From Microthrixaceae bacterium (GTDB lineage Bacteria > Actinomycetota > Acidimicrobiia > Acidimicrobiales > Acidimicrobilacustridaceae): a stretch of DNA of 58,603 bases. The stretch spans positions 1-58,603 of the forward strand of contig CANFQA010000013.1 of assembly GCA_947449015.1 (NCBI GenBank). The letters run 5' to 3'. Position 1 is the stretch's first letter; each line of letters begins with the position of its first letter. A program made the position numbers and the translations under genes. Positions 1-58,603 of this stretch are shown one piece after another. Below the pieces are notes generated by a model, which was given only the letters and a program-made list of their open reading frames with translations, made no database searches and had not been told where the DNA came from.

Positions 1-2
1 CC

Positions 3-149
3 TATGACGTCTCCGATCCCCGGATCGACCCGCCCCTCAAGTGGACCGTGAAGCTGAACGGCTGCATCGAGGCCACCCCGGCGGTCTGGAAGGGCCGCAT
101 CTACGTGGCAGCCCGTGGCGGGCAGCTCTACGCCATCGGCGACCAGTAG
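3..149 (+). CDS. C-terminal end of a PQQ-type beta-propeller protein (partial)
   Basis: An open frame enters from the left edge and stops with TAG at 147-149. The 48 visible residues end in GRIYVAARGGQLYAIGDQ and contain an earlier EATPAVWKGRIYV. This is the usual blade pattern of PQQ-like quinoprotein repeats (PQQ_2 type), in which a short hydrophobic strand is followed by GxLYAI. Such proteins are usually exported and act as dehydrogenases, BamB-like scaffolds or binding propellers. Too little is visible to choose, and no cofactor residue can be assessed. It runs the same way as hppA but is separated from it by about 150 bases. Confidence 0.7.
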   Translation, partial: YDVSDPRIDPPLKWTVKLNGCIEATPAVWKGRIYVAARGGQLYAIGDQ

Positions 150-247
150 CGCCCGCTCCGTCCCGACCATTCTCGCAACCCCACAGACCCACGGGGTACT
201 GTTCTGCGCTCCCAGACCCCCCTCGGGATGGGTGCCCCACCGAACCT

Positions 248-265
248 TTCCGGCGCGCGCCGGAA
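248..265. promoter_or_regulatory. 18-bp perfect palindrome in the hppA leader
   Basis: TTCCGGCGCGCGCCGGAA is self-complementary over all 18 bases and ends 32 bases before the hppA start codon. It could be an operator or a GC-rich hairpin in the 5' leader. The remainder of 150-297 holds no gene I can support. Confidence 0.4.
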
Positions 266-297
266 CCAAGTACAGGTCAAGAACAGGACGGATTTCG

Positions 298-2664
<2,367 letters not shown>

Positions 2665-2708
2665 CCTGCAGTTCATCGATCGGGGTTCCCCCGACCGACA
2701 ACGTGAGA

Positions 2709-2734
2709 GGGGCCCGGCTTCGGCCGGGCCCCTT
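2709..2734. terminator. Rho-independent terminator after hppA
   Basis: A 10-bp perfect stem (2709-2718 with 2723-2732) closes a TTCG tetraloop and is followed by TT on the plus strand. It lies between the convergent ends of hppA and the small membrane gene at 2747, so it may serve both directions. Confidence 0.85.
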
Positions 2735-2746
2735 CCGCGTCTGTGG

Positions 2747-3085
2747 TCAGCTATCGAGCAGGGCGGCGTTGACCTTGGGCGTGCGGGAGAAGTTCCAGCG
2801 CACGAGCACCGCATTCGCGGCCAGCCCACCCACGACCCCGATGACAATCGGGTGGATCTGCGCACCGGCGTAGAACCCACCCACGAACAGCGGCAGCAGC
2901 CAGAGCCAGAAGTACCGGGACCATGGCCGGGTGCGCTGGTACGCCGCGAAGCGAACAGCGAATCGGGCGTTCTCCGCGTTCTCCTGGGGTCGCCCGACGC
3001 GGATGAGCCGACGGATCTGACGGCGGGTGCCCTTGTCGAGGCTGTTCCACTGGGCGGCGAAATCGGGGTCGGCTGCTGAAGTCAT
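2747..3085 (-). CDS. Small two-helix membrane protein, function unknown
   Basis: A 112-residue protein from the ATG giving MTSAADPDF. The frame is open further upstream, but those residues are basic and low in complexity. The N-terminal half is charged, with an arginine-rich stretch (RRQIRRLIRVGR) around residues 23-34. Two hydrophobic segments follow, YFWLWLLPLFVGGFYAGA and HPIVIGVVGGLAANAVLV, with a short basic tail. This suggests a cytoplasmic N-terminus and a membrane hairpin. I do not recognise the family and assign no function. It converges on hppA across a shared terminator. Confidence 0.6.
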   Translation of the reverse strand: MTSAADPDFAAQWNSLDKGTRRQIRRLIRVGRPQENAENARFAVRFAAYQRTRPWSRYFWLWLLPLFVGGFYAGAQIHPIVIGVVGGLAANAVLVRWNFSRTPKVNAALLDS

Positions 3086-3235
3086 CGGGACCACTTTGTC
3101 ACGCCCGCCAACACCAGCGGGCGGTTCGCGGCTGTGGACCAGTCTCACCCCACTCCAGCGCACTACCCGGTTCCATCGCTCTACCAGGACGAGCGGGTCG
3201 CTACGTCGACCAGCGAGCGACCATGATCCCGCCTC

Positions 3236-3267
3236 GACGCGACCTCAGACGCGACCTCAGACGCGAC
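3236..3267 (+). repeat. 12-bp tandem repeat
   Basis: The unit GACGCGACCTCA occurs twice in full (3236-3247, 3248-3259) and then as eight bases (3260-3267), directly next to the amt1 terminator. The remaining 3086-3322 interval holds no gene I can support. Confidence 0.8.
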
Positions 3268-3300
3268 GAGGGCCCGGTGCGGACATCGCACCGGGCCCTC
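3268..3300 (-). terminator. Terminator of the glnK1-amt1 unit
   Basis: A 13-bp perfect GC-rich stem (3268-3280 with 3288-3300) with a 7-base loop sits 23 bases beyond the amt1 stop codon. No clear T-run follows, so it may act as an intrinsic terminator or as a 3' end stabiliser. Confidence 0.7.
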
Positions 3301-3322
3301 GACCGTGAATCTTCGACTCGGG

Positions 3323-4879
3323 TTACTCGACGCTGGCGCCGAGGCCCTCGTGAGTTCCGGAAAAGTCCGGGTAGGCCAGCACACCCATCTCAGGAATATC
3401 GAGACCAGCGATCTCGTCAGCCGCATCGCTGCGAATGCCACCCTTGAAGACCTTCTGGGAGAGCTTGAAGAAGGCGAAGGAGATGCCGCCCATGACCACC
3501 ACGATCACGAGCACACCGATTGCCTGCGCAGCGAGCTGTCCCCAGCCCGAACTGCCGTAGAGCACACCGGTCACACCCGTGGCCGCACCAGCGGAATCGA
3601 GGTGTGTGGTGGTGCCGTTCCAGCCGAGGCCGGCTCCGAGCGCATCGACGCCGTAGCGACCGTTGGCGAAGATACCGAGGGCGAGCACGCCCCAGATGCC
3701 GTTGGCGAAGTGCACGCCGATGGCGCCCACCGGATCGTCGATCTTGACCTTCTGATCAACGAAGAACACGACCTCGACCACGATGATGCCGGCGATCAGC
3801 CCGATCAGGCCGGCAGCCCACGGGTCGACGAACGCACAGGGTGCGGTGATGGCCACGAGCCCGGCAAGCAGACCATTCATGATCATGGCGGGGTCGGGCT
3901 TGCCGGTCCGCTTCCAGACCCAGAGCATGCCGGTCATGCCACCCAGTGCCGCGGCGATAGCGGTGTTGGCGGCCACAACAGCGAACTGGCCATCAGCGAT
4001 CTGCAGCGTGGATGCGGCGTTGAAACCGAACCAGCCGAAGAACAGGATCAGCGTGCCCGCTCCGGCCATGGCGATGCTGTGGCCCGGGATACCTCGGGCC
4101 TTGCCGTCCTTGCCGTACTTCCCGATACGGGGACCGAGGACCAACGCACCAGTGAGGGCGGCCACACCACCAACGGCGTGCACCACGCCGGAGCCGGCGA
4201 AGTCGACATAGCCGTTACCGAGCTTGAGAGTGTTGCCGAGCTGCGAGAGCCAGCCACCGCCCCAGGTCCAGGCACCGAACAGCGGGTAGTACAGGGCGCC
4301 GCAGAACAGACCCCACAGGACGAAGGACTTGAACTTCCAACGCTCGGCCATCGACCCGGTGGGGATGGTGGCGGCGGTGTCCATGAAGGCCAGCATGTAG
4401 AGGAAGTAACCGGCCACGGCACCGGAGGCAGCGAACTTGCCACCGGTGAGCGCCCAGCCGCCCTGCCACAGGAAGACCCAGTGTCCACTGCCGAGCAGTG
4501 GGCCACCGAGGGCATGGTCATATCCCCAGTCGAAACCGGGAACGTTGGCCGAATAGCCACCGAACATGAGGCCGTAGCCCACGATGAAGAAGGCGGTGGC
4601 GCCGGTGGCGAACACCGCGATGTTCATCGCCATGGTGTGAGCCGCGTTCTTGGCCCGGATGAAACCGGTCTCGAGCATGGCGAAACCGGCCTGCATGAAC
4701 ATCACCAGCGAGGCGCCGACGATGATCCACAACAGGTTGGTGTTCTGCGAGAACAGCACGAACGGATCAGGTGCCGCAGTCGTGGTTTCCACGGTCTCCT
4801 GGGCAGATGCCACACCGGTGAGCAGAAGCGTGGCGGCGCCAGCGACAGCACCTCCGAGAGCAAGTCGTTTCATCTTCAC
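3323..4879 (-). CDS. amt: Ammonium transporter (Amt1)
   Basis: A 518-residue Amt/Mep/Rh channel. A signal peptide covers about residues 1-26 (ends GVASAQE), as in many bacterial Amt proteins. The Amt signature around FMQAGFAMLETGFIRAKN is present, and the two pore histidines lie in GVVHAVGG and GVHFANG, so ammonium conduction should be intact. The start is GTG at 4877-4879, whose last two bases with the following A form the TGA stop of glnK1 (GTGA overlap). This indicates translational coupling to the PII protein that should gate the channel. An in-frame ATG two codons later is the alternative start. It is the last gene of the minus-strand nitrogen locus. Confidence 0.96.
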   Translation of the reverse strand: MKMKRLALGGAVAGAATLLLTGVASAQETVETTTAAPDPFVLFSQNTNLLWIIVGASLVMFMQAGFAMLETGFIRAKNAAHTMAMNIAVFATGATAFFIVGYGLMFGGYSANVPGFDWGYDHALGGPLLGSGHWVFLWQGGWALTGGKFAASGAVAGYFLYMLAFMDTAATIPTGSMAERWKFKSFVLWGLFCGALYYPLFGAWTWGGGWLSQLGNTLKLGNGYVDFAGSGVVHAVGGVAALTGALVLGPRIGKYGKDGKARGIPGHSIAMAGAGTLILFFGWFGFNAASTLQIADGQFAVVAANTAIAAALGGMTGMLWVWKRTGKPDPAMIMNGLLAGLVAITAPCAFVDPWAAGLIGLIAGIIVVEVVFFVDQKVKIDDPVGAIGVHFANGIWGVLALGIFANGRYGVDALGAGLGWNGTTTHLDSAGAATGVTGVLYGSSGWGQLAAQAIGVLVIVVVMGGISFAFFKLSQKVFKGGIRSDAADEIAGLDIPEMGVLAYPDFSGTHEGLGASVE

Positions 4880-5217
4880 AGCGCATCTCCATCTCGTTCA
4901 CCGGTGCGGATTCGCACCATCTTGGACACCGGGGTGACCCAGATCTTCCCGTCACCGATCTTGTCGGTACGGGCTGCATTCATGATCGTGTCGACGACCC
5001 GATCAGTATCGGCCTCGCTGCAAAGCACCTCGACCTTGACCTTGGGGAGAAGGTCGACCTTGTACTCAGCTCCTCGATAGGTCTCGGTGTGCCCGCCTTG
5101 GCGACCGAACCCCTTGACCTCATCCACCGTCATACCGGGCATGTCGATGGCCTTGAGCGCGTCCTTCACCTCCTCGAGCTTGTGCGGCTTGATCACCGCG
5201 GTCACCAGATTGACCAT
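4876..5217 (-). CDS. glnK: PII nitrogen signal protein GlnK1
   Basis: A 113-residue PII protein. The first PII signature surrounds the T-loop (RGAEYKVDLLPK), in which Tyr52 aligns with Tyr51 of E. coli GlnB, the residue that is uridylylated in enterics and adenylylated in actinobacteria. The C-terminal signature KIGDGKIWVTP is intact. PII trimers bind ATP/ADP and 2-oxoglutarate and block Amt channels with the T-loop. The ATG at 5217 has a strong GGAGGAG Shine-Dalgarno sequence 5 bases away. The gene overlaps amt1 by 4 bases and follows a 249-base intergenic region filled with phased half-sites. Confidence 0.97.
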   Translation of the reverse strand: MVNLVTAVIKPHKLEEVKDALKAIDMPGMTVDEVKGFGRQGGHTETYRGAEYKVDLLPKVKVEVLCSEADTDRVVDTIMNAARTDKIGDGKIWVTPVSKMVRIRTGERDGDAL

Positions 5218-5279
5218 CTCTCCTCCTTCGGGTTGAGCCAGTGGCTCCTGAATCGCACCAGATCGGTCTGACGGAGACG

Positions 5280-5470
5280 TCAGAACCTCGTCAGGAACCA
5301 GATCGGTATCTGACGCGAGGCTGACCATACGGAGGGCGGATTTCCCAACGGTGTTGGGTTTGTTACACGCCCGAACCGAGAATCTGACCAAAATCTGACA
5401 TCACTGGAGCCGGTGAACTGATTCAGTACCCGCTCAGAAAGCCATCAGTCTGGCGTCAGAATGCGATCAG
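5280..5470. promoter_or_regulatory. Phased 11-bp half-site array upstream of glnK1-amt1
   Basis: Five TCAG tetramers lie exactly 11 bp apart (5423, 5434, 5445, 5456, 5467), each separated by 7 bases. Three further pairs also use 11-bp spacing: CTGA at 5384 and 5395 (inside AATCTGAC repeats), CTGA at 5310 and 5321, and TCAG at 5280 and 5291. The last TCAG overlaps the stop codon of the histidine kinase gene. Direct repeats spaced 11 bp are the usual footprint of OmpR/PhoB-type regulators, and such a regulator is encoded immediately upstream. An 18-bp palindrome (TCTGACGGAGACGTCAGA, 5267-5284) and a direct repeat ACCAGATCGGT (5257 and 5297) are also present. Confidence 0.75.
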
Positions 5471-6828
5471 GCCGGAGTGGGAGCGAGCGGAAGGGTGAAG
5501 GTGAACACCGCTCCCCCACCTTCGGCCCCGTCGACACGCACCGACCCACCATGACTGAGCGCGGTCTGTTCGACAATGGCGAGTCCGAGACCGGAGCCCG
5601 GCAGGGAACGAGCAGCCGCCGAGCGATAGAAGCGTTCGAAGATGTGAGCACGCTCGGCGGGAGGGACACCCGGCCCGTGATCGCGGACCGTGATCACACC
5701 ATCGGCGAGGGAGAGTTCGATCGGGGCGGGGGCCTCGCTGAACTTGGCGGCGTTCTCGAGGAGGTTGCCCACCGCACGGGAGAGATCCCGGGGGCGACCC
5801 ACGACCTCGCAGGGGGAGATGGAGGTGATGATCTCCCGTCCGGTGCGACGACGCACACGATCGGCGGCCCGCTCGACGAGCTGGTCGAGCGCGAGGCGCT
5901 GGTCGGGCTCATCGTCATAGGTGTCGGTGGCCAGCTGCACGAGCTCGTCGACCAGCGAGCCGAGCTCGCGGGTCTCGGCCTCGAGATCGGACAGGATCGA
6001 CCGACGGGTGGGTTCGGGGAGCGACTCGTAGCGCTGGAGGGTCTCGATGTTGGTGCGCAGGCTGGTGAGTGGCGTGCGCAATTCATGCCCGGCATCTTGC
6101 ACAAGCTGTTGCTGCTGTTCGCGGGAGCGTCCCAGGGCGCCCAGCATGGTGGCGAATGCCCGGCCGAGACGACCCGGTTCGTCATTCCCACTCACTGGAA
6201 TCGGAACGTCGAGGCGGCCTGTGGTTGCCACCTCCTCGGCGGCATCGGTGAGCTGCACGAGCGGCTCGGTGGCCCGGCGGGCGATGAGCCAACCAGCAGC
6301 GGCGCCCAGCGCCGCAGTGGCGGCGACCACCAGCAGCAACCACCAGCGCAGACCGTCGAGCACGCGCTGTGACTCGCCGTAGTCGCGAGCGATCTGCACG
6401 GCACCACCGGATGGCAGCGCAACGGTTTGTACCCGATAGGTCGTGGAATCGACGTGAACGGTGCGGGTGCGCTGACCGCCGCCGGACCGGGCGAGCACCT
6501 GATCTTCTGCATCCACCGGCAGCGCAACCGAACCCACCGAGGCCACGGCGACTCCTGCGGGAGAGATGCACTGGAAGGCCACGCCCTCGACGCCGTCGTC
6601 GCCGATGCGGGGGCCGGCCAGCGCAGAGTTGGTTCCGCGTCGACCACACAGGGCGGCGGCATCACGGCCGTCGCGGTCCTGGAAGCGATGACCATAGGAG
6701 TCGAGATAGGAATCGACCTCGGCCCGGACCCGCTGATCGGTGGTGACGAACGCCGTGAACGCGACGACGACCGCCGCCAGGCCGGCCAGCACCGCGAGTG
6801 CGATGGCGATCCTCGCCCGCAGTGTCAT
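5467..6828 (-). CDS. Sensor histidine kinase of the nitrogen locus
   Basis: A 453-residue membrane kinase. Transmembrane segments at about 7-29 and 161-184 bracket an extracytoplasmic sensor domain of about 130 residues that contains two cysteines (Cys61, Cys87). A HAMP linker (about 185-235) follows, then the HisKA dimerisation domain with phospho-acceptor His248 in DAGHELRTPLTSL. The ATPase domain has the N box (NLLENAAKFS), G1 (DHGPGVP), F box (IFERFYR) and G2 (GSGLGLAIV). The architecture is MprB/PrrB-like. The start codon overlaps the response-regulator stop (ATGA), so both are co-translated. The context suggests a role in ammonium or nitrogen status, which is inference; the sensed ligand is unknown. 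Confidence 0.92.
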   Translation of the reverse strand: MTLRARIAIALAVLAGLAAVVVAFTAFVTTDQRVRAEVDSYLDSYGHRFQDRDGRDAAALCGRRGTNSALAGPRIGDDGVEGVAFQCISPAGVAVASVGSVALPVDAEDQVLARSGGGQRTRTVHVDSTTYRVQTVALPSGGAVQIARDYGESQRVLDGLRWWLLLVVAATAALGAAAGWLIARRATEPLVQLTDAAEEVATTGRLDVPIPVSGNDEPGRLGRAFATMLGALGRSREQQQQLVQDAGHELRTPLTSLRTNIETLQRYESLPEPTRRSILSDLEAETRELGSLVDELVQLATDTYDDEPDQRLALDQLVERAADRVRRRTGREIITSISPCEVVGRPRDLSRAVGNLLENAAKFSEAPAPIELSLADGVITVRDHGPGVPPAERAHIFERFYRSAAARSLPGSGLGLAIVEQTALSHGGSVRVDGAEGGGAVFTFTLPLAPTPA

Positions 6829-7514
6829 GAGGTGCGCAGCGTGTACCCGACGCCGCGGACGGTGTGGATGAGGCGGTGCTCGCCGCCCTCCTCGGTCTTG
6901 CGTCGCAGGTACCCGATGTAGACGGCCAGCGCCTTCGAATCAGGGCCGAAGTCGTAGCCCCAGATGCGGTCGTAGATGGTGGAGTGCGAGAGCACCACGC
7001 CCGCGTTGTGGGCCAGCAGCTGCAGCAGATCGAACTCGGTCTTGGTGAGCTCCATCTCCCGGTCGCCGCGCCAGGCCCGACGGGAGGCGTCGTCGATGCG
7101 GAGGTCGTCGACGGAGATCTCGCGCTGGTCGGTGTCCTCGTCGCCGTAGGAGCTGCGACGAAGCAGGGAACGGATCCGGGCGAAGAGTTCGTCGAGCGAG
7201 AACGGCTTGGGCAGGTAGTCATCGGCGCCGGCATCGAGACCCGAGACCCGGTCGGAGACCTCGGTGCGCGCCGTGAGCACGAGGATGGGGAGACGGGATC
7301 CGGCTGACCGGAGCCGACGGCACACCGTGAGTCCGTCCACGTTGGGCATGCCGAGATCGAGGATCAGCAGATCGACCCCATCAGCGGCCGCCACTTCGAG
7401 TGCCGAGGCGCCATCACCCACGGCGGTGACGGCGTAGCCCTCGAGCTCGAGGGCTCGGCTGACCGATTCCCGCACGGCACGGTCGTCCTCGGCGATCACG
7501 ATGGTGGCTGTCAT
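6825..7514 (-). CDS. OmpR/PhoB-family response regulator
   Basis: A 229-residue two-domain regulator. The receiver domain has the acidic pocket (Glu9-Asp10-Asp11), phospho-acceptor Asp53 in LLILDLGMPNVD, the LTAR switch Thr and KPF lysine. The C-terminal winged helix (REMELTKTEFDLLQLLAHN ... YIGYLRRK ... TVRGVGYTLR) is typical of OmpR/PhoB proteins, which bind direct repeats spaced about 11 bp. Such repeats occur before glnK1 and amt2, so this is the natural candidate to bind them. ATG 7514 gives the canonical N-terminus; an ATG three codons earlier (7523) is possible. It overlaps the kinase gene by 4 bases. Confidence 0.94.
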   Translation of the reverse strand: MTATIVIAEDDRAVRESVSRALELEGYAVTAVGDGASALEVAAADGVDLLILDLGMPNVDGLTVCRRLRSAGSRLPILVLTARTEVSDRVSGLDAGADDYLPKPFSLDELFARIRSLLRRSSYGDEDTDQREISVDDLRIDDASRRAWRGDREMELTKTEFDLLQLLAHNAGVVLSHSTIYDRIWGYDFGPDSKALAVYIGYLRRKTEEGGEHRLIHTVRGVGYTLRTS

Positions 7515-7568
7515 GGCCCCCATTCCTAGTACGACCTCGTGAGATGGAGGTAAGAGTCCGGACGCGCA

Positions 7569-7594
7569 AGGGCCCCCGCCGCAGCGGGGGCCCT
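7569..7594. terminator. Terminator between glnK2 and the response regulator
   Basis: A GC-rich stem of 11 bp (7569-7579 with 7584-7594) encloses a 4-base loop, 20 bases after the glnK2 stop. It suggests that amt2-glnK2 and the two-component pair are at least partly separate transcription units. Confidence 0.8.
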
Positions 7595-7614
7595 CATCGT
7601 TCGCGGTGTCCGGA

Positions 7615-7956
7615 TCAGACGGCGTCGGCGCCGGTCTCTCCGGTGCGGATCCGGACCAGCTCGTCGAGGCTGTAGACCCAGATCTTGCCGTCACCGATCT
7701 TGCCGGTCTGGCCCGAGGCCGTGATCGTCTCGATCGCCTTCGGCACGAGTGCCTCATCGACGATCAGTTCGATCTTGATCTTCGGGAGAAGATCGACCTT
7801 GTACTCGGAACCACGGAAGGTCTCGGTCTTGCCGCCCTGACGGCCGAACCCCTTCACCTCCGTGACGGTGATCCCGGTGATGCCCGCACCCTTCAGTGCA
7901 TCCTTCACCTCGTCGAACTTGTGCGGCTTCAACACCGCGGTGACCAGTTTGAGCAT
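7615..7956 (-). CDS. glnK: PII nitrogen signal protein GlnK2
   Basis: A second 113-residue PII protein. The T-loop (RGSEYKVDLLPK) has Tyr52 in the modifiable position, and the C-terminal signature KIGDGKIWVYS is intact. It is clearly diverged from GlnK1 over residues 64-84 (IELIVDEALVPKAIETITASG), so the two PII proteins may pair with different channels. A strong AAAGGAGGAG Shine-Dalgarno sequence precedes the ATG. The gene lies 43 bases downstream of amt2, in the opposite order to glnK1-amt1. Confidence 0.97.
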   Translation of the reverse strand: MLKLVTAVLKPHKFDEVKDALKGAGITGITVTEVKGFGRQGGKTETFRGSEYKVDLLPKIKIELIVDEALVPKAIETITASGQTGKIGDGKIWVYSLDELVRIRTGETGADAV

Positions 7957-7999
7957 GTCGCTCCTCCTTTACTCGGTCAGAATCGTTGGGTCGTGGGCC

Positions 8000-9496
8000 T
8001 CAGGACGAGGTGGAGCTGGATGCTCCGGTTCCCATGAAGGCGAACTCGGGGTGGTACGCCGACCCACCGTGTTCGTGGATGTCGAGGCCCTCGAGCTCGA
8101 TCTCGGCCGGGACACGCAACTGCTTGGTGAGGTTGATGCCGTACATCAGCACCAGGCCGGCGGCCAGAACCAGACCGACCACCACACCCGAACCGATCAG
8201 CTGAGCGACGAGCTGCGACGTGCCGCCGCCGTAGAAGAGTCCCGACACGGTGCCGGCGCTGACATCGGCGCCGGTGGCACCGGGGATCCCGAAGTCTCCG
8301 GTGGCGAAGAGACCGACCGCCAGCGTGCCCCAGATCCCAGCGACGCCGTGGACGGCGACCGCACCGATGGGGTCGTCGACCCGGAACCATTCGATGACGT
8401 CGATGGCGATGATGGCCACGACTGCGCCGACCGCACCGATGATGATGGCGCCGAGCGGGCTCACCCAGTAGCAGGGGGCGGTGATGGCGACCAGGCCGGC
8501 GAGGAAGCCGTTGATCGTGATGCCCGGATCCCACTTCTTGGTGCGCACGTACATCCAGACGAGGCCCATGAGACAACCTGCGCAGGCGGCGAGGGTGGTG
8601 TTGGCGGCGACCCGGCCGATGCCCTCGAGGTCCATGGCGCTGAGGGTGGAGCCGGGGTTGAAGCCGTACCAGCCGAACCACAGGATGATGCCGCCGATGG
8701 CTGCGATCGTCATGTCGTGACCGACCATGAAACCGCCGCCGTCACGCTTGAACTTGCGACCCAGGCGGGGGCCGAGGGCCACGGCGCCGGTGAGGGCGAG
8801 AACGCCGCCGACAGTGTGGACGACGGTGGAACCGGCGAAGTCACGGAACGGCGTGTCGAGGGTGGCGAGCCAGCCGCCCGGACCCCAGATCCAATGCCCG
8901 ACGATCGGGTAGATGATGGCGCTGACGCCGACGCTGTAGATGAGGTCACCCTTGAAGCTGGTGCGACCCACCATGGCGCCCGACACGATGGTCGAGGCGG
9001 TGTCGGCGAAGGCGAACTGGAACAGGAAGAAGGCGAGGAACGCCACACCGGTCGTCCCGTAGGTGGGGGTGGCCCCACTCAGGAAGAAGAACTGGTGGCC
9101 GATCCAGCCATTGCCCTCACCGAACATGAAGGCGAAGCCCACCGCCCAGAAGAGGATGCCGCACATGGCGGTGTCGACGATGCACTCCATGAGCACGTTG
9201 ACGGTCTCCCGGGTGCGGGCGAAACCGGCCTCGAGCATCATGAACCCGGCCTGCATGAAGAACACGAGGAACGCCGCCACGAGCACCCACATGGTGTTGA
9301 GCGGGTTGATGAGGTCGGCGGCCTGCGCCATGGGCGTCTCCGCCGCCTGCGCACCGGCCTGACTCCCGAAGTACCAGGTGATGCCGCCGATGACACCCAG
9401 CAGCGCTGTGGTGCCGACCATCTTCCCGGCCAGGTAGGTCATGAAGTAGCGGCGCGAATCCTGCTCCTTCATGCCCGCTACGAATCTCTTGATCAT
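8000..9496 (-). CDS. amt: Ammonium transporter (Amt2)
   Basis: A 498-residue Amt channel without an obvious cleavable signal. About 25 basic and polar residues (MIKRFVAGMKEQDSRR) precede a first hydrophobic segment, so it has an extra N-terminal helix compared with plain Amt proteins. The Amt signature FMQAGFMMLEAGFARTRE and both pore histidines (VVHTVGG and VHGVAG) are present. ATG 9496 is chosen for its GGAGGAG Shine-Dalgarno sequence at proper spacing; the frame is open 28 codons further upstream without family-like residues. It heads the amt2-glnK2 unit, and its upstream region carries CTGA pairs spaced 11 bp like those before glnK1. Confidence 0.95.
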   Translation of the reverse strand: MIKRFVAGMKEQDSRRYFMTYLAGKMVGTTALLGVIGGITWYFGSQAGAQAAETPMAQAADLINPLNTMWVLVAAFLVFFMQAGFMMLEAGFARTRETVNVLMECIVDTAMCGILFWAVGFAFMFGEGNGWIGHQFFFLSGATPTYGTTGVAFLAFFLFQFAFADTASTIVSGAMVGRTSFKGDLIYSVGVSAIIYPIVGHWIWGPGGWLATLDTPFRDFAGSTVVHTVGGVLALTGAVALGPRLGRKFKRDGGGFMVGHDMTIAAIGGIILWFGWYGFNPGSTLSAMDLEGIGRVAANTTLAACAGCLMGLVWMYVRTKKWDPGITINGFLAGLVAITAPCYWVSPLGAIIIGAVGAVVAIIAIDVIEWFRVDDPIGAVAVHGVAGIWGTLAVGLFATGDFGIPGATGADVSAGTVSGLFYGGGTSQLVAQLIGSGVVVGLVLAAGLVLMYGINLTKQLRVPAEIELEGLDIHEHGGSAYHPEFAFMGTGASSSTSS

Positions 9497-9561
9497 TGCT
9501 CCTCCGTTTGCATCTCTGGCGTCCTTCCGACGCAGTGGGCAACCTACGGAGGTCGTGTTGC

Positions 9562-9615
9562 CTGATCGTTCGCTGAACATGACGCGAACCGCACAGCTTC
9601 CTGACGGGTATCTGT
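9562..9615. promoter_or_regulatory. CTGA half-site pairs upstream of amt2
   Basis: CTGA occurs at 9562 and 9573 (11 bp apart), and CTGA at 9601 is followed by CTGT at 9612 (11 bp). These lie 66-120 bases upstream of the amt2 start and match the element and spacing found before glnK1. Confidence 0.5.
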
Positions 9616-9684
9616 ACGGACCTGCCGAGAGCGATCACCGTGATCACCGAAGGGGCTGCGCTCCCCCGACGGCATCGGAACCTC

Positions 9685-9690
9685 TAGGGT
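9685..9690 (+). promoter_or_regulatory. Probable -10 element, leaderless FKBP gene
   Basis: TAGGGT fits the actinobacterial TANNNT -10 pattern and ends 8 bases before the ATG at 9699. No Shine-Dalgarno sequence is present, so transcription probably starts at the start codon. Confidence 0.5.
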
Positions 9691-9698
9691 TGCCGCCC

Positions 9699-10823
9699 AT
9701 GACCTCCGATCTCCCCGACGAGTCCACCTCCGACGAGCAGGACACGACCCCCACCGACGACACCTCCGTCGAGACCTCCCTCGGACGCAGCAGCGATGAA
9801 CTCGGCGAGCGCACCGTCGCCACCGAACTCGTCGATGCCCCCGTCGAGACCGCCGTCGCTGCAGCACCCGCATCGGCCGGCAACCGCACTCGGATCATCA
9901 TCGGTGCCCTGGTGGCGGCCCTCGTGGTCGCCGGTGTGGCCATCTTCATGCTGACCCGCAGCGACTCCTCCTCGAAGGATTCGGCGGAGACCAGCACATC
10001 GGTCCCGGCGAAGACGAAGTCGCTCGACGGCGTCAAGGTCGAGGGTGCGTTCGGCGAGAAGCCCACCATCACCTTCAAGCCCGCCTACGTCGGTTCCGAG
10101 GAATCCTTCAAGATCCTCTCCGAGGGCGACGGACCCGTCGTCGAGGACGGCCAGCGCGTCACGCTCAACTACGTCGCCGTGAGTGGCAACGACGGCTCGG
10201 AGCTCGACTCCACCTTCGGCCAGGCACCGCAGTCCGTCACCGCCAGCAAGGCCTCACTCACCGCAGTGCTCGCCGACGCCCTCGTCGGTCAGCATGTGGG
10301 CACGCGGGTGCTCGTCGCCGGTGACCAGACCAAGGCCCAGCCGGCGGCATGGGTGCTGTTCGTGTTCGACATCGTGGGCGCCGAGACCCTCCCGACCTCC
10401 GCCGAGGGCACACCGCAGACCCCGAAGGCCGGTTTCCCGACCGTCACCGTGGAGAACGGCGTGCCCACGCTGGCCACTCCGACCGGCACCGCCCCCACCA
10501 CCCTGCAGACCGAGGTGCTCATCAAGGGCAACGGTCCGGCGATCACCTCGGGCCAGACCGTCACCATGCAGTACACGGGCATCATCTGGGCAACCGGCAA
10601 GGAGTTCGACTCCTCATGGGGCAGCGATCCCGTCGACTTCCCGATCGGCACCGGTCAGGTGATCCCGGGCTTCGACGAGGGGCTCATCGGGCAGACCGTC
10701 GGTTCCCGCGTCGTGCTGGTCATCCCGCCCGACAAGGGCTACGGCACCTCGGGCAACAGCCAGGCCGGCATCAGCGGCACCGACACCCTCGTGTTCGTGG
10801 TCGACATCCTCGCCGCATCCTGA
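9699..10823 (+). CDS. Membrane-anchored tandem FKBP-type peptidyl-prolyl isomerase
   Basis: 374 residues. An acidic, Thr/Asp-rich cytoplasmic tail (1-62) is followed by one transmembrane helix (about 66-86), a linker and two FKBP-like domains facing outside. The first (about 130-235) keeps the fold pattern VEDGQRVTLNYVAV but appears degenerate around the active site. The second (about 278-374) has GQTVTMQYTGIIWATGKEFDSSW, VIPGFDEGLIGQTVGSRVVLVIPPDKGYG and a final DTLVFVVDIL, so it should be the catalytic one. The likely role is folding of exported proteins. It diverges from amt2 and appears leaderless. Confidence 0.88.
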   Translation: MTSDLPDESTSDEQDTTPTDDTSVETSLGRSSDELGERTVATELVDAPVETAVAAAPASAGNRTRIIIGALVAALVVAGVAIFMLTRSDSSSKDSAETSTSVPAKTKSLDGVKVEGAFGEKPTITFKPAYVGSEESFKILSEGDGPVVEDGQRVTLNYVAVSGNDGSELDSTFGQAPQSVTASKASLTAVLADALVGQHVGTRVLVAGDQTKAQPAAWVLFVFDIVGAETLPTSAEGTPQTPKAGFPTVTVENGVPTLATPTGTAPTTLQTEVLIKGNGPAITSGQTVTMQYTGIIWATGKEFDSSWGSDPVDFPIGTGQVIPGFDEGLIGQTVGSRVVLVIPPDKGYGTSGNSQAGISGTDTLVFVVDILAAS

Positions 10824-10911
10824 CCAACGGCAGGCCACGTTGACATCGACCCTGCGCAGCACGCTCGCGGTACGCACCAGAGCGCGCCGAGTCCGTCGAA
10901 CGGCACACATC

Positions 10912-11805
10912 ATGAAGGTGCGGACGCTGCAGGGGCTCAACCGGCTCGACCCCGAGACCACGCAGCGGTATCGCGACCATGTCATCGCCCGGGCGCTCGA
11001 CACGCCCCTCGGCGAGGACCCCTACTTCCATCTCGCGATCGACGAGATCCTGCCTCCGGACCTCTACGACGGACTCCGCCGGTTGATGGAGCAGTTGAAG
11101 AGGTCCGGAACGCAGCCGGATCGTCGTCAGGACAGCCCCCTCTACGTGACCCGCCGGTCGCCGCTGTACGAGAGCGCGAACCCCCATGCGATGCATCTTC
11201 GACGGATCTTCGACGACCCGGACGTCATCCGGGCGTTCCTGTCGCGCTTCTACCTCCAACCCGATGATCTCGTCGGACGACTCTCGATCCTCGATCGCGA
11301 GTTCGAGTTCACCCACAGCGAGCCGGCCCGCTTCCAGAACGTCCACTGCGATCTCCCCTCCAAGTACCTCTCGTTCGTCATCTACTTCCCCCAGGACGGG
11401 ATCACCGAGGAGCAGGAACGTGACAACGCCACCGTCCTCTACGACCGGGATGTCAATCCGGTGCACGCCGTGCGATTCCGTCCGAACAGTGCGGTGTGCT
11501 TCGCCTCGCACTTCCGCTCCTACCACGGGTTCTCCACCACGACCTCCCGGGACGCCCTGGTGATGTTCATCGTCGATCGAACCCTCGACGATGCGTGGTT
11601 CGCCGCCCGACCCTGGGCCGAGTCCGCTCCCTTCCCGCTCTGGGCGGAGCGGATGACGCACAAGCTGCGCACCTCACCGATGATCGAGTTCGGCGATGAT
11701 CCCGACGCCATCGCCGCCGCGCTCGCCACCACCCATGTGAACGCCGCCGAGGGTCGGGTGCTCGTCGACGACGACGGCCGTCCGCTCCCGGGCCCCTGGG
11801 CCTGA
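10912..11805 (+). CDS. 2-oxoglutarate/Fe(II)-dependent oxygenase-like protein
   Basis: 297 residues from ATG 10912; a TTG at 10840 in the same frame would add 24 basic residues and is an alternative. A prolyl-4-hydroxylase-like core is visible: the HxD pair His145-Asp147 in FQNVHCDLPSKY, a distal His205 in FRSYHGF, and Arg213 in TSRDALVMF, matching the facial triad plus the 2-oxoglutarate-binding residue of the DSBH fold. The substrate is unknown. It converges on a pyruvyl-transferase-like gene, so a role in surface-polymer modification is possible but unproven. Confidence 0.7.
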   Translation: MKVRTLQGLNRLDPETTQRYRDHVIARALDTPLGEDPYFHLAIDEILPPDLYDGLRRLMEQLKRSGTQPDRRQDSPLYVTRRSPLYESANPHAMHLRRIFDDPDVIRAFLSRFYLQPDDLVGRLSILDREFEFTHSEPARFQNVHCDLPSKYLSFVIYFPQDGITEEQERDNATVLYDRDVNPVHAVRFRPNSAVCFASHFRSYHGFSTTTSRDALVMFIVDRTLDDAWFAARPWAESAPFPLWAERMTHKLRTSPMIEFGDDPDAIAAALATTHVNAAEGRVLVDDDGRPLPGPWA

Positions 11806-11857
11806 GCCGAGTCTGGGTCTGAGCATCGGTCGGACTGCGGATCGGCCGACGGGCTGA

Positions 11858-12865
11858 TCACCGGTTCCGGGCGATCTCCAGTGCCTCCTGCGGCGACTCG
11901 AGCACGGTGACCTGTGCGTCGGGGAGCCAGGTGGCGAGCAGATGCTCGAGCTTGTGATCGAGTGAGTGCACGGCGAGCACATCGATGTCCAGCAGTACTG
12001 CCGTGATCACGGCGTGGAGCCGATCGGTGACGAGCAGCTCGGCGGAGCTCACCTGCCGGGCTGCTGCAGCGGCGAGGATCGATGCGTGACGGATGAGCGT
12101 CCGGGTCCGGATCCGATCGGCGATCGACCCGCGTCGACGCATGAGCGCGCCGAGGATCCGGTCGACCGGACGGATGAGGATCTTCTCCCATGTCACCAGC
12201 GACCAGTCGCGATTGGCCCCGAGTTCATCGGCGAGTCGACGCAGACCCGAGGTCTCACCGTCCCGACGACCGAGGATGGACACGGGAACCACGGGACGCA
12301 GGGTCCTCCGAGGTGGACTCCATGGCACGAGCCCGAAGGCGAGGTCCGGCATCAGCACCGACCGGACCCCCGGGAACTGCTGCTGCGCGAGCTCGAAGCT
12401 CCAGCGATCGCGCCAGGCGAGGGTCAGATCGGGATGGGCCACGAGCGAACGACGGCAGGCGTCGATGTTGGCCTCGTCGACGAAGTGGAGGCTCTGCGGC
12501 AGCGAGATGATCCGGCGATCGGGGAGATCCGCCAGCACCCGTCGGCGGAACTGCTCGTGTTCCGGATAGAGGTCACCGAAGTTCCCGCCACCGTGGATCA
12601 GCACGACGACATCCGCGGGCAACGCACGGAGCAGGACAGGCGCGTAGGTGTTGATGTCGCTCACCGAGAGCACCGCGATCCCGAGTCGACGGAGCAGCGT
12701 CAGTTCTCCGCAGAGGATGAGTGCGTCGCCGAAGTTCCGGTGGAATGGAGCGTCGAGGATCACCACCCGATCCACACCGCTGAGGAGTTCGGCCAGTGCG
12801 CGCTGTGCCGCGTCCCGGACCTGGTCGAGCGCCGATCGATCGACCTGCGTGAAGCGTCGACTCAC
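11858..12865 (-). CDS. Polysaccharide pyruvyl transferase family protein
   Basis: 335 residues. The family pattern is clear: FHRNFGDALILCGE near the N-terminus, then VVVLIHGGGNFGDLYPEH, IISLPQSLHF, and a C-terminal VTDRLHAVITAVLLDIDVLAV. These proteins (CsaB/GumL/EpsO type) transfer pyruvate ketals to cell-surface sugars. The start is taken as GTG 12863-12865, which overlaps the TGA of the upstream SDR gene (GTGA); the frame is open further, but only through sequence antisense to the SDR product. Coupling to an SDR is odd for a surface-polymer gene and may be coincidental. Confidence 0.8.
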   Translation of the reverse strand: MSRRFTQVDRSALDQVRDAAQRALAELLSGVDRVVILDAPFHRNFGDALILCGELTLLRRLGIAVLSVSDINTYAPVLLRALPADVVVLIHGGGNFGDLYPEHEQFRRRVLADLPDRRIISLPQSLHFVDEANIDACRRSLVAHPDLTLAWRDRWSFELAQQQFPGVRSVLMPDLAFGLVPWSPPRRTLRPVVPVSILGRRDGETSGLRRLADELGANRDWSLVTWEKILIRPVDRILGALMRRRGSIADRIRTRTLIRHASILAAAAARQVSSAELLVTDRLHAVITAVLLDIDVLAVHSLDHKLEHLLATWLPDAQVTVLESPQEALEIARNR

Positions 12866-13818
12866 CGCGTGTGATCCTCGGCCGGCGGCGATCCAGCGCC
12901 GAACCCCTGCATCAGGTTCGTCATGAGCGGTGATCCGGGTGAGCCCGTGAGGAACGACGGCGGCACGAGGAGCTCGTCGGCATGTGCGGCGAGCGACTCG
13001 GGGGTGAGCTCGCGATCGGTGAAGCCCTCGTTCACGGCGAACGCCACCTGGGCCACATGGCCGGCGCCCACGGCGAAGCACTTCCCGGTGACATCGCAGG
13101 TCTCATGGGCCAGCCAGACGATGAGCGGTGCCACCTTGCGCGGATGCAGCCAGTCGGCGAGTTCATCGCTCCACGGGATGGGGCCGAACCCGGTACCCGG
13201 ACGGGTCTTGGCATAGGGGGCGATGACGTTGACATCGATGCCGAGCGGCGCTCCCTCGGCGGCCATGGCGATGGTGAGGCCGATCACGCCGGCCTTCGCC
13301 ATGGAGTACACCGACGAGCGGTCGAAACCGCCATACCCCGCACCCGATGACACGTTGATGATGCGCCCGCCGCCCCTAGCCTCCATCACCCGCCACGCCG
13401 CTCGACCCACGTTGAGCGTGCCGAGCAGCTGGGTGGAGATGACGGTTGCGATGTGCTCGTCGGGGAAGGTGGCGAACGGCTGCATCCGGACCTGACCGGC
13501 GTTGTTCACGCAGATGTCGACGGTGCCGAAGGCCTCGAGTGCGGTGGCGATGATCGCCTCGCCGCCCTCGGTGGTGGCCACGGTGCTGTGATCGGCCACG
13601 GCCTCGCCACCGGCGGCACGGATCTCGGCCACGACCTCATCAGCGGGATTGACGGCGGGAGCCTCACCGGAGTCGTCGGTGTCGCTGATGGCCACCCCGA
13701 AGTCGTTCACGACGACCCGGGCGCCGCGGGAGGCCATCAGCAGTGCGTACTCCCGACCGAGCCCCCGGCCCGCTCCTGTGATGACCGCCACCCTGCCGTC
13801 GAGACGAAGTTCTTCCAT
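12862..13818 (-). CDS. Short-chain dehydrogenase (3-hydroxyacyl-CoA dehydrogenase-like)
   Basis: 318 residues, longer than a minimal SDR. The NAD(P)-binding motif TGAGRGLGRE, VVVNDFG, the NNAG motif, the catalytic Ser in NVSSGAG and the YSMAK catalytic pair are all present. The insert after VVVNDFG (residues about 44-60, rich in Asp and Ala) and the TGAGRGLGREYA start resemble the dehydrogenase part of peroxisomal-type multifunctional enzyme 2, so a 3-hydroxyacyl-CoA or steroid substrate is likely. The C-terminal 70 residues have no obvious catalytic role. It overlaps the pyruvyl-transferase-like gene by 4 bases. Confidence 0.85.
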   Translation of the reverse strand: MEELRLDGRVAVITGAGRGLGREYALLMASRGARVVVNDFGVAISDTDDSGEAPAVNPADEVVAEIRAAGGEAVADHSTVATTEGGEAIIATALEAFGTVDICVNNAGQVRMQPFATFPDEHIATVISTQLLGTLNVGRAAWRVMEARGGGRIINVSSGAGYGGFDRSSVYSMAKAGVIGLTIAMAAEGAPLGIDVNVIAPYAKTRPGTGFGPIPWSDELADWLHPRKVAPLIVWLAHETCDVTGKCFAVGAGHVAQVAFAVNEGFTDRELTPESLAAHADELLVPPSFLTGSPGSPLMTNLMQGFGAGSPPAEDHTR

Positions 13819-13856
13819 GGCGGAGTGTCTACTTCGGAACCGGAGGCCCGATCATC

Positions 13857-13862
13857 TAGAGT
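13857..13862 (+). promoter_or_regulatory. Probable -10 element of tRNA-Ala
   Basis: TAGAGT fits TANNNT and lies 29 bases before the mature tRNA 5' end. No convincing -35 element was identified. Confidence 0.35.
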
Positions 13863-13891
13863 GACGGCTCCACACCGGCGTGCCGGTGCCC

Positions 13892-13968
13892 GGGGTTGTA
13901 GCTCAGTTGGCTAGAGCACCTGCTTTGCAAGCAGGGGGTCGTGGGTTCGATTCCCATCAACTCCACCA
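13892..13968 (+). tRNA. tRNA-Ala (anticodon TGC), CCA encoded
   Basis: A 77-base cloverleaf including the encoded CCA end. The acceptor stem pairs GGGGTTG with CAACTCC (one G-T pair), the D arm is GCTCAGTTGGCTAGAGC, the anticodon stem-loop CTGCTTTGCAAGCAG carries TGC, and the T arm reads GTGGGTTCGATTCCCAT. A diverged copy of its 5' part lies at 16860-16890. Confidence 0.97.
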
Positions 13969-14044
13969 CATCGCTGCACGGCGGTCCGCCCATGGGTCGG
14001 AACCGGGCAGCAGCCATCAGGACGGCGAGATCCGGACGTCAGCC

Positions 14045-15295
14045 TCAGCGGGGAACCTCACGCCAGGGGACACCCTTGAACGCATCGGGCTCTCGGGGCA
14101 GCCCGAGGATGCGCTCTCCGACGATGTTGCGCTGGATCTCCGAGGTGCCGCCCTCGATGGAGTTGGCTCGGGTGCGCAGGAACTGCGTGATCCACTCCTT
14201 CGCCTCGTCATCATCGGCGTCCCATGCGATGGCGTCCGCACCGAGCAGGGCGAGGGCCAGTTCCTGCAGGCGCTGGTTGGATCTCGCCTTGGCGATCTTG
14301 GTGATCGAACCCTCGGCACCGGTGGTGCGACCGATGGCGGCGAGATCGCGGAACCGACGGGCACTCAGCGCGAGCACCCGCTCGGCGATGTACGCCTGCA
14401 TCAGCGCGTCGCGGGCGACGACGCCGAGCCGGGCACCGGACCGGGCCAGCTGCTCGATCTCGGCATAGGGCTTGCCGCCGAGGATCTCATCGGAGGCCCT
14501 GCGCTTCTTCCTGGCCAGGCCCGACAGTGCGAAACGTTCGGCACCGAGCGTGGTGAGCGAAGCCGCCCACCCCTCCCCCAGCGGACTGATGCGATCGATA
14601 TCGGGCACCCGCACATCGGTGAGGAACACCTCGTTGAACTCATGCTGGCCGGCCATGTTGACCAGCGGCCGCACCTCGACCCCCGTCGCTCGCATGTCGA
14701 GACCGAAATAGGTGATGCCCTTGTGCTTGGGCTGATCGGGATCGGTGCGGGCCAGCAGCATGGCCCGCTCGGAGCTCTGACCGAAGGTGGTCCAGACCTT
14801 CTGTCCGTTGATGATCCACTCGTCGCCGTCTCTCACCGCGGTGGTGGCGAGCGTGGCCATATCGGAACCCGCCCCGGGCTCGGAGAACAGCTGGCACCAG
14901 CGCTCCTCGCCGGACACCAGCGGCGGCAGCAGATGGCCCTTGGTTTCGTCGCTGGCCCATTGCTCGATGGTGGGTGCGGCCAAGGGCAGCCCCGAACCGC
15001 CGGGCACATGGGGCACCTCCCAGAGGTTCAGCAGCGTGAGAGCCCGGGCGGCATCCGAACGCGACAGACCACGGCCCCCGTGGTCGACGGCGTAGTGGGG
15101 TGCGACCCATCCGGCCCGCCCGAGGACGCGCACGATCTCGCGTCGATCGATGGTGTCGCCCAGCCCGGCGAGGGCTTCCTCATCGCCCCGACCGGCGGCG
15201 TCGACCCACCCCGCAGGCAGGATCGAGGCGAGCAGTGATTCGAGTTCGTCGCGGCCCGGGAACTCGCCGGCCTGATCGGTCGGTCGCTCAGCCAC
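14045..15295 (-). CDS. Acyl-CoA dehydrogenase (FadE type)
   Basis: A 416-residue flavoprotein for the first oxidation of acyl-CoA beta-oxidation or a related substrate. The FAD/substrate motif CQLFSEPGAGSDMATL, the middle domain DEWIINGQKVWTTFGQ, and the C-terminal SIEGGTSEIQRNIVGERILGLPRE are present; the last motif resembles FadE/ACAD11-like enzymes more than short-chain enzymes. The start is taken as GTG 15293-15295, which overlaps the end of the upstream crotonase gene by 8 bases. The frame stays open further upstream, but only inside the crotonase gene. It probably forms an operon with the crotonase. Confidence 0.9.
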   Translation of the reverse strand: MAERPTDQAGEFPGRDELESLLASILPAGWVDAAGRGDEEALAGLGDTIDRREIVRVLGRAGWVAPHYAVDHGGRGLSRSDAARALTLLNLWEVPHVPGGSGLPLAAPTIEQWASDETKGHLLPPLVSGEERWCQLFSEPGAGSDMATLATTAVRDGDEWIINGQKVWTTFGQSSERAMLLARTDPDQPKHKGITYFGLDMRATGVEVRPLVNMAGQHEFNEVFLTDVRVPDIDRISPLGEGWAASLTTLGAERFALSGLARKKRRASDEILGGKPYAEIEQLARSGARLGVVARDALMQAYIAERVLALSARRFRDLAAIGRTTGAEGSITKIAKARSNQRLQELALALLGADAIAWDADDDEAKEWITQFLRTRANSIEGGTSEIQRNIVGERILGLPREPDAFKGVPWREVPR

Positions 15296-16025
15296 GGGAC
15301 ATCCTTGCGGCCATGTCCTCGGGGACTCCGTGAGGCAGGGTGCGCTCACGCTCGATGGCGGCGGTGCGGGTTAGATCATCGGCATCGGCGATCAGGAGCT
15401 TCACCCGGCGATTGGTTCCCGGCGAGTTGCTGAGGATCTCGCCGGCAAGTTTCTCAACGGCGGCGTCAAGCTCCTCCTCAGGCACTGCGATATCGGCCAG
15501 ACCGATGCGCTGGGCCTCGACGCCATCGATACGACGACTGGTGAACATCAGTTGTTTGGCCATCGCCCGACCCACTCGTTCGGGCAGACGAACCGACATG
15601 CCCCAGATGGGCACGAGACCCCACTGGCCATGAGTGTCGCCGAACCGGGCGGTGGTGGTGGAAACGATGAGATCGCAACCGAGGGCCAGCTCGAGGCCAC
15701 CGGTGAAGCAATGGCCGTGCACTTTGGCAATGGTGGGCTGGGGAAGGCGTTCGAGGGCATCGACGGTTTCGGGTTCGAAATGTCGGCTCGGGGCCCGCTC
15801 CCCATCGGCAATGGCGGCGAGATCATGGCCAGCGCAGAACGATCGGCCAGCGCCCTGCAACACAACGCAATGCACCGAGTCATCAGCGGCAACCGCGTCG
15901 AGTACCTCACGCAATGCCACGAACACACCGGGGGTGAGGGAGTTGAGTTTGTCGGGGCGGTTCAGGGTGATGGTGCACAGACCATCGCGATCACTGCGCA
16001 GAACCAGCGGCTGCTCATCAGACAT
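15288..16025 (-). CDS. Enoyl-CoA hydratase/isomerase family protein
   Basis: A 245-residue crotonase. The oxyanion-hole regions are visible (RSFCAGHDLAAI and GHCFTGGLELALGCDLIV), and the Glu in GLELAL aligns with Glu144 of rat hydratase. The second hydratase glutamate (Glu164 in FGQPE) is replaced: here the segment reads ARFGDTHGQWG, giving His. It may therefore be an isomerase or another crotonase rather than a standard hydratase. ATG 16025 (MSDEQP) is chosen; a GTG seven codons upstream is possible. Its stop overlaps the acyl-CoA dehydrogenase start. Confidence 0.87.
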   Translation of the reverse strand: MSDEQPLVLRSDRDGLCTITLNRPDKLNSLTPGVFVALREVLDAVAADDSVHCVVLQGAGRSFCAGHDLAAIADGERAPSRHFEPETVDALERLPQPTIAKVHGHCFTGGLELALGCDLIVSTTTARFGDTHGQWGLVPIWGMSVRLPERVGRAMAKQLMFTSRRIDGVEAQRIGLADIAVPEEELDAAVEKLAGEILSNSPGTNRRVKLLIADADDLTRTAAIERERTLPHGVPEDMAARMSRG

Positions 16026-16210
16026 CGCAACAGTATTGACGACCACCGACGATGCCGCCGGAGTCCCGGCTGTGGTCGCACTTCGTGCGCGCCCTCAGTC
16101 ATCGACCTCGACCGGCGTCGCACCCGGGTCGTGCTGCTCGACCTCACCGGGATCACCCTGCTCGCCGCCGCGGTCAGCCGAAGAGCCATGATCCGACCTG
16201 CGGATGTGTC

Positions 16211-16216
16211 TAATGT
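16211..16216 (+). promoter_or_regulatory. Probable -10 element, leaderless tetR
   Basis: TAATGT fits TANNNT and ends 6 bases before the GTG start at 16223; no Shine-Dalgarno sequence is present. Confidence 0.45.
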
Positions 16217-16222
16217 CGCGGC

Positions 16223-16816
16223 GTGGGTACCGACAACAGAGCGAAGATTCTCAATCTCGCCGTTGCTGCGATCGACGAGGGCGGAGAAGCAGCCCTGCGG
16301 GTCAATCACATCGTCGACGAGGTCGGGATCGGGCAACCAGTGCTCTACCACTACTTCGGAAATCGCGAGGGTCTGGTCGTCGCCGCGCAGATCGAGCGCT
16401 TCACCCGCCAGACCCAGACCGACATCGCTCAGATCGGCCGAGCGGTCGCGCAGTGCTCGACGAGCGAAGAACTCCGATACGCCCTCCGCATCACCTGGAG
16501 TCGATCACTGGCCCAGAGATCAGAGAGTCGCTGGCGGAGGATCAGTGTCATCGGAAGTGCGTACGCGCGCCCCGAACTCGTCGCAGCCGTCATGCAGGCC
16601 CAGGACGAGATCGTGGGGCTCCTGACCGAGATCCTCGAACCCTGCCGTGTACGCGGATTGCTCCGCCAGGACATCGACCTGCCCAGCACGATCGCCTGGC
16701 ACCACAGCCTGCTCATCGGTCGAATCTTCATGGAACACGGACAACGCCTTGCAGATCCTGCCGAGTGGGACAGGCTCACCCTCGAAGCACTTGAAAGAGC
16801 ATTCTTTGAGGACTGA
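16223..16816 (+). CDS. TetR-family transcriptional regulator
   Basis: 197 residues with a GTG start. The N-terminal helix-turn-helix reads RAKILNLAVAAIDEGGEAALRVNHIVDEVGIGQPVLYHYFGNREGL in pattern (shown here only as key parts: VDEVGIGQPVLYHYFGN). The C-terminal ligand domain is helical and unremarkable. It diverges from the crotonase/acyl-CoA dehydrogenase operon with about 200 bases between starts, so control of that operon by an acyl-CoA is the obvious hypothesis. I did not find a clear palindromic operator in the gap. Confidence 0.88.
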   Translation: MGTDNRAKILNLAVAAIDEGGEAALRVNHIVDEVGIGQPVLYHYFGNREGLVVAAQIERFTRQTQTDIAQIGRAVAQCSTSEELRYALRITWSRSLAQRSESRWRRISVIGSAYARPELVAAVMQAQDEIVGLLTEILEPCRVRGLLRQDIDLPSTIAWHHSLLIGRIFMEHGQRLADPAEWDRLTLEALERAFFED

Positions 16817-16843
16817 CCCGACCTCGACAATGACGATCGGGTC
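16815..16843 (+). terminator. Possible terminator after tetR
   Basis: GACCCGA (16815-16821, overlapping the stop codon) pairs with TCGGGTC (16837-16843) around a 15-base loop. There is no long T-run, so confidence is limited. Confidence 0.4.
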
Positions 16844-16859
16844 GGTTCGCCAGTGCCCA

Positions 16860-16890
16860 GGGTTGTAGATCAGTCAGCTGGAGCGCCCGC
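16860..16890 (+). pseudogene. Relic of a tRNA 5' part (tRNA-Ala-like)
   Basis: These 31 bases match positions 13893-13923 of the intact tRNA-Ala at 25 of 31 positions (acceptor strand, D arm and start of the anticodon stem: GGGTTGTAG-TCAGT---GCT-GAGC). The sequence then diverges completely, with no anticodon loop or T arm. It sits alone between tetR and an SDR gene. Confidence 0.65.
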
Positions 16891-16896
16891 GAAGTC

Positions 16897-17760
16897 TCAA
16901 CCTTTGGCGGAGGCCATGATCATGGCGTGGACCCTGCGCATGCGGCGCAGCCAGTTGTCACGTTCGCTGGCCCGACGCACCTCGTACTCAGCCACCACGG
17001 GATGCGGCAGGATCAGGAAGCGTTCGTCAGCGACCGCTTCGATGACTGCGGCCGCCACCTCGGCGGGCATCAGCATGCCGTCACGCCCCGCTGTGGACAC
17101 CGCGAAATCGCGCTGCTGACCGTCGCCATTCTCAACATTGAGACCGTCATCGCCTCCGGCTTCGAAATCCTCGGCCGGGGCGCCGGTCATGGCGGTCCAG
17201 ACTCCCTGCGGACACAGACAGGACACGCGAATGCCGGCATCGCCATGGGTGATCGACAGCCACTCAGCCAGCGCCACCGCAGCGTGCTTGGTGACCGCAT
17301 AGGGAGCCGAGCCGATCTGGGTGAGTAGACCAGCCGCTGACGCTGTGTTGATCAGATACCCCTCGCCGCGCTCGAGCATGGCGGGAAGAACTGCCCGAGC
17401 CGCATGCACATGACTGCGTACGTTGATCTCCCAGATTCGTTCCCATTCGGCGTCGAGCACCTCGACACCACCGGGCACCACGATGCCGGCGTTGGCACAG
17501 AAGATGTCGATGCGCCCGTACGCGCCGACAGCAGCATCGACAACGGCGATGGTGTCGGCTTCGTCTGAGACATCACAACGCAGACCGAGTGCCTCGTGGC
17601 CAGTGGCGCGCAAGTTCGCGGCCACTCGCTCAGCGGCATCACCATCGATGTCAGCAACCACCACTGCGCCAGCACCCGCGTCAGCGAACGCCGAGGCCAT
17701 GGCCCGACCGATACCGCCACCACCGCCAGTGATAACGACAATGCGTCCGTTGATCTCCAT
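16897..17760 (-). CDS. Short-chain dehydrogenase/reductase
   Basis: A 287-residue classical SDR. The TGGGGGIGRAMA cofactor loop, VVADIDGD (Asp after the second strand, suggesting NAD(H)), the NAG motif in FCANAGIVVPGG, Ser in NTASAAGLL and YAVTK catalytic residues are seen. The C-terminus DNWLRRMRRVHAMIMASAKG is basic. A GAGGAG Shine-Dalgarno sequence supports the ATG at 17760. The substrate is unknown; the surroundings suggest lipid or alcohol metabolism. Confidence 0.87.
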   Translation of the reverse strand: MEINGRIVVITGGGGGIGRAMASAFADAGAGAVVVADIDGDAAERVAANLRATGHEALGLRCDVSDEADTIAVVDAAVGAYGRIDIFCANAGIVVPGGVEVLDAEWERIWEINVRSHVHAARAVLPAMLERGEGYLINTASAAGLLTQIGSAPYAVTKHAAVALAEWLSITHGDAGIRVSCLCPQGVWTAMTGAPAEDFEAGGDDGLNVENGDGQQRDFAVSTAGRDGMLMPAEVAAAVIEAVADERFLILPHPVVAEYEVRRASERDNWLRRMRRVHAMIMASAKG

Positions 17761-18035
17761 GTCGTGCTCCTCGGGTCAGCGAACTTGGAACTGAGCTCAG
17801 CGGTGACCGGACCGCCCAGCAGGGAGTCTCTCAGAGGTCCACCGAGGTGGTGGCGCTGTTCTTCCCCGGCCCAGGAGGTGCGCACCGCCCTCGACCTGAA
17901 TCACATCAGCGGTCCGGATCCTCCAATATCGCCTCATTGGCTGATCAGATACTGTTCGTCTCTTGCTTGCCGGCACTGCGGGCCGAGCGGAACCACTGGG
18001 GCGGTCGACCCCAACACTGAGGAGATCGCATCACC

Positions 18036-21000
18036 ATGCATCCACGTCGTCCGAAGCATCTGACGAGCATCATCGCTGCGCTAACCGTCGTGATGGCGCT
18101 TGCCGCCGCGACTCTTCCCGCTTCGGCGACACCCACGCAGACGGCGCTCATCTCAATCTCCCCGGCCAACCAAACCCAGCCCACCGGCGCGGCACAGACC
18201 TACTCCATCAACGTGGCATGCCAAGGCACCGGCGGCGCTCAATGCGGCCCGAACACGACCATCACGATTCCGCTCGACACCACAACAACACCGTCGATGA
18301 CCGATGCATCGTGGAGGTACAGCGCCACCTCTGGTTTCGCAGGGCTCATCGCCTCAGGCCCCACCGTGGTGGGAACCAATCTTGTGCTGACCCTCGATGA
18401 CACAACATTCGTCGCTGGTTTCAGTGGTTCCATTGAACTCAAGGCAACGCCGCCAAATCTGATCACCCCCAATCGCACCTCATGGGAATTGGAACCCACG
18501 CTCAGTGCCGATTCGATCGAGCCGGTCACTGTCGACACACCTGCGCAATCCGTGGCTACTGCGAATCCGCGAGTGGCTGTCACCAAGCGCACCACCAATT
18601 ACGGCAGCGTCTTTGACCTCGACAGCACCGTGAGTTACACGCTGACCGCAAAGTGCAATAACGCCAGCACCGGCTCGCTCTATGTCACTGACGCGTCGCT
18701 TGTCGACACCCTGCCCGCTGATCTCACCTATGTGTCCTCATCTCCAGCAGGCGGCGTCTACGACGCAGTCGCTCATAGTGTCACTTGGTCCTTCACTGAT
18801 TCTGATCTCACCACCATGCCGAGCGGTTGTGCTGACGGAGCCACTGGTCCGACCACGTTCGAGGTTGTGGCTACCGCACCATCGGCTGTTCCGGAAGTTC
18901 CCAAAATCATCAACACCGCAACGTTCAGCGGCACGGGTCCCGACGCAACCAACCCCGCAGGGCTCACTTCCACCGCAACCGCCGAAACTCCGGTTCAGGT
19001 GATCTCTGAACCGAGCCGCGAGCCCGGACCGGGATACGCCACCATCACCAAGTCCGCCATCGCTCCACTTGCCCAGCCGGGTATCACCAGTGGCAACCAG
19101 TATGTGGCCACCTTCGCTGGCGATTGGCTTCCGCCCTCTGCGTCGCCCCAGTGGAAGACCAACGCGGCATCAGCCGGGTTCCGCACCACCGTGAACTACG
19201 GGCTGGTTGGCACCTACATGACCGACCTGATCGATCCGCTCCCCTGTCTCGACAATGTGGTCGGCAACGTCTACTCATCGCCTGCGGTCACCGACCCGCC
19301 ATGCGTCAATCCGGCGTTCCATAGTCAGGTCGTTGAAGTGAAGAGCGAAGGGTTCGATACCAGCGTGAACGGTCTGGGCCAGGCCGTGCTCGACGGCTGG
19401 TTGCCCAAGGCCACGCTTTCCGATGGAACAGTCATCGACCTTGCCGCCGTTGGCACTGTTGGGGCCGCAACCTCCACCGCGTATTTCGCGATCCCTGACG
19501 GCTCGGTCGTATCAAGCCTGCGCCTTCCCCCGCATCTCGCACTTCGTAACCATGAACTTCGTCTCACGGTCTGGGGTTACGCCGACCGCACGCTCGCTGA
19601 CGAAAACGGCGGGCTCAATCAGTTGCGCAACAGCTCCACTGCAATCCCGCAGATCACCCTCGGTGATGAACTGAGAGCGATCCAGTGGAGCGCAAGCATT
19701 TTCACCGTTCCCACCAACCCGCAGCTCGGGATTTCCAAGTCGTTCGGCGCGCTGGGCGGAGCAACGGGCGGCACAACCGCAATCAACATCGTGGGCGGTG
19801 TCACCACGATTGACGGTCTCACCCGCGACGTGGTGCTCACTGACCTGCTGCCGCTCGGCATGGCATGGGCGAACCCGGTCACCTCAGCGACCATGACGCT
19901 TACCCGCGGTGGCGGCCGCAGCAACACCACCGCCACGGCATCGGTTGACACCATCAACAACTATCAAGGATCCGCTCGACAGCTGATCCGCATCACCGTT
20001 CCGGCCAGCGCCATCGATAGTGCGGGTTTGTGGACAATCACCCCACCGTCGAACTTCCTTCGGGTCAACACCCCGGTTGCGATCGGCGTGTATCCCAACA
20101 CCGATCAGATCTATCTGTACGGGTCGCGACTCACCACGATTGACACCACCTGCACGACACCCACCCAGACCGACGGCGGCATCAGTTCCGCCGTGTTCCA
20201 GAATGACAATTCCATGGACCTTGCTGGTGATTCGCAGCTGCAAGAGGCCTACTGCGAGAACCGAGCCAGTGTCACAGTTCGCGGCACCGGTGCTGCGTTT
20301 GCGCTCACCAAGACCGTGCAGGGCGATCTCGACACCATTGCGCGCGGCGCGCTTGGCGTGGGCAACGCCAGTCCCGGCGGAACCGGCACGTATCGACTCA
20401 ACTGGAACAACGTCGGGAGCAACACGCTTGGCCAGCCAGTGATCTACGACATCATTTCATTTGTCGGCGATACCGGTATTAGTAGGGGTCAGTCAGGCGT
20501 TGCTCGCAACAGTCAGTTCGCCACACCGTTCCTCGGTGTTGGTGCATTGCCATCGGGAGTCACGGTCTCCTATTCCGCCTCGAACAATCCATGCCGCCCC
20601 GAGGTCTATGCCAACACCAACAACCCTTCGTGTGTCGACGACTGGACCACCACAGTTCCTGCGGATCTCGGCAGCGTGAAGGCGTTGCGATTCTCCTCCG
20701 CGAACAATTACTCCTCGGGCAACGGATTCGAGGTGTCGTTCAGGGTCCGGGTGCCGTCCGCCGATATCAATGCAATCGCCTGGAACTCAGCTGCCACCAA
20801 CGCAACCGATGTGAGTAATCCGTCGAACGTGCCGCTGCCTGCCGAACCGCCGAAGGTTGGCATCATCGCTTCGGTCGATCCCATCATCTCCACAGTCACT
20901 TCGCATGTGGAGATCAACGCGTATGAGCAACTCTCCGATGAGGTGACCATCGCCGGCACCGGCGGTGGTCGCGGCTCGCTCGCGTGGTCATTGCTCGGTC

Positions 21001-22484
21001 CTATCGAGCCCTTCGACAATTCCTGCACCGGTCTCAACTGGTCGAACGCTCCCGTGCATGCAAGTGGAAGCCTCGCCATCGATGGTGACGGTTCCGTCAG
21101 CGTCGGGCCTGCCACTGTGGGATCCGGTGGCTGCTACTCCTGGTCGTACGAACTCACGAGCAGCGATTCCAATCGCCCCTACCAAGCAACAGCAAGCGCT
21201 GGCGAGAGCAACGAACTCACGCTGACAACGCCATACCCGCCATCGATCATCACCACTGCGCAGCTCAGCATTGGCGATGGCGGGCAGCGAACCGTGCACG
21301 ATCGGGTCATCATCGGAAACATCCCGGCCGCTACCCCCGTGCCGCCGTCGCCACTGTCATGGACGCTGTACGGGCCGGTTGCGCTCACAGCAGAACGAAA
21401 CTGTGACGGCGTTGACTGGACCTCCGCACCAGTGGTTGACAGCGGTGATCTCCCGATCACCGGTAACGGTATCTACAGCACTCCAAACGTCGATCTCTCA
21501 ACGCCCGGTTGCTACTCGTTCAGCAATTCACTGCCGGCAACTGATGACACCCCGGAAGCGATCGACGTCGTCGGTCAAGAGGCCGAAACAATCGCCATCA
21601 CCGACCCGCAGATCGTGTCGCAGACCGACGCCGATCTCGTCGCCCTCGACGAACCCACATCCGACACCGTCACCATCTTCGGGACCGGTGGAGGCAACGG
21701 TTCACTCGACTGGGCGCTCGTGGGTCCAGTTGCACCAGTGGGCAACAGCTGCGCCGAGGCCGACTGGACCGGCGCGGTAATCGTCGATGCCGCAACGGTG
21801 AGCGTCACTGGCGACAACGACTATGTCACTGGCCCGGTTTCGGTCCGTGAACCTGGCTGTTACAGCTGGACCGACCGCGTCACCAGCGACACCTTCCCGT
21901 CCCCCACGTCAGTCTCGGCTGGAGCACCCAACGAAGTGTTCCTTGTCGAGCCGTTCCACCCGACTATCACCACCACCGCAAGCCTCACGGTTGAGGGCGG
22001 CGCTGGCATCACCACCGACAGCATCAACCTTGCCGACTCTGGGCTCGTCGCATTCGATGGCGCCCCCACGGAGAACTCCCTTCGTTGGACATTGCGGGGC
22101 CCGCTTGCCGCGGTGAATGGATCCTGTGACGGTCTCGACTGGTCTGGTGCAGCTGTTCATGACGCTGGAGCCATCGAGGTGCACGCCGACGGAACCTTCA
22201 CCACGCCGGCTTCTAGTGTCACCGCTGAGGGTTGCTACACCTTCACCGAGCAACTCGCGGCGAACTCAATCGCTAACTCGGTCGTGACCGTGCCCGGCGA
22301 GGCTGCCGAAACGGTCCTGTTCGTTCCGGAGCCTCCGACCCCACCGACACCAGACAATGGCGGCGGTCTCCCCTACACGGGCTCGCAGCCACTGCGACTT
22401 CTGGGAGCTGCCGCACTGGCACTGCTGGCTGGCGGATTGATGCTGGCGATCAGCCGTCGACGGGAAGCGGTAGGTTCGTTCTGA
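18036..22484 (+). CDS. Giant LPXTG-anchored surface protein with four C-terminal repeats
   Basis: 1482 residues. The signal peptide (about 1-32, ending LPASATP) leads into a Thr/Ser/Asn-rich extracellular region with DUF11-like beta domains (for example about 175-260, VTKRTTNYGSVFDLDSTVSYTL in pattern, and about 565-640). Four tandem repeats of about 118-121 residues start near 968, 1089, 1210 and 1328. Each has D-x-V/I strands, an L-W-L-G-P block, a Cys four residues before DW or NW, and a GCY block, so each probably holds one disulfide. A Pro-rich spacer precedes LPYTG (1445-1449), a hydrophobic helix and RRR, which is a complete sortase signal. No sortase gene is in the window. The last base of the stop codon is the first base of the next ATG. 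Confidence 0.85.
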   Translation: MHPRRPKHLTSIIAALTVVMALAAATLPASATPTQTALISISPANQTQPTGAAQTYSINVACQGTGGAQCGPNTTITIPLDTTTTPSMTDASWRYSATSGFAGLIASGPTVVGTNLVLTLDDTTFVAGFSGSIELKATPPNLITPNRTSWELEPTLSADSIEPVTVDTPAQSVATANPRVAVTKRTTNYGSVFDLDSTVSYTLTAKCNNASTGSLYVTDASLVDTLPADLTYVSSSPAGGVYDAVAHSVTWSFTDSDLTTMPSGCADGATGPTTFEVVATAPSAVPEVPKIINTATFSGTGPDATNPAGLTSTATAETPVQVISEPSREPGPGYATITKSAIAPLAQPGITSGNQYVATFAGDWLPPSASPQWKTNAASAGFRTTVNYGLVGTYMTDLIDPLPCLDNVVGNVYSSPAVTDPPCVNPAFHSQVVEVKSEGFDTSVNGLGQAVLDGWLPKATLSDGTVIDLAAVGTVGAATSTAYFAIPDGSVVSSLRLPPHLALRNHELRLTVWGYADRTLADENGGLNQLRNSSTAIPQITLGDELRAIQWSASIFTVPTNPQLGISKSFGALGGATGGTTAINIVGGVTTIDGLTRDVVLTDLLPLGMAWANPVTSATMTLTRGGGRSNTTATASVDTINNYQGSARQLIRITVPASAIDSAGLWTITPPSNFLRVNTPVAIGVYPNTDQIYLYGSRLTTIDTTCTTPTQTDGGISSAVFQNDNSMDLAGDSQLQEAYCENRASVTVRGTGAAFALTKTVQGDLDTIARGALGVGNASPGGTGTYRLNWNNVGSNTLGQPVIYDIISFVGDTGISRGQSGVARNSQFATPFLGVGALPSGVTVSYSASNNPCRPEVYANTNNPSCVDDWTTTVPADLGSVKALRFSSANNYSSGNGFEVSFRVRVPSADINAIAWNSAATNATDVSNPSNVPLPAEPPKVGIIASVDPIISTVTSHVEINAYEQLSDEVTIAGTGGGRGSLAWSLLGPIEPFDNSCTGLNWSNAPVHASGSLAIDGDGSVSVGPATVGSGGCYSWSYELTSSDSNRPYQATASAGESNELTLTTPYPPSIITTAQLSIGDGGQRTVHDRVIIGNIPAATPVPPSPLSWTLYGPVALTAERNCDGVDWTSAPVVDSGDLPITGNGIYSTPNVDLSTPGCYSFSNSLPATDDTPEAIDVVGQEAETIAITDPQIVSQTDADLVALDEPTSDTVTIFGTGGGNGSLDWALVGPVAPVGNSCAEADWTGAVIVDAATVSVTGDNDYVTGPVSVREPGCYSWTDRVTSDTFPSPTSVSAGAPNEVFLVEPFHPTITTTASLTVEGGAGITTDSINLADSGLVAFDGAPTENSLRWTLRGPLAAVNGSCDGLDWSGAAVHDAGAIEVHADGTFTTPASSVTAEGCYTFTEQLAANSIANSVVTVPGEAAETVLFVPEPPTPPTPDNGGGLPYTGSQPLRLLGAAALALLAGGLMLAISRRREAVGSF

Positions 22485-23191
22485 TGACGAACAAGCGAAC
22501 TGCAGCGCTAACGATTGGCGCGGTAATCCTGCTCGGAGGCGGAGCTACTGCCTTGGCTACGACCACCAACGCGTCAACTCACCGGCGCGTTGAAACAGCG
22601 ACTTCCACTCTTGAGACTCGCTCTACAGACACAGTCGCTCGCACCACCGACACTGCAGCCGAGTCCGAATACGCATCAATTGACCACTCTGCGGGTGCAC
22701 TGGAACTGCCCCCCACCTCGGATCCGTCAACCACCGAGGCAACAAACCTCAGCCGCGCCGCCGAGGAGGACGCCGGAGTCTCCGACCGTATCGCCGGTCC
22801 GAGCGCGCCATTCGGAACCATGTCCACCGTTCCGCCGGATTGGAACGGGCTTGATGATCCAGGCGCTGACAGTAGCGACGACGCACCCGGTTCCCCGCTC
22901 GACCTCAAAAATCTCACCATTGATTCGCTCGTTTCTCTGGCACGGGCCGCGGGCATCACAGTTGGTGATTCGATCAGCGCCGATGACGGTTCCATCACCT
23001 TTTCCATCACTCTCCCCGATACCAGCGAGCACACCGTTCGGGTGGCAGTCGACGAGAACAACCACATCACAGATGCCACAGTTGACGACATACCGATCGC
23101 CGAATTCGTGAGCAGTTTTCTCCAAGGCGACTTCAACACGCCACGGACGACGCTTCCTACGATCCCGCCAGATTGGCAACTCCCCGACTGA
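22484..23191 (+). CDS. Small exported or membrane-anchored protein coupled to the LPXTG protein
   Basis: 235 residues with no family I recognise. The N-terminus (MTNKRTAALTIGAVILLGGGATALA) is a signal peptide or anchor. A Thr/Ser/Glu-rich low-complexity stretch follows (about 30-110). The C-terminal half carries a compact domain (LDLKNLTIDSLVSLARAAGITVGDSIS...DTSEHTVRVAVDENNHITDATVDDIP). The phrase PPDW occurs twice, at about 118 and near the C-terminus. The start overlaps the LPXTG gene stop (TGATG), so the two are probably translated together and may interact at the surface. Confidence 0.65.
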   Translation: MTNKRTAALTIGAVILLGGGATALATTTNASTHRRVETATSTLETRSTDTVARTTDTAAESEYASIDHSAGALELPPTSDPSTTEATNLSRAAEEDAGVSDRIAGPSAPFGTMSTVPPDWNGLDDPGADSSDDAPGSPLDLKNLTIDSLVSLARAAGITVGDSISADDGSITFSITLPDTSEHTVRVAVDENNHITDATVDDIPIAEFVSSFLQGDFNTPRTTLPTIPPDWQLPD

Positions 23192-23199
23192 ATTGTTGG

Positions 23200-24306
23200 T
23201 CAGCGGCCGTTGACAATCGTGGGAGTCGGGTACGTCCCTAGACCGGTCTCCACATCGAGCGCCGACCACACCTGATGAACGATCTTCTGTGATGCGGGTA
23301 CGGCGTGATCGGAACTGTGCGCGGAGTCGTACACAAGCAGCACCCCATAGGAGTTCCGGGCACGGTCGATCCACGGGTAGAACCCGAACGCGCCATTGCC
23401 ACTCGACAGCACACCTGCAGCATCAGTGCTTGTGACATCTCGCCATAGCCCCAGGCCATAGGTATCGATACCGGTCGTTCGCACCGCGAAGTCGTTCGGA
23501 TTGCGAAGCGTTCCAACCTGGTCGCGTTCCATCTCGCGAACCGATGTCGGCGACAACACTCGGACCCCGTCAATCTCACCATCGGCAGAAATCATCTGCA
23601 CATATCGGCCGTAATCATGAAGTGAGGACTGCGCCGACGCGGCGGGTATTGGATTGCGCGTGACTGTTCCATCAGCATCGTCGAAACGGGTCGAGGCCAT
23701 TCCCACTGGACCGCCGATTCGCTGCTCAAAGGCAGCTTCAAAACTCAGGCCGGTAATCACCTCGATAATCCGTCCGGCAACCGAGTAACTGGTGTTGCCA
23801 TAGGCAAAGGTTGTCCCCGGCGAAGTTGTCGGTTTCGCGGCGGCAACTTGATCGACACAATCGGCAAGTGTGGTTGTTGTTGACCAGATGCAGTCGGCCT
23901 GCGCGATTCCCGAGGTGTGCGACAGCAGCTGCCGAATAGTTGCTGTTCCGGCGACTCCCGTGAACTTCGGCAGGTAGTTCGACACTGGATCATCGAGCGA
24001 GACCTGACCTTCGTCAATCAGCGTCATCATCGTGGCCGCAGTGAGCCACTTACTGGCCGACGCGATGGGGACCACGGTGTTGGGGTCGTAATCGCCATAG
24101 CCGCGGTTGCGCAGTGTGATCCCGTTGCGCACCACCAAGAGTGCCGCCCCGTCGAGGTGGTCAGTACTGATGCGTTGGTCAATCGATCGATCCACCGACG
24201 CGAAGTCCGAACCCCCTGTACTCGACGTCGACCCGCTTGAGGAGCAACCCATCAAAGACAGCGCCATGCCTATCGAGGTGAGCACGACCAGTACCTTCAC
24301 TGACAT
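23200..24306 (-). CDS. Serine hydrolase lipoprotein, beta-lactamase class C / S12 family
   Basis: 368 residues from ATG 24306; an ATG at 24330 is an alternative. A lipobox (SLMGC, Cys21) marks it as a lipoprotein. The catalytic SxxK motif is SASK (Ser83, Lys86), followed by the YGN motif (FAYGNTSYS) and a C-terminal SSGNGAFGF block in place of KTG. The conserved LLSHTSGI block is present. Such proteins are D-aminopeptidases, esterases or carboxypeptidase-like enzymes acting on the cell wall or on small esters. It converges with the LPXTG pair, 8 bases apart. Confidence 0.86.
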   Translation of the reverse strand: MSVKVLVVLTSIGMALSLMGCSSSGSTSSTGGSDFASVDRSIDQRISTDHLDGAALLVVRNGITLRNRGYGDYDPNTVVPIASASKWLTAATMMTLIDEGQVSLDDPVSNYLPKFTGVAGTATIRQLLSHTSGIAQADCIWSTTTTLADCVDQVAAAKPTTSPGTTFAYGNTSYSVAGRIIEVITGLSFEAAFEQRIGGPVGMASTRFDDADGTVTRNPIPAASAQSSLHDYGRYVQMISADGEIDGVRVLSPTSVREMERDQVGTLRNPNDFAVRTTGIDTYGLGLWRDVTSTDAAGVLSSGNGAFGFYPWIDRARNSYGVLLVYDSAHSSDHAVPASQKIVHQVWSALDVETGLGTYPTPTIVNGR

Positions 24307-24425
24307 CGGCCTACTCCCAACTCGCTCCATGGTATGTCTTCTCTGTGACTTTGGCCTTGTCCGAGCATACGACCGACCCAAATTTTTCGGAACGCTCTGC
24401 CCATCCCCCCACCGCCACGCGAACG

Positions 24426-24448
24426 TGCCGGTCCCGAAGGGACCGGCA
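24426..24448 (-). terminator. Terminator after the NDMA-type alcohol dehydrogenase
   Basis: TGCCGGTCCC (24426-24435) pairs perfectly with GGGACCGGCA (24439-24448) around a GAA loop, 35 bases beyond the dehydrogenase stop on the minus strand. Confidence 0.75.
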
Positions 24449-24482
24449 CAGTGCGGACATTGAGACAGAAGAACGATCTGAA

Positions 24483-25601
24483 TCAGTCGTACATGATGAC
24501 GCCACGGATGTTCTTTCCGTCGCGCATGTCCTGGTAGCCCTGGTTGATGTCTTCGAGGGTGTAGGTGCGGGTGATCATGCCGTCGAGATCAAGCTGACCC
24601 TTGCGATAGAGCTCGGCCAGACGGGGAATGTCCGAACGAGGATTGGCCGAACCGAACAGCGAGCCGACGACCTGCTTCTCACTGAGCGTGAGATCGATCA
24701 TCGGGATGTTGTTGCTGGGCTCATTCCACGGGTGAATGTTGGTGACAACCACACGACCACGCTTGGAAGTGATGGCCATGATCTGGGCCATCATGTCCCC
24801 GCTGCCAACACCCATGGTGAGGATGACCTTGTTGCACATGCGGCCCCAGGTCTCCTGCTGAATGAGTTCGAACGCTTCCTCAACACTGTTGGCGGTATGC
24901 GTGGCGCCGAACCGCTGTGCGGATTCACGCTTGAACTCCACCGGGTCGATGGCGAAGATGCGCTCTGCGCCGGCAAGGCGGGCGCCCTGCACCGCGGCCG
25001 AACCAAGACCACCAACACCAACAACAGCCACGTTGTCGCCAGGCTTCACCTCGGCGGCATAGACCGCAGAACCCCAACCGGTGGTGGCCCCGCAGCCGAG
25101 CAGGCAGAGTTTGTCGAGCGGAAGATCCTCGAGGACCTTCACCGCTGACCACTCATGCACCACGCAGTGATGGGCGAAGGTGCCGAGACCAGCCATGACG
25201 AGTGCGTCCTGGCCACGGGCACGAATGCGCGAGGTGCCATCGAGCATGCGGCCGCTCATGATGAGATGCCCGTTATCGCAAAGGTTGGAATGGCCCTCGG
25301 CGCAGGACTGACAGGTTCCACAGGCGGCAACGAACGAATAGACGACATGGTCGCCAACCTTGAGGTCCTTCACGTCCGGTCCAACGGCCTCGACGATGCC
25401 AGCACCCTCATGGCCAGCGATCCACGGGTAACCGCCATGGGGCATATCGCCGGTGATGAAATGCTCATCGGAATGGCAAAGGCCGGATGCGACATTGCGC
25501 ACGAGCAGTTCACGCCCGCGCGGTTCGTCGATCTCGATGTCCTCGACGGACCAGTTCTTATCCTCGGGCCCCCACAGCATGGCAGCGCGGCTCTTGATCA
25601 T
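24483..25601 (-). CDS. NDMA-dependent (mycofactocin-type) zinc alcohol dehydrogenase
   Basis: A 372-residue medium-chain dehydrogenase. Catalytic zinc ligands are Cys42 (GLCHSDEH), His64-Glu65 (AGHEGAG) and Cys170 (LLGCGATTGWGSA); structural zinc cysteines are Cys94, 97, 100 and 108. The Rossmann motif is VGVGGLGSAA. The pattern RAAMLWGP...GLCHSDEHFITGD...GCGATTGWGSAVYAAEVKPGD fits the NDMA-dependent family, which holds NAD tightly and depends on mycofactocin for re-oxidation. No mycofactocin biosynthesis gene is in the window. AAGGGGG precedes the ATG. Confidence 0.88.
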   Translation of the reverse strand: MIKSRAAMLWGPEDKNWSVEDIEIDEPRGRELLVRNVASGLCHSDEHFITGDMPHGGYPWIAGHEGAGIVEAVGPDVKDLKVGDHVVYSFVAACGTCQSCAEGHSNLCDNGHLIMSGRMLDGTSRIRARGQDALVMAGLGTFAHHCVVHEWSAVKVLEDLPLDKLCLLGCGATTGWGSAVYAAEVKPGDNVAVVGVGGLGSAAVQGARLAGAERIFAIDPVEFKRESAQRFGATHTANSVEEAFELIQQETWGRMCNKVILTMGVGSGDMMAQIMAITSKRGRVVVTNIHPWNEPSNNIPMIDLTLSEKQVVGSLFGSANPRSDIPRLAELYRKGQLDLDGMITRTYTLEDINQGYQDMRDGKNIRGVIMYD

Positions 25602-25675
25602 GATTCCCCCTTGTGGCCACGCACACGCGTCGCCAATCTGTTGTCAATGAATGATGGTTGTCGACGCAGTGCAGC

Positions 25676-26860
25676 TCAGTGCGGCTGACGCTGCACGAAC
25701 TGCTTGCAGTTGTCGTACATCACCAGCTGCTGTTCGGCATCGGTGAAACCGGCTTCGGTGAGATCAACCGTGAACGACAGCGGGTCGACAAGACCCTCAG
25801 TATGGGGCCAGTCGGAACCGAGCAGCAGATGATCGGCCGGCATGATGTCGCGGAGCTTGTCGAGATCGTTCTCGTAGAACGGCGAGACCCACACGTTGTT
25901 CTTGAATTGTTCGATCGGGTTGTTCTTGAACGCCATCGGGGTCTGGCTGTAGAGCTTGCCCAAACGCTTGAGCAGCGGAGCCACCCAATCGGCACCGGTC
26001 TCGATCGTGGCGAAACGCAGATGCGGGAAGCGATCGAGCAGACCGTGCAGGACGATGGCGGCAAAGGTATCGGCCACCGCGTCATGCGACAGCGCGGAGC
26101 GCAGCGGTTCGAAACGATGCGCTTCCATTTCGGCGCTCTCACCCCACATGGTGATGAGGTTGTAATAGGCATTGGCACCACCGTGATAGGTGACCGCCAC
26201 ACCGGACTCCTGCACGCGAGCCCAGAACGGATCGAAGCGCGGATCGGCCGGCGACTTCATGCCCTCCACCGTGGTGACGGGACCGGTCTGGATGACGATG
26301 CAACGTGCGTCGCGCTCGAGCACCCACTCCAACTCGGCAATGGCATTGTCGAGATCGGAAAGCGTGATGTAGGGAACGCCGAAGATGCGCTCCTCGTAGG
26401 CGAAGCCCCAGTCCTCATCGAGCCAGCGGTTGAAGGCGCGGAACGCAGCCTGCATTGCGGGAAGGTCATGAATCAGCGCCTGCTCCATGCCGACACCCAG
26501 CGTCGGGAAGAACAGCGCACCCTCGATGCCGAGGCTGTCCATGGTCTTCAGGCGGATCTCACGATCGCGGTAGGCGGGATCGCAGGGAAGCAGGTCGCCG
26601 AAGAGATCCTTGACGCTGTCGCCCTTGGGGTTGTTGCCGCGGAAGTACTCCTCAAGGCTGCCCGGTGCCGAAAGCATGTCGAAGGTGGGGTTCGGGATGA
26701 ACCGATTGATCTTGCCGCCGACCAACAGCATCTTCTTGCCGTTGACATCAGCCCACTGCATGCAGCGACGCTTGAACTCGGGCTCGATGTAGCGGGTGAA
26801 CGCGTCCTCGGCCTCGTAGTAGTGGTTGTCGGCATCGAAGGCCAGACGAATATCGGTCAT
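25676..26860 (-). CDS. Amidohydrolase family (Amidohydro_2) metal-dependent hydrolase
   Basis: A 394-residue TIM-barrel enzyme. Metal-site motifs are the N-terminal FDADNHYYE (D-x-D-x-H type), VTYHGGANAYYN in the middle and the C-terminal LLGSDWPHTEG with the essential Asp. The family includes decarboxylases of the ACMSD/LigW type as well as hydrolases, and actinobacterial members often lie with acyl-CoA dehydrogenases. ATG 26860 has an AGGGGGAA Shine-Dalgarno sequence; the frame is open upstream but covers the next gene's promoter region. It lies 74 bases upstream of the alcohol dehydrogenase, so they are probably one operon. Confidence 0.86.
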   Translation of the reverse strand: MTDIRLAFDADNHYYEAEDAFTRYIEPEFKRRCMQWADVNGKKMLLVGGKINRFIPNPTFDMLSAPGSLEEYFRGNNPKGDSVKDLFGDLLPCDPAYRDREIRLKTMDSLGIEGALFFPTLGVGMEQALIHDLPAMQAAFRAFNRWLDEDWGFAYEERIFGVPYITLSDLDNAIAELEWVLERDARCIVIQTGPVTTVEGMKSPADPRFDPFWARVQESGVAVTYHGGANAYYNLITMWGESAEMEAHRFEPLRSALSHDAVADTFAAIVLHGLLDRFPHLRFATIETGADWVAPLLKRLGKLYSQTPMAFKNNPIEQFKNNVWVSPFYENDLDKLRDIMPADHLLLGSDWPHTEGLVDPLSFTVDLTEAGFTDAEQQLVMYDNCKQFVQRQPH

Positions 26861-27032
26861 GTTTCCCCCTGGTACGAGCCCCGAGGTCGGGGCCGCTGAT
26901 CTCCTGCATGATCCGACACAGTGCCGAACCATCCGGCGGAACGCAGTCACGATCCGATCCGGAAGGCCTACCGTAGCCAACACGACGGGGCCGATACACC
27001 GCTGAGCCCTCCCCAGCAAGGACGATCCGCAG

Positions 27033-28124
27033 ATGGCGACTCCCACCTCCCCACCCGTACTCGATGATCCCGCGGGGCTCAGCCCTGCGTGGGTGTCTGC
27101 GGCGCTGGCCACTACCGGCGTCGAGGTCGAGATCATCGATGTGCGTCCCGAGCGGGTCGGCACCGGTCAGATCGGCACTAGCTACCGACTCCATCTCACC
27201 TACACCGACCCATCCGGCGCTGCAGCCGCCGGGGCACCGATCTCGCTGGTGGCCAAGATGGCCGGCGGCGACCCCGCCAGCCGCGACCTCATCTCCGACG
27301 GGTATCGAAACGAATACGGCTTCTATACCGAGATCGCCGACACCGTTGCCATCACGACTCCTCATTGTTGGTATGCGGTGATCAGCGATGACAACACCTG
27401 TTTCGTGCTGTTGCTCGATGACCTCGCGCCCGCCGAGCCCGGCGAGCAGGTACGGGGCTGCACACTTGATGAGGCTCGCCTCGCGCTGGTCAACCTCGCC
27501 GGACTGCATGGTCCGCGCTGGTGCGATGACTCGCTGCGCGCAATTCCCTGGATGAACCAGCAGACTGCCGAGGGCGCCGCGTTCTACGGCGATGTGCTTG
27601 CCGGAGCAGTCGAGACCTTCAACCAACGGTTCGCACATCTGCTCCCCGCCGCCGATGCCGAACTGTTCACCACCATCCCATCGCGTCTCGGTGAGTGGAT
27701 GATGACCCGGCCCGAACGGTTCTCGACCATTCACGGCGATTACCGACCCGACAACCTCATGTTCCTGCCCGACGGCAGTGCGGTGTCCACCGTCGATTGG
27801 CAGACCCTTGGCCTCGGACTTCCCGGTCGCGATGTCGGCTACTTCCTCGCTACCAGCATCGACCCCGCGTTGCGCCGCACCCACGAGCGCGAACTCGTCG
27901 CCACGTATCACGATGCACTGCTGGCCCGAGGGGTCACGGACCACTCGTTCGAGGAATGTTTCGAGGACTACCGACTCGGCACCATCCAGGCCCCGCTCAT
28001 CACGATTCTCGGCGCGGTCTACGCGAGTGCTGAGCCCACGCCGCAATCCGATGCCATGTTCATGGCCATGGCCACGCGAGCAGCCGACGCCATCCGCGAC
28101 CTCGATCCCCTGTCGCTGCTGTAG
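27033..28124 (+). CDS. Phosphotransferase (APH/ecdysteroid-kinase-like)
   Basis: A 363-residue kinase-like protein. The catalytic loop is TIHGDYRPDNLMF, with the catalytic Asp and Asn, and a metal-binding Asp in STVDWQ. An N-lobe lysine (SLVAKMAGG) is present. It resembles the acyl-CoA-dehydrogenase-linked phosphotransferases (fused to ACAD10 in animals) and could phosphorylate a hydroxyacyl substrate before further breakdown. That is inference from context. It diverges from the amidohydrolase operon and converges with an SDR. Confidence 0.85.
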   Translation: MATPTSPPVLDDPAGLSPAWVSAALATTGVEVEIIDVRPERVGTGQIGTSYRLHLTYTDPSGAAAAGAPISLVAKMAGGDPASRDLISDGYRNEYGFYTEIADTVAITTPHCWYAVISDDNTCFVLLLDDLAPAEPGEQVRGCTLDEARLALVNLAGLHGPRWCDDSLRAIPWMNQQTAEGAAFYGDVLAGAVETFNQRFAHLLPAADAELFTTIPSRLGEWMMTRPERFSTIHGDYRPDNLMFLPDGSAVSTVDWQTLGLGLPGRDVGYFLATSIDPALRRTHERELVATYHDALLARGVTDHSFEECFEDYRLGTIQAPLITILGAVYASAEPTPQSDAMFMAMATRAADAIRDLDPLSLL

Positions 28125-28150
28125 TCGGGCGCTGCTGTAGCCGCACGCGA

Positions 28151-28178
28151 CGAAGGGCGACCCGCAGGCCGCCCTTCG
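28151..28178. terminator. Hairpin between convergent phosphotransferase and SDR genes
   Basis: CGAAGGGCG (28151-28159) pairs with CGCCCTTCG (28170-28178) around a 10-base loop, between gene ends at 28124 and 28222. Confidence 0.65.
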
Positions 28179-28221
28179 CACAACAACACTTCGAAAAACC
28201 CTGTGCCCGAAGGCGGCAGAA

Positions 28222-29142
28222 CTAGGCCTGCAGGAACTTGATGCCGGTAGGTGCGGTCTGGAAGACCTCAGCTGACATGCGGGCGCCGAGCTTGGTGGCA
28301 TCCCACTTCTTGTTTCCACTGGTGATGGTGACGCGCTCGCGCCATCCCTGCATCCAGATGATCTGGTCGTACAGGGCACGGATGACCTGACCATTGACAT
28401 AGGAAGCCTGATCGCTGGCCAGCCAGGCCACCAGTGGCGACGAGTTGCCCGGATCCATCGGGTGGAAATCATCTTCGGCGATGTCATCGGGCTCGAAGGC
28501 CTCGCCGGCGCCAGGCATGGTGGCGGTGATGCGGGTGAGACCGGCCGGGCCGACGCAATTGGTGGTGACACCGATAGCGGCGAGTTCCTGGGCCAGCGTG
28601 AGGGTGAGACCGGCAATAGCGGCCTTGGCCGTTGCGTAGTTGGTCTGGCCGAAGTTGCCACCAAGACCAGCACCGGAGGTGGTGTTGATGATGCGGCCGT
28701 TGAGCTTTTCGCCCGCCTTGGACTGCGCACGGAAATACACCGAAGCGTGATGGCACATCGACCAGGTGCCACGCACATGCACGCCCATGACGGCGTCGAA
28801 GTCGGCAACCGGCATATTCCAGATGGCGGCATCACGCACGATGCCGGCGTTGTTCACAACAATGTCGAGACGGCCATAGGTGTCGATGGCCTGCTGGACG
28901 AGTTCGCCGCAGGCATCGTGATCAGTGACGTTGCCGTAGTTCGGGGTGGCTTCGCCGCCGCGCTCGGCGATGAGCGCAACTGTTTCGTCGGCCGCACGGC
29001 CCGAACCTTCACCGGTGACACTGCCACCGAGGTCATTGATGACCACCTTGGCGCCGTGCTTGGCGAGTTCCATTGCGTGACCACGACCAATGCCGTGACC
29101 CGAACCGGTGACGATGGCGACCTTGCCGTCGAGCATGCCCAT
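28222..29142 (-). CDS. Short-chain dehydrogenase (MFE-2 / hydroxysteroid type)
   Basis: A 306-residue SDR with TGSGHGIGRGHA, VVINDLGGS, NNAG (VVNNAGIVRDAA), Ser in NTTSGAG and the YATAK pair. The VINDLGG phrase and the C-terminal extension (SYVNGQVIRALYDQIIWMQGW) resemble dehydrogenases for acyl-CoA or steroid alcohols. Three ATGs occur within five codons; 29142 is chosen because AAGGAA then has proper spacing, whereas it would almost touch the first ATG (29148). Confidence 0.87.
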   Translation of the reverse strand: MGMLDGKVAIVTGSGHGIGRGHAMELAKHGAKVVINDLGGSVTGEGSGRAADETVALIAERGGEATPNYGNVTDHDACGELVQQAIDTYGRLDIVVNNAGIVRDAAIWNMPVADFDAVMGVHVRGTWSMCHHASVYFRAQSKAGEKLNGRIINTTSGAGLGGNFGQTNYATAKAAIAGLTLTLAQELAAIGVTTNCVGPAGLTRITATMPGAGEAFEPDDIAEDDFHPMDPGNSSPLVAWLASDQASYVNGQVIRALYDQIIWMQGWRERVTITSGNKKWDATKLGARMSAEVFQTAPTGIKFLQA

Positions 29143-29306
29143 GAACATTTCCTTCTTCTCGGAGTGGATCGACAGCGAAAGCTACCGATGCGTGCTGCGG
29201 GCCCAGGACCTTCCGGGAGCAGCGACTTCGTAGTATGTCCTAGCAGGGCTCGGCACCTGAGCCCCAACGCCGGATTCCGTCAGCCGGCCGCCTGAAGGGG
29301 ATCACC

Positions 29307-30041
29307 GTGAACGATCGGGTCTACACACACGAGTTCATCGACATCATCGGCCCCAACCGGCCCCAATACATGCACCATATGACCGCCAACTGGAGCCCCA
29401 TCGGCCAGGACGAGCGCGACCAGCTCTGCTTCGGGGTCTGGGGCGCAGTGGGCACCACTACCCGCTGGCCCCGCGTGGTGAACATGTGGGAGGAGAAGGG
29501 TTTCGACGGACTCGCCGCCGGACTCGGCCATGAACTCGGCCGACCCAACCTCCAGGACGAGAAACTTGAGAAATGGTGGAACGAAGCAGCGAACTATCGC
29601 AGCGGAGGTTTCGACCGCGTGCTCATCCCCGCACCATGGACGCGCACCATTGATGAGCTGTGCGCCGATGGTGTGAACGGCACGGCCTATGCCCATGAAA
29701 CCGTCATGCTTGAAGCCGGCGGGGCTGATGACTTCCTGTCAATGGTTCGTGACGAAGCCATTGCCGCCCACGAGCCGTTCGAATGGGAGCTGGTTGGCGC
29801 ACTCAAGACCTCGATGCGAGCCGATGACGAATGCATCCTCATCTGGGCCATCCCCACATGGGATCACTGGGCCACCTATGAAAAAGCCATCTACGCCGAT
29901 CCACGACTGCAGGCCTGGCGAGACCGGCTCTGGGGATCCCGTGGGTTTGAACGCTTCCTCATGTGCGATGCCCCGTTGTCGCCCATGAAGATCGGCCGAC
30001 AACCAGCACGCTCCGATCGTGAGCCGCACTGGTCGGAGTGA
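29307..30041 (+). CDS. Conserved protein, possible double ferredoxin-like (NIPSNAP/EthD-like) barrel
   Basis: 244 residues with a GTG start behind AAGGGGAT. No catalytic motif stands out. The two halves each begin with a strand of the YTHEFIDIIG / YAHETVMLEAGG type and carry Trp-rich helices (GVWGAVGTTTRWPRVVNMWEE and AIPTWDHWATYEKAIYADPRL). This suggests two related alpha-beta domains like NIPSNAP or dimeric-barrel proteins. That reading is from pattern only. Its position just before the acyl-CoA dehydrogenase pair suggests an accessory role in the same pathway. Confidence 0.6.
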   Translation: MNDRVYTHEFIDIIGPNRPQYMHHMTANWSPIGQDERDQLCFGVWGAVGTTTRWPRVVNMWEEKGFDGLAAGLGHELGRPNLQDEKLEKWWNEAANYRSGGFDRVLIPAPWTRTIDELCADGVNGTAYAHETVMLEAGGADDFLSMVRDEAIAAHEPFEWELVGALKTSMRADDECILIWAIPTWDHWATYEKAIYADPRLQAWRDRLWGSRGFERFLMCDAPLSPMKIGRQPARSDREPHWSE

Positions 30042-30129
30042 GAACATCATCTCTGACGTCTCGCCACTCCGGTCCCCAATTGCTTGATGAGCACCCGAAC
30101 CAACTGAACCACCACCGATAGGACGCTCC

Positions 30130-31317
30130 GTGCACCTCCGTGATTCCGAATCCGATGCCGAGTTCCGCGCGGAGCTGCGCGCATGGCTCGCCGACGCGGT
30201 GACCACACTGCCCGCGCCACCTGACGCTACGGACTGGCCCGGTCGTCGCCAGTTCGACACCGTGTGGCAGAACATGCTGTTCGAGGCCGGCTACGCCGGA
30301 GTGAACTGGCCCGCCGAATACGGCGGCCGCGGCGCCACACCCACCCAGCACCTGATCTTCCTCGAAGAGGCCGCAGCGGCCAAGGCCCCCGATGTTGGTG
30401 TCGGGTTCGTCGGGCAGATGCATGCCGGCCCCACGCTTATCGCCGAGGGGACACCCGAGCAGCAGGCGCATCATCTGCGGGGCATCCTCACCGGTGACCA
30501 TGTGTGGTGTCAGGGATTCTCCGAACCCGGAGCCGGCAGCGATCTCGCCAGCCTGCGCACTCGGGCCATCCGTGATGGTGACGACTACGTGGTGACCGGT
30601 CAGAAGATCTGGACCAGTCATGCCATGGTGGCCGACTACTGCGAACTTCTCGTGCGCACCGATCCCGATGCTGCAAAGCACAAGGGCATCACCTGGCTGA
30701 TCCTGCCCATGGACACACCAGGCATCGATGTCCGCCCACTGATGACTGTGCAGGGATCTGCGGAGTTCGCGGAGCTGTTCCTCGATGAGGTGCGGATCCC
30801 GGTGGCTAACCGGGTTGGCGAGGAAAACGACGGATGGCGGGTCACCAACGTCACGCTTAGCTTCGAACGCGGTACCGGTTTCGTCGGCGAACTGCTTGAC
30901 ACAACCAACATCATGGGTGAGCTTGTCGAACTCGCCCAACGCACACCGCGAGGTGCAGGCACAGTCTGGGATGACGACGGACTGCGTCGCGACATCGGGG
31001 CCATCGCCGCCGAGCTTGATGCACTTTGGGCGTTCACCAAACGCAATGTGTCCCAAGGCGCCAAAGGCGGAATGGCCATGGGTTCGGGCTCGGCGTTCAA
31101 GATGAGTTATGCCACCGTCGTACACAAACTTGGCGACATTGCGTTGCGGGTGCTCGATCGTTCTTCGTTGGCTTTCGATGACATCGGCGGCGAGTCCACC
31201 GGTGCGCAGATCCATCACAAGCTCAAGGGCTTCGCCGTCGGAATCGGTGGCGGTACCTCACAGATCCAGCAGAACATCATCGCTGAGCGGGTGCTCGGCC
31301 TTCCCCGGGAGCGTTGA
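30130..31317 (+). CDS. Acyl-CoA dehydrogenase, catalytic subunit of a heteromeric pair
   Basis: 395 residues with a GTG start. FAD and substrate motifs are CQGFSEPGAGSDLASL, DDYVVTGQKIWTSH and the C-terminal GGGTSQIQQNIIAERVLGLPRE. The usual C-terminal catalytic Glu (YEGT in medium-chain enzymes) is replaced by Gly (GIGGGT). A candidate base is Glu246 in LSFERGTGFVG, the position used by isovaleryl-CoA dehydrogenase and the mycobacterial FadE heterotetramers. The next gene starts 3 bases after this stop and encodes a shorter partner, as in FadE26/27- or FadE28/29-type alpha2beta2 enzymes that act on side chains of sterols. Confidence 0.88.
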   Translation: MHLRDSESDAEFRAELRAWLADAVTTLPAPPDATDWPGRRQFDTVWQNMLFEAGYAGVNWPAEYGGRGATPTQHLIFLEEAAAAKAPDVGVGFVGQMHAGPTLIAEGTPEQQAHHLRGILTGDHVWCQGFSEPGAGSDLASLRTRAIRDGDDYVVTGQKIWTSHAMVADYCELLVRTDPDAAKHKGITWLILPMDTPGIDVRPLMTVQGSAEFAELFLDEVRIPVANRVGEENDGWRVTNVTLSFERGTGFVGELLDTTNIMGELVELAQRTPRGAGTVWDDDGLRRDIGAIAAELDALWAFTKRNVSQGAKGGMAMGSGSAFKMSYATVVHKLGDIALRVLDRSSLAFDDIGGESTGAQIHHKLKGFAVGIGGGTSQIQQNIIAERVLGLPRER

Positions 31318-31320
31318 GCC

Positions 31321-32301
31321 ATGGATCTTGATCCGTCTGAAGACCAGCGCGAACTGCAGCAAATGGTTCGTCGCTTTAGCCTCGACCGTTTCCCTGCCGA
31401 CACTGTGCGTGACTTCGCCGCACCAGGCCACTTTGATCGCTCGGCATGGCGTGAACTCGCCGAGCTCGGCACCTTCGGTATTGCCCTGCCTGAATCAGCT
31501 GGTGGCGTTGGTCTGCGTTGGATCGACACGGTGCTGGTGCACGAGGCTCTCGGCGCTGCGCTCACCCCCGGGCCGCTGGTGGCTGCCACGCTGGCGGCTG
31601 GTCTCGTTCCCGGTGTTCTCGAGGGCGAGGTGGTGCCCGCCATCGTCGAACGTCCAACCCATGGTGCTGTCGTTGTTGAACATCTCTCAGTGGCTGATGT
31701 TCTGCTCGTCATCGAGACTGATGGAATTCGACAACTCGACCCATCCTCTTTGGATGCAACCCTGCTTGCCGAACCGACCGATCCGGCCACACCGGTGTCG
31801 TTGGTTCGTGAACTCCCTCTCGGTGAACTCATTGCCAATGCCGACACTGCGAAACACCTGCGTCTACTCGGTTCATTACTGGCCTCGGCACAGCTCGTCG
31901 GAAATGCCGAGGGAAGTACTGCGCTCGCGGTGAACTACGCACAGGAGCGCGAGCAGTTCGGTCGCCCGATCGGCTCATTCCAAGGACTCAAGCATCTGCT
32001 CGCTGACTGCTATGCCCGCACCGAGGTTTCGCGCTCAGCAGTTTGGGCAGCCGGCGTACTTGTCGATGAACCCGAGGCCGGCGATCTTCATCGTGCCGTT
32101 GCCGGCGCGCGTGTGCTTGCCGGCCGGGCCGCAGCCGAGAACGGCAAAACCTGTGTGCAGGTGCACGGTGGCATGGGCTTCACCTGGGAAGTTGACGCCC
32201 ATCTGTTTCTCAAGCGGGCATGGATCCTTGAGACTGCATTCGGCTCCATTGATGAAGCCGCCGAGCAGGTGGCCGAGTCGCTGTCGGCATCATTGGCCTG
32301 A
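31321..32301 (+). CDS. Acyl-CoA dehydrogenase, short partner subunit
   Basis: 326 residues, shorter than a full enzyme (about 380). The N-terminal helical domain (DLDPSEDQRELQQMVRRF in pattern) and the C-terminal helical domain (AVNYAQEREQFGRPIGSFQGLKH and QVHGGMGFTWEVDAHLFLKRA) are present. The middle beta domain is reduced and has none of the SEPGAGSD flavin contacts, which fits a structural or partial FAD-binding beta subunit. It follows the catalytic subunit by 3 bases. The pair would desaturate one acyl-CoA substrate per dimer. Confidence 0.86.
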   Translation: MDLDPSEDQRELQQMVRRFSLDRFPADTVRDFAAPGHFDRSAWRELAELGTFGIALPESAGGVGLRWIDTVLVHEALGAALTPGPLVAATLAAGLVPGVLEGEVVPAIVERPTHGAVVVEHLSVADVLLVIETDGIRQLDPSSLDATLLAEPTDPATPVSLVRELPLGELIANADTAKHLRLLGSLLASAQLVGNAEGSTALAVNYAQEREQFGRPIGSFQGLKHLLADCYARTEVSRSAVWAAGVLVDEPEAGDLHRAVAGARVLAGRAAAENGKTCVQVHGGMGFTWEVDAHLFLKRAWILETAFGSIDEAAEQVAESLSASLA

Positions 32302-32304
32302 AGG

Positions 32305-32339
32305 CACAGCGCGACTCGAGACACATTCCCGTCGCTGTG
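32305..32339. terminator. Possible bidirectional terminator
   Basis: CACAGCG (32305-32311) pairs with CGCTGTG (32333-32339) between the convergent ends of the dehydrogenase pair and the marR gene. The loop is long (21 bases), so this is tentative. Confidence 0.35.
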
Positions 32340-32340
32340 A

Positions 32341-32811
32341 TCAGGAGGTCGGAGCCTCAGCATCGATCAGTTCGGTGAGTTCACCGAGCGCGTCGCCAAT
32401 GGCACGGGTTTGGGTTCGGGTCGCTCCGAGTGAGCGCTCCCAAGCGTGGAGATCGGCGTTGACCTTCTTCGCCAGGGCCACACCAGCGGCAGTGGCTTCA
32501 ACCACAACCCGGCGACGATCTGTTGGGTCGGGTAGTCGGCGCACCAACTTGGCGCGCACCAACCGGTCAATGGTGAGTGTCATGCCCCCGGTGGTTCGGC
32601 CGAGCACCTCACAGATTGCGGTAGGTGCACTGCGATGTTGCGGCGATCGACGAATCACCCCAAGCACGAGGTAGTCAGCCACGCTGATCCCGTGCGCACC
32701 GGCGATGTCTGCGAGCACGCGGTCTACTGCCACGTTGAGACGCACGACATGTCCAAGCAAACCATCCGATGACGGCTCCTCGAACGAACTCCACCGGGAT
32801 GCTGGGCTCAT
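32341..32811 (-). CDS. MarR-family transcriptional regulator
   Basis: 156 residues. The winged helix reads ADYLVLGVIRRSPQHRSAPTAICEVLGRTTGGMTLTIDRLVRAKLVRRLPDPTDRR in pattern, with the wing DPTDRRRVVVEAT typical of MarR. The ATG overlaps the stop codon of the upstream amidohydrolase (ATGA), so the two are co-translated. The pair is transcribed from a promoter that contains an imperfect palindrome, so autoregulation is likely. The ligand could be a substrate or product of the amidohydrolase. Confidence 0.88.
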   Translation of the reverse strand: MSPASRWSSFEEPSSDGLLGHVVRLNVAVDRVLADIAGAHGISVADYLVLGVIRRSPQHRSAPTAICEVLGRTTGGMTLTIDRLVRAKLVRRLPDPTDRRRVVVEATAAGVALAKKVNADLHAWERSLGATRTQTRAIGDALGELTELIDAEAPTS

Positions 32812-34073
32812 TCGGTGATGCCAAATCGTTCCAGACCGTACGCCTTGATGGCATTGCCGCGCAGCACTGCGTAACACTCCAGCGCGTTCATACCCGCCGC
32901 CGCGAACAACTCTCTGGCGATTTTGCGCGAATGGGGGAAGGTGCCATCGCTATGCGGGTAATCCGTTTCGAACAGGATCTGATCGATGCCAACGTCGTGA
33001 CGGCATTTGAGACCATGAAGGTCGTCGAACACGCAGCCGAAGACACGACCCTTGACCTGTTCACTTGGCGCAACGAGCACATCGTCGACATCGCCCCGAC
33101 CGTCGCGCCACACAGCATCCATACGCTCAAGCTGGAACGGCATCCAGCCCACTTGGCTCTCGGCAAATGCAATCTTGAGATCAGCAAAACGCGACAGTGT
33201 GCCGGAGAACACCCAGTCGCACAGTGAACCCTGCGCGTTCTGCGCGTACATCGACATCGAGGTGGCCAGCGGAGCATCCTCAGAGGTGGTGGGCATGCTC
33301 GATGAGGAACCGATATGCATTGACACCGTGGTGTTGGTCTCCTGACAGGCCTGCCACAGCACATCCCACACCCCGGTGTAGAGCGAGGGCTGCCCGAGTT
33401 TCGCCACATTCTCGGAGAAGGCGATGGCGAAGCTGCCCTTGTCGGCGCATCGCCGCATCTCGTCGGCCGCCAGTTGTGGATCCCACAGCGGCACGAGGGT
33501 GAGCGGGATGAGGCGACCCTTGCCCTCGCCCGCGCACCACTCGTCAATAATCCAGTCGTTGTAGATACGCAGGCACTGCAACGAGAAATCCTTGTCGGCC
33601 CGTTCAAGGAATCCCTGGCCGGCAAAACGGGGGAAGATATTGGGATAATTGATCGCTGCTTCGACATGGTTGGCGGTCATATCGGCGAGACGCTCAGCCT
33701 GGTTCCAAGTGCCGGGACGAAAATCCTCGTAGACGGCAGGAATATTGCGCTGCTGGTCGCGGGGCACGCCGGCAGGCGCGTGCAGAAAGCCGGTGGGCAC
33801 CGCCATATCGTCGAAGAGCCACACGTCGCACCACTGACCATCGGCGACATTGCGTTCGAAGCCGTAGTGACCACCCTTAAACACAAGCTTGCACTTCTCC
33901 CGAACCGTACGCGGGCCGCGGTCGCGAAGCGACGCAGGCAGTTCGCGCTGCCACAGGTCACGGGGCTCCATCACATGATCATCAACCGAGATCATCAGAG
34001 GAAGTTCGTGTTCCTCGGGGGTACTGGCCTGATTCGCACTGGCCTGATTTCTTGTTGAGAGTGTGTCCGTCAT
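32808..34073 (-). CDS. Amidohydrolase family (Amidohydro_2) enzyme
   Basis: A 421-residue barrel enzyme, a distant paralogue of the one at 25676. Metal motifs are ISVDDHVMEP (D-x-H) at the N-terminus, SMHIGSSS in the middle and FETDYPHSDG with the essential Asp near the C-terminus. A GGAGG Shine-Dalgarno sequence precedes the ATG. It is co-translated with marR. Members of this family next to acyl-CoA genes often hydrolyse or decarboxylate ring-derived acids; the actual substrate is unknown. Confidence 0.87.
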   Translation of the reverse strand: MTDTLSTRNQASANQASTPEEHELPLMISVDDHVMEPRDLWQRELPASLRDRGPRTVREKCKLVFKGGHYGFERNVADGQWCDVWLFDDMAVPTGFLHAPAGVPRDQQRNIPAVYEDFRPGTWNQAERLADMTANHVEAAINYPNIFPRFAGQGFLERADKDFSLQCLRIYNDWIIDEWCAGEGKGRLIPLTLVPLWDPQLAADEMRRCADKGSFAIAFSENVAKLGQPSLYTGVWDVLWQACQETNTTVSMHIGSSSSMPTTSEDAPLATSMSMYAQNAQGSLCDWVFSGTLSRFADLKIAFAESQVGWMPFQLERMDAVWRDGRGDVDDVLVAPSEQVKGRVFGCVFDDLHGLKCRHDVGIDQILFETDYPHSDGTFPHSRKIARELFAAAGMNALECYAVLRGNAIKAYGLERFGITE

Positions 34074-34095
34074 GGGGCCTCCTCAGCTCGTTGCT

Positions 34096-34121
34096 ATAAT
34101 ACCTTTGTTAAAAGTTACTAT
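34096..34121 (-). promoter_or_regulatory. AT-rich promoter with probable MarR operator
   Basis: An unusually AT-rich 26-bp block pairs with its own reverse complement at 18 of 26 positions (outer ATAnTA...TAnTAT, inner CTTT...AAAG). On the minus strand a TTGCCA (-35-like) and TATTAT (-10-like), 19 bases apart, flank and overlap it, about 25 bases upstream of the amidohydrolase start. A MarR dimer bound here would block the promoter. Confidence 0.6.
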
Positions 34122-34129
34122 GGCAAGTG

Positions 34130-35269
34130 CTACTTCGACGAGTCGAGGTGACGAATCGGGAGGGCGCAGGCAGCCTTCAGGCCCAGCCTGCGCGAGATCA
34201 TCTGACGGTGATTCGCCACCCATCGGTACACCGCACTGGCGATCTCATGAATCACCGGAAGTCGCAGAACCCAGACACACACTCTTCCAACGCTGCCGGA
34301 GCGTTGAAGTACTGCGGCGACGCCATCAACCCCGGCTGCGGCCGGTCCATCGCCGGTGACGATGATCGCCACTTCCGACAACCTGGCGAGGCGGGGATCA
34401 TCGAGCAGCCGGGCCGGTTCGTAGCGCACTGATTGATCGGTCACCCGACTGAGTAGTCGGACACAGGAACTGCAGAAACCGCAGTCGTCGTCGAAATGCA
34501 CTGTCAGTTGGCCCGTCGGGAGTTCCGTTGACCGAACCGGTCGAGGCGCGCCGACCCGCACATTCACGCCGGATGCGAAGTGCAGGATCGGCTCGCCCAC
34601 AACAGGCAGGCCGGCGGCGGTGGCCACGCCAGTGTCGACCGAGAGAAGTTCGGCCTGTTCCAGTGGCCAAGGTTCGTGATGCACAGGCGCAGTGAGCGTC
34701 AACCCCCCACGAGTGCTGGCATAGAGACGCCACCGGGCCGTGAGGAACGTGGCCAAGGGATCCGCAGTGGCATCAACCATGACCCCCGTGCGTCGCACCA
34801 CCAACTCAGCCTGGCTGCGATCGGGCCAAGTCCGTTGCACGAACCAGCCGATCTGGTCCGCACGACGAGTAACCGCAACAGAACCTTTGTCGTAGGGCAG
34901 TGCAAAGCCGGCGCGGGCCACGAGCACCGGCAACCAGTTGGGGACGTCAAGTGAACAGAACCACACCCCCGGACCAGAGGGACCCACGACATAGGTGCGG
35001 ACGTTGAACTCGACGAAACATTGCGTCGTAGGGATGGGTGGAAATCCGGTGATACGGAGCTCGTCCATCTCGAACCCAACGAGTGAGACCCATGCCTGAC
35101 CGTTGAAGAGGTCTGGCTCCAGTCCGGCGGGAAGCAGCGCGCGAACTGCGTCGGGCTCCACCGGCCAATGGGCGAACGTGACATCGCTCCATCGCTGCGA
35201 CATGACCGCGCGATCAATGGAGAAGGGGCACTCTCCCGCCACCGGAGTCGATGGGGTGTGATCAGGCAT
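34130..35269 (-). CDS. DUF2071 domain fused to a DCC thiol-disulfide oxidoreductase-like domain
   Basis: 379 residues. Residues about 15-245 match the DUF2071 (YqjF-like) pattern: SQRWSDVTFAHWPVEPDAVRALLPAGLEPDLFNGQAWVSLVGFEM and a terminal EPILHFASGVNVRVG, a fold related to acetoacetate decarboxylase. Residues about 255-379 start with VHFDDDCGFCSSCVRLL, the DCC motif of the DUF393 family, with Cys263 and Cys266 in CxxC and an extra Cys269. The two are usually separate proteins. ATG 35269 is chosen; the frame is open far upstream, but only antisense to the next gene. Confidence 0.8.
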   Translation of the reverse strand: MPDHTPSTPVAGECPFSIDRAVMSQRWSDVTFAHWPVEPDAVRALLPAGLEPDLFNGQAWVSLVGFEMDELRITGFPPIPTTQCFVEFNVRTYVVGPSGPGVWFCSLDVPNWLPVLVARAGFALPYDKGSVAVTRRADQIGWFVQRTWPDRSQAELVVRRTGVMVDATADPLATFLTARWRLYASTRGGLTLTAPVHHEPWPLEQAELLSVDTGVATAAGLPVVGEPILHFASGVNVRVGAPRPVRSTELPTGQLTVHFDDDCGFCSSCVRLLSRVTDQSVRYEPARLLDDPRLARLSEVAIIVTGDGPAAAGVDGVAAVLQRSGSVGRVCVWVLRLPVIHEIASAVYRWVANHRQMISRRLGLKAACALPIRHLDSSK

Positions 35270-35335
35270 ACTCCGACGGTATCGGGCAAAGCCCGCCGGA
35301 AGCCGATCGGGAAGCACACCGACTAGAAACAGGGG

Positions 35336-36061
35336 ATGAATCAGATCGAACAGTTGAGGGTCGAGGGCGAAGCGCTGCTGGCTGCCGCCCGCTCTGCAGG
35401 TCTCGCAGCTGCCATTGAGCACTGCCCGGGTTGGGATATGCAGCGCCTGGTGAGCCACACCGCCAAAGTGTTCCAACGCACCGCGGTTGTGGTCACCGAG
35501 GGACTCATGGAGCCACCGGCCAACGATCGGTTCACGCAGTTCGCCAAGGACGAATTCGTCTTCGACCAGTTCGCTGAGGTGCTCGAAGATCTCGTCGAAG
35601 CACTTGGCAATGCCGTGCCGAACGCCCCAAGTTGGAACTTCACTGGCGCGGATCTCACCAACGTGTTCTGGGTACGACGCATGCTGAACGAAGCTGCCGT
35701 GCACCGCTGGGACGCGCAGCACGCCGCCGGTGGGGCCCAAGGTTTCACACCCGAACTTGCTGTCGACGTCATTGATGAGTTGCTCTTCGTACTGATGCCC
35801 GTGCTGTCGGCAAAGAAGAACCCGGAGCTGTCGGCCACCTTCCACTTCCATTGCACCGACACCGATGGCGAATGGCTCACAGCATTTACTGCTGGCTCAC
35901 CGATCACCACTCGGGAACACGCCAAGGGGCAACTCGCAGTTCGCGGCCCAGCCAGCTCGCTGTGCCTCTGGGCTTGGAACCGCCTACCCGCCACCGAGGG
36001 CGGTCTCGAGGCACTCGGCGAAACCAGCCTCCTTGAGGCTTGGGCCACCATCGTTCCGTAG
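35336..36061 (+). CDS. Mycothiol-dependent maleylpyruvate isomerase family protein
   Basis: 241 residues of the MDMPI/DinB-like family. The N-terminal four-helix domain starts with CPGWDMQRLVSHTAKVFQRT, with the His of SHTAKV, and has ...NEAAVHRWDAQHAAG, giving the Glu and His metal ligands. The C-terminal small domain ends with LAVRGPASSLCLWAWNRLP. Family members use mycothiol, the actinobacterial thiol, for isomerisation or conjugation. Many members have unknown substrates, and this one has no diagnostic neighbour. Confidence 0.82.
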   Translation: MNQIEQLRVEGEALLAAARSAGLAAAIEHCPGWDMQRLVSHTAKVFQRTAVVVTEGLMEPPANDRFTQFAKDEFVFDQFAEVLEDLVEALGNAVPNAPSWNFTGADLTNVFWVRRMLNEAAVHRWDAQHAAGGAQGFTPELAVDVIDELLFVLMPVLSAKKNPELSATFHFHCTDTDGEWLTAFTAGSPITTREHAKGQLAVRGPASSLCLWAWNRLPATEGGLEALGETSLLEAWATIVP

Positions 36062-36078
36062 TCGCCAGGGCCAGGCTC

Positions 36079-36468
36079 CTAACGCAGGAGCCACCACCAC
36101 AGGCTGAAGCTGACCGTCACGGTGCTGAGCAGCAGACCGCCAATGAGAATCGGCCGAGATATCTCTCCGCGCTCGTTCTCAGGAATCCGGGCACGAACAT
36201 TGACCAGCAGCCGGCGGGCGAACGGCACATCTCGCGACAGGATCGCCAGTCCGGCGGCGAGCACCACCATGCCCGGACCAGGGAACACGATGAGGAAGAC
36301 CCCGGCGACACAGACGGCGATACCAATCCCGATGCGTACCGCCCGAAGCACAACATTACGCTTGGCTTCCTGCCGAGTTTCCTCGTGACGCCCAACTTCG
36401 AGTTCGGTCTCGATGAGTGCGTCTTCAAGACCCTCGATGGCCTCGCCGAACTGCTCGTGGTTGGTCAC
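36079..36468 (-). CDS. PGPGW-type small membrane protein
   Basis: 129 residues. A charged N-terminal helix (EAIEGLEDALIETELEVGRHEETRQEAKRN in pattern) precedes two hydrophobic segments. The first contains IVFPGPGMVVLAAGLAIL, the PGPG hallmark of the putative transmembrane PGPGW family; the second is near the C-terminus (ILIGGLLLSTVTVSFSLWWWLL). The GTG start (36466-36468) overlaps the stop of the upstream P-type ATPase (GTGA), so it is probably co-translated and may assist or regulate the pump. That partnership is inference. Confidence 0.8.
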   Translation of the reverse strand: MTNHEQFGEAIEGLEDALIETELEVGRHEETRQEAKRNVVLRAVRIGIGIAVCVAGVFLIVFPGPGMVVLAAGLAILSRDVPFARRLLVNVRARIPENERGEISRPILIGGLLLSTVTVSFSLWWWLLR

Positions 36469-39281
36469 GACGCGACCTTGTGCCGGCGCAACATTGCCCG
36501 ATCGAATGCCTTGCGAAGCTCCTCCGTGACAACAACCACCGCAGCGATAGCAACACACACGAGAATCTCCACAACACTCAGATCGACAGTGCGGAAGATC
36601 GCCTGCATGAATCCCAGTTCGACAACACACAGCTGCACCACGACCAGAACCGCTACCACCACCGTGAGCGAGCGGTTTGGTGTTGGTCGGATGAAGATGG
36701 ACTCAGTCTCCGTGCGTGCGTTGAACACGTTGAACAACTGCTGGAACACGAACGTGGTGAACATCATCGTCATCACCAGGCGGGCCTGAGGCGAGTACGA
36801 CTCGTAGTCGGTGGCGAAGTCGCCGACCGAGAGACCGAAGTGTCGGAGCGAGAACCAGAACAGTGCCAAAAGGCTGATCGCCATGACCCCACCGGTGACC
36901 GCGATGCGCAGGATCCGACCGCTGCTGAGGATCGCCGATCCGGGGGCCACCGGCGGTCGTTCCATGACACGGTCATCGGGCGTGTCGGTACCGAGCGTGA
37001 TGGCAGGTGGGCCATCGGCAATGAGGTTGACCCACAAAATCTGCAATGGGGTGAATGGAACTGGCCAGCCCAACAATGACGCTCCGAGAATGGTGGTGAT
37101 GGCCGAGATATTGGTGGAGAGCTGGAACCGCACGAACTTGATGATGTTGTCGTAAATGGCCCTGCCGCCCTTGACTGCCTCGACAATGGTGGCGAAGTTG
37201 TCATCGGCGAGCACCATGTCGCTCGCCTCCTTAGTGACTTCAGTACCGGTGATGCCCATTGCCACTCCAATATCGGCGTGGCGAAGTGCAGCGGCATCGT
37301 TGACGCCATCACCGGTCATGGCCACGATTTCTCCGTTGGCCTGCAGGGCGGTGACGACCCGAACCTTGTGCTCGGGTGACACCCGGGCGAACACTCCAAT
37401 GCCACCGACACGCTCGGCGAGTTCGTCATCGGTCATTTCATCGAGCTGCGCGCCTGCGATGACCCCGCCGGTGATCCCGAGTTCGGCGGCAATTGCCCCG
37501 GCGGTGGTGGCGTGATCACCAGTGATCATCTTCACCTGAATACCTGCGACACGGCATGCAGCAATCGCATCGCGGGCTTCGGAACGAGGTGGGTCGACAA
37601 TGCCGATGAGTGCCTCAAGTACGAGGCCATCCACCCACATCTCCGGGTCGGCAACAGCACCACTCTCGGTGAGGATCAGGTGTGCGTCGACAATCCGAGT
37701 GGCGACCGCAAGCACCCGCATGCCCTCAGCTGCGAGACGATCGTTATCGTCGAGGAGGCGCTGCCGGGACTGGTCAGTGATCGAATGCTCGAGCCCGTCT
37801 CCATCGATGACGAATGCCGCGCGCCCAAGCAGCACATCAGGAGCACCCTTGACGCAGATCAGCACATCACTGCGGGCGTCATCAGGATCAACGCGATGGA
37901 ATGTCGCCATGAACTTGGTGGCCGAATCAAAGGGAACCTCGGCAAGTCTGGGCTGCGACACGCGGACTGCCCCGGCATCGATCCCAAACTTGGATGCCGC
38001 AACCACAAGCGCCGCCTCGGTCGGATCACCGACAATGCCGGACTCGCCGCGTTCGTCCACCAATCCCACAACCGCGTCGGAACACAGCGCCATCGCCAAT
38101 CCCGCACGCTCTGAGGTGGCGTGATCAACCGACACACCATGTTCGGTGGTTACAGCACCGCTGGTGGCATATCCCTCACCGGCGAGTTGCCATTCAGTTC
38201 CAGCGCGCAATACCCGTCGCGCCGTCATCTGGTTAAGGGTGAGTGTGCCGGTCTTATCGGAGCAGATCACCGAGGTGGCACCGAGGGTCTCGACCGAGTG
38301 AAGTCGTTTCACGATGGCATTGCGCTTGGCCATCCGCGCCACACCGATAGCGAGCGTGACCGTGACCACCGCAGGAAGACCTTCGGGGATGGCAGCAACA
38401 GCTAACGCGATTGCATCAAGTAACGCGACACCGAGATCGGCGCCGCGCAGGGTCTGCAACACCAGCACCGCGAGCGCAGCCAGTCCGGCGAGCACAGCAA
38501 GACGCCGACCAAGGGCATCAAGTTGCCGTTCCAATGGGGTGGAGGAGGTTTCGGCCGAGGTAATGAGATCGGCGACGCGACCCATCTCGGTACGCATGCC
38601 GGTATCGGTGATGACCAGTTCCAAACGCCCACGCACCAGCGTTGTGTTCATGAACGCCATACCCTGCTGATCGCCAAGCGGCGAGCCCGCCACAGCGCGA
38701 TGGTCAGCATGCTTGTCAACCGGCACTGACTCCCCAGTGAGCGATGACTCATCAACGGAAGCGTTGGCACCGAACATGACCCGGCCATCGGCTGGCACCC
38801 GATCACCTGGCTCGAGCAGCACGACATCGCCCGGAACCAGTTCCTCGGCAGCGACCTCCTGAACCTGCCCATCACGGCGAACGCGAACGATGGTGACCAA
38901 CATGCGTTCCAGCGCTGCAAGCGCTCCCGACGCTTTGCCTTCCTGCACGTATCCGAACACGGCGTTGACGAGAAGCACCACCAAGATGACGATGGTGTCC
39001 TTCACATGTCCGACAACCCCAGCGATGATGGCGGCAGCGAACAAGATCATGACGATGCTGCTGCGGAACTGATCGATGAACATCGAGAGCTTGGAACGCT
39101 GCTCGGGTTCAGCCAGTCGATTGGCTCCGACCACATCCCGGCGAGTCAAAACCTCGGCACTGCTCAGTCCGGTCCTGAGGTCCACACTCTGCTGCGCCAA
39201 CACCTCGGCACCATCAAGCGCGCACCATGCAACCCGAACTGATTCGTTCTCGTTCTGCGCAACATCTTCGTTCTTGGGCAT
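36465..39281 (-). CDS. P-type cation ATPase, Ca2+-type (IIA-like)
   Basis: 938 residues. An N-terminal cation-ATPase domain, TGES (182-185), PEGL (299-302), the phosphorylated Asp342 in SDKTGT, and GDGVNDAAALRHADIGVAMG are present, with about ten membrane segments. Compared with SERCA, the site-II residues Glu (IPEGLP) and Asn/Asp (VNLIADG) are kept, but the Glu of NVGE appears as Ala (NISA) and the Thr before Asp as Ala. This suggests one ion (Ca2+ or Mn2+) per cycle, which is inference. GGAGC precedes the ATG and lies in a structured leader. Confidence 0.9.
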   Translation of the reverse strand: MPKNEDVAQNENESVRVAWCALDGAEVLAQQSVDLRTGLSSAEVLTRRDVVGANRLAEPEQRSKLSMFIDQFRSSIVMILFAAAIIAGVVGHVKDTIVILVVLLVNAVFGYVQEGKASGALAALERMLVTIVRVRRDGQVQEVAAEELVPGDVVLLEPGDRVPADGRVMFGANASVDESSLTGESVPVDKHADHRAVAGSPLGDQQGMAFMNTTLVRGRLELVITDTGMRTEMGRVADLITSAETSSTPLERQLDALGRRLAVLAGLAALAVLVLQTLRGADLGVALLDAIALAVAAIPEGLPAVVTVTLAIGVARMAKRNAIVKRLHSVETLGATSVICSDKTGTLTLNQMTARRVLRAGTEWQLAGEGYATSGAVTTEHGVSVDHATSERAGLAMALCSDAVVGLVDERGESGIVGDPTEAALVVAASKFGIDAGAVRVSQPRLAEVPFDSATKFMATFHRVDPDDARSDVLICVKGAPDVLLGRAAFVIDGDGLEHSITDQSRQRLLDDNDRLAAEGMRVLAVATRIVDAHLILTESGAVADPEMWVDGLVLEALIGIVDPPRSEARDAIAACRVAGIQVKMITGDHATTAGAIAAELGITGGVIAGAQLDEMTDDELAERVGGIGVFARVSPEHKVRVVTALQANGEIVAMTGDGVNDAAALRHADIGVAMGITGTEVTKEASDMVLADDNFATIVEAVKGGRAIYDNIIKFVRFQLSTNISAITTILGASLLGWPVPFTPLQILWVNLIADGPPAITLGTDTPDDRVMERPPVAPGSAILSSGRILRIAVTGGVMAISLLALFWFSLRHFGLSVGDFATDYESYSPQARLVMTMMFTTFVFQQLFNVFNARTETESIFIRPTPNRSLTVVVAVLVVVQLCVVELGFMQAIFRTVDLSVVEILVCVAIAAVVVVTEELRKAFDRAMLRRHKVAS

Positions 39282-39286
39282 CTGCG

Positions 39287-39400
39287 CTCCGGTCAGGTCG
39301 ATACAACGACGGGGTCAGCACGCAGTTGCGCACTGACGACCGGAGGTCTCTCCCACCCAGAACGGTTGAGGACCGTCATGAGCCAACGGAACCGGGAGAC
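39287..39400 (-). promoter_or_regulatory. Structured 5' leader that can sequester the ATPase ribosome-binding site
   Basis: The minus-strand leader can form an 8-bp stem between 39338-39345 and 39287-39294; the latter contains the GGAG ribosome-binding site. Inside it two small hairpins (39297-39300 with 39307-39310, and 39314-39318 with 39333-39337) give a three-way junction. Upstream, 39394-39400 can pair with 39346-39354 around an inner hairpin (39363-39367 with 39390-39394, then 39373-39376 with 39386-39389). I could not match it to a riboswitch class I know. The rest of 39282-39531 is non-coding. Confidence 0.5.
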
Positions 39401-39531
39401 GCAAGCACCTTTCAGTAGGTGATCACATCGCCGTGATGACGACGCCGTCGTGTCGGGATACTCCCCTCACTGGCGCCAAGTATGGCCGATCCGGGGCCGT
39501 GAACATCGGCCGAATCAGGAATTTGTGCGAA

Positions 39532-40200
39532 TTAGCCCACGAGGGCAGCGCGAATGGCGTCTTCGGAGTCGACGGTGGCAAGCACCATGACCTCGTCGCC
39601 AGCGCCAAGCACCGTGTCGCCACGGGGAACCACGAGGTGACCATCGCGAAGCACAGCCACAATGGTGGATTCACGGGGAAGCTCGATGTTCTTGATCTCA
39701 ACATCGATCGCCGGCGAATTGGGCGCCAATGTGATTTCCGAAAGTCGGGCCCGATCGTTCTCGAACGACAGAATTCGCACGAGTGAACCAACGGTGACGG
39801 CCTCTTCGACAAGTGCGGTGAGCAGATGCGGGGTAGAGACCGAAACGTCGACGCCCCAACTGGCATTGAACATCCACTCGTTATTGGGATTGTTCACACG
39901 GGCAACCACGCGGGGCACGCCGAACTCTTGCTTCGCCAACAATGAGATAACGAGGTTGTCTTCATCGTCGCCGGTAACGGCGACAACGACGTCAGCCCGG
40001 GCGGGTTCAGCCTTTGCGAACTCCGACACCTCACACCCATCGACGTTCATCCAAGTGACACCCGGTGTCTCGTCTGATGCGATGGCACGGGCGTATCGAT
40101 TGGGATCGATTTCGATGATGAGGACTTCGTGGCCCACCTGCTGAAGTTCCGTGGCGATGTACGTACCGACGTTTCCGCCACCTGCAATTACGACGCGCAT
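39532..40200 (-). CDS. ceoC: TrkA-family K+ uptake regulatory protein (second)
   Basis: A 222-residue cytoplasmic RCK protein. The Rossmann motif VIAGGGNVGTYIATEL with acidic IIEIDPNR fits NAD(H) binding. TGDDEDNLVISLLAKQEFGVPRVVARVNN is typical of TrkA_N, and the C-terminal TrkA_C domain follows (ELPRESTIVAVLRDGHLVVPRGDTVLGAGDEVMVLA). It overlaps the upstream TrkA-type gene by one base (TGATG), matching the mycobacterial ceoB-ceoC pair. No TrkH/TrkG membrane subunit is in the window, so its channel partner lies elsewhere. Confidence 0.88.
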   Translation of the reverse strand: MRVVIAGGGNVGTYIATELQQVGHEVLIIEIDPNRYARAIASDETPGVTWMNVDGCEVSEFAKAEPARADVVVAVTGDDEDNLVISLLAKQEFGVPRVVARVNNPNNEWMFNASWGVDVSVSTPHLLTALVEEAVTVGSLVRILSFENDRARLSEITLAPNSPAIDVEIKNIELPRESTIVAVLRDGHLVVPRGDTVLGAGDEVMVLATVDSEDAIRAALVG

Positions 40201-40874
40201 CAGTGATGACCTCCTGAAGCTGTGGGGGCAGTCGAGAGTCGACGATCAAGTTCGTCGATGCGATCTCCTGCGGCGGCGAGCCAGACGACATCGCCCTCCT
40301 GGGCAAGCGTGGCGCTTGAGACAATCTGGGCAACACCGAGGCGGGTGAGAGCAACAAGACGAGTTTCGCCGTCGACCTCGAGACCGGAAAGCGGCTGGCC
40401 GGCCCACGCGGTAGGCACAACGCGCTCGACAACGCAGACCTTGGCGCTGGGATCGACCCATTCGATGCCGTCGTCATCGGGCTTGATACGGCGCATGACT
40501 CGCTCAATGGCCCAACCGACAGTGGCAACTGTGGAGATACCGAGACGTTCGTAAATGGCCGCACGGCGCTGGTCGTAGATGCGGGCGACGACGCGCTCAA
40601 CCTTGAAGAACTCACGAGCAGTACGCGCGATGAGAATGTTGGAGTTGTCACCATTGGTGACCGCAGCAAGTGCGTCTGCTCGTTCGATGCCGGCGGCGAT
40701 CAGCGTGTTGCGATCAAACCCGACACCCACAAGTGTCTGCCCGGAGAAGTCCTCGGGAAGACGGCGAAACGCTGACTTCTTTCGATCAATGACGGCAACC
40801 GTGTGCCCCTGTCCAACCAGGGTGGCTGCCAGACCGGAGCCAACCCGGCCACATCCGACGACGACTACATGCAC
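40200..40874 (-). CDS. ceoB: TrkA-family K+ uptake regulatory protein (first)
   Basis: A 224-residue RCK protein. VHVVVVGCGRVGSGLAATL with VAVIDRKKSAF forms the nucleotide site. TNGDNSNILIARTAREFFKVERVVARIYD and a C-terminal TrkA_C half complete it. GTG 40872-40874 is preferred because it gives the canonical N-terminus and has GGAGG upstream; the frame is open nine codons further. It diverges from zwf. With its downstream partner it probably forms the gating ring of a Trk/Ktr potassium transporter. Confidence 0.86.
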   Translation of the reverse strand: MHVVVVGCGRVGSGLAATLVGQGHTVAVIDRKKSAFRRLPEDFSGQTLVGVGFDRNTLIAAGIERADALAAVTNGDNSNILIARTAREFFKVERVVARIYDQRRAAIYERLGISTVATVGWAIERVMRRIKPDDDGIEWVDPSAKVCVVERVVPTAWAGQPLSGLEVDGETRLVALTRLGVAQIVSSATLAQEGDVVWLAAAGDRIDELDRRLSTAPTASGGHH

Positions 40875-41076
40875 GTTCCCAACACCTCCAACGCCCGACA
40901 CCGGGCCCGATCGGCGAGCATACGACTACCGCCGAGTGCTGCCAATCTGACAGGCGTCACAGTTCAGATACGGGTCATCGGTCAATGGCAGCCCCGCACG
41001 TGATCGGCCTCTCCCCGGATCGTGAACCCACCGCTGAGTAGGTTGAGCGGGTCAGCCGATGTGTCGGGAGAACCGC

Positions 41077-42504
41077 ATGCCACTCTCATCTGAACCACAG
41101 GGCAAGGTCCGCTCCGACCTTTTGGTGCTGTTCGGATCCTCCGGTGATCTCGCCAAGAAGAAGCTGTTCCCGGCGATCTACCGCCTCGAGTGCCGCGGTC
41201 GCCTCGGCATTCCGGTCATCGGGGTGGCTCGCAACGACTGGACCGATGCCGATCTCCATGAACACTGCCGCGCTTCGATCGCCGAGAGTGGCGAGGACTG
41301 GGACCAGGCCGCGTTCGATCGCCTCATCTCGCGCATGACCTATGTCTGCGGTGACTACAACGACGCCACCACCTTTGAAAGATTGCGTACCGCGGCCGGC
41401 GGGGCCAAGCACCCGATCTTCCATTTCGCTATTCCTCCGTCGATGTTCTCCACGGTGGCTGACGGCATCGCCGGTGCCGGACTTGCTGAAGGCGCCCGCC
41501 TCATCATTGAAAAGCCGTTCGGACGTGACTACGACTCGGCCGTGGAACTCAATACGACACTGCATGAGAAGTTCCCCGAAGCCGCCATCTTCCGCATCGA
41601 CCATTTCGTTGGCAAGGAGGCCCTACGCAGCCTGCTCGTCACCCGCTTTGCCAACGCAATCGCTGAACCGCTCTGGAACCGCAACTACGTCTCCTCGGTG
41701 AAAATCACCATGGCCGAGTCGTTCGGCGTTGAGGACCGAGGCAACTTCTATGACTCGGTCGGGGCGATGCGAGACGTCATGCAGAACCACTTGCTGCAGA
41801 TGGTGGCGTTGCTCGGCATGGAACAACCAGTCAACGAGCATTCCAAGGCTCTACGTGACGAAAAGGCAAAGGTTCTCGAGGCATGTCGAGTGGTTGAGCC
41901 CGCCAATTTCGTTCGCGGCCAATACAACGGATATCTCGATGTGAAAGGTGTTCGCCCGGACTCCGATACGGAGACATTCGCGGCGTTCCGGCTCGACATT
42001 GACTCACCGCGCTGGAGCGGTGTGCCGTTCTTCTTGCGAGCTGGGAAAGCTCTAGCCGAAACCGTCACCGAGATGACGATCGAGTTCAAGAGCCCGCCTC
42101 GTCCACTTTGGCTCGGCGACCATTCCCATCTGCCGAATAATTCAATCCGCATCGAGGCCAAGCCGGAGAACTTCGCGGCGATCACCTGGCTGCATAAGGA
42201 ACCCGGCGAAACAATGATGCCTGATGCCATCACGCTGGCGCCGCCTCCCGAGGAGCGTCTCGACACCGGTCCGGAACCCTATGAATTGCTGATCGAGGAA
42301 GCCATGAAGGGCGACCCGACACTGTTCGCCCGCGAAGACTCAGTGCTTGAGTCCTGGCGCATTGTTGAACGCATTCTCACCGAGCACTCCAGTGTTGAGC
42401 GCTATGACCAGGGCTCATGGGGACCACCATCGGCCGCGCTTCTTACCAAATCGCACGGACGATGGCCGGGCGAACCGCCCGCTCCTGCCGGAGGCGATCG
42501 ATGA
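41077..42504 (+). CDS. zwf: Glucose-6-phosphate 1-dehydrogenase
   Basis: 475 residues. It oxidises glucose-6-phosphate to 6-phosphogluconolactone with NADP+, the entry step of the pentose phosphate pathway. The cofactor motif LFGSSGDLAKKKLFPA (GxxGDLA), IIEKPFGRD and the active-site RIDHFVGKE with the catalytic His are present. Length fits the family. ATG 41077 is chosen because GGGAG lies at proper spacing; an ATG six codons earlier is less likely. A TAGGTT (-10-like) lies at 41039-41044. Its stop overlaps the next gene (ATGA). Confidence 0.95.
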   Translation: MPLSSEPQGKVRSDLLVLFGSSGDLAKKKLFPAIYRLECRGRLGIPVIGVARNDWTDADLHEHCRASIAESGEDWDQAAFDRLISRMTYVCGDYNDATTFERLRTAAGGAKHPIFHFAIPPSMFSTVADGIAGAGLAEGARLIIEKPFGRDYDSAVELNTTLHEKFPEAAIFRIDHFVGKEALRSLLVTRFANAIAEPLWNRNYVSSVKITMAESFGVEDRGNFYDSVGAMRDVMQNHLLQMVALLGMEQPVNEHSKALRDEKAKVLEACRVVEPANFVRGQYNGYLDVKGVRPDSDTETFAAFRLDIDSPRWSGVPFFLRAGKALAETVTEMTIEFKSPPRPLWLGDHSHLPNNSIRIEAKPENFAAITWLHKEPGETMMPDAITLAPPPEERLDTGPEPYELLIEEAMKGDPTLFAREDSVLESWRIVERILTEHSSVERYDQGSWGPPSAALLTKSHGRWPGEPPAPAGGDR

Positions 42505-43079
42505 GCAGCACGCACCGCAACCGGCTCTTCGTTATCCGACATGGCGCGACCGAGTGGAGTCGCACAGGTCAGCACACCGGCCATACCGACATCCCACTGC
42601 TACCCGAGGGTGAGGCTCAGGCGCGCGCCACCGGTGCGTTGCTGGCCAACCATGAGTTCGCACTCGTGCTTACCAGCCCGCTCCAGCGTGCCCGACAGAC
42701 CTGCGAACTGGCGGGCCTCAGCAAGCATGCGCGGATCGAACCGAACCTCATTGAGTGGGACTACGGCGACTACGAAGGAAGAACGAGCGCGCAGATCCAC
42801 GAAACGGTTCCTGATTGGACCGTCTGGACTGGCGCCATCCCCGGGGGTGAAACCATCGAACACGTTGCCGCTCGCGCTGATGCGGTGATCGCGCGAGTGC
42901 TTGCCGCCAATGGCGACTGCATCGTGTTCGCCCACGGTCACATCCTTCGGACCCTGGTCGCCCGATGGTGCGAGCTCGACCCGACCGAAGGCCGGCGCTT
43001 CGTGCTTGACCCCGCCACGTTGTGCATCCTCGGCTGGGAGCATGATTCTCGGGCCGTTCTTCAGTGGAATAGCCGGTAA
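42501..43079 (+). CDS. Histidine phosphatase superfamily protein
   Basis: 192 residues. The RHG motif (LFVIRHGATEWSRTGQHTGHTDIPL) carries the phospho-acceptor His, and the second catalytic His is in VFAHGHILRTL. The Glu of LIEWDYGDYEG is in the acid/base position. It is related to phosphoglycerate-mutase-like phosphatases such as GpgP. The ATG overlaps the zwf stop by 4 bases, so it is co-translated with zwf. A sugar-phosphate substrate is plausible but not shown. Confidence 0.88.
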   Translation: MSSTHRNRLFVIRHGATEWSRTGQHTGHTDIPLLPEGEAQARATGALLANHEFALVLTSPLQRARQTCELAGLSKHARIEPNLIEWDYGDYEGRTSAQIHETVPDWTVWTGAIPGGETIEHVAARADAVIARVLAANGDCIVFAHGHILRTLVARWCELDPTEGRRFVLDPATLCILGWEHDSRAVLQWNSR

Positions 43080-43154
43080 ATCCCTGCCCGTAGGCCTGTG
43101 ATTCCCGGACAGTTCGACACCCGTAGCGCCAGCGGGCCGGGGCTGCGAGACTGA

Positions 43155-43191
43155 GAACTCCTGCGCCGGTGGCGCCCATCCTCAGGAGTTC
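43155..43191 (+). promoter_or_regulatory. Hairpin covering the thiolase ribosome-binding site
   Basis: GAACTCCTG (43155-43163) pairs perfectly with CAGGAGTTC (43183-43191), which holds the AGGAG ribosome-binding site four bases from the ATG side. A second stem inside, GCGCC (43163-43167) with GGCGC (43171-43175), shares one base and has a GGT loop. Translation of the thiolase could be gated by this structure. Confidence 0.6.
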
Positions 43192-43194
43192 CCC

Positions 43195-44388
43195 ATGCCC
43201 GATGCAGTCATCGTCGACGTCGTCCGCACCGCAGGCGGCAAGCGCAACGGTTCCCTTTCCGGTTGGCATCCCGCCGACCTTGCGGCCGAGGTGCTCTCAT
43301 CGCTCGTTGCGCGCAATGACTTCGACCCCGCGCTGATTGATGACGTGATGATGGGTTGTGTCAGCCAGGTCGGCGCCCAGGCCCTCAACATCGGACGCAA
43401 CGCAGCACTTGCCGCCGGGTTCCCCGAGAGCGTGCCGGGCACCACCATCGATCGTCAGTGCGGTTCCTCGCAGCAGGCCGCGGCATTCGCTGCTCAGTCG
43501 GTCATGGCCGGAGTCAACGACATCGTCATCGCTGCCGGTGTCGAGGTCATGAGTCTCGTGCCGATGGGTGCTTCATTTGGCAAAGGTGTTGGCTTCCCGT
43601 TCGGGCCCAACGTTGAGGCCCGCTATGCAGAAGCCGGTGGTCTCATCCCTCAGGGATTGTCGGCCGAGCTCATCGCCGAGCAGTGGAACCTCAGTCGTGA
43701 GGATCTTGATGCCTATTCGGTCGAATCGCAGATGCGCGCTGCTCGCGCTCGCGACGAGGGACGCTTCGACCAAGAAATCATTGCCGTTTCTGCCCGCCGA
43801 CGCGACAAAGAATCCGGCGAGGTCCTCCCCGATGACGGCACGTTGCGTAACGACGAAGGCATCCGCGACACCACTACTGCTGAGTCGCTGGCTGGTCTCA
43901 AGCCTGCATTCACCCCTGAGGGTCGCGTCACTGCCGGTAATTCCTCGCAGATCACTGACGGCGCCTCAGCAGCACTCATTATGAGTGAGGCCATGGCGGC
44001 AAAACTCGGGCTCACCCCGCGTGCTCGCTTCCATTCGTTCTCGCTCGCTGGCGTCGATCCCCGCCTTATGCTCACCGGTCCCATCCCAGCCACGCAGAAG
44101 GTTCTCGAGCGTGCGGGCCTGAGCCTGGACGACATCGATCTTGTCGAGATCAACGAGGCGTTCGCATCGGTGGTGCTTGCCTGGGAGCGCGAGCTGCATC
44201 CCGATATGAGCAAGGTCAACGTCAACGGCGGCGCGATTGCACTGGGTCATCCGCTTGGCGCGTCGGGCACCAAGCTCCTCGGCACGCTGCTGTGTGAACT
44301 GGAGCGCACCGGCGGTCGCTTCGGACTGCAGACCATGTGCGAAGGCGGCGGACTCGCCAACGCCACCATCATCGAACGTCTCGGCTGA
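43195..44388 (+). CDS. Acetyl-CoA acyltransferase (thiolase)
   Basis: 397 residues. The nucleophile Cys89 lies in TIDRQCGSSQQA; the C-terminal catalytic set is VNVNGGAIALGHPLGASG (His) and LQTMCEGGGLANA (Cys). NEAFASV is also present. The family covers both degradative (beta-oxidation) and biosynthetic (acetoacetyl-CoA) thiolases. The WHPADLAAEVL start and actinobacterial context favour a degradative FadA-type role, but this is not decided by the sequence. The next gene starts 3 bases after its stop. Confidence 0.92.
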   Translation: MPDAVIVDVVRTAGGKRNGSLSGWHPADLAAEVLSSLVARNDFDPALIDDVMMGCVSQVGAQALNIGRNAALAAGFPESVPGTTIDRQCGSSQQAAAFAAQSVMAGVNDIVIAAGVEVMSLVPMGASFGKGVGFPFGPNVEARYAEAGGLIPQGLSAELIAEQWNLSREDLDAYSVESQMRAARARDEGRFDQEIIAVSARRRDKESGEVLPDDGTLRNDEGIRDTTTAESLAGLKPAFTPEGRVTAGNSSQITDGASAALIMSEAMAAKLGLTPRARFHSFSLAGVDPRLMLTGPIPATQKVLERAGLSLDDIDLVEINEAFASVVLAWERELHPDMSKVNVNGGAIALGHPLGASGTKLLGTLLCELERTGGRFGLQTMCEGGGLANATIIERLG

Positions 44389-44391
44389 GTC

Positions 44392-44718
44392 ATGATCCGC
44401 AACCACCGAGTCATCGCATTGATCGTCGGTCTCGGCGCAATCGCGTCGATGCTCGCGGGGTTCGGGGTCGCCAAGTCGCTTGTTGCCGCTGCGGTCAGCT
44501 GGCTCATTCTGCGCACTGGGGTGCTCATGCTTGGTGGACTGGCACGCCCCATCCCCACACCGCCGCCGGCCGGCGAGATGCGCAAGGTCAAAATCACCTA
44601 TCGGTGTGAGATCTGCGGCACCGAAGTTCGCATGACCGCCGCCCCCGATGAGGACCCAGAACCGCCCCGCCACTGCCAGGAAGACATGGCGCTGGTGACC
44701 CCGGTCGACGACATCTGA
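44392..44718 (+). CDS. Small membrane protein with a C-terminal zinc-ribbon-like motif
   Basis: 108 residues. Two hydrophobic segments (VIALIVGLGAIASMLAGFGVA and LVAAAVSWLILRTGVLMLGGL) are joined by a short loop. A Pro-rich linker leads to a cytoplasmic YRCEICGTEVRM...PPRHCQEDM, giving CxxC and HC pairs for one zinc. I do not know its function. It follows the thiolase gene by 3 bases and is likely co-transcribed. Confidence 0.72.
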   Translation: MIRNHRVIALIVGLGAIASMLAGFGVAKSLVAAAVSWLILRTGVLMLGGLARPIPTPPPAGEMRKVKITYRCEICGTEVRMTAAPDEDPEPPRHCQEDMALVTPVDDI

Positions 44719-44723
44719 AAGTT

Positions 44724-44830
44724 CTCCCCAGCCTGTGGACAGCCTTGGGGAGGGTTACACCGATGTAACCCCACGTTCACCCGACGTGGAAGAGATTTAT
44801 CTAGCGCCCCAAGGGATCGCGAGAATTCTC
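44724..44830. promoter_or_regulatory. Cluster of four inverted repeats between convergent genes
   Basis: CTCCCCA (44724-44730) with TGGGGAG (44746-44752); GGGTTAC (44752-44758) with GTAACCC (44765-44771); CCACGT (44771-44776) with ACGTGG (44784-44789); and GAGAATTCTC (44821-44830). They lie in the 212-base gap between the zinc-ribbon gene and crgA. The first may end transcription of the thiolase unit. I see no gene in 44719-44930. Confidence 0.55.
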
Positions 44831-44930
44831 TCCTGATGTCGCAAATCTGGGGATGAGCCAACGGAAATCCACTGATTCACCGCCTTGACCCTCGTAAGGG
44901 CCAGGCATCAATGCCCCAAATGGCGGTTGA

Positions 44931-45311
44931 TCAGCGGTACTGGGTGGCCGAGATAATGCCGCCGAGAATAAGCCCGAGTCCGCCAAGCAGCCACCAGTTA
45001 CTGGAGGCGCCAGGCAGCAGCAGATTCACGTAGTGCATGAAGATCACAAGGAACCCGAGCAGGAAGCCCCCGATCATGGCGACCGGCACCCAGCGCGGGG
45101 TGAGACCGTCCAGCCGAGGTGCCGGCGGGGTGTAGCGGGTCGAGGCTGCAGCGGCATGGCCGCTGGTGGTCACCTTATGGGTCTTGACCGGTCCGCCCTT
45201 GGGCGTGACGCGACCGCCACCGGTGCGACCGTCGCTGCGGCTCTTGCCGCGACCAGTGCCGCGACCGCTAGCGCTGGCACTTTTCTCGGATGATCCATCT
45301 TTGGAAGCCAT
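44931..45311 (-). CDS. crgA: Cell division protein CrgA
   Basis: 126 residues. A basic, Gly/Ser/Lys-rich tail (1-70) precedes two transmembrane helices ([22 protein letters not shown] and [21 protein letters not shown]); the ATQYR end is typical of CrgA. In mycobacteria CrgA recruits divisome proteins to the FtsZ ring. The tail is longer than in mycobacterial forms. It diverges from pabA with only 69 bases between starts, and both appear leaderless. Confidence 0.9.
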
Positions 45312-45317
45312 GCCCGA

Positions 45318-45323
45318 ACAGTA
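45318..45323 (-). promoter_or_regulatory. Probable -10 element, leaderless crgA
   Basis: TACTGT on the minus strand ends 6 bases before the crgA ATG; no Shine-Dalgarno sequence is present. Confidence 0.5.
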
Positions 45324-45366
45324 GCGGCGAGCGGGAATCCATGTTCACCGTTCCCGACCCGAGCGA

Positions 45367-45372
45367 TAGGGT
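45367..45372 (+). promoter_or_regulatory. Probable -10 element, leaderless pabA
   Basis: TAGGGT ends 8 bases before the ATG at 45381, with the same sequence and spacing as the FKBP gene at 9699. Confidence 0.55.
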
Positions 45373-45380
45373 CAGCGGCG

Positions 45381-45959
45381 ATGACTCCCCGGATTCTCGT
45401 GCTCGACAACTACGACTCGTTCGTGTTCAACCTGGTGCAGTACCTGGGAGAGCTTGGTGCCGAGCCGATGGTGCACCGTTGTGACTCGCTCACTCTTGAC
45501 CAGATCGATGCGCTGAACCCCGATGGAGTCCTCATCAGCCCCGGCCCCGGACGACCAGAAGATGCCGGTCTCTCCAATGAGGTCATCAGCCATTTCGCTG
45601 GACGTATCCCGGTGTTCGGAGTCTGTCTTGGCCACCAATGCATCGGCCAGATCTACGGCGGCGACGTCGTGCGAGCACCCGAGATCATGCACGGCAAGAC
45701 ATCACTGATCGAACACACTGGGGTCGGCGTGTTCACCGGTCTGCCCAACCCGTTCGAAGCCACCCGCTACCACTCACTGGTGGTTCAGCGCGACACCATG
45801 CCTGATGTGCTGGAGATCACCGCATGGACCAACGATGGTCTCGTGATGGGACTGCGCCATCGAGAGCTCGATGTCGAAGGTGTGCAATTCCACCCCGAAT
45901 CGATCCTCACCTCCGGTGGGCATCAACTCGTAGCGAATTTCCTCGATCGCTGTCGCTAA
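45381..45959 (+). CDS. pabA: Glutamine amidotransferase of anthranilate / aminodeoxychorismate synthase
   Basis: A 192-residue class I glutamine amidotransferase. The [19 protein letters not shown] start is diagnostic of TrpG/PabA. The oxyanion strand [11 protein letters not shown], nucleophile Cys82 ([10 protein letters not shown]) and the His171-Glu173 pair (VQFHPES) are intact. It supplies ammonia to chorismate for tryptophan or folate (p-aminobenzoate). The synthase subunit is not adjacent, and location next to crgA and pknB is conserved in mycobacteria. It may serve both pathways. Confidence 0.94.
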
Positions 45960-46015
45960 AGGCGCTCGCTAACCAACACGCCCTTCTCAATGAGCGCTTG
46001 CCGCGGAGTTTGCGA

Positions 46016-47764
46016 CTACGGCGCCTTGGTGGTGCTGGTCGTCGATGATGACGAGGTGCTCGAGGAAGGACCGCTCGACACCACGAGGGTGACGTTGGAT
46101 CCCTTCGCTGCCTGTGTACCGGCCGACGGGTTGGTGCTGATGACAGAGTTTGCCGGCACCGACGACGATGGCTGCGTGGTGGTGGACACCTTGAACCCGG
46201 CCTGACCCAGTGCGTTCGAAGCCGCAGTTGCCGTCATCCCGGTCACATCAGGAACCGCAACCTGCGCCAATCCACTCGACACGTTGATCTGCACAACGGA
46301 GTTCTTGGTGGCAGTGGTGTTGGCCGCTGGGCTCTGGGAAATGACCTGTCCCGTCGGGATGGTGTCGCTCGGTGTGGGAATGGCTTCAGGAATGAACCCA
46401 CTGGTCTTGAGCAGCGATTCGGCTGCGGCCTGCGTGCGACCCGTGACATCGGGGACCTTGGCATCGCCCACACCGCCACTGACGACGATCTCAATCGCGG
46501 ATCCCTGATCAGCCTTGGTATTGCCCTTCGGAGTCTGTTGGAACACCTCGTTGAGCGGCACGGTGTCGTTGGCCTGATTCTTCACTGTGACCTTGAACCC
46601 GGCATTGCGAAGCGTGTTGGTGGCGTCGACGACGTTGGTGCCGGTGACATCGGGAACCTCAACCTGCGGCGTGGACTTCCCAAGATTGTTGGCCAGGAAG
46701 AACAGACCGAGGCCGGCGACGGCCAGCACAGCGACAAGGATGCCGACATAGAGGCCGGTGCGCTTCTTTTCCGGTGGCGGGGCGTAGGTCATGGCTGTGG
46801 TGGGAGGTCCTCCGAATCCGGCTCCCCCGTTGGTCACGGGTACAGCGGTGGTGGCATCAGCCATCGTGGCACCGGCAACTGCACCGGCAGCGGCAAACGC
46901 GCCGGCGGCAGCGACGGGGCGACCATCAAGGAAGTTGCGGAGATCAGTTCGCAAGTCTTCGGCCGAGGCATAGCGAAGGAAAGGATCCTTATTGAGCAGC
47001 TTCATATCGACGGCTTCGAGGGCGACCGGCACGGTGGGGTTGATCTGGCTCGGCGGAATCGGCTGTTCCTGCACATGCTTGTAGGCAACTGCCACCGGCG
47101 AATCGCCGGCAAACGGCGGGCGTGCCGTGAGCATCTCGTAGAGAACACAACCAAGTGAGTAGAGGTCGGAACGGGGATCAACCGCGTGACCCTGTGCTTG
47201 CTCGGGCGAGAAGTAGGTGGCGGTGCCCATAACGGCACCGGCCTGGGTGAGATTGACCGACGCATCACCAGTGGTGATGGCCTGTGCGATGCCGAAGTCG
47301 GCAACCTTCACCTGACCGGTCGGGGTGATGAGGATGTTGCCCGGCTTGATATCGCGATGCACAACACCATTGCGATGAGCGAAGGCGAGCGCAGCGGCAA
47401 CATCGGCAGTGATCTCGGCAGAGCGATTGGGATGAAGCGGGCCCTCGGTATGGACGATCTCGGAAAGCGGGCGACCGTCGATGTATTCCATGACGATGAA
47501 ATACGTGCCGTACTGCTGGCCCCAGTCGTAGACCGCCACGATGTTGGGATGGTTGAGATTGGCGGCAGCCTGCGCCTCACGGCGGAAACGTTCAACAAAC
47601 AGCTCATCGCGTGCATGTTCGGCAAAAAGAACCTTGACCGCTACTGGACGATCGAGCAGAAGGTCGCGGGCGAGATACACGTCGGCCATACCGCCGCGGG
47701 CGAGCTTGCGATGCAATTCGTAGCGGTCGTTGAACACTGTTGGCGCTGAAGGCGTGTCACTCAT
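46016..47764 (-). CDS. pknB: Ser/Thr protein kinase PknB with three PASTA domains
   Basis: 582 residues. The kinase domain (about 15-280) has the P-loop LARGGMADVY, Lys44 (VAVKVL), HRDIKPGN (Asp138), DFG (Asp157) and an activation loop with Thr181 and Thr183. An Ala/Gly-rich juxtamembrane region follows, then one transmembrane helix (about 337-358) and three PASTA repeats (about 366-565, each starting VxVPDVTG), ending in a Ser/Thr-rich tail. PASTA repeats sense muropeptide or lipid II and control wall synthesis and division. It is last in its cluster and has its own leaderless-type promoter. Confidence 0.95.
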   Translation of the reverse strand: MSDTPSAPTVFNDRYELHRKLARGGMADVYLARDLLLDRPVAVKVLFAEHARDELFVERFRREAQAAANLNHPNIVAVYDWGQQYGTYFIVMEYIDGRPLSEIVHTEGPLHPNRSAEITADVAAALAFAHRNGVVHRDIKPGNILITPTGQVKVADFGIAQAITTGDASVNLTQAGAVMGTATYFSPEQAQGHAVDPRSDLYSLGCVLYEMLTARPPFAGDSPVAVAYKHVQEQPIPPSQINPTVPVALEAVDMKLLNKDPFLRYASAEDLRTDLRNFLDGRPVAAAGAFAAAGAVAGATMADATTAVPVTNGGAGFGGPPTTAMTYAPPPEKKRTGLYVGILVAVLAVAGLGLFFLANNLGKSTPQVEVPDVTGTNVVDATNTLRNAGFKVTVKNQANDTVPLNEVFQQTPKGNTKADQGSAIEIVVSGGVGDAKVPDVTGRTQAAAESLLKTSGFIPEAIPTPSDTIPTGQVISQSPAANTTATKNSVVQINVSSGLAQVAVPDVTGMTATAASNALGQAGFKVSTTTQPSSSVPANSVISTNPSAGTQAAKGSNVTLVVSSGPSSSTSSSSTTSTTKAP

Positions 47765-47772
47765 CGACCCCA

Positions 47773-47778
47773 ACACTA
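47773..47778 (-). promoter_or_regulatory. Probable -10 element, leaderless pknB
   Basis: TAGTGT on the minus strand ends 8 bases before the pknB ATG, giving pknB a promoter inside the 103-base gap after pbpA. Confidence 0.5.
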
Positions 47779-47867
47779 CTGACGCAGCGTCGGACCCGCT
47801 GCACATACGCACGACGTTTCATCCCCCATTCGGGGCCAGTGCAGGCAAAAAACTTCGCTGAATTCGA

Positions 47868-49349
47868 TCAGGCCAAACCCTGCGCCTTGAGCGCCGCAAG
47901 CAACACCGCACGGGCAATCGGCGCGGCCACCACACCTCCGGTGGCCTCGCTGGCCCCGGATTGATCGAGGACCACGACAGCGACTGCCACGGTTGCCGGC
48001 TGCCCTGGCGGACCGGCGAAGCCGATGATCCAGGTGTGGCTGCGCGGTGGAGTGGTGCCGAGCTGGGCAGTACCGGTCTTACCGCCGACATCGAATCCAG
48101 GGATCGCCATTGCGGTAGCCGTGCCGCCCTGAACCACTCCGATCATGTCTTGGCGCATCGTGGCGGCGAACACATCAGTCATCGGATGTAACCACGGGGT
48201 CGGTGTGTAGGACTTCACTACCTCGCCCTGTGAGTTACGCACCTCGTTGAGCACGTGCGGCTTCATGATCGTTCCACCATTGGCGACTCCGGCAGCGACC
48301 AAAGCCATCTGCAGCGGTGAGGCCTGCACATCGTTCTGCCCAATCGAGGATTGCGCGAGCTTGGCAGGGTTTTTCCCGACATCAGTTGGGAACACTGACC
48401 GGACCCCGCCGGGCAGATCGATCGGGGGCGTGGAATTGAACCCCCAATTCGCGACTCCCGCGACCATGTCATCAGGGCCGATGGTCTCGGCTCCCATCTC
48501 TGCGAACGCCGAGTTACATGAGGTCTTGAGAATCTCGGGAAGCGCACCGCCGCACACCTCACCGCCGAAGTTCTTGATCGGAAGTGTTGTGTTCTTCGCG
48601 GTGTAACCGTTGCTGAATGGATACGAGGGGTCGACATCGGTGACCTTGCCCGTCTGCAGCCCAATGCCACCGGTAACCACCTTGAAGGTGGAACCCGGGA
48701 AGTAGCGGTCCTGGAACTGATGGGAACGAAGGGGATTGCCCGGAGCAGCGGTGAGTCGATTCCAATTCGCGTTCGCGGCCTTCGAGTCAAGCGTGCTGAT
48801 CTCGTTCGGGTCATAGGAGGGCGAACTCCAAAAAGCGAGAACGTCACCGGTGCGAGGATCAAGCGCGACAACTGAACCGGCTCGATCGCCGAGGCTGTCG
48901 CGAGCAACCTGCTGCACGTCTTTGCGAACAGTGAGCGACACATCTCCCACGTTCTCGCGAGCGATGAGGAGATCGGAGAATCCACTGACCTGCTGCGCAA
49001 ACGTGGTCCCTGCCAGCTCACTGTTGTACTGCCGCTCAACCGCAGTAGACCCGAACGTGAACGAGTAGTACCCGGTGACCTGACCGAAGAGTTCGCCCTC
49101 CGGATAGACCCGCATGCGACCGAACTCAGAGGTCCGATCCGGATTGGCGATGCTCTGAGCCAACAGCACACCATCAGCAGTGGTGATAGTGCCCCGGGGC
49201 CGGTTGTAATCGCGGCGTATCTGGGCAGTGTTGAGCGGATTGGAATCAAGGCTCTGCTTCTGCACGACCTGGATCCAGTTGAGCTTCACGAACAGGATCA
49301 GATAAAGCCCGATGATGACAGCACCAAGTCGGCGGATATTGCGGTTCAT
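47868..49349 (-). CDS. pbpA: Class B penicillin-binding protein (PbpA)
   Basis: 493 residues. A single N-terminal transmembrane anchor (about 9-22) is followed by a dimerisation/pedestal domain and a transpeptidase domain with Ser220-x-x-Lys223 (GSTFKV), SxN (Ser277-Cys-Asn279) and Lys424-Thr-Gly (GGKTGTAQ). It crosslinks peptidoglycan with the SEDS partner encoded just upstream, whose stop overlaps its start (ATGA). The pairing RodA-PbpA is conserved in actinobacteria. Confidence 0.95.
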   Translation of the reverse strand: MNRNIRRLGAVIIGLYLILFVKLNWIQVVQKQSLDSNPLNTAQIRRDYNRPRGTITTADGVLLAQSIANPDRTSEFGRMRVYPEGELFGQVTGYYSFTFGSTAVERQYNSELAGTTFAQQVSGFSDLLIARENVGDVSLTVRKDVQQVARDSLGDRAGSVVALDPRTGDVLAFWSSPSYDPNEISTLDSKAANANWNRLTAAPGNPLRSHQFQDRYFPGSTFKVVTGGIGLQTGKVTDVDPSYPFSNGYTAKNTTLPIKNFGGEVCGGALPEILKTSCNSAFAEMGAETIGPDDMVAGVANWGFNSTPPIDLPGGVRSVFPTDVGKNPAKLAQSSIGQNDVQASPLQMALVAAGVANGGTIMKPHVLNEVRNSQGEVVKSYTPTPWLHPMTDVFAATMRQDMIGVVQGGTATAMAIPGFDVGGKTGTAQLGTTPPRSHTWIIGFAGPPGQPATVAVAVVVLDQSGASEATGGVVAAPIARAVLLAALKAQGLA

Positions 49350-50647
49350 GCCGCGACCTCAGTCATAGGCACCGGCTGACGGGCACGCTCACTCTGATCG
49401 CTAATACGCAGCAGCAGCGCGAGCAATACGTAGTTCACAACCAGCGATGAGCCGCCGTAGGAAACGAATGGCAGCGTCACGCCGGTAAGCGGCAAAACGC
49501 GCAGCACACCGGCAACGATGACGAAGGCCTGCAAACCGAGCAGCAGCGTCAGGCCAGTGGCCAACAACTTGTCGAACGCATGATCCGCTCGTGTGGCAAT
49601 GCGCAGACCTGAACCGACCATCAGCAGATAGGCGATCAGCACGAGAGCACCACCGGCGAGCCCGAGTTCCTCGGCGATCACCGCGAAGATGAAGTCGTTC
49701 TCGCTGGCCGGGATGCGAACTCCCCCGCCGAGGCCAAGGCCGGTTCCGGTGACTCCACCGAACGCCATGGCGAACATGCTTTGGATGATCTGGTAGCCGT
49801 CACCGGCCGGGTGCTTCCAGGGATCAAGCCAGATGCTGACGCGTGTCTGCACATGGGTGAACGAACGCCAGGCGAAGTAGGCGCCGGCACCGAACAGACT
49901 GAAACCGATGACAAGGAACGAGGTGCGTTGCGTGGCCACCCACAGCATCACGATGAACAGGGCGAAGAACAGCAATGAGGACCCGAGGTCCTTCTGGTAC
50001 ACCATCACCAGCAATGTGACCGCCCAGGCCACGAGCACCGGACCCAAGTATTTCGGGTCAGGGAGCCGGAAGGGACCGACCTTCCAGACGCTGGTGGCGA
50101 TGAGTTCGCGTTGATCGGCGAGATAGGCCGCGAAGAAAATCGCCAGAACAACTTTGGCGATCTCGCCAGGCTGAAAACTGATGGGTCCCAACGCCACCCA
50201 GATGCGGCTGCCGTTGACCGTGCGCCCGATAACGGGAAAGAGGGGCAAAAGGAGTAGCAGGATGCCGCCAAGAGCGAAGGTGTATCGGTACCGCTCGAGA
50301 CTTCGCGGCCGCTTCACCACAACAAGGGTGAGCACGAAGGCCACAACTCCAACTGCGGTCCAGGTGGCCTGCGCGGCGGCCAACTTCTGATCAAGACCGG
50401 CAATGACGACGTAGCCAAGACCGTTAAGAAGGGCGACGGTAGGTAGCAAAATCGGATCGGAATCTGGAGCAAGACGTCGCACCGCGACATGGGCGCCGAG
50501 CAGCAGGCCGAGCACAAGCACCAGGAACGGCACGATGTTGGCCGGAATGCGGGACTCGGATCCGAGGCTGGCAAGCACATACGCGCTGGCCGTGATGATC
50601 ACGACCAACAACATCAATCCCAGTTCGGTGTTGCGCCGACGCGTCAC
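49346..50647 (-). CDS. rodA: SEDS-family peptidoglycan glycosyltransferase (RodA/FtsW)
   Basis: 433 residues with about 10-11 membrane helices and a GTG start. SEDS hallmarks are NGSRIWVALGPISFQPGEIAKVVLAIF, YQKDLGSSLLFFALF, and the C-terminal LPLTGVTLPFVSYGGSSL. The conserved Trp-x-x-hydrophobic block FQPGEIAK carries the catalytic-region Glu. It polymerises lipid II, with PbpA as the crosslinking partner. It starts 4 bases after the phosphatase gene stop, so translation is probably coupled. Confidence 0.94.
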   Translation of the reverse strand: MTRRRNTELGLMLLVVIITASAYVLASLGSESRIPANIVPFLVLVLGLLLGAHVAVRRLAPDSDPILLPTVALLNGLGYVVIAGLDQKLAAAQATWTAVGVVAFVLTLVVVKRPRSLERYRYTFALGGILLLLLPLFPVIGRTVNGSRIWVALGPISFQPGEIAKVVLAIFFAAYLADQRELIATSVWKVGPFRLPDPKYLGPVLVAWAVTLLVMVYQKDLGSSLLFFALFIVMLWVATQRTSFLVIGFSLFGAGAYFAWRSFTHVQTRVSIWLDPWKHPAGDGYQIIQSMFAMAFGGVTGTGLGLGGGVRIPASENDFIFAVIAEELGLAGGALVLIAYLLMVGSGLRIATRADHAFDKLLATGLTLLLGLQAFVIVAGVLRVLPLTGVTLPFVSYGGSSLVVNYVLLALLLRISDQSERARQPVPMTEVAA

Positions 50648-50651
50648 CGGT

Positions 50652-51917
50652 TCACCCTGTGGTCGTCGTGACGCCAGGCAACGAAGTGGTCGTGCTCGGT
50701 GGTGTCTGCTTATCGATCACGTTCTCAACATTGCGCACATAGGTGCGCGCCGCCGAGAGTGTGGGCTGCTCGACCCCGGCAACGACGGCGGACCGGTACG
50801 GATCGGGCACTGCGTTGAGTTCCAGGTCGGTGTTCTCAACGAGTTCAGGTTCGATCCACAGCAAACCACCGGGTTTGCCGCGATAAATCACGACCTGATC
50901 GCCTTGGGTACCGACGAAGTAGGTGCGGTTGCCGGTCCACCAGATGAACCCGAACACGAACAACCCCAGCACCGCCAGCGAACCGAGGAAAAGTCCAACT
51001 CGCCAGGTCATTGTGGAGGTGAGCATGGCCCGCAGACGGACAATTGCCGGTTCGTCTGCGTGTGGTTCGGCAGCATTGGATTCTGCGGCCGAAGAATTCG
51101 CTGAATCTGCTGTTGGTCCAAACCCCGTCAGTTCGGGATCGCTTTTTGCCGATCGATAGGTGATCCGTGAATTCCCAATATTCGAGGGGTCACGTCCGGC
51201 ATCGTCAAGGACATCCACGATGACACAGGTGATGTTGTCTCGACCGGCGTTCTCATTTGCCAAACGAACGAGTTCCTGAGCCGCCTCGGTGGGATCTGCG
51301 AGCCGACGCAAGGTCGCGGCGATACGAGGTTCATCGACCTCGTTGAACAGACCATCGCTGCACAGCAGATAGCGATCACCAATGACCGGCATGATCTCCC
51401 AGGAATCGACAAGAACACGGCCATCGATACCAAGCGCACGGGTGAGGATGTTGCGCTGCGGGTGAACAGCGGCTTCATCGGCAGTGATCCGACCTTGCCG
51501 TTGCAGCGTGGCTACGAGACTGTGGTCCTCGGTGATCTGATGGAGTTCACCGTCAGAGAGCAGATACAGGCGCGAGTCACCGACGTTGACAACCGCGATC
51601 GCATCGCTGCCGTGCGCCTCGACAAGCGCCATTGCGCACACTGTGGTGCCCATTCCGGCAAGACCCGGATCGGTTGCGGCCCGCTCGACCAACGCAGCAT
51701 TGGCCTGCTCGACGGCAGCCACCAGCACATCGGTTCCAGCGGAGTTGAAGGCACCGGCAAGCGTGTCAAGAGCGAGATGACTGGCGACTTCTCCGGCCTG
51801 ATGTCCACCCATCCCATCGGCCACGGCAAACAGCCCATCGACGGTGAGCAGCGCGTCCTCATTGGCCTGACGAATGCGGCCAGTATCAGTGGCCGATCCC
51901 CAGGCGAACCTCGTCAT
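50652..51917 (-). CDS. pstP: PP2C-family Ser/Thr phosphatase (PstP)
   Basis: 421 residues. The metal-binding PP2C motifs are NEDALLTVDGLFAVADGMGGHQAGE, VNVGDSRLYLL, LCSDGLF and AGRDNITCVIVDVLD. An Asn/Glu/Ala-rich linker, one transmembrane helix (VGLFLGSLAVLGLFVFGFIWW) and an extracytoplasmic domain with a Thr-rich end follow. It dephosphorylates PknB and its substrates. The ATG overlaps the fhaB stop (ATGA). Confidence 0.94.
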   Translation of the reverse strand: MTRFAWGSATDTGRIRQANEDALLTVDGLFAVADGMGGHQAGEVASHLALDTLAGAFNSAGTDVLVAAVEQANAALVERAATDPGLAGMGTTVCAMALVEAHGSDAIAVVNVGDSRLYLLSDGELHQITEDHSLVATLQRQGRITADEAAVHPQRNILTRALGIDGRVLVDSWEIMPVIGDRYLLCSDGLFNEVDEPRIAATLRRLADPTEAAQELVRLANENAGRDNITCVIVDVLDDAGRDPSNIGNSRITYRSAKSDPELTGFGPTADSANSSAAESNAAEPHADEPAIVRLRAMLTSTMTWRVGLFLGSLAVLGLFVFGFIWWTGNRTYFVGTQGDQVVIYRGKPGGLLWIEPELVENTDLELNAVPDPYRSAVVAGVEQPTLSAARTYVRNVENVIDKQTPPSTTTSLPGVTTTTG

Positions 51918-52387
51918 TGCATCTCCAAGATGGTGTTGCCGATCTGGAGGCGATCGCCCGGCGAGATGACCATCGGACCAGAGACCTTCTGCCGATTGAG
52001 CCAGGTTCCGTTGGTGGAACCAAGGTCCTCGACCTGCCAGGTGCTGTCACGGGCGAACAATCTCGCGTGAATCTGCGATGCGTAGGTGTCATCAAGGGTG
52101 ATCTGACATCCCGCGGCGCGTCCGATGGATGCTTCGGTTTCGAGCTGGAAAACACTGCCGAAAAGCTCAACTGGTTCAAGCACCACCAACTGTGGCTTGA
52201 CCACCTTGGGCTGATCGCGGCGTGGGCGACGCGACGCCAAGTGTGCCGGCAGCGGCGCCGCTGGTTGCGCTCGATGTCCCGCGGGACGCAGTTCGGCCCA
52301 AACCGCGCGCACCACGCGGAAGAAGAACAGATACAACAGAACGAGCAGCGCGATTTTGAGGACGAACAGCAGCTGATCAGAGACCAC
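51914..52387 (-). CDS. fhaB: FHA-domain protein FhaB (FipA-like)
   Basis: 157 residues from GTG 52385-52387. An N-terminal transmembrane helix (LLFVLKIALLVLLYLFFFRVV) is followed by a Pro/Arg-rich linker and a C-terminal FHA domain: ASIGRAAGCQITLDDTYASQIHARLF and LGSTNGTWLNRQ, with the phosphothreonine-binding Arg, Ser and Asn. In mycobacteria FhaB binds phosphorylated partners at the septum. It begins 2 bases after the fhaA stop. Confidence 0.9.
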   Translation of the reverse strand: MVSDQLLFVLKIALLVLLYLFFFRVVRAVWAELRPAGHRAQPAAPLPAHLASRRPRRDQPKVVKPQLVVLEPVELFGSVFQLETEASIGRAAGCQITLDDTYASQIHARLFARDSTWQVEDLGSTNGTWLNRQKVSGPMVISPGDRLQIGNTILEMQ

Positions 52388-52389
52388 GA

Positions 52390-53049
52390 TCAGGAAGCCT
52401 GGAAGGTGAGACGCAGGTTCCCGATGCCGATCTCGTCGCCGTCGCGCAGTTCGCGATCGGTGATTCGTACGCCATTGACAGTGCAACCGTTAGTCGAACC
52501 CAGATCAACAATGGCGAAACCGTTGCCGCGCTGATGGATTTCGGCGTGACGCCGAGACACGTTGGGGTCGAGCAACGTGACCTCGCATTCCGGAAGGCGA
52601 CCAATAGAGGTGATCTGGTCGCGCAAGACGAACCGCTCGCCAGAGGCAAGCAGCAGCGAACCCGCTCCAGCCCCACCCGCGCTCTCTCGGAAGCGAGCCT
52701 CGATCGCGAACATGCCGGTGCGCTGCTCGTCATCGATGACCAGTTCAGTCTCGACTGGTCCGACAAAGGAATACCCCTCATCGCGGGCATGCTCGCGGGC
52801 TGCGTCACAAAGTTCGCGAGCCAGGCTGTCGGCGAAATCAGCGAAGGACGCGTGGTCCTCGGCTGAAAGAGAGATGGAGAACGAGTTCGGGGTGATGCTG
52901 CGACCGCGGACGTCGAGCGTGCGCATGTCATCCATCTCTCGGGTGAGACGGCGACCGATCTCGATAGGCCTCACCCCACTGCGGAACACGCGAGAGAAGA
53001 CCCCTTCGACGGCGTGCTCCAGACGGCGCTCGAACCCCTTCAATCCCAC
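52390..53049 (-). CDS. fhaA: FHA-domain protein FhaA with DUF3662 domain
   Basis: 219 residues with a GTG start. The N-terminal DUF3662 domain (about 1-115; GLKGFERRLEHAVEGVFSRVFRSGVRPIEIGRRL in pattern) is joined by a short linker to the FHA domain (TSIGRLPECEVTLLDPNVSRRHAEIH, LGSTNGCTVNG). Mycobacterial FhaA has a long disordered linker; here it is only about 20-25 residues, so this is a compact form. It begins the phosphatase-SEDS-PBP-kinase cluster and appears leaderless. Confidence 0.92.
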   Translation of the reverse strand: MGLKGFERRLEHAVEGVFSRVFRSGVRPIEIGRRLTREMDDMRTLDVRGRSITPNSFSISLSAEDHASFADFADSLARELCDAAREHARDEGYSFVGPVETELVIDDEQRTGMFAIEARFRESAGGAGAGSLLLASGERFVLRDQITSIGRLPECEVTLLDPNVSRRHAEIHQRGNGFAIVDLGSTNGCTVNGVRITDRELRDGDEIGIGNLRLTFQAS

Positions 53050-53055
53050 GCCGAC

Positions 53056-53061
53056 ACGTTA
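53056..53061 (-). promoter_or_regulatory. Probable -10 element, leaderless fhaA
   Basis: TAACGT on the minus strand ends 6 bases before the GTG start, giving a promoter for the whole fhaA-to-pknB cluster. Confidence 0.5.
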
Positions 53062-53177
53062 CCCACCCTGCGCAGGCGTCCTGTGGCCGATCTGCAGTCG
53101 ATCTGCGTGTTTGTCGGGCGGGTGAGGTGCTGCGACAGTGGGCTGGGCTTCGATTCGTGAGGCATCGGGACGGGCGA

Positions 53178-53183
53178 TAGGGT
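53178..53183 (+). promoter_or_regulatory. Probable -10 element of tRNA-Leu
   Basis: TAGGGT ends 27 bases before the mature tRNA 5' end; the upstream -35 region is weak. Confidence 0.35.
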
Positions 53184-53210
53184 TTCAGTCCCAGCAATTG
53201 TCTTCACCAC

Positions 53211-53294
53211 GCGCGAGTGGCGGAATAGGCAGACGCGCAGGATTCAGGTTCCTGTGCCCGAAAGGGTGTGGGGGTTCAAGTCCCCCCTCGCGCA
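53211..53294 (+). tRNA. tRNA-Leu (anticodon CAG)
   Basis: 84 bases, a type II tRNA with a long variable arm (TGCCCGAAAGGGTG region). The acceptor stem pairs GCGCGAG with CTCGCGC, the anticodon loop carries CAG, and the T arm reads GGGGGTTCAAGTCCCCC. CCA is not encoded. It lies directly beyond fhaA, as leuT does in mycobacteria. Confidence 0.96.
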
Positions 53295-53376
53295 CTTCAG
53301 TTCAGCCCACGACGAGCCATGTTTGAGCGGTTCTCGTGGTTCTCCCGCAAGGAACCACGACGGGAAGGGGCCGGCC

Positions 53377-54228
53377 ATGGGCATCAAACATGAACTCGAT
53401 GAGTCCGGATTCGTCGTTGTTCCTTCGGTACTCGACCCCGATGAGCTCACCCGACTCCGTGAAACGTTGCGCACACATTTTCTTTCCCGAGGGACCGCGT
53501 TCAACCTGGGATGGACGCAACCGAACGCGGCGATCGAATGCCCTGACATCAGTTGGGTCTTCTCGCACCCGAATGTTGTGGCGGCCTACCGCGGGGCCTA
53601 CGAGTCGACCGACCTTCTCTTCACCGGTCACTGCGATATCCATCAGGACTCGTTCAGCGCGTGGCATAAGGACACCGGAACCGAGAACTGCTATTTCGAT
53701 GAAGACTGTTTCGTCGAGGAATGCCGGGTGGTCAAGATGGCCATCTACCTGCAGGATCACCATGATGGCGAGGGTCTGACGGTCGTACCCGGCAGCCATC
53801 GGTCACGTCAATGGGGATCCTCCGAGAACGACGCAATATCGATCAGTACGAACGCCGGAGATGCCGTGCTGTTCGATGTCCGCCTCGACCATCGGGGGCG
53901 TCGACCAAGCAAGTTCGAACACATCGTGCACATCGCAGCGATGTCGGCGACAAAGGTTATCGGCCGAGTCGCTCCGTCATCGCGCAGACCCGGCCAGCCC
54001 GCCATGCTCACCCGTTTCGCCGAGCACTTTGCGCGAACGACTCGTCAAAGCCTGTACTTCACCATCGCCCCCGACGATCGGTTCGGTGAGCAGTTCGCCC
54101 GCAACAACATGTCGCGGCAACGCTCGCAATACACCGACCCCACAAGCACTGCGTACCCTGCCGGCCTCGTCGAGGGCATGGGCGAGGCGGGCATCTCGGT
54201 GTTCCAGCCAGACCTTCCGACGATCTGA
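53377..54228 (+). CDS. Phytanoyl-CoA dioxygenase-like Fe(II)/2-oxoglutarate enzyme
   Basis: 283 residues. The HxD of the iron site is His97-Asp99 (SAWHKDTG), and the distal His172 lies in VRLDHRGRRPS, followed by Arg residues that can hold 2-oxoglutarate. The N-terminal region (FVVVPSVLDPDELTRLRETL) is typical of the PhyH family. The substrate is unknown; related proteins hydroxylate fatty acyl chains, ectoine precursors or antibiotics. ATG 53377 has GAAGGGG upstream; the frame is open into the tRNA and must be cut there. Confidence 0.82.
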   Translation: MGIKHELDESGFVVVPSVLDPDELTRLRETLRTHFLSRGTAFNLGWTQPNAAIECPDISWVFSHPNVVAAYRGAYESTDLLFTGHCDIHQDSFSAWHKDTGTENCYFDEDCFVEECRVVKMAIYLQDHHDGEGLTVVPGSHRSRQWGSSENDAISISTNAGDAVLFDVRLDHRGRRPSKFEHIVHIAAMSATKVIGRVAPSSRRPGQPAMLTRFAEHFARTTRQSLYFTIAPDDRFGEQFARNNMSRQRSQYTDPTSTAYPAGLVEGMGEAGISVFQPDLPTI

Positions 54229-54260
54229 CATTCCCGGTTCATGGCCTTCGTGGCGTTCGC

Positions 54261-54266
54261 TACCGT
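54261..54266 (+). promoter_or_regulatory. Probable -10 element, leaderless monooxygenase gene
   Basis: TACCGT ends 6 bases before the ATG at 54273; no Shine-Dalgarno sequence is seen. Confidence 0.4.
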
Positions 54267-54272
54267 GACGCC

Positions 54273-55739
54273 ATGACGCCGACGAGTTCCGACAGACAGC
54301 AACGACGAGTGATCGTGATCGGTGCCGGGCCGGCAGGAATTAGTTCGGCGTACTACCTGCGTGAAGCCGGTTACACGGAAGTCACCGTGCTTGAGCGAGC
54401 CACTGAGGTCGGTGGCACTTGGCAGCGCAACCGCTATCCCGGCTTGGCCTGCGATGTCATGAGCCATGCCTATTCGTTCTCCTTCGCGCTCAACCCAAAC
54501 TGGACACGGTCATACGCCGCGCAGCCGGAGATCCTCGCCTATCTGCGCGACACCGTTGATCGACTTGGACTGCGGTCATCCTTCCGACTCGGCACCGGTG
54601 TCCGGACTGCCGCGTGGAACGACACCGACGCCACTTGGACAGTGGTGACCGACGCCGGTGAAGAACTCACCGCCGAGATCCTCATCAGCGGCCAAGGAAT
54701 GTTCGGTGAGCTCGCCATCCCCGAGATCGAGGGTCGCGATTCCTTCCAAGGCGTAGCGATGCATACCGGCGCATGGGATGAATCTCTTGATCTCACCGGT
54801 CTGCGCGTTGCCGTTATCGGCAGCGCGGCCAGTGGTGTGCAGAGTGTTCCGGAGATCGCCAAACTCGCCGGGCAACTTCATGTGTTCCAACGGTCGGCGA
54901 ACTGGGTGCTGCCGAAGGAGGACTATGAGCATCCGGCCGAGCAGCTCGAGTTGTTCCGCACTGACCCAGTTGCGCTGAAGGCGCACCGAGACATGATCAT
55001 GACGTTCATCGGATCGAACCCGCCGTTCGGGAACCCCGACATCCTCGCCGGCGCCGAGTTCGCCGGGGTTGACGCCATCGCGGTGGTCGATGACCCCGAG
55101 GTACGGGCGAAACTTCGCCCATCGACACCCTGGGGCTGTCTGCGTCCGCTGTTCTCAAACGACTACTACCCCACCTTCAATCGGCCGAATGTCGAGCTCA
55201 TCACCGAACACATCACTCGGATCACGCCAACCGGAATCGTCACCGCCGATGGCACCGAACGCGAACTCGATGTCATCGTGTTCGCCACCGGCTACCGGGT
55301 CGACCGATTCGCGTCACGTATTCCGATCACTGGGCGAAGCGGAGTGTCACTTGCCGACGCATGGGCCGATGGCGCCCAGGCCCATCTCGGCATAACCACC
55401 AGCGGTTTCCCGAATCTGTTCATGCTCTATGGACCGAACACCAACCAGGGTTCGCTGATTGCGATGATCGAGTTCGAAGCCCAGTACGCGGTGAAGATGT
55501 TGCAAGCCATGGATGCAGCCGATCTTGATTGGGTTGATGTGAAACCCGAGGTGATGGCGGCCTACAACGAGACCCTGCAGCGGGCGATCTCCGAGGTGGA
55601 TGTCTGGCATGCAGGCTGCAGCCACTACTACCTCAGCCCATCGGGACGAATCGTCACCCAGTACCCGTTCTCGATGTTCACTTACCGCGACTCAGTTGCC
55701 GAACCCGATCTCGAGGAGTTCGAACTCGGTCGTCGCTGA
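54273..55739 (+). CDS. Flavin-containing monooxygenase, Baeyer-Villiger type
   Basis: 488 residues. The FAD site is VIGAGPAGISSAYYLREAG, followed by GGTWQRNRYPGLACDV. The BVMO fingerprint FxGxxxHxxxW is FQGVAMHTGAW. The NADP site is VAVIGSAASGVQSV, and the late ATGYR motif is FATGYRVD. Such enzymes insert oxygen next to ketones. Clustering with SDRs in the window would allow alcohol-to-ketone-to-ester breakdown, but a shared pathway is not proven. It is probably leaderless. Confidence 0.89.
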   Translation: MTPTSSDRQQRRVIVIGAGPAGISSAYYLREAGYTEVTVLERATEVGGTWQRNRYPGLACDVMSHAYSFSFALNPNWTRSYAAQPEILAYLRDTVDRLGLRSSFRLGTGVRTAAWNDTDATWTVVTDAGEELTAEILISGQGMFGELAIPEIEGRDSFQGVAMHTGAWDESLDLTGLRVAVIGSAASGVQSVPEIAKLAGQLHVFQRSANWVLPKEDYEHPAEQLELFRTDPVALKAHRDMIMTFIGSNPPFGNPDILAGAEFAGVDAIAVVDDPEVRAKLRPSTPWGCLRPLFSNDYYPTFNRPNVELITEHITRITPTGIVTADGTERELDVIVFATGYRVDRFASRIPITGRSGVSLADAWADGAQAHLGITTSGFPNLFMLYGPNTNQGSLIAMIEFEAQYAVKMLQAMDAADLDWVDVKPEVMAAYNETLQRAISEVDVWHAGCSHYYLSPSGRIVTQYPFSMFTYRDSVAEPDLEEFELGRR

Positions 55740-55768
55740 GCCGCCAAGTCGCGAGAAATCGCGGACGC

Positions 55769-56332
55769 TCAGATCCGCATTGAAGCCATCGCACTGGTCC
55801 ACCGGGCGAGTTCATCGAGCGTGCCGTTGGCGGCCGCCGCCATGGCATCGTCACCGACGAATGTGCCCTCGTCATTGATATGAGCAAACGGGAACGGCAG
55901 GATCACGTTGGCCACCGATGGCACCATGCGTAATGCCGCACAGATCGGCTTGAGCGCCTGCACAGCGCGCGTGCCACCTGAGACACCGCCGTAGCTCACA
56001 AACCCCACAGGCTTGTGCTGCCACTCGTTGTGCAGATAATCGATGGCGTTCTTGGTGGCTGCATTGAAGCTGTGGTTGTACTCGGGGGTCACGAACACGA
56101 ATGCATCGGCCCGACCGACCATGTCCGACCACCGTTTGGTGTGGTCGTGGACATAATCAGCGAGCATCGGATGATTCGGCTCATCGAACAATGGGAGGTC
56201 GACCTCCTTGAGATCGATCAGTTCGACATCGAAGGCGCCCTGAGCAGTGGCGATGTTCGAGAACCAGGTGGCGATGGAGGCACCGATCCGACCGGGACGG
56301 GTGCTGCAGATGATGACGGCGAGCGTTGGCAT
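55769..56332 (-). CDS. NAD(P)H-dependent FMN reductase (flavodoxin-like)
   Basis: 187 residues. The FMN phosphate loop is STRPGRIGASI, and the isoalloxazine-binding motif PEYNHSFNAATKNAIDYL and SYGGVSGG are typical of the NADPH-dependent FMN reductase/azoreductase family. It uses NAD(P)H to reduce FMN or quinones. It is convergent with the monooxygenase and divergent from the next SDR. ATG 56332 is chosen for its N-terminus (MPTLAVIICSTRPGR) and upstream AGGA. Confidence 0.88.
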   Translation of the reverse strand: MPTLAVIICSTRPGRIGASIATWFSNIATAQGAFDVELIDLKEVDLPLFDEPNHPMLADYVHDHTKRWSDMVGRADAFVFVTPEYNHSFNAATKNAIDYLHNEWQHKPVGFVSYGGVSGGTRAVQALKPICAALRMVPSVANVILPFPFAHINDEGTFVGDDAMAAAANGTLDELARWTSAMASMRI

Positions 56333-56413
56333 GGTGTTCCTGTTCTGATCACGTTGAGCAGTTCTCTCGGGCACCAGACTACGGGGACGAAACATGAAGC
56401 AGAGAGGGCGACC

Positions 56414-57145
56414 ATGAGGTTCGACAACAAGGTGGTGCTCGTGACGGGCTCGTCATCGGGCATCGGCGAGGAGACAGCCCGGCTGTTCGCCGCCGAAGGT
56501 GCACTCGTGGTGGTGAACTCCTCGAACTCGGTTACCGCTGGCGAGGCCGTGGCCGCATCGTTGCCCGGCGCTATCTACTTGCAGGCCGACATCAGCGATG
56601 CAGCTGCGAGTGCACGCCTCGTCGACGCGACCATCGAGCATCACGGCCGACTCGACGTGCTCGTGAACAATGCCGGAGTCACCGAGGTGATCCCGCATGC
56701 CGACCTCGACGCCGTCACCGATGAGATCTTCACCCGCATTCTCGATGTCAACGTGCTCGGCACCTTCCGACTCACGAAGTTGGCGATGCCGCATCTGCGG
56801 GCCAGCGGCGAAGGCAGTGTCGTCAATGTGACCTCTTTGGCCGGGCTCCGACCCACCGGTTCGTCCATTCCCTATGCAGCATCGAAAGCGGCGCTCAATC
56901 ATCTGACTGTGCTGCTCGCCAATGTGTGCGGACCTGAGGTTCGCGTCAATGCCGTCGCCCCCGGTCTCATCCGTACGCCCTGGACTGAGGACTGGGACAC
57001 GCTGCACAACGCAGTCAGCCACATCGCGCCGCTCAAACGCTCAGGGGAAGCGATCGATGTGGCGAACGCAATCGTGGATGTTGCCGCCTCGGCGTACATG
57101 ACCGGTCAGGTCGTTGCCATCGACGGAGGCATGACCCTTCGCTGA
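56414..57145 (+). CDS. Short-chain dehydrogenase/reductase
   Basis: A 243-residue classical SDR with the VTGSSSGIGEETA cofactor loop, NNAG (VLVNNAGVTEV), Ser in NVTSLAG, YAASK and a C-terminal MTGQVVAIDGGMTLR, matching FabG-like proteins. ATG 56414 has AGAGGG upstream. The substrate is unknown. It diverges from the FMN reductase gene. Confidence 0.88.
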   Translation: MRFDNKVVLVTGSSSGIGEETARLFAAEGALVVVNSSNSVTAGEAVAASLPGAIYLQADISDAAASARLVDATIEHHGRLDVLVNNAGVTEVIPHADLDAVTDEIFTRILDVNVLGTFRLTKLAMPHLRASGEGSVVNVTSLAGLRPTGSSIPYAASKAALNHLTVLLANVCGPEVRVNAVAPGLIRTPWTEDWDTLHNAVSHIAPLKRSGEAIDVANAIVDVAASAYMTGQVVAIDGGMTLR

Positions 57146-57241
57146 GGTCAGATTCTTTGCCCTCGGGCGCACATTCGGTGCGGCGTCGTGCGTTGATACT
57201 TCAGTGGCGAACAGGCGGTTCGCCCACGGCGGAGGTGCCCA

Positions 57242-57865
57242 ATGGAATCGACGGAGATTGGACGACTGAATGTCATCGAGGAGTCATTCGATGACTGGGA
57301 TGACGACGACGAAGGCCCCGACGAGGACCATGAGTGGTACTGGGACGACGCGACCATGCTCCTCAAGCCGGCGGCTGGAAGCGGACGAACCATCGTCGAT
57401 GAACTGGTGAGTGTCCTGCGCAAGGTCACCGAATTCGGTTGCTACTGCGTGATCGTGTCCCCGGCGAAGGCGGACGACGACCGAGTGTTCGTCCAGTGCA
57501 TCGCCACCCCGGCCGGGTTCCACATTGAGGCGGTATCCAATGTCTTCCTGTGGGACAAACCCGAGAAACTCGACGACCAGCAGCACGCGCTTCTCGAGGC
57601 ACTGGGCTGGACCGAACCCACCGTTCCCTACGATCCCGCCGATCGACCCGAAGACTGGACCACCACGGGCGACTTCACACGGAACTGGTGGGCAGCCGCC
57701 GGTGGCGATGATGCTGCGGAGCGAACGGCAGCGCTCATGTTGCACACGTTGATCTCGGTGTTCCGCATCAGCGGTGAGCCCGAGCTCGAGGTCCGTACCT
57801 TCGCGGCGACATGTCAGAGCTACTTCTGGGACTCCGAGGCCGGCGAACTCGGCTGGTTGGACTGA
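57242..57865 (+). CDS. YbjN / TY-Chap-like acidic protein
   Basis: 207 residues, very acidic at the N-terminus (ESFDDWDDDDEGPDEDHEW). The rest is a single alpha-beta domain with FLWDKPEKLDDQQHALLEALGW and a helical end. This is the layout of the YbjN or TY-Chap group, related to type III secretion chaperones in fold. The match is by pattern only. No secretion genes are near. No signal peptide or membrane segment is present. Confidence 0.55.
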   Translation: MESTEIGRLNVIEESFDDWDDDDEGPDEDHEWYWDDATMLLKPAAGSGRTIVDELVSVLRKVTEFGCYCVIVSPAKADDDRVFVQCIATPAGFHIEAVSNVFLWDKPEKLDDQQHALLEALGWTEPTVPYDPADRPEDWTTTGDFTRNWWAAAGGDDAAERTAALMLHTLISVFRISGEPELEVRTFAATCQSYFWDSEAGELGWLD

Positions 57866-57872
57866 TCGTGGA

Positions 57873-58033
57873 TCAGCGCCTCGGCAACTTCCCAAGTGTG
57901 ACCAAGAGCTCGCCCACCGAATGTTCGCGCTCCAGGGAATGGCGCAGCGGCTTGTCGACGTGCACCTCGTAGCGGTTGCGTCGCCCCTCTTTGATGCGAG
58001 TCAGATACCCCGCCTCGACAAGATCGGTGATGG
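57873..58033 (-). pseudogene. C-terminal remnant of a winged-helix transcriptional regulator
   Basis: On the minus strand the last 50-odd codons of a helix-turn-helix regulator are recognisable: TDLVEAGYLTRIKEGRRNRYEV, then PLRHSLEREHSVGELL and a stop at 57873. This is the recognition-helix end, wing and C-terminus of a MarR/ArsR-like family. The N-terminal half (first helices of the winged helix) is missing: upstream of TDLVE the frame runs into sequence antisense to the sbtA fragment. Coordinates of the break are approximate. Confidence 0.7.
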
Positions 58034-58452
58034 TGATCGGCGCCATCAGCGGCAAGGCCGGTGGCGAGGCCATGTATCCATTCGTCAATGGAATCTTCAA
58101 AGGCCTGCTCGCCTTCTTCCTGCTCGAGATGGGTCTGCTGGTCGCCAAACAATTGCGGGAGGTTCGCGATATCAGTCCATTCCTCATCGGGTTCGGCCTC
58201 GTGCTCCCACTGGTCAACGCCGCAGTCGCCCTGACAATCGGCTGGGGTCTTGATCTCAGTGTCGGCGATATGACCCTGCTCGCCGTGCTGGCCGCCAACG
58301 GTAGCTACATCGTGGTGCCCGCAGTTGTGCGCTACGCCATCCCGGAAGCCAGCCCGAGCCGGTATCTCACACTCGCCCTTGCCGTGACCTTCCCACTCAA
58401 CATGGTGATCGGCATTCCGCTGTACTACTGGATCGCTGGTTCGATCGCCTGA
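58034..58452 (+). pseudogene. sbtA: C-terminal remnant of a sodium-dependent bicarbonate transporter (SbtA)
   Basis: On the plus strand the last 140 codons of an SbtA family permease are recognisable: VIGAISGKAGGEAMYPFVNGIFKGLLAFFLLEMGL, with a loop VAKQLREVRD, then ANGSYIVVPAVVRYAIPEASPSRYLTLALAVTFPLNMVIGIPLYY in pattern, given here only as landmarks ANGSYIVVPA and GIPLYYWIAG. About half of the usual 300-plus residues are absent. Homology starts directly at the point where the regulator remnant stops, so both divergent genes lost their 5' halves. An ATG at 58072 could start a fragment, but it would not make a transporter. Confidence 0.75.
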
Positions 58453-58603
58453 TCAGGTCGGTGCGAAAGTCTCGCGCCCGGCTTGATCGCGCACGCCGCG
58501 AATGCGCTCCTCGAGCGCAGCGGTGTCACCCTCCATCATGAATGTGCTGTACGCAACTCGTCGCTCGGAATGCACGGGTGGGGTCGAGCAGTGCAGCGTG
58601 CAA
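58453..58603 (-). CDS. C-terminal end of a phytanoyl-CoA dioxygenase-like protein (partial)
   Basis: An open frame enters from the right edge on the minus strand and stops at 58453-58455, directly after the sbtA stop. The 49 visible residues include TLHCSTPPVHSERRVAYSTFMM, which fits the distal His and Arg of the PhyH iron and 2-oxoglutarate sites. The HxD half is outside the window. Confidence 0.55.
   Translation of the reverse strand, partial: CTLHCSTPPVHSERRVAYSTFMMEGDTAALEERIRGVRDQAGRETFAPT

Follow-up and report, generated by a model that had tools for sequence, protein, structure and literature searches.

TCAG-N7-TCAG, a probable tandem operator at ammonium-uptake promoters of an actinobacterial lineage

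The glnK1-amt1 locus and its TCAG repeats

The window analyzed here is a stretch of 58,603 nucleotides from a Microthrixaceae bacterium. Its minus strand encodes, in order, amt2, glnK2, a response regulator, a histidine kinase, a gap (5218–5466), glnK1 and amt1, so that in this genome the response regulator sits between two ammonium operons. The features referred to below are as follows, with "gene-sense" denoting the direction of glnK1.

8000–9580, minus: amt2, open frame of an ammonium transporter (PF00909), likely start 9496 from sequence
9562–9576, minus: TCAG-N7-TCAG upstream of amt2, off the register of relatives' amt2 genes
7615–7956, minus: glnK2, PII protein (PF00543)
7539–7554, minus: CTTACC-N5-CTCAC direct repeat before the response regulator
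6825–7514, minus: OmpR-family response regulator; best solved matches Mycobacterium tuberculosis PrrA and PhoP
5467–6828, minus: histidine kinase (HAMP, HisKA, HATPase_c), from domain matches and predicted structure
5423–5470, plus: five-unit TCAG array of 11-bp period, reading CTGA in the glnK1 direction, opposite to boxes 1 and 2
5384–5398, minus: box 1, gene-sense TCAG-N7-TCAG, the conserved upstream candidate operator
5340–5366, minus: GlnR-type box, GTAAC-N6-AACAC-N6-GAAAT, 32 bp past the start of box 1 (alignment A1)
5324–5329, minus: −10-like hexamer TATGGT, 10 bp past the GlnR-type box; putative promoter element
5310–5324, minus: box 2, TCAG-N7-TCAG, 74 bp after box 1, its first T common with the −10-like hexamer
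5280–5294, plus: box 3, reverse-oriented TCAG-N7-TCAG in the leader; only its first half, gene-sense, is found again, in roughly half of the relatives
5268–5283, minus: leader dyad CTGAC-N6-GTCAG, in most relatives NCGAC-N6-GTCGN
4876–5217, minus: glnK1, PII protein (PF00543)
3323–4879, minus: amt1, ammonium transporter (PF00909)

The predicted structure of the kinase (mean pLDDT 79.5, pTM 0.40) suggests a small alpha/beta domain flanked by two long helices. An Rfam search of 4800–10200 with E values up to 1 returned no family. The same assembly contains a second amt2-glnK2-regulator-kinase-glnK1-amt1 cluster (L147, on contig C33 of G000; regulator 91%, kinase 78%), which reflects either genuine duplication of the cluster or the presence of two strains in the bin, and whose kinase-glnK1 gap is without an exact TCAG pair.

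The five TCAG units upstream of glnK1 start on the plus strand at 5423, 5434, 5445, 5456 and 5467, in 11-bp steps throughout, exactly as the preliminary description of this locus had them. Its judgment that such an array is improbable by chance also holds, as TCAG/CTGA frequencies predict about 1e-7 five-in-register arrays per window, and the overlap it noted between the last TCAG and the kinase stop codon is real (kinase on the minus strand from 6828 to 5467, complement of the stop at 5467–5469). The window contains nine TCAG-N7-TCAG pairs, compared with 2.21 ± 1.33 in shuffled sequences (0 of 100 shuffles reach nine), and four of the nine are the array itself. The segment 5218–5470 holds 14 TCAG/CTGA tetramers (1.97 expected) and is the densest 253-bp stretch of the window in a scan with steps of 10. 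Beyond the array, the kinase-glnK1 gap contains three more pairs, at 5280–5294 (plus), 5310–5324 (minus) and 5384–5398 (minus), two of the three in gene-sense.

Conservation and promoter architecture in relatives

At a threshold of 1e-40, 40 of 61 genomes have a match to the kinase, and at 1e-100 so do 19 of the 21 genomes of the genus. Forty regions were fetched, of which the 18 with the kinase followed by glnK1 were used, the rest being without that order or cut by a contig end. The resulting set of 19 kinase-glnK1 gaps comprises the window, the C33 copy, 15 other genomes of the genus, and G023 and G034 from other genera; kinase and regulator stand directly before glnK1 in 18 genomes.

An exact gene-sense TCAG-N7-TCAG pair is present in 16 of the 19 gaps, against 0.0067 expected per gap by simulation. 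The three gaps without it are those of C33 and G012, each with one mismatch in box 1, and of G013, which has no TCAG box. The spacing is specific: gene-sense pairs in the 19 gaps number 22 at N7 and 0 or 1 at every other spacing from 0 to 20. Reverse-sense pairs number six at N7 (five in the window) and four each at spacings 2, 6 and 12. A background of 225 kb around pstS and glnA, which includes overlapping loci, yielded six N7 pairs, not above neighbouring spacings. The proposal that 11-bp direct repeats of the OmpR/PhoB kind precede glnK-amt is thus borne out in the form of a two-unit box, conserved at a fixed promoter spacing. Its two parts separate when relatives with the same gene order are compared, since the two-unit box recurs exactly in 15 of the 18 other gaps and the five-unit array in none (0/18); the array, known so far from one genome, does not survive that comparison and the two-unit box does.

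Elsewhere in the assembly, exact TCAG triples occur on contigs C28 and C58 only, as a repeat of near-identical units, and a reversed-motif control gave no exact triples. This 11-bp tandem repeat, TCAGCACTGCA, lies close to contig ends (L005 505–552 on G000:C58; L004 148–173 on G000:C28), and the two copies are possibly one repeat that broke the assembly. The existence of such a TCAG repeat of the same period, together with the absence of the array from the other 18 gaps, raises the alternative that the array is a functionless by-product of repeat slippage. The two 22-bp halves of the array also have 9 of 14 spacer bases in common, a value attained by 0.2% of random draws, so the array may have begun as the duplication of a two-unit site. 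We nevertheless consider a functionless array unlikely: its spacers average 31% identity, compared with 91% in the C58 repeat, yet its cores are 100% identical, and 24 bp separate it from box 1, the conserved box of equal spacing on its downstream side. The retention of all five cores suggests selection on the array; a search for relatives close enough to display such selection directly found none. The array is most likely a lineage-specific outgrowth, or extra copy, of the conserved two-unit operator.

In 18 of the 19 promoters, box 1, GTAAC, the third unit of the GlnR-type box and the −10-like hexamer lie at fixed distances with no indels, and the hexamer conforms to TA....T in 19/19. Alignment of the gaps shows both CAG cores of box 1 to be invariant or nearly so, with units that read TCAG or ACAG in 18 of 19 promoters and TCGG in the remaining one. 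None has a final C. Box 2 is more variable. It reads TCAG/TCAG in 6/19 (the window, G023, G017, G014, G018 and G034) and TCAT/TCAG in another 6/19 (G011, G005, G015, G016, G003 and G002); four genomes have TCAT with an altered second half (G004, G020, G006 and G007), G012 has TCTG/TCAG, and box 2 is absent from C33 and G013 in the table of 19 promoters. In the leader, the dyad (5-bp arms, 6-nt loop) is complementary at 5 of 5 positions in 11 of 19 leaders, and in an analysis of paired changes across 14 of the 19 leaders, 7 sequences had one base pair altered in both arms. The dyad may form a hairpin in the RNA or serve as an operator in the DNA.

The GlnR-type element carries GTAAC in 18 of 19 promoters, at a position by the −10-like hexamer where activators of GlnR's family commonly sit. 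Compared with the GlnR box consensus gTnAc-n6-GaAAc (excerpts of PMC10704036), its third unit (GAAAT, GAAAC or GTAAT) fits and its middle unit (AACAC, CACAC or AACAT) fits poorly. Box 1 and the GlnR-type box stand in one 11-bp register, and GTCAG is one base off gTnAc. These likenesses raise the question of whether the TCAG units are themselves non-standard GlnR half-sites, with box 1 and the GTAAC box forming a six-unit GlnR array comparable to the three GlnR boxes at Streptomyces coelicolor amtB (PMC5826061, in part). The two classes of unit are not interchanged, however: in the 18 aligned promoters with box 1, the final base is G in box 1 units and C in the GTAAC unit, as the preliminary description anticipated in holding the half-sites distinct from GlnR boxes, and box 1 units do not follow gTnAc-n6-GaAAc. 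Box 2 moreover lies over the −10-like hexamer, apart from the GlnR-type units, and the TCAG pair is found at 0 of 13 glnA promoters.

This genome does encode a GlnR-like protein, beside two glnA genes, which would provide a reader for such an array. Among solved structures it is matched best by entry 8hih (139.7 bits), which also tops the list for a query that we take to be S. coelicolor GlnR. The helix TVDVHIRRLRAKLG of the GlnR-like protein is close to that of the same presumed S. coelicolor sequence, and altered GlnR specificity is therefore not expected. On balance, GlnR is quite unlikely to be the reader of the TCAG units.

Distribution over genes and genomes

A search of the 21 genomes of the genus with the strict motif GTCAG-N6-GTCAGA returned 29 matches, against 10 for a reversed control. 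Fourteen of these are at glnK1-amt1, four at a third amt gene (two in this genome and two in G011) and 11 elsewhere; the last number is close to that of the control, and 8 of the 11 lie inside roughly predicted reading frames. Reading frames around several of the motif and amt loci are likewise rough predictions. A search for triple TCAG units, with hits in 31 of 61 genomes, was used as a lead only, because the loci examined included simple tandem repeats as well as sites within coding sequence or over stop codons. One TCAG triple lies near a putative aminotransferase (by sequence) in four relatives; in the three loci read (L008, L013 and L014, near 1501) it is located by the end of a transporter permease gene and before the putative aminotransferase, and its overlap with coding sequence makes it an uncertain candidate.

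At ammonium-transport genes, for which counts refer to the loci read and not to all amt matches, a gene-sense pair is present in five of the six amt2 promoters read and in 3 of 16 third-amt promoters (this genome, G011 and G001), the orthology of these 16 genes being judged by match and flanks. Most of the other third-amt promoters appear by eye to carry a GlnR-type ladder (L197, L198 and L203 among them), compared with TCAG pairs in this genome and G011 (L211 and L226), as if control had been exchanged. In 15 of 29 amt loci of other genera and families, a loose GlnR-type triplet pattern lies upstream. The combination of box 1 with box 2 at the 74-bp distance was confined, among the loci read, to genera g1, g4 and g8 of the same family; G033, of another genus, has box 1, GTAAC, the hexamer and box 2 at identical spacing. 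Single intergenic pairs occur in G050, in G034 and at amt2-type loci, and box-2-like sites in G027, G029 and G031.

The glnA count given above comes from reading the promoter sequences, in which GlnR-type repeats were seen by eye, and the pair is likewise found at 0 of 14 pstS promoters, which by eye carry GTTCACC-type repeats; both sets (n = 13 and n = 14) are subsets of the matches. The pstS result bears on a further alternative, in which the TCAG pairs would serve as a Pho box for PhoP, coupling phosphate to nitrogen uptake as in Streptomyces. The tandem design of 11 bp is identical, and PhoP acts at S. coelicolor amtB (excerpts of PMC10704036). The Escherichia coli Pho box, CTGTCAT(A/T)4CTGTCAT (as quoted in excerpts of PMC4832192), is also an 11-bp repeat, and several box 1 units read CTGTCAG. 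The targets of the E. coli box are phosphate genes, whereas the TCAG pair is missing from all 14 pstS promoters, and the repeats seen there instead are of the type of the actinobacterial PHO box, GTTCACC-N4-GTTCACC. We accordingly regard a Pho box as very improbable.

From its conservation and distribution, TCAG-N7-TCAG is very probably a real, narrow and apparently undescribed operator at ammonium-uptake promoters; a partial literature search found no paper on the motif strings or on such an ammonium-uptake system.

Candidate regulators and a model for ammonium uptake

The repeats have the organization of an OmpR/PhoB-type tandem operator, with direct half-sites 11 bp apart that are conserved before the same genes at a fixed promoter spacing, and a regulator of this type probably reads them. 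A published operator of similar design is that of M. tuberculosis PhoP, TCACAGC-N4-TCACAGC (excerpts of PMC4832192), likewise a tandem direct repeat of 7 + 4 bp with a TCA core; the candidate operator described here differs in its TCAG core and in the genes it precedes.

Of the possible readers, the adjacent response regulator, acting with its kinase, is the likeliest, an assignment that we make tentatively, at a confidence just short of even. It is favoured by gene linkage and by a PhoP-like tyrosine pair in its recognition helix, which when aligned to M. tuberculosis PhoP keeps Tyr217 and Tyr220, the two residues through which PhoP touches the 5′-terminal T and C of its half-site (PMC4832192). 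The mycobacterial PrrA-PrrB system offers a second comparison, PrrA being the best solved match of the regulator. Earlier work cited in PMC9371303 reports that prrAB is raised under nitrogen limitation; the words motif, binding site and consensus are absent from the main text of that paper.

At the helix position aligned to PhoP Val213, the regulator has A in genera with TCAG promoters and N in L169–L172, L176, L178 and L180, with further variants in L173 (A) and L179 (S). Box 1 was not seen in the four of seven N-type genomes whose amt loci were read (G025, G031, G042 and G035), of which G031 has a box-2-like site. This contrast between A and N is consistent with the adjacent regulator as reader, and may reflect phylogeny only. 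Against the adjacent regulator, G013 keeps the regulator and the gene order and has a GlnR-type promoter without a TCAG box. Other observations weigh against the tandem-operator explanation as a whole: in the C33 copy box 1 carries a mismatch and box 2 is missing, no more than six of the 19 promoters have an exact box 2, the pair is found at only three of the 16 third-amt promoters read, and the array is not conserved.

A different, unlinked regulator of the OmpR/PhoB family could instead read the TCAG pairs, with the adjacent system controlling itself and other genes through CTTACC-N5-CTCAC. This 11-bp direct repeat is conserved in the genus, where 15 of its 24 matches stand before the regulator gene; similar forms are seen by eye in more distant genomes, and the repeat also precedes a few other genes in relatives. 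Autoregulation through TCAG was looked for and not found: none of the 30 regulator promoters read has the exact pair, and five loci have one that is a single mismatch away. G033 also speaks for an unlinked reader, in that it has the composite promoter, yet none of its proteins matches the regulator at more than 44%. The G033 genome is 90% complete, and the GlnR-like protein also lacked a clear counterpart there (best E 7e-27), so the missing regulator is possibly an assembly gap. Regulators encoded beside amt genes in G033 and G029 appear KdpE-like by eye and were set aside. Given that regulator and kinase directly precede glnK1 in 18 genomes, and given the distribution of A and N at the Val213 position, with the reservation about phylogeny made above, we consider an unlinked reader somewhat unlikely.

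We propose that each TCAG is one half-site, and that two monomers bind head to tail, 11 bp apart. At glnK1-amt1 the elements are ordered as box 1, the GlnR-type box, the −10-like hexamer and box 2 over the hexamer. GlnR would activate from its box by the −10 when nitrogen is short. The TCAG reader would supply a second input, acting as a repressor at box 2 and in a modulating or cooperative role at box 1; both the direction of its effect and the signal it answers to are guesses. For repression from box 2 we hold the chances to be balanced. In this lineage the five-unit array would add a stronger, reverse-oriented upstream site. M. tuberculosis PhoP binds cooperatively to tandem runs of two, three or four motifs separated by 4-bp spacers, and more strongly to three or four than to two (excerpts of PMC4832192), which is why the array could be a strong site. 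We lean slightly towards this explanation as a whole, that is, a tandem operator through which an OmpR/PhoB-family regulator dedicated to ammonium uptake gives a second input beside GlnR.

The closest known arrangement is the S. coelicolor amtB promoter, an ammonium-transport promoter that combines GlnR boxes with a second OmpR-family site (PMC10704036, PMC5826061, both in part), the PhoP and GlnR sites overlapping (PMC10704036). It differs from the promoters described here, in which the second site is TCAG-N7-TCAG, present twice at a fixed 74 bp and joined in the window by the five-unit array; at pstS, these genomes have another type of repeat. It is rather doubtful, if conceivable, that the differences go further and amount to a dedicated two-component system beside GlnR, with a new TCAG half-site, a mixed tandem array of two OmpR-family proteins in one 11-bp register and a regulon rewired between species, TCAG pairs having replaced the GlnR-type box of the third amt gene in this genome and G011.

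Nitrogen control in Actinobacteria has been described mainly through GlnR, and through AmtR in corynebacteria. The TCAG pairs would represent a separate conserved operator, concentrated at ammonium-uptake promoters and usually adjoined by a kinase-regulator pair. They provide a direct means of asking whether a membrane kinase controls ammonium uptake beside GlnR in these uncultured bacteria, and whether two OmpR-family regulators can occupy one common 11-bp ladder.
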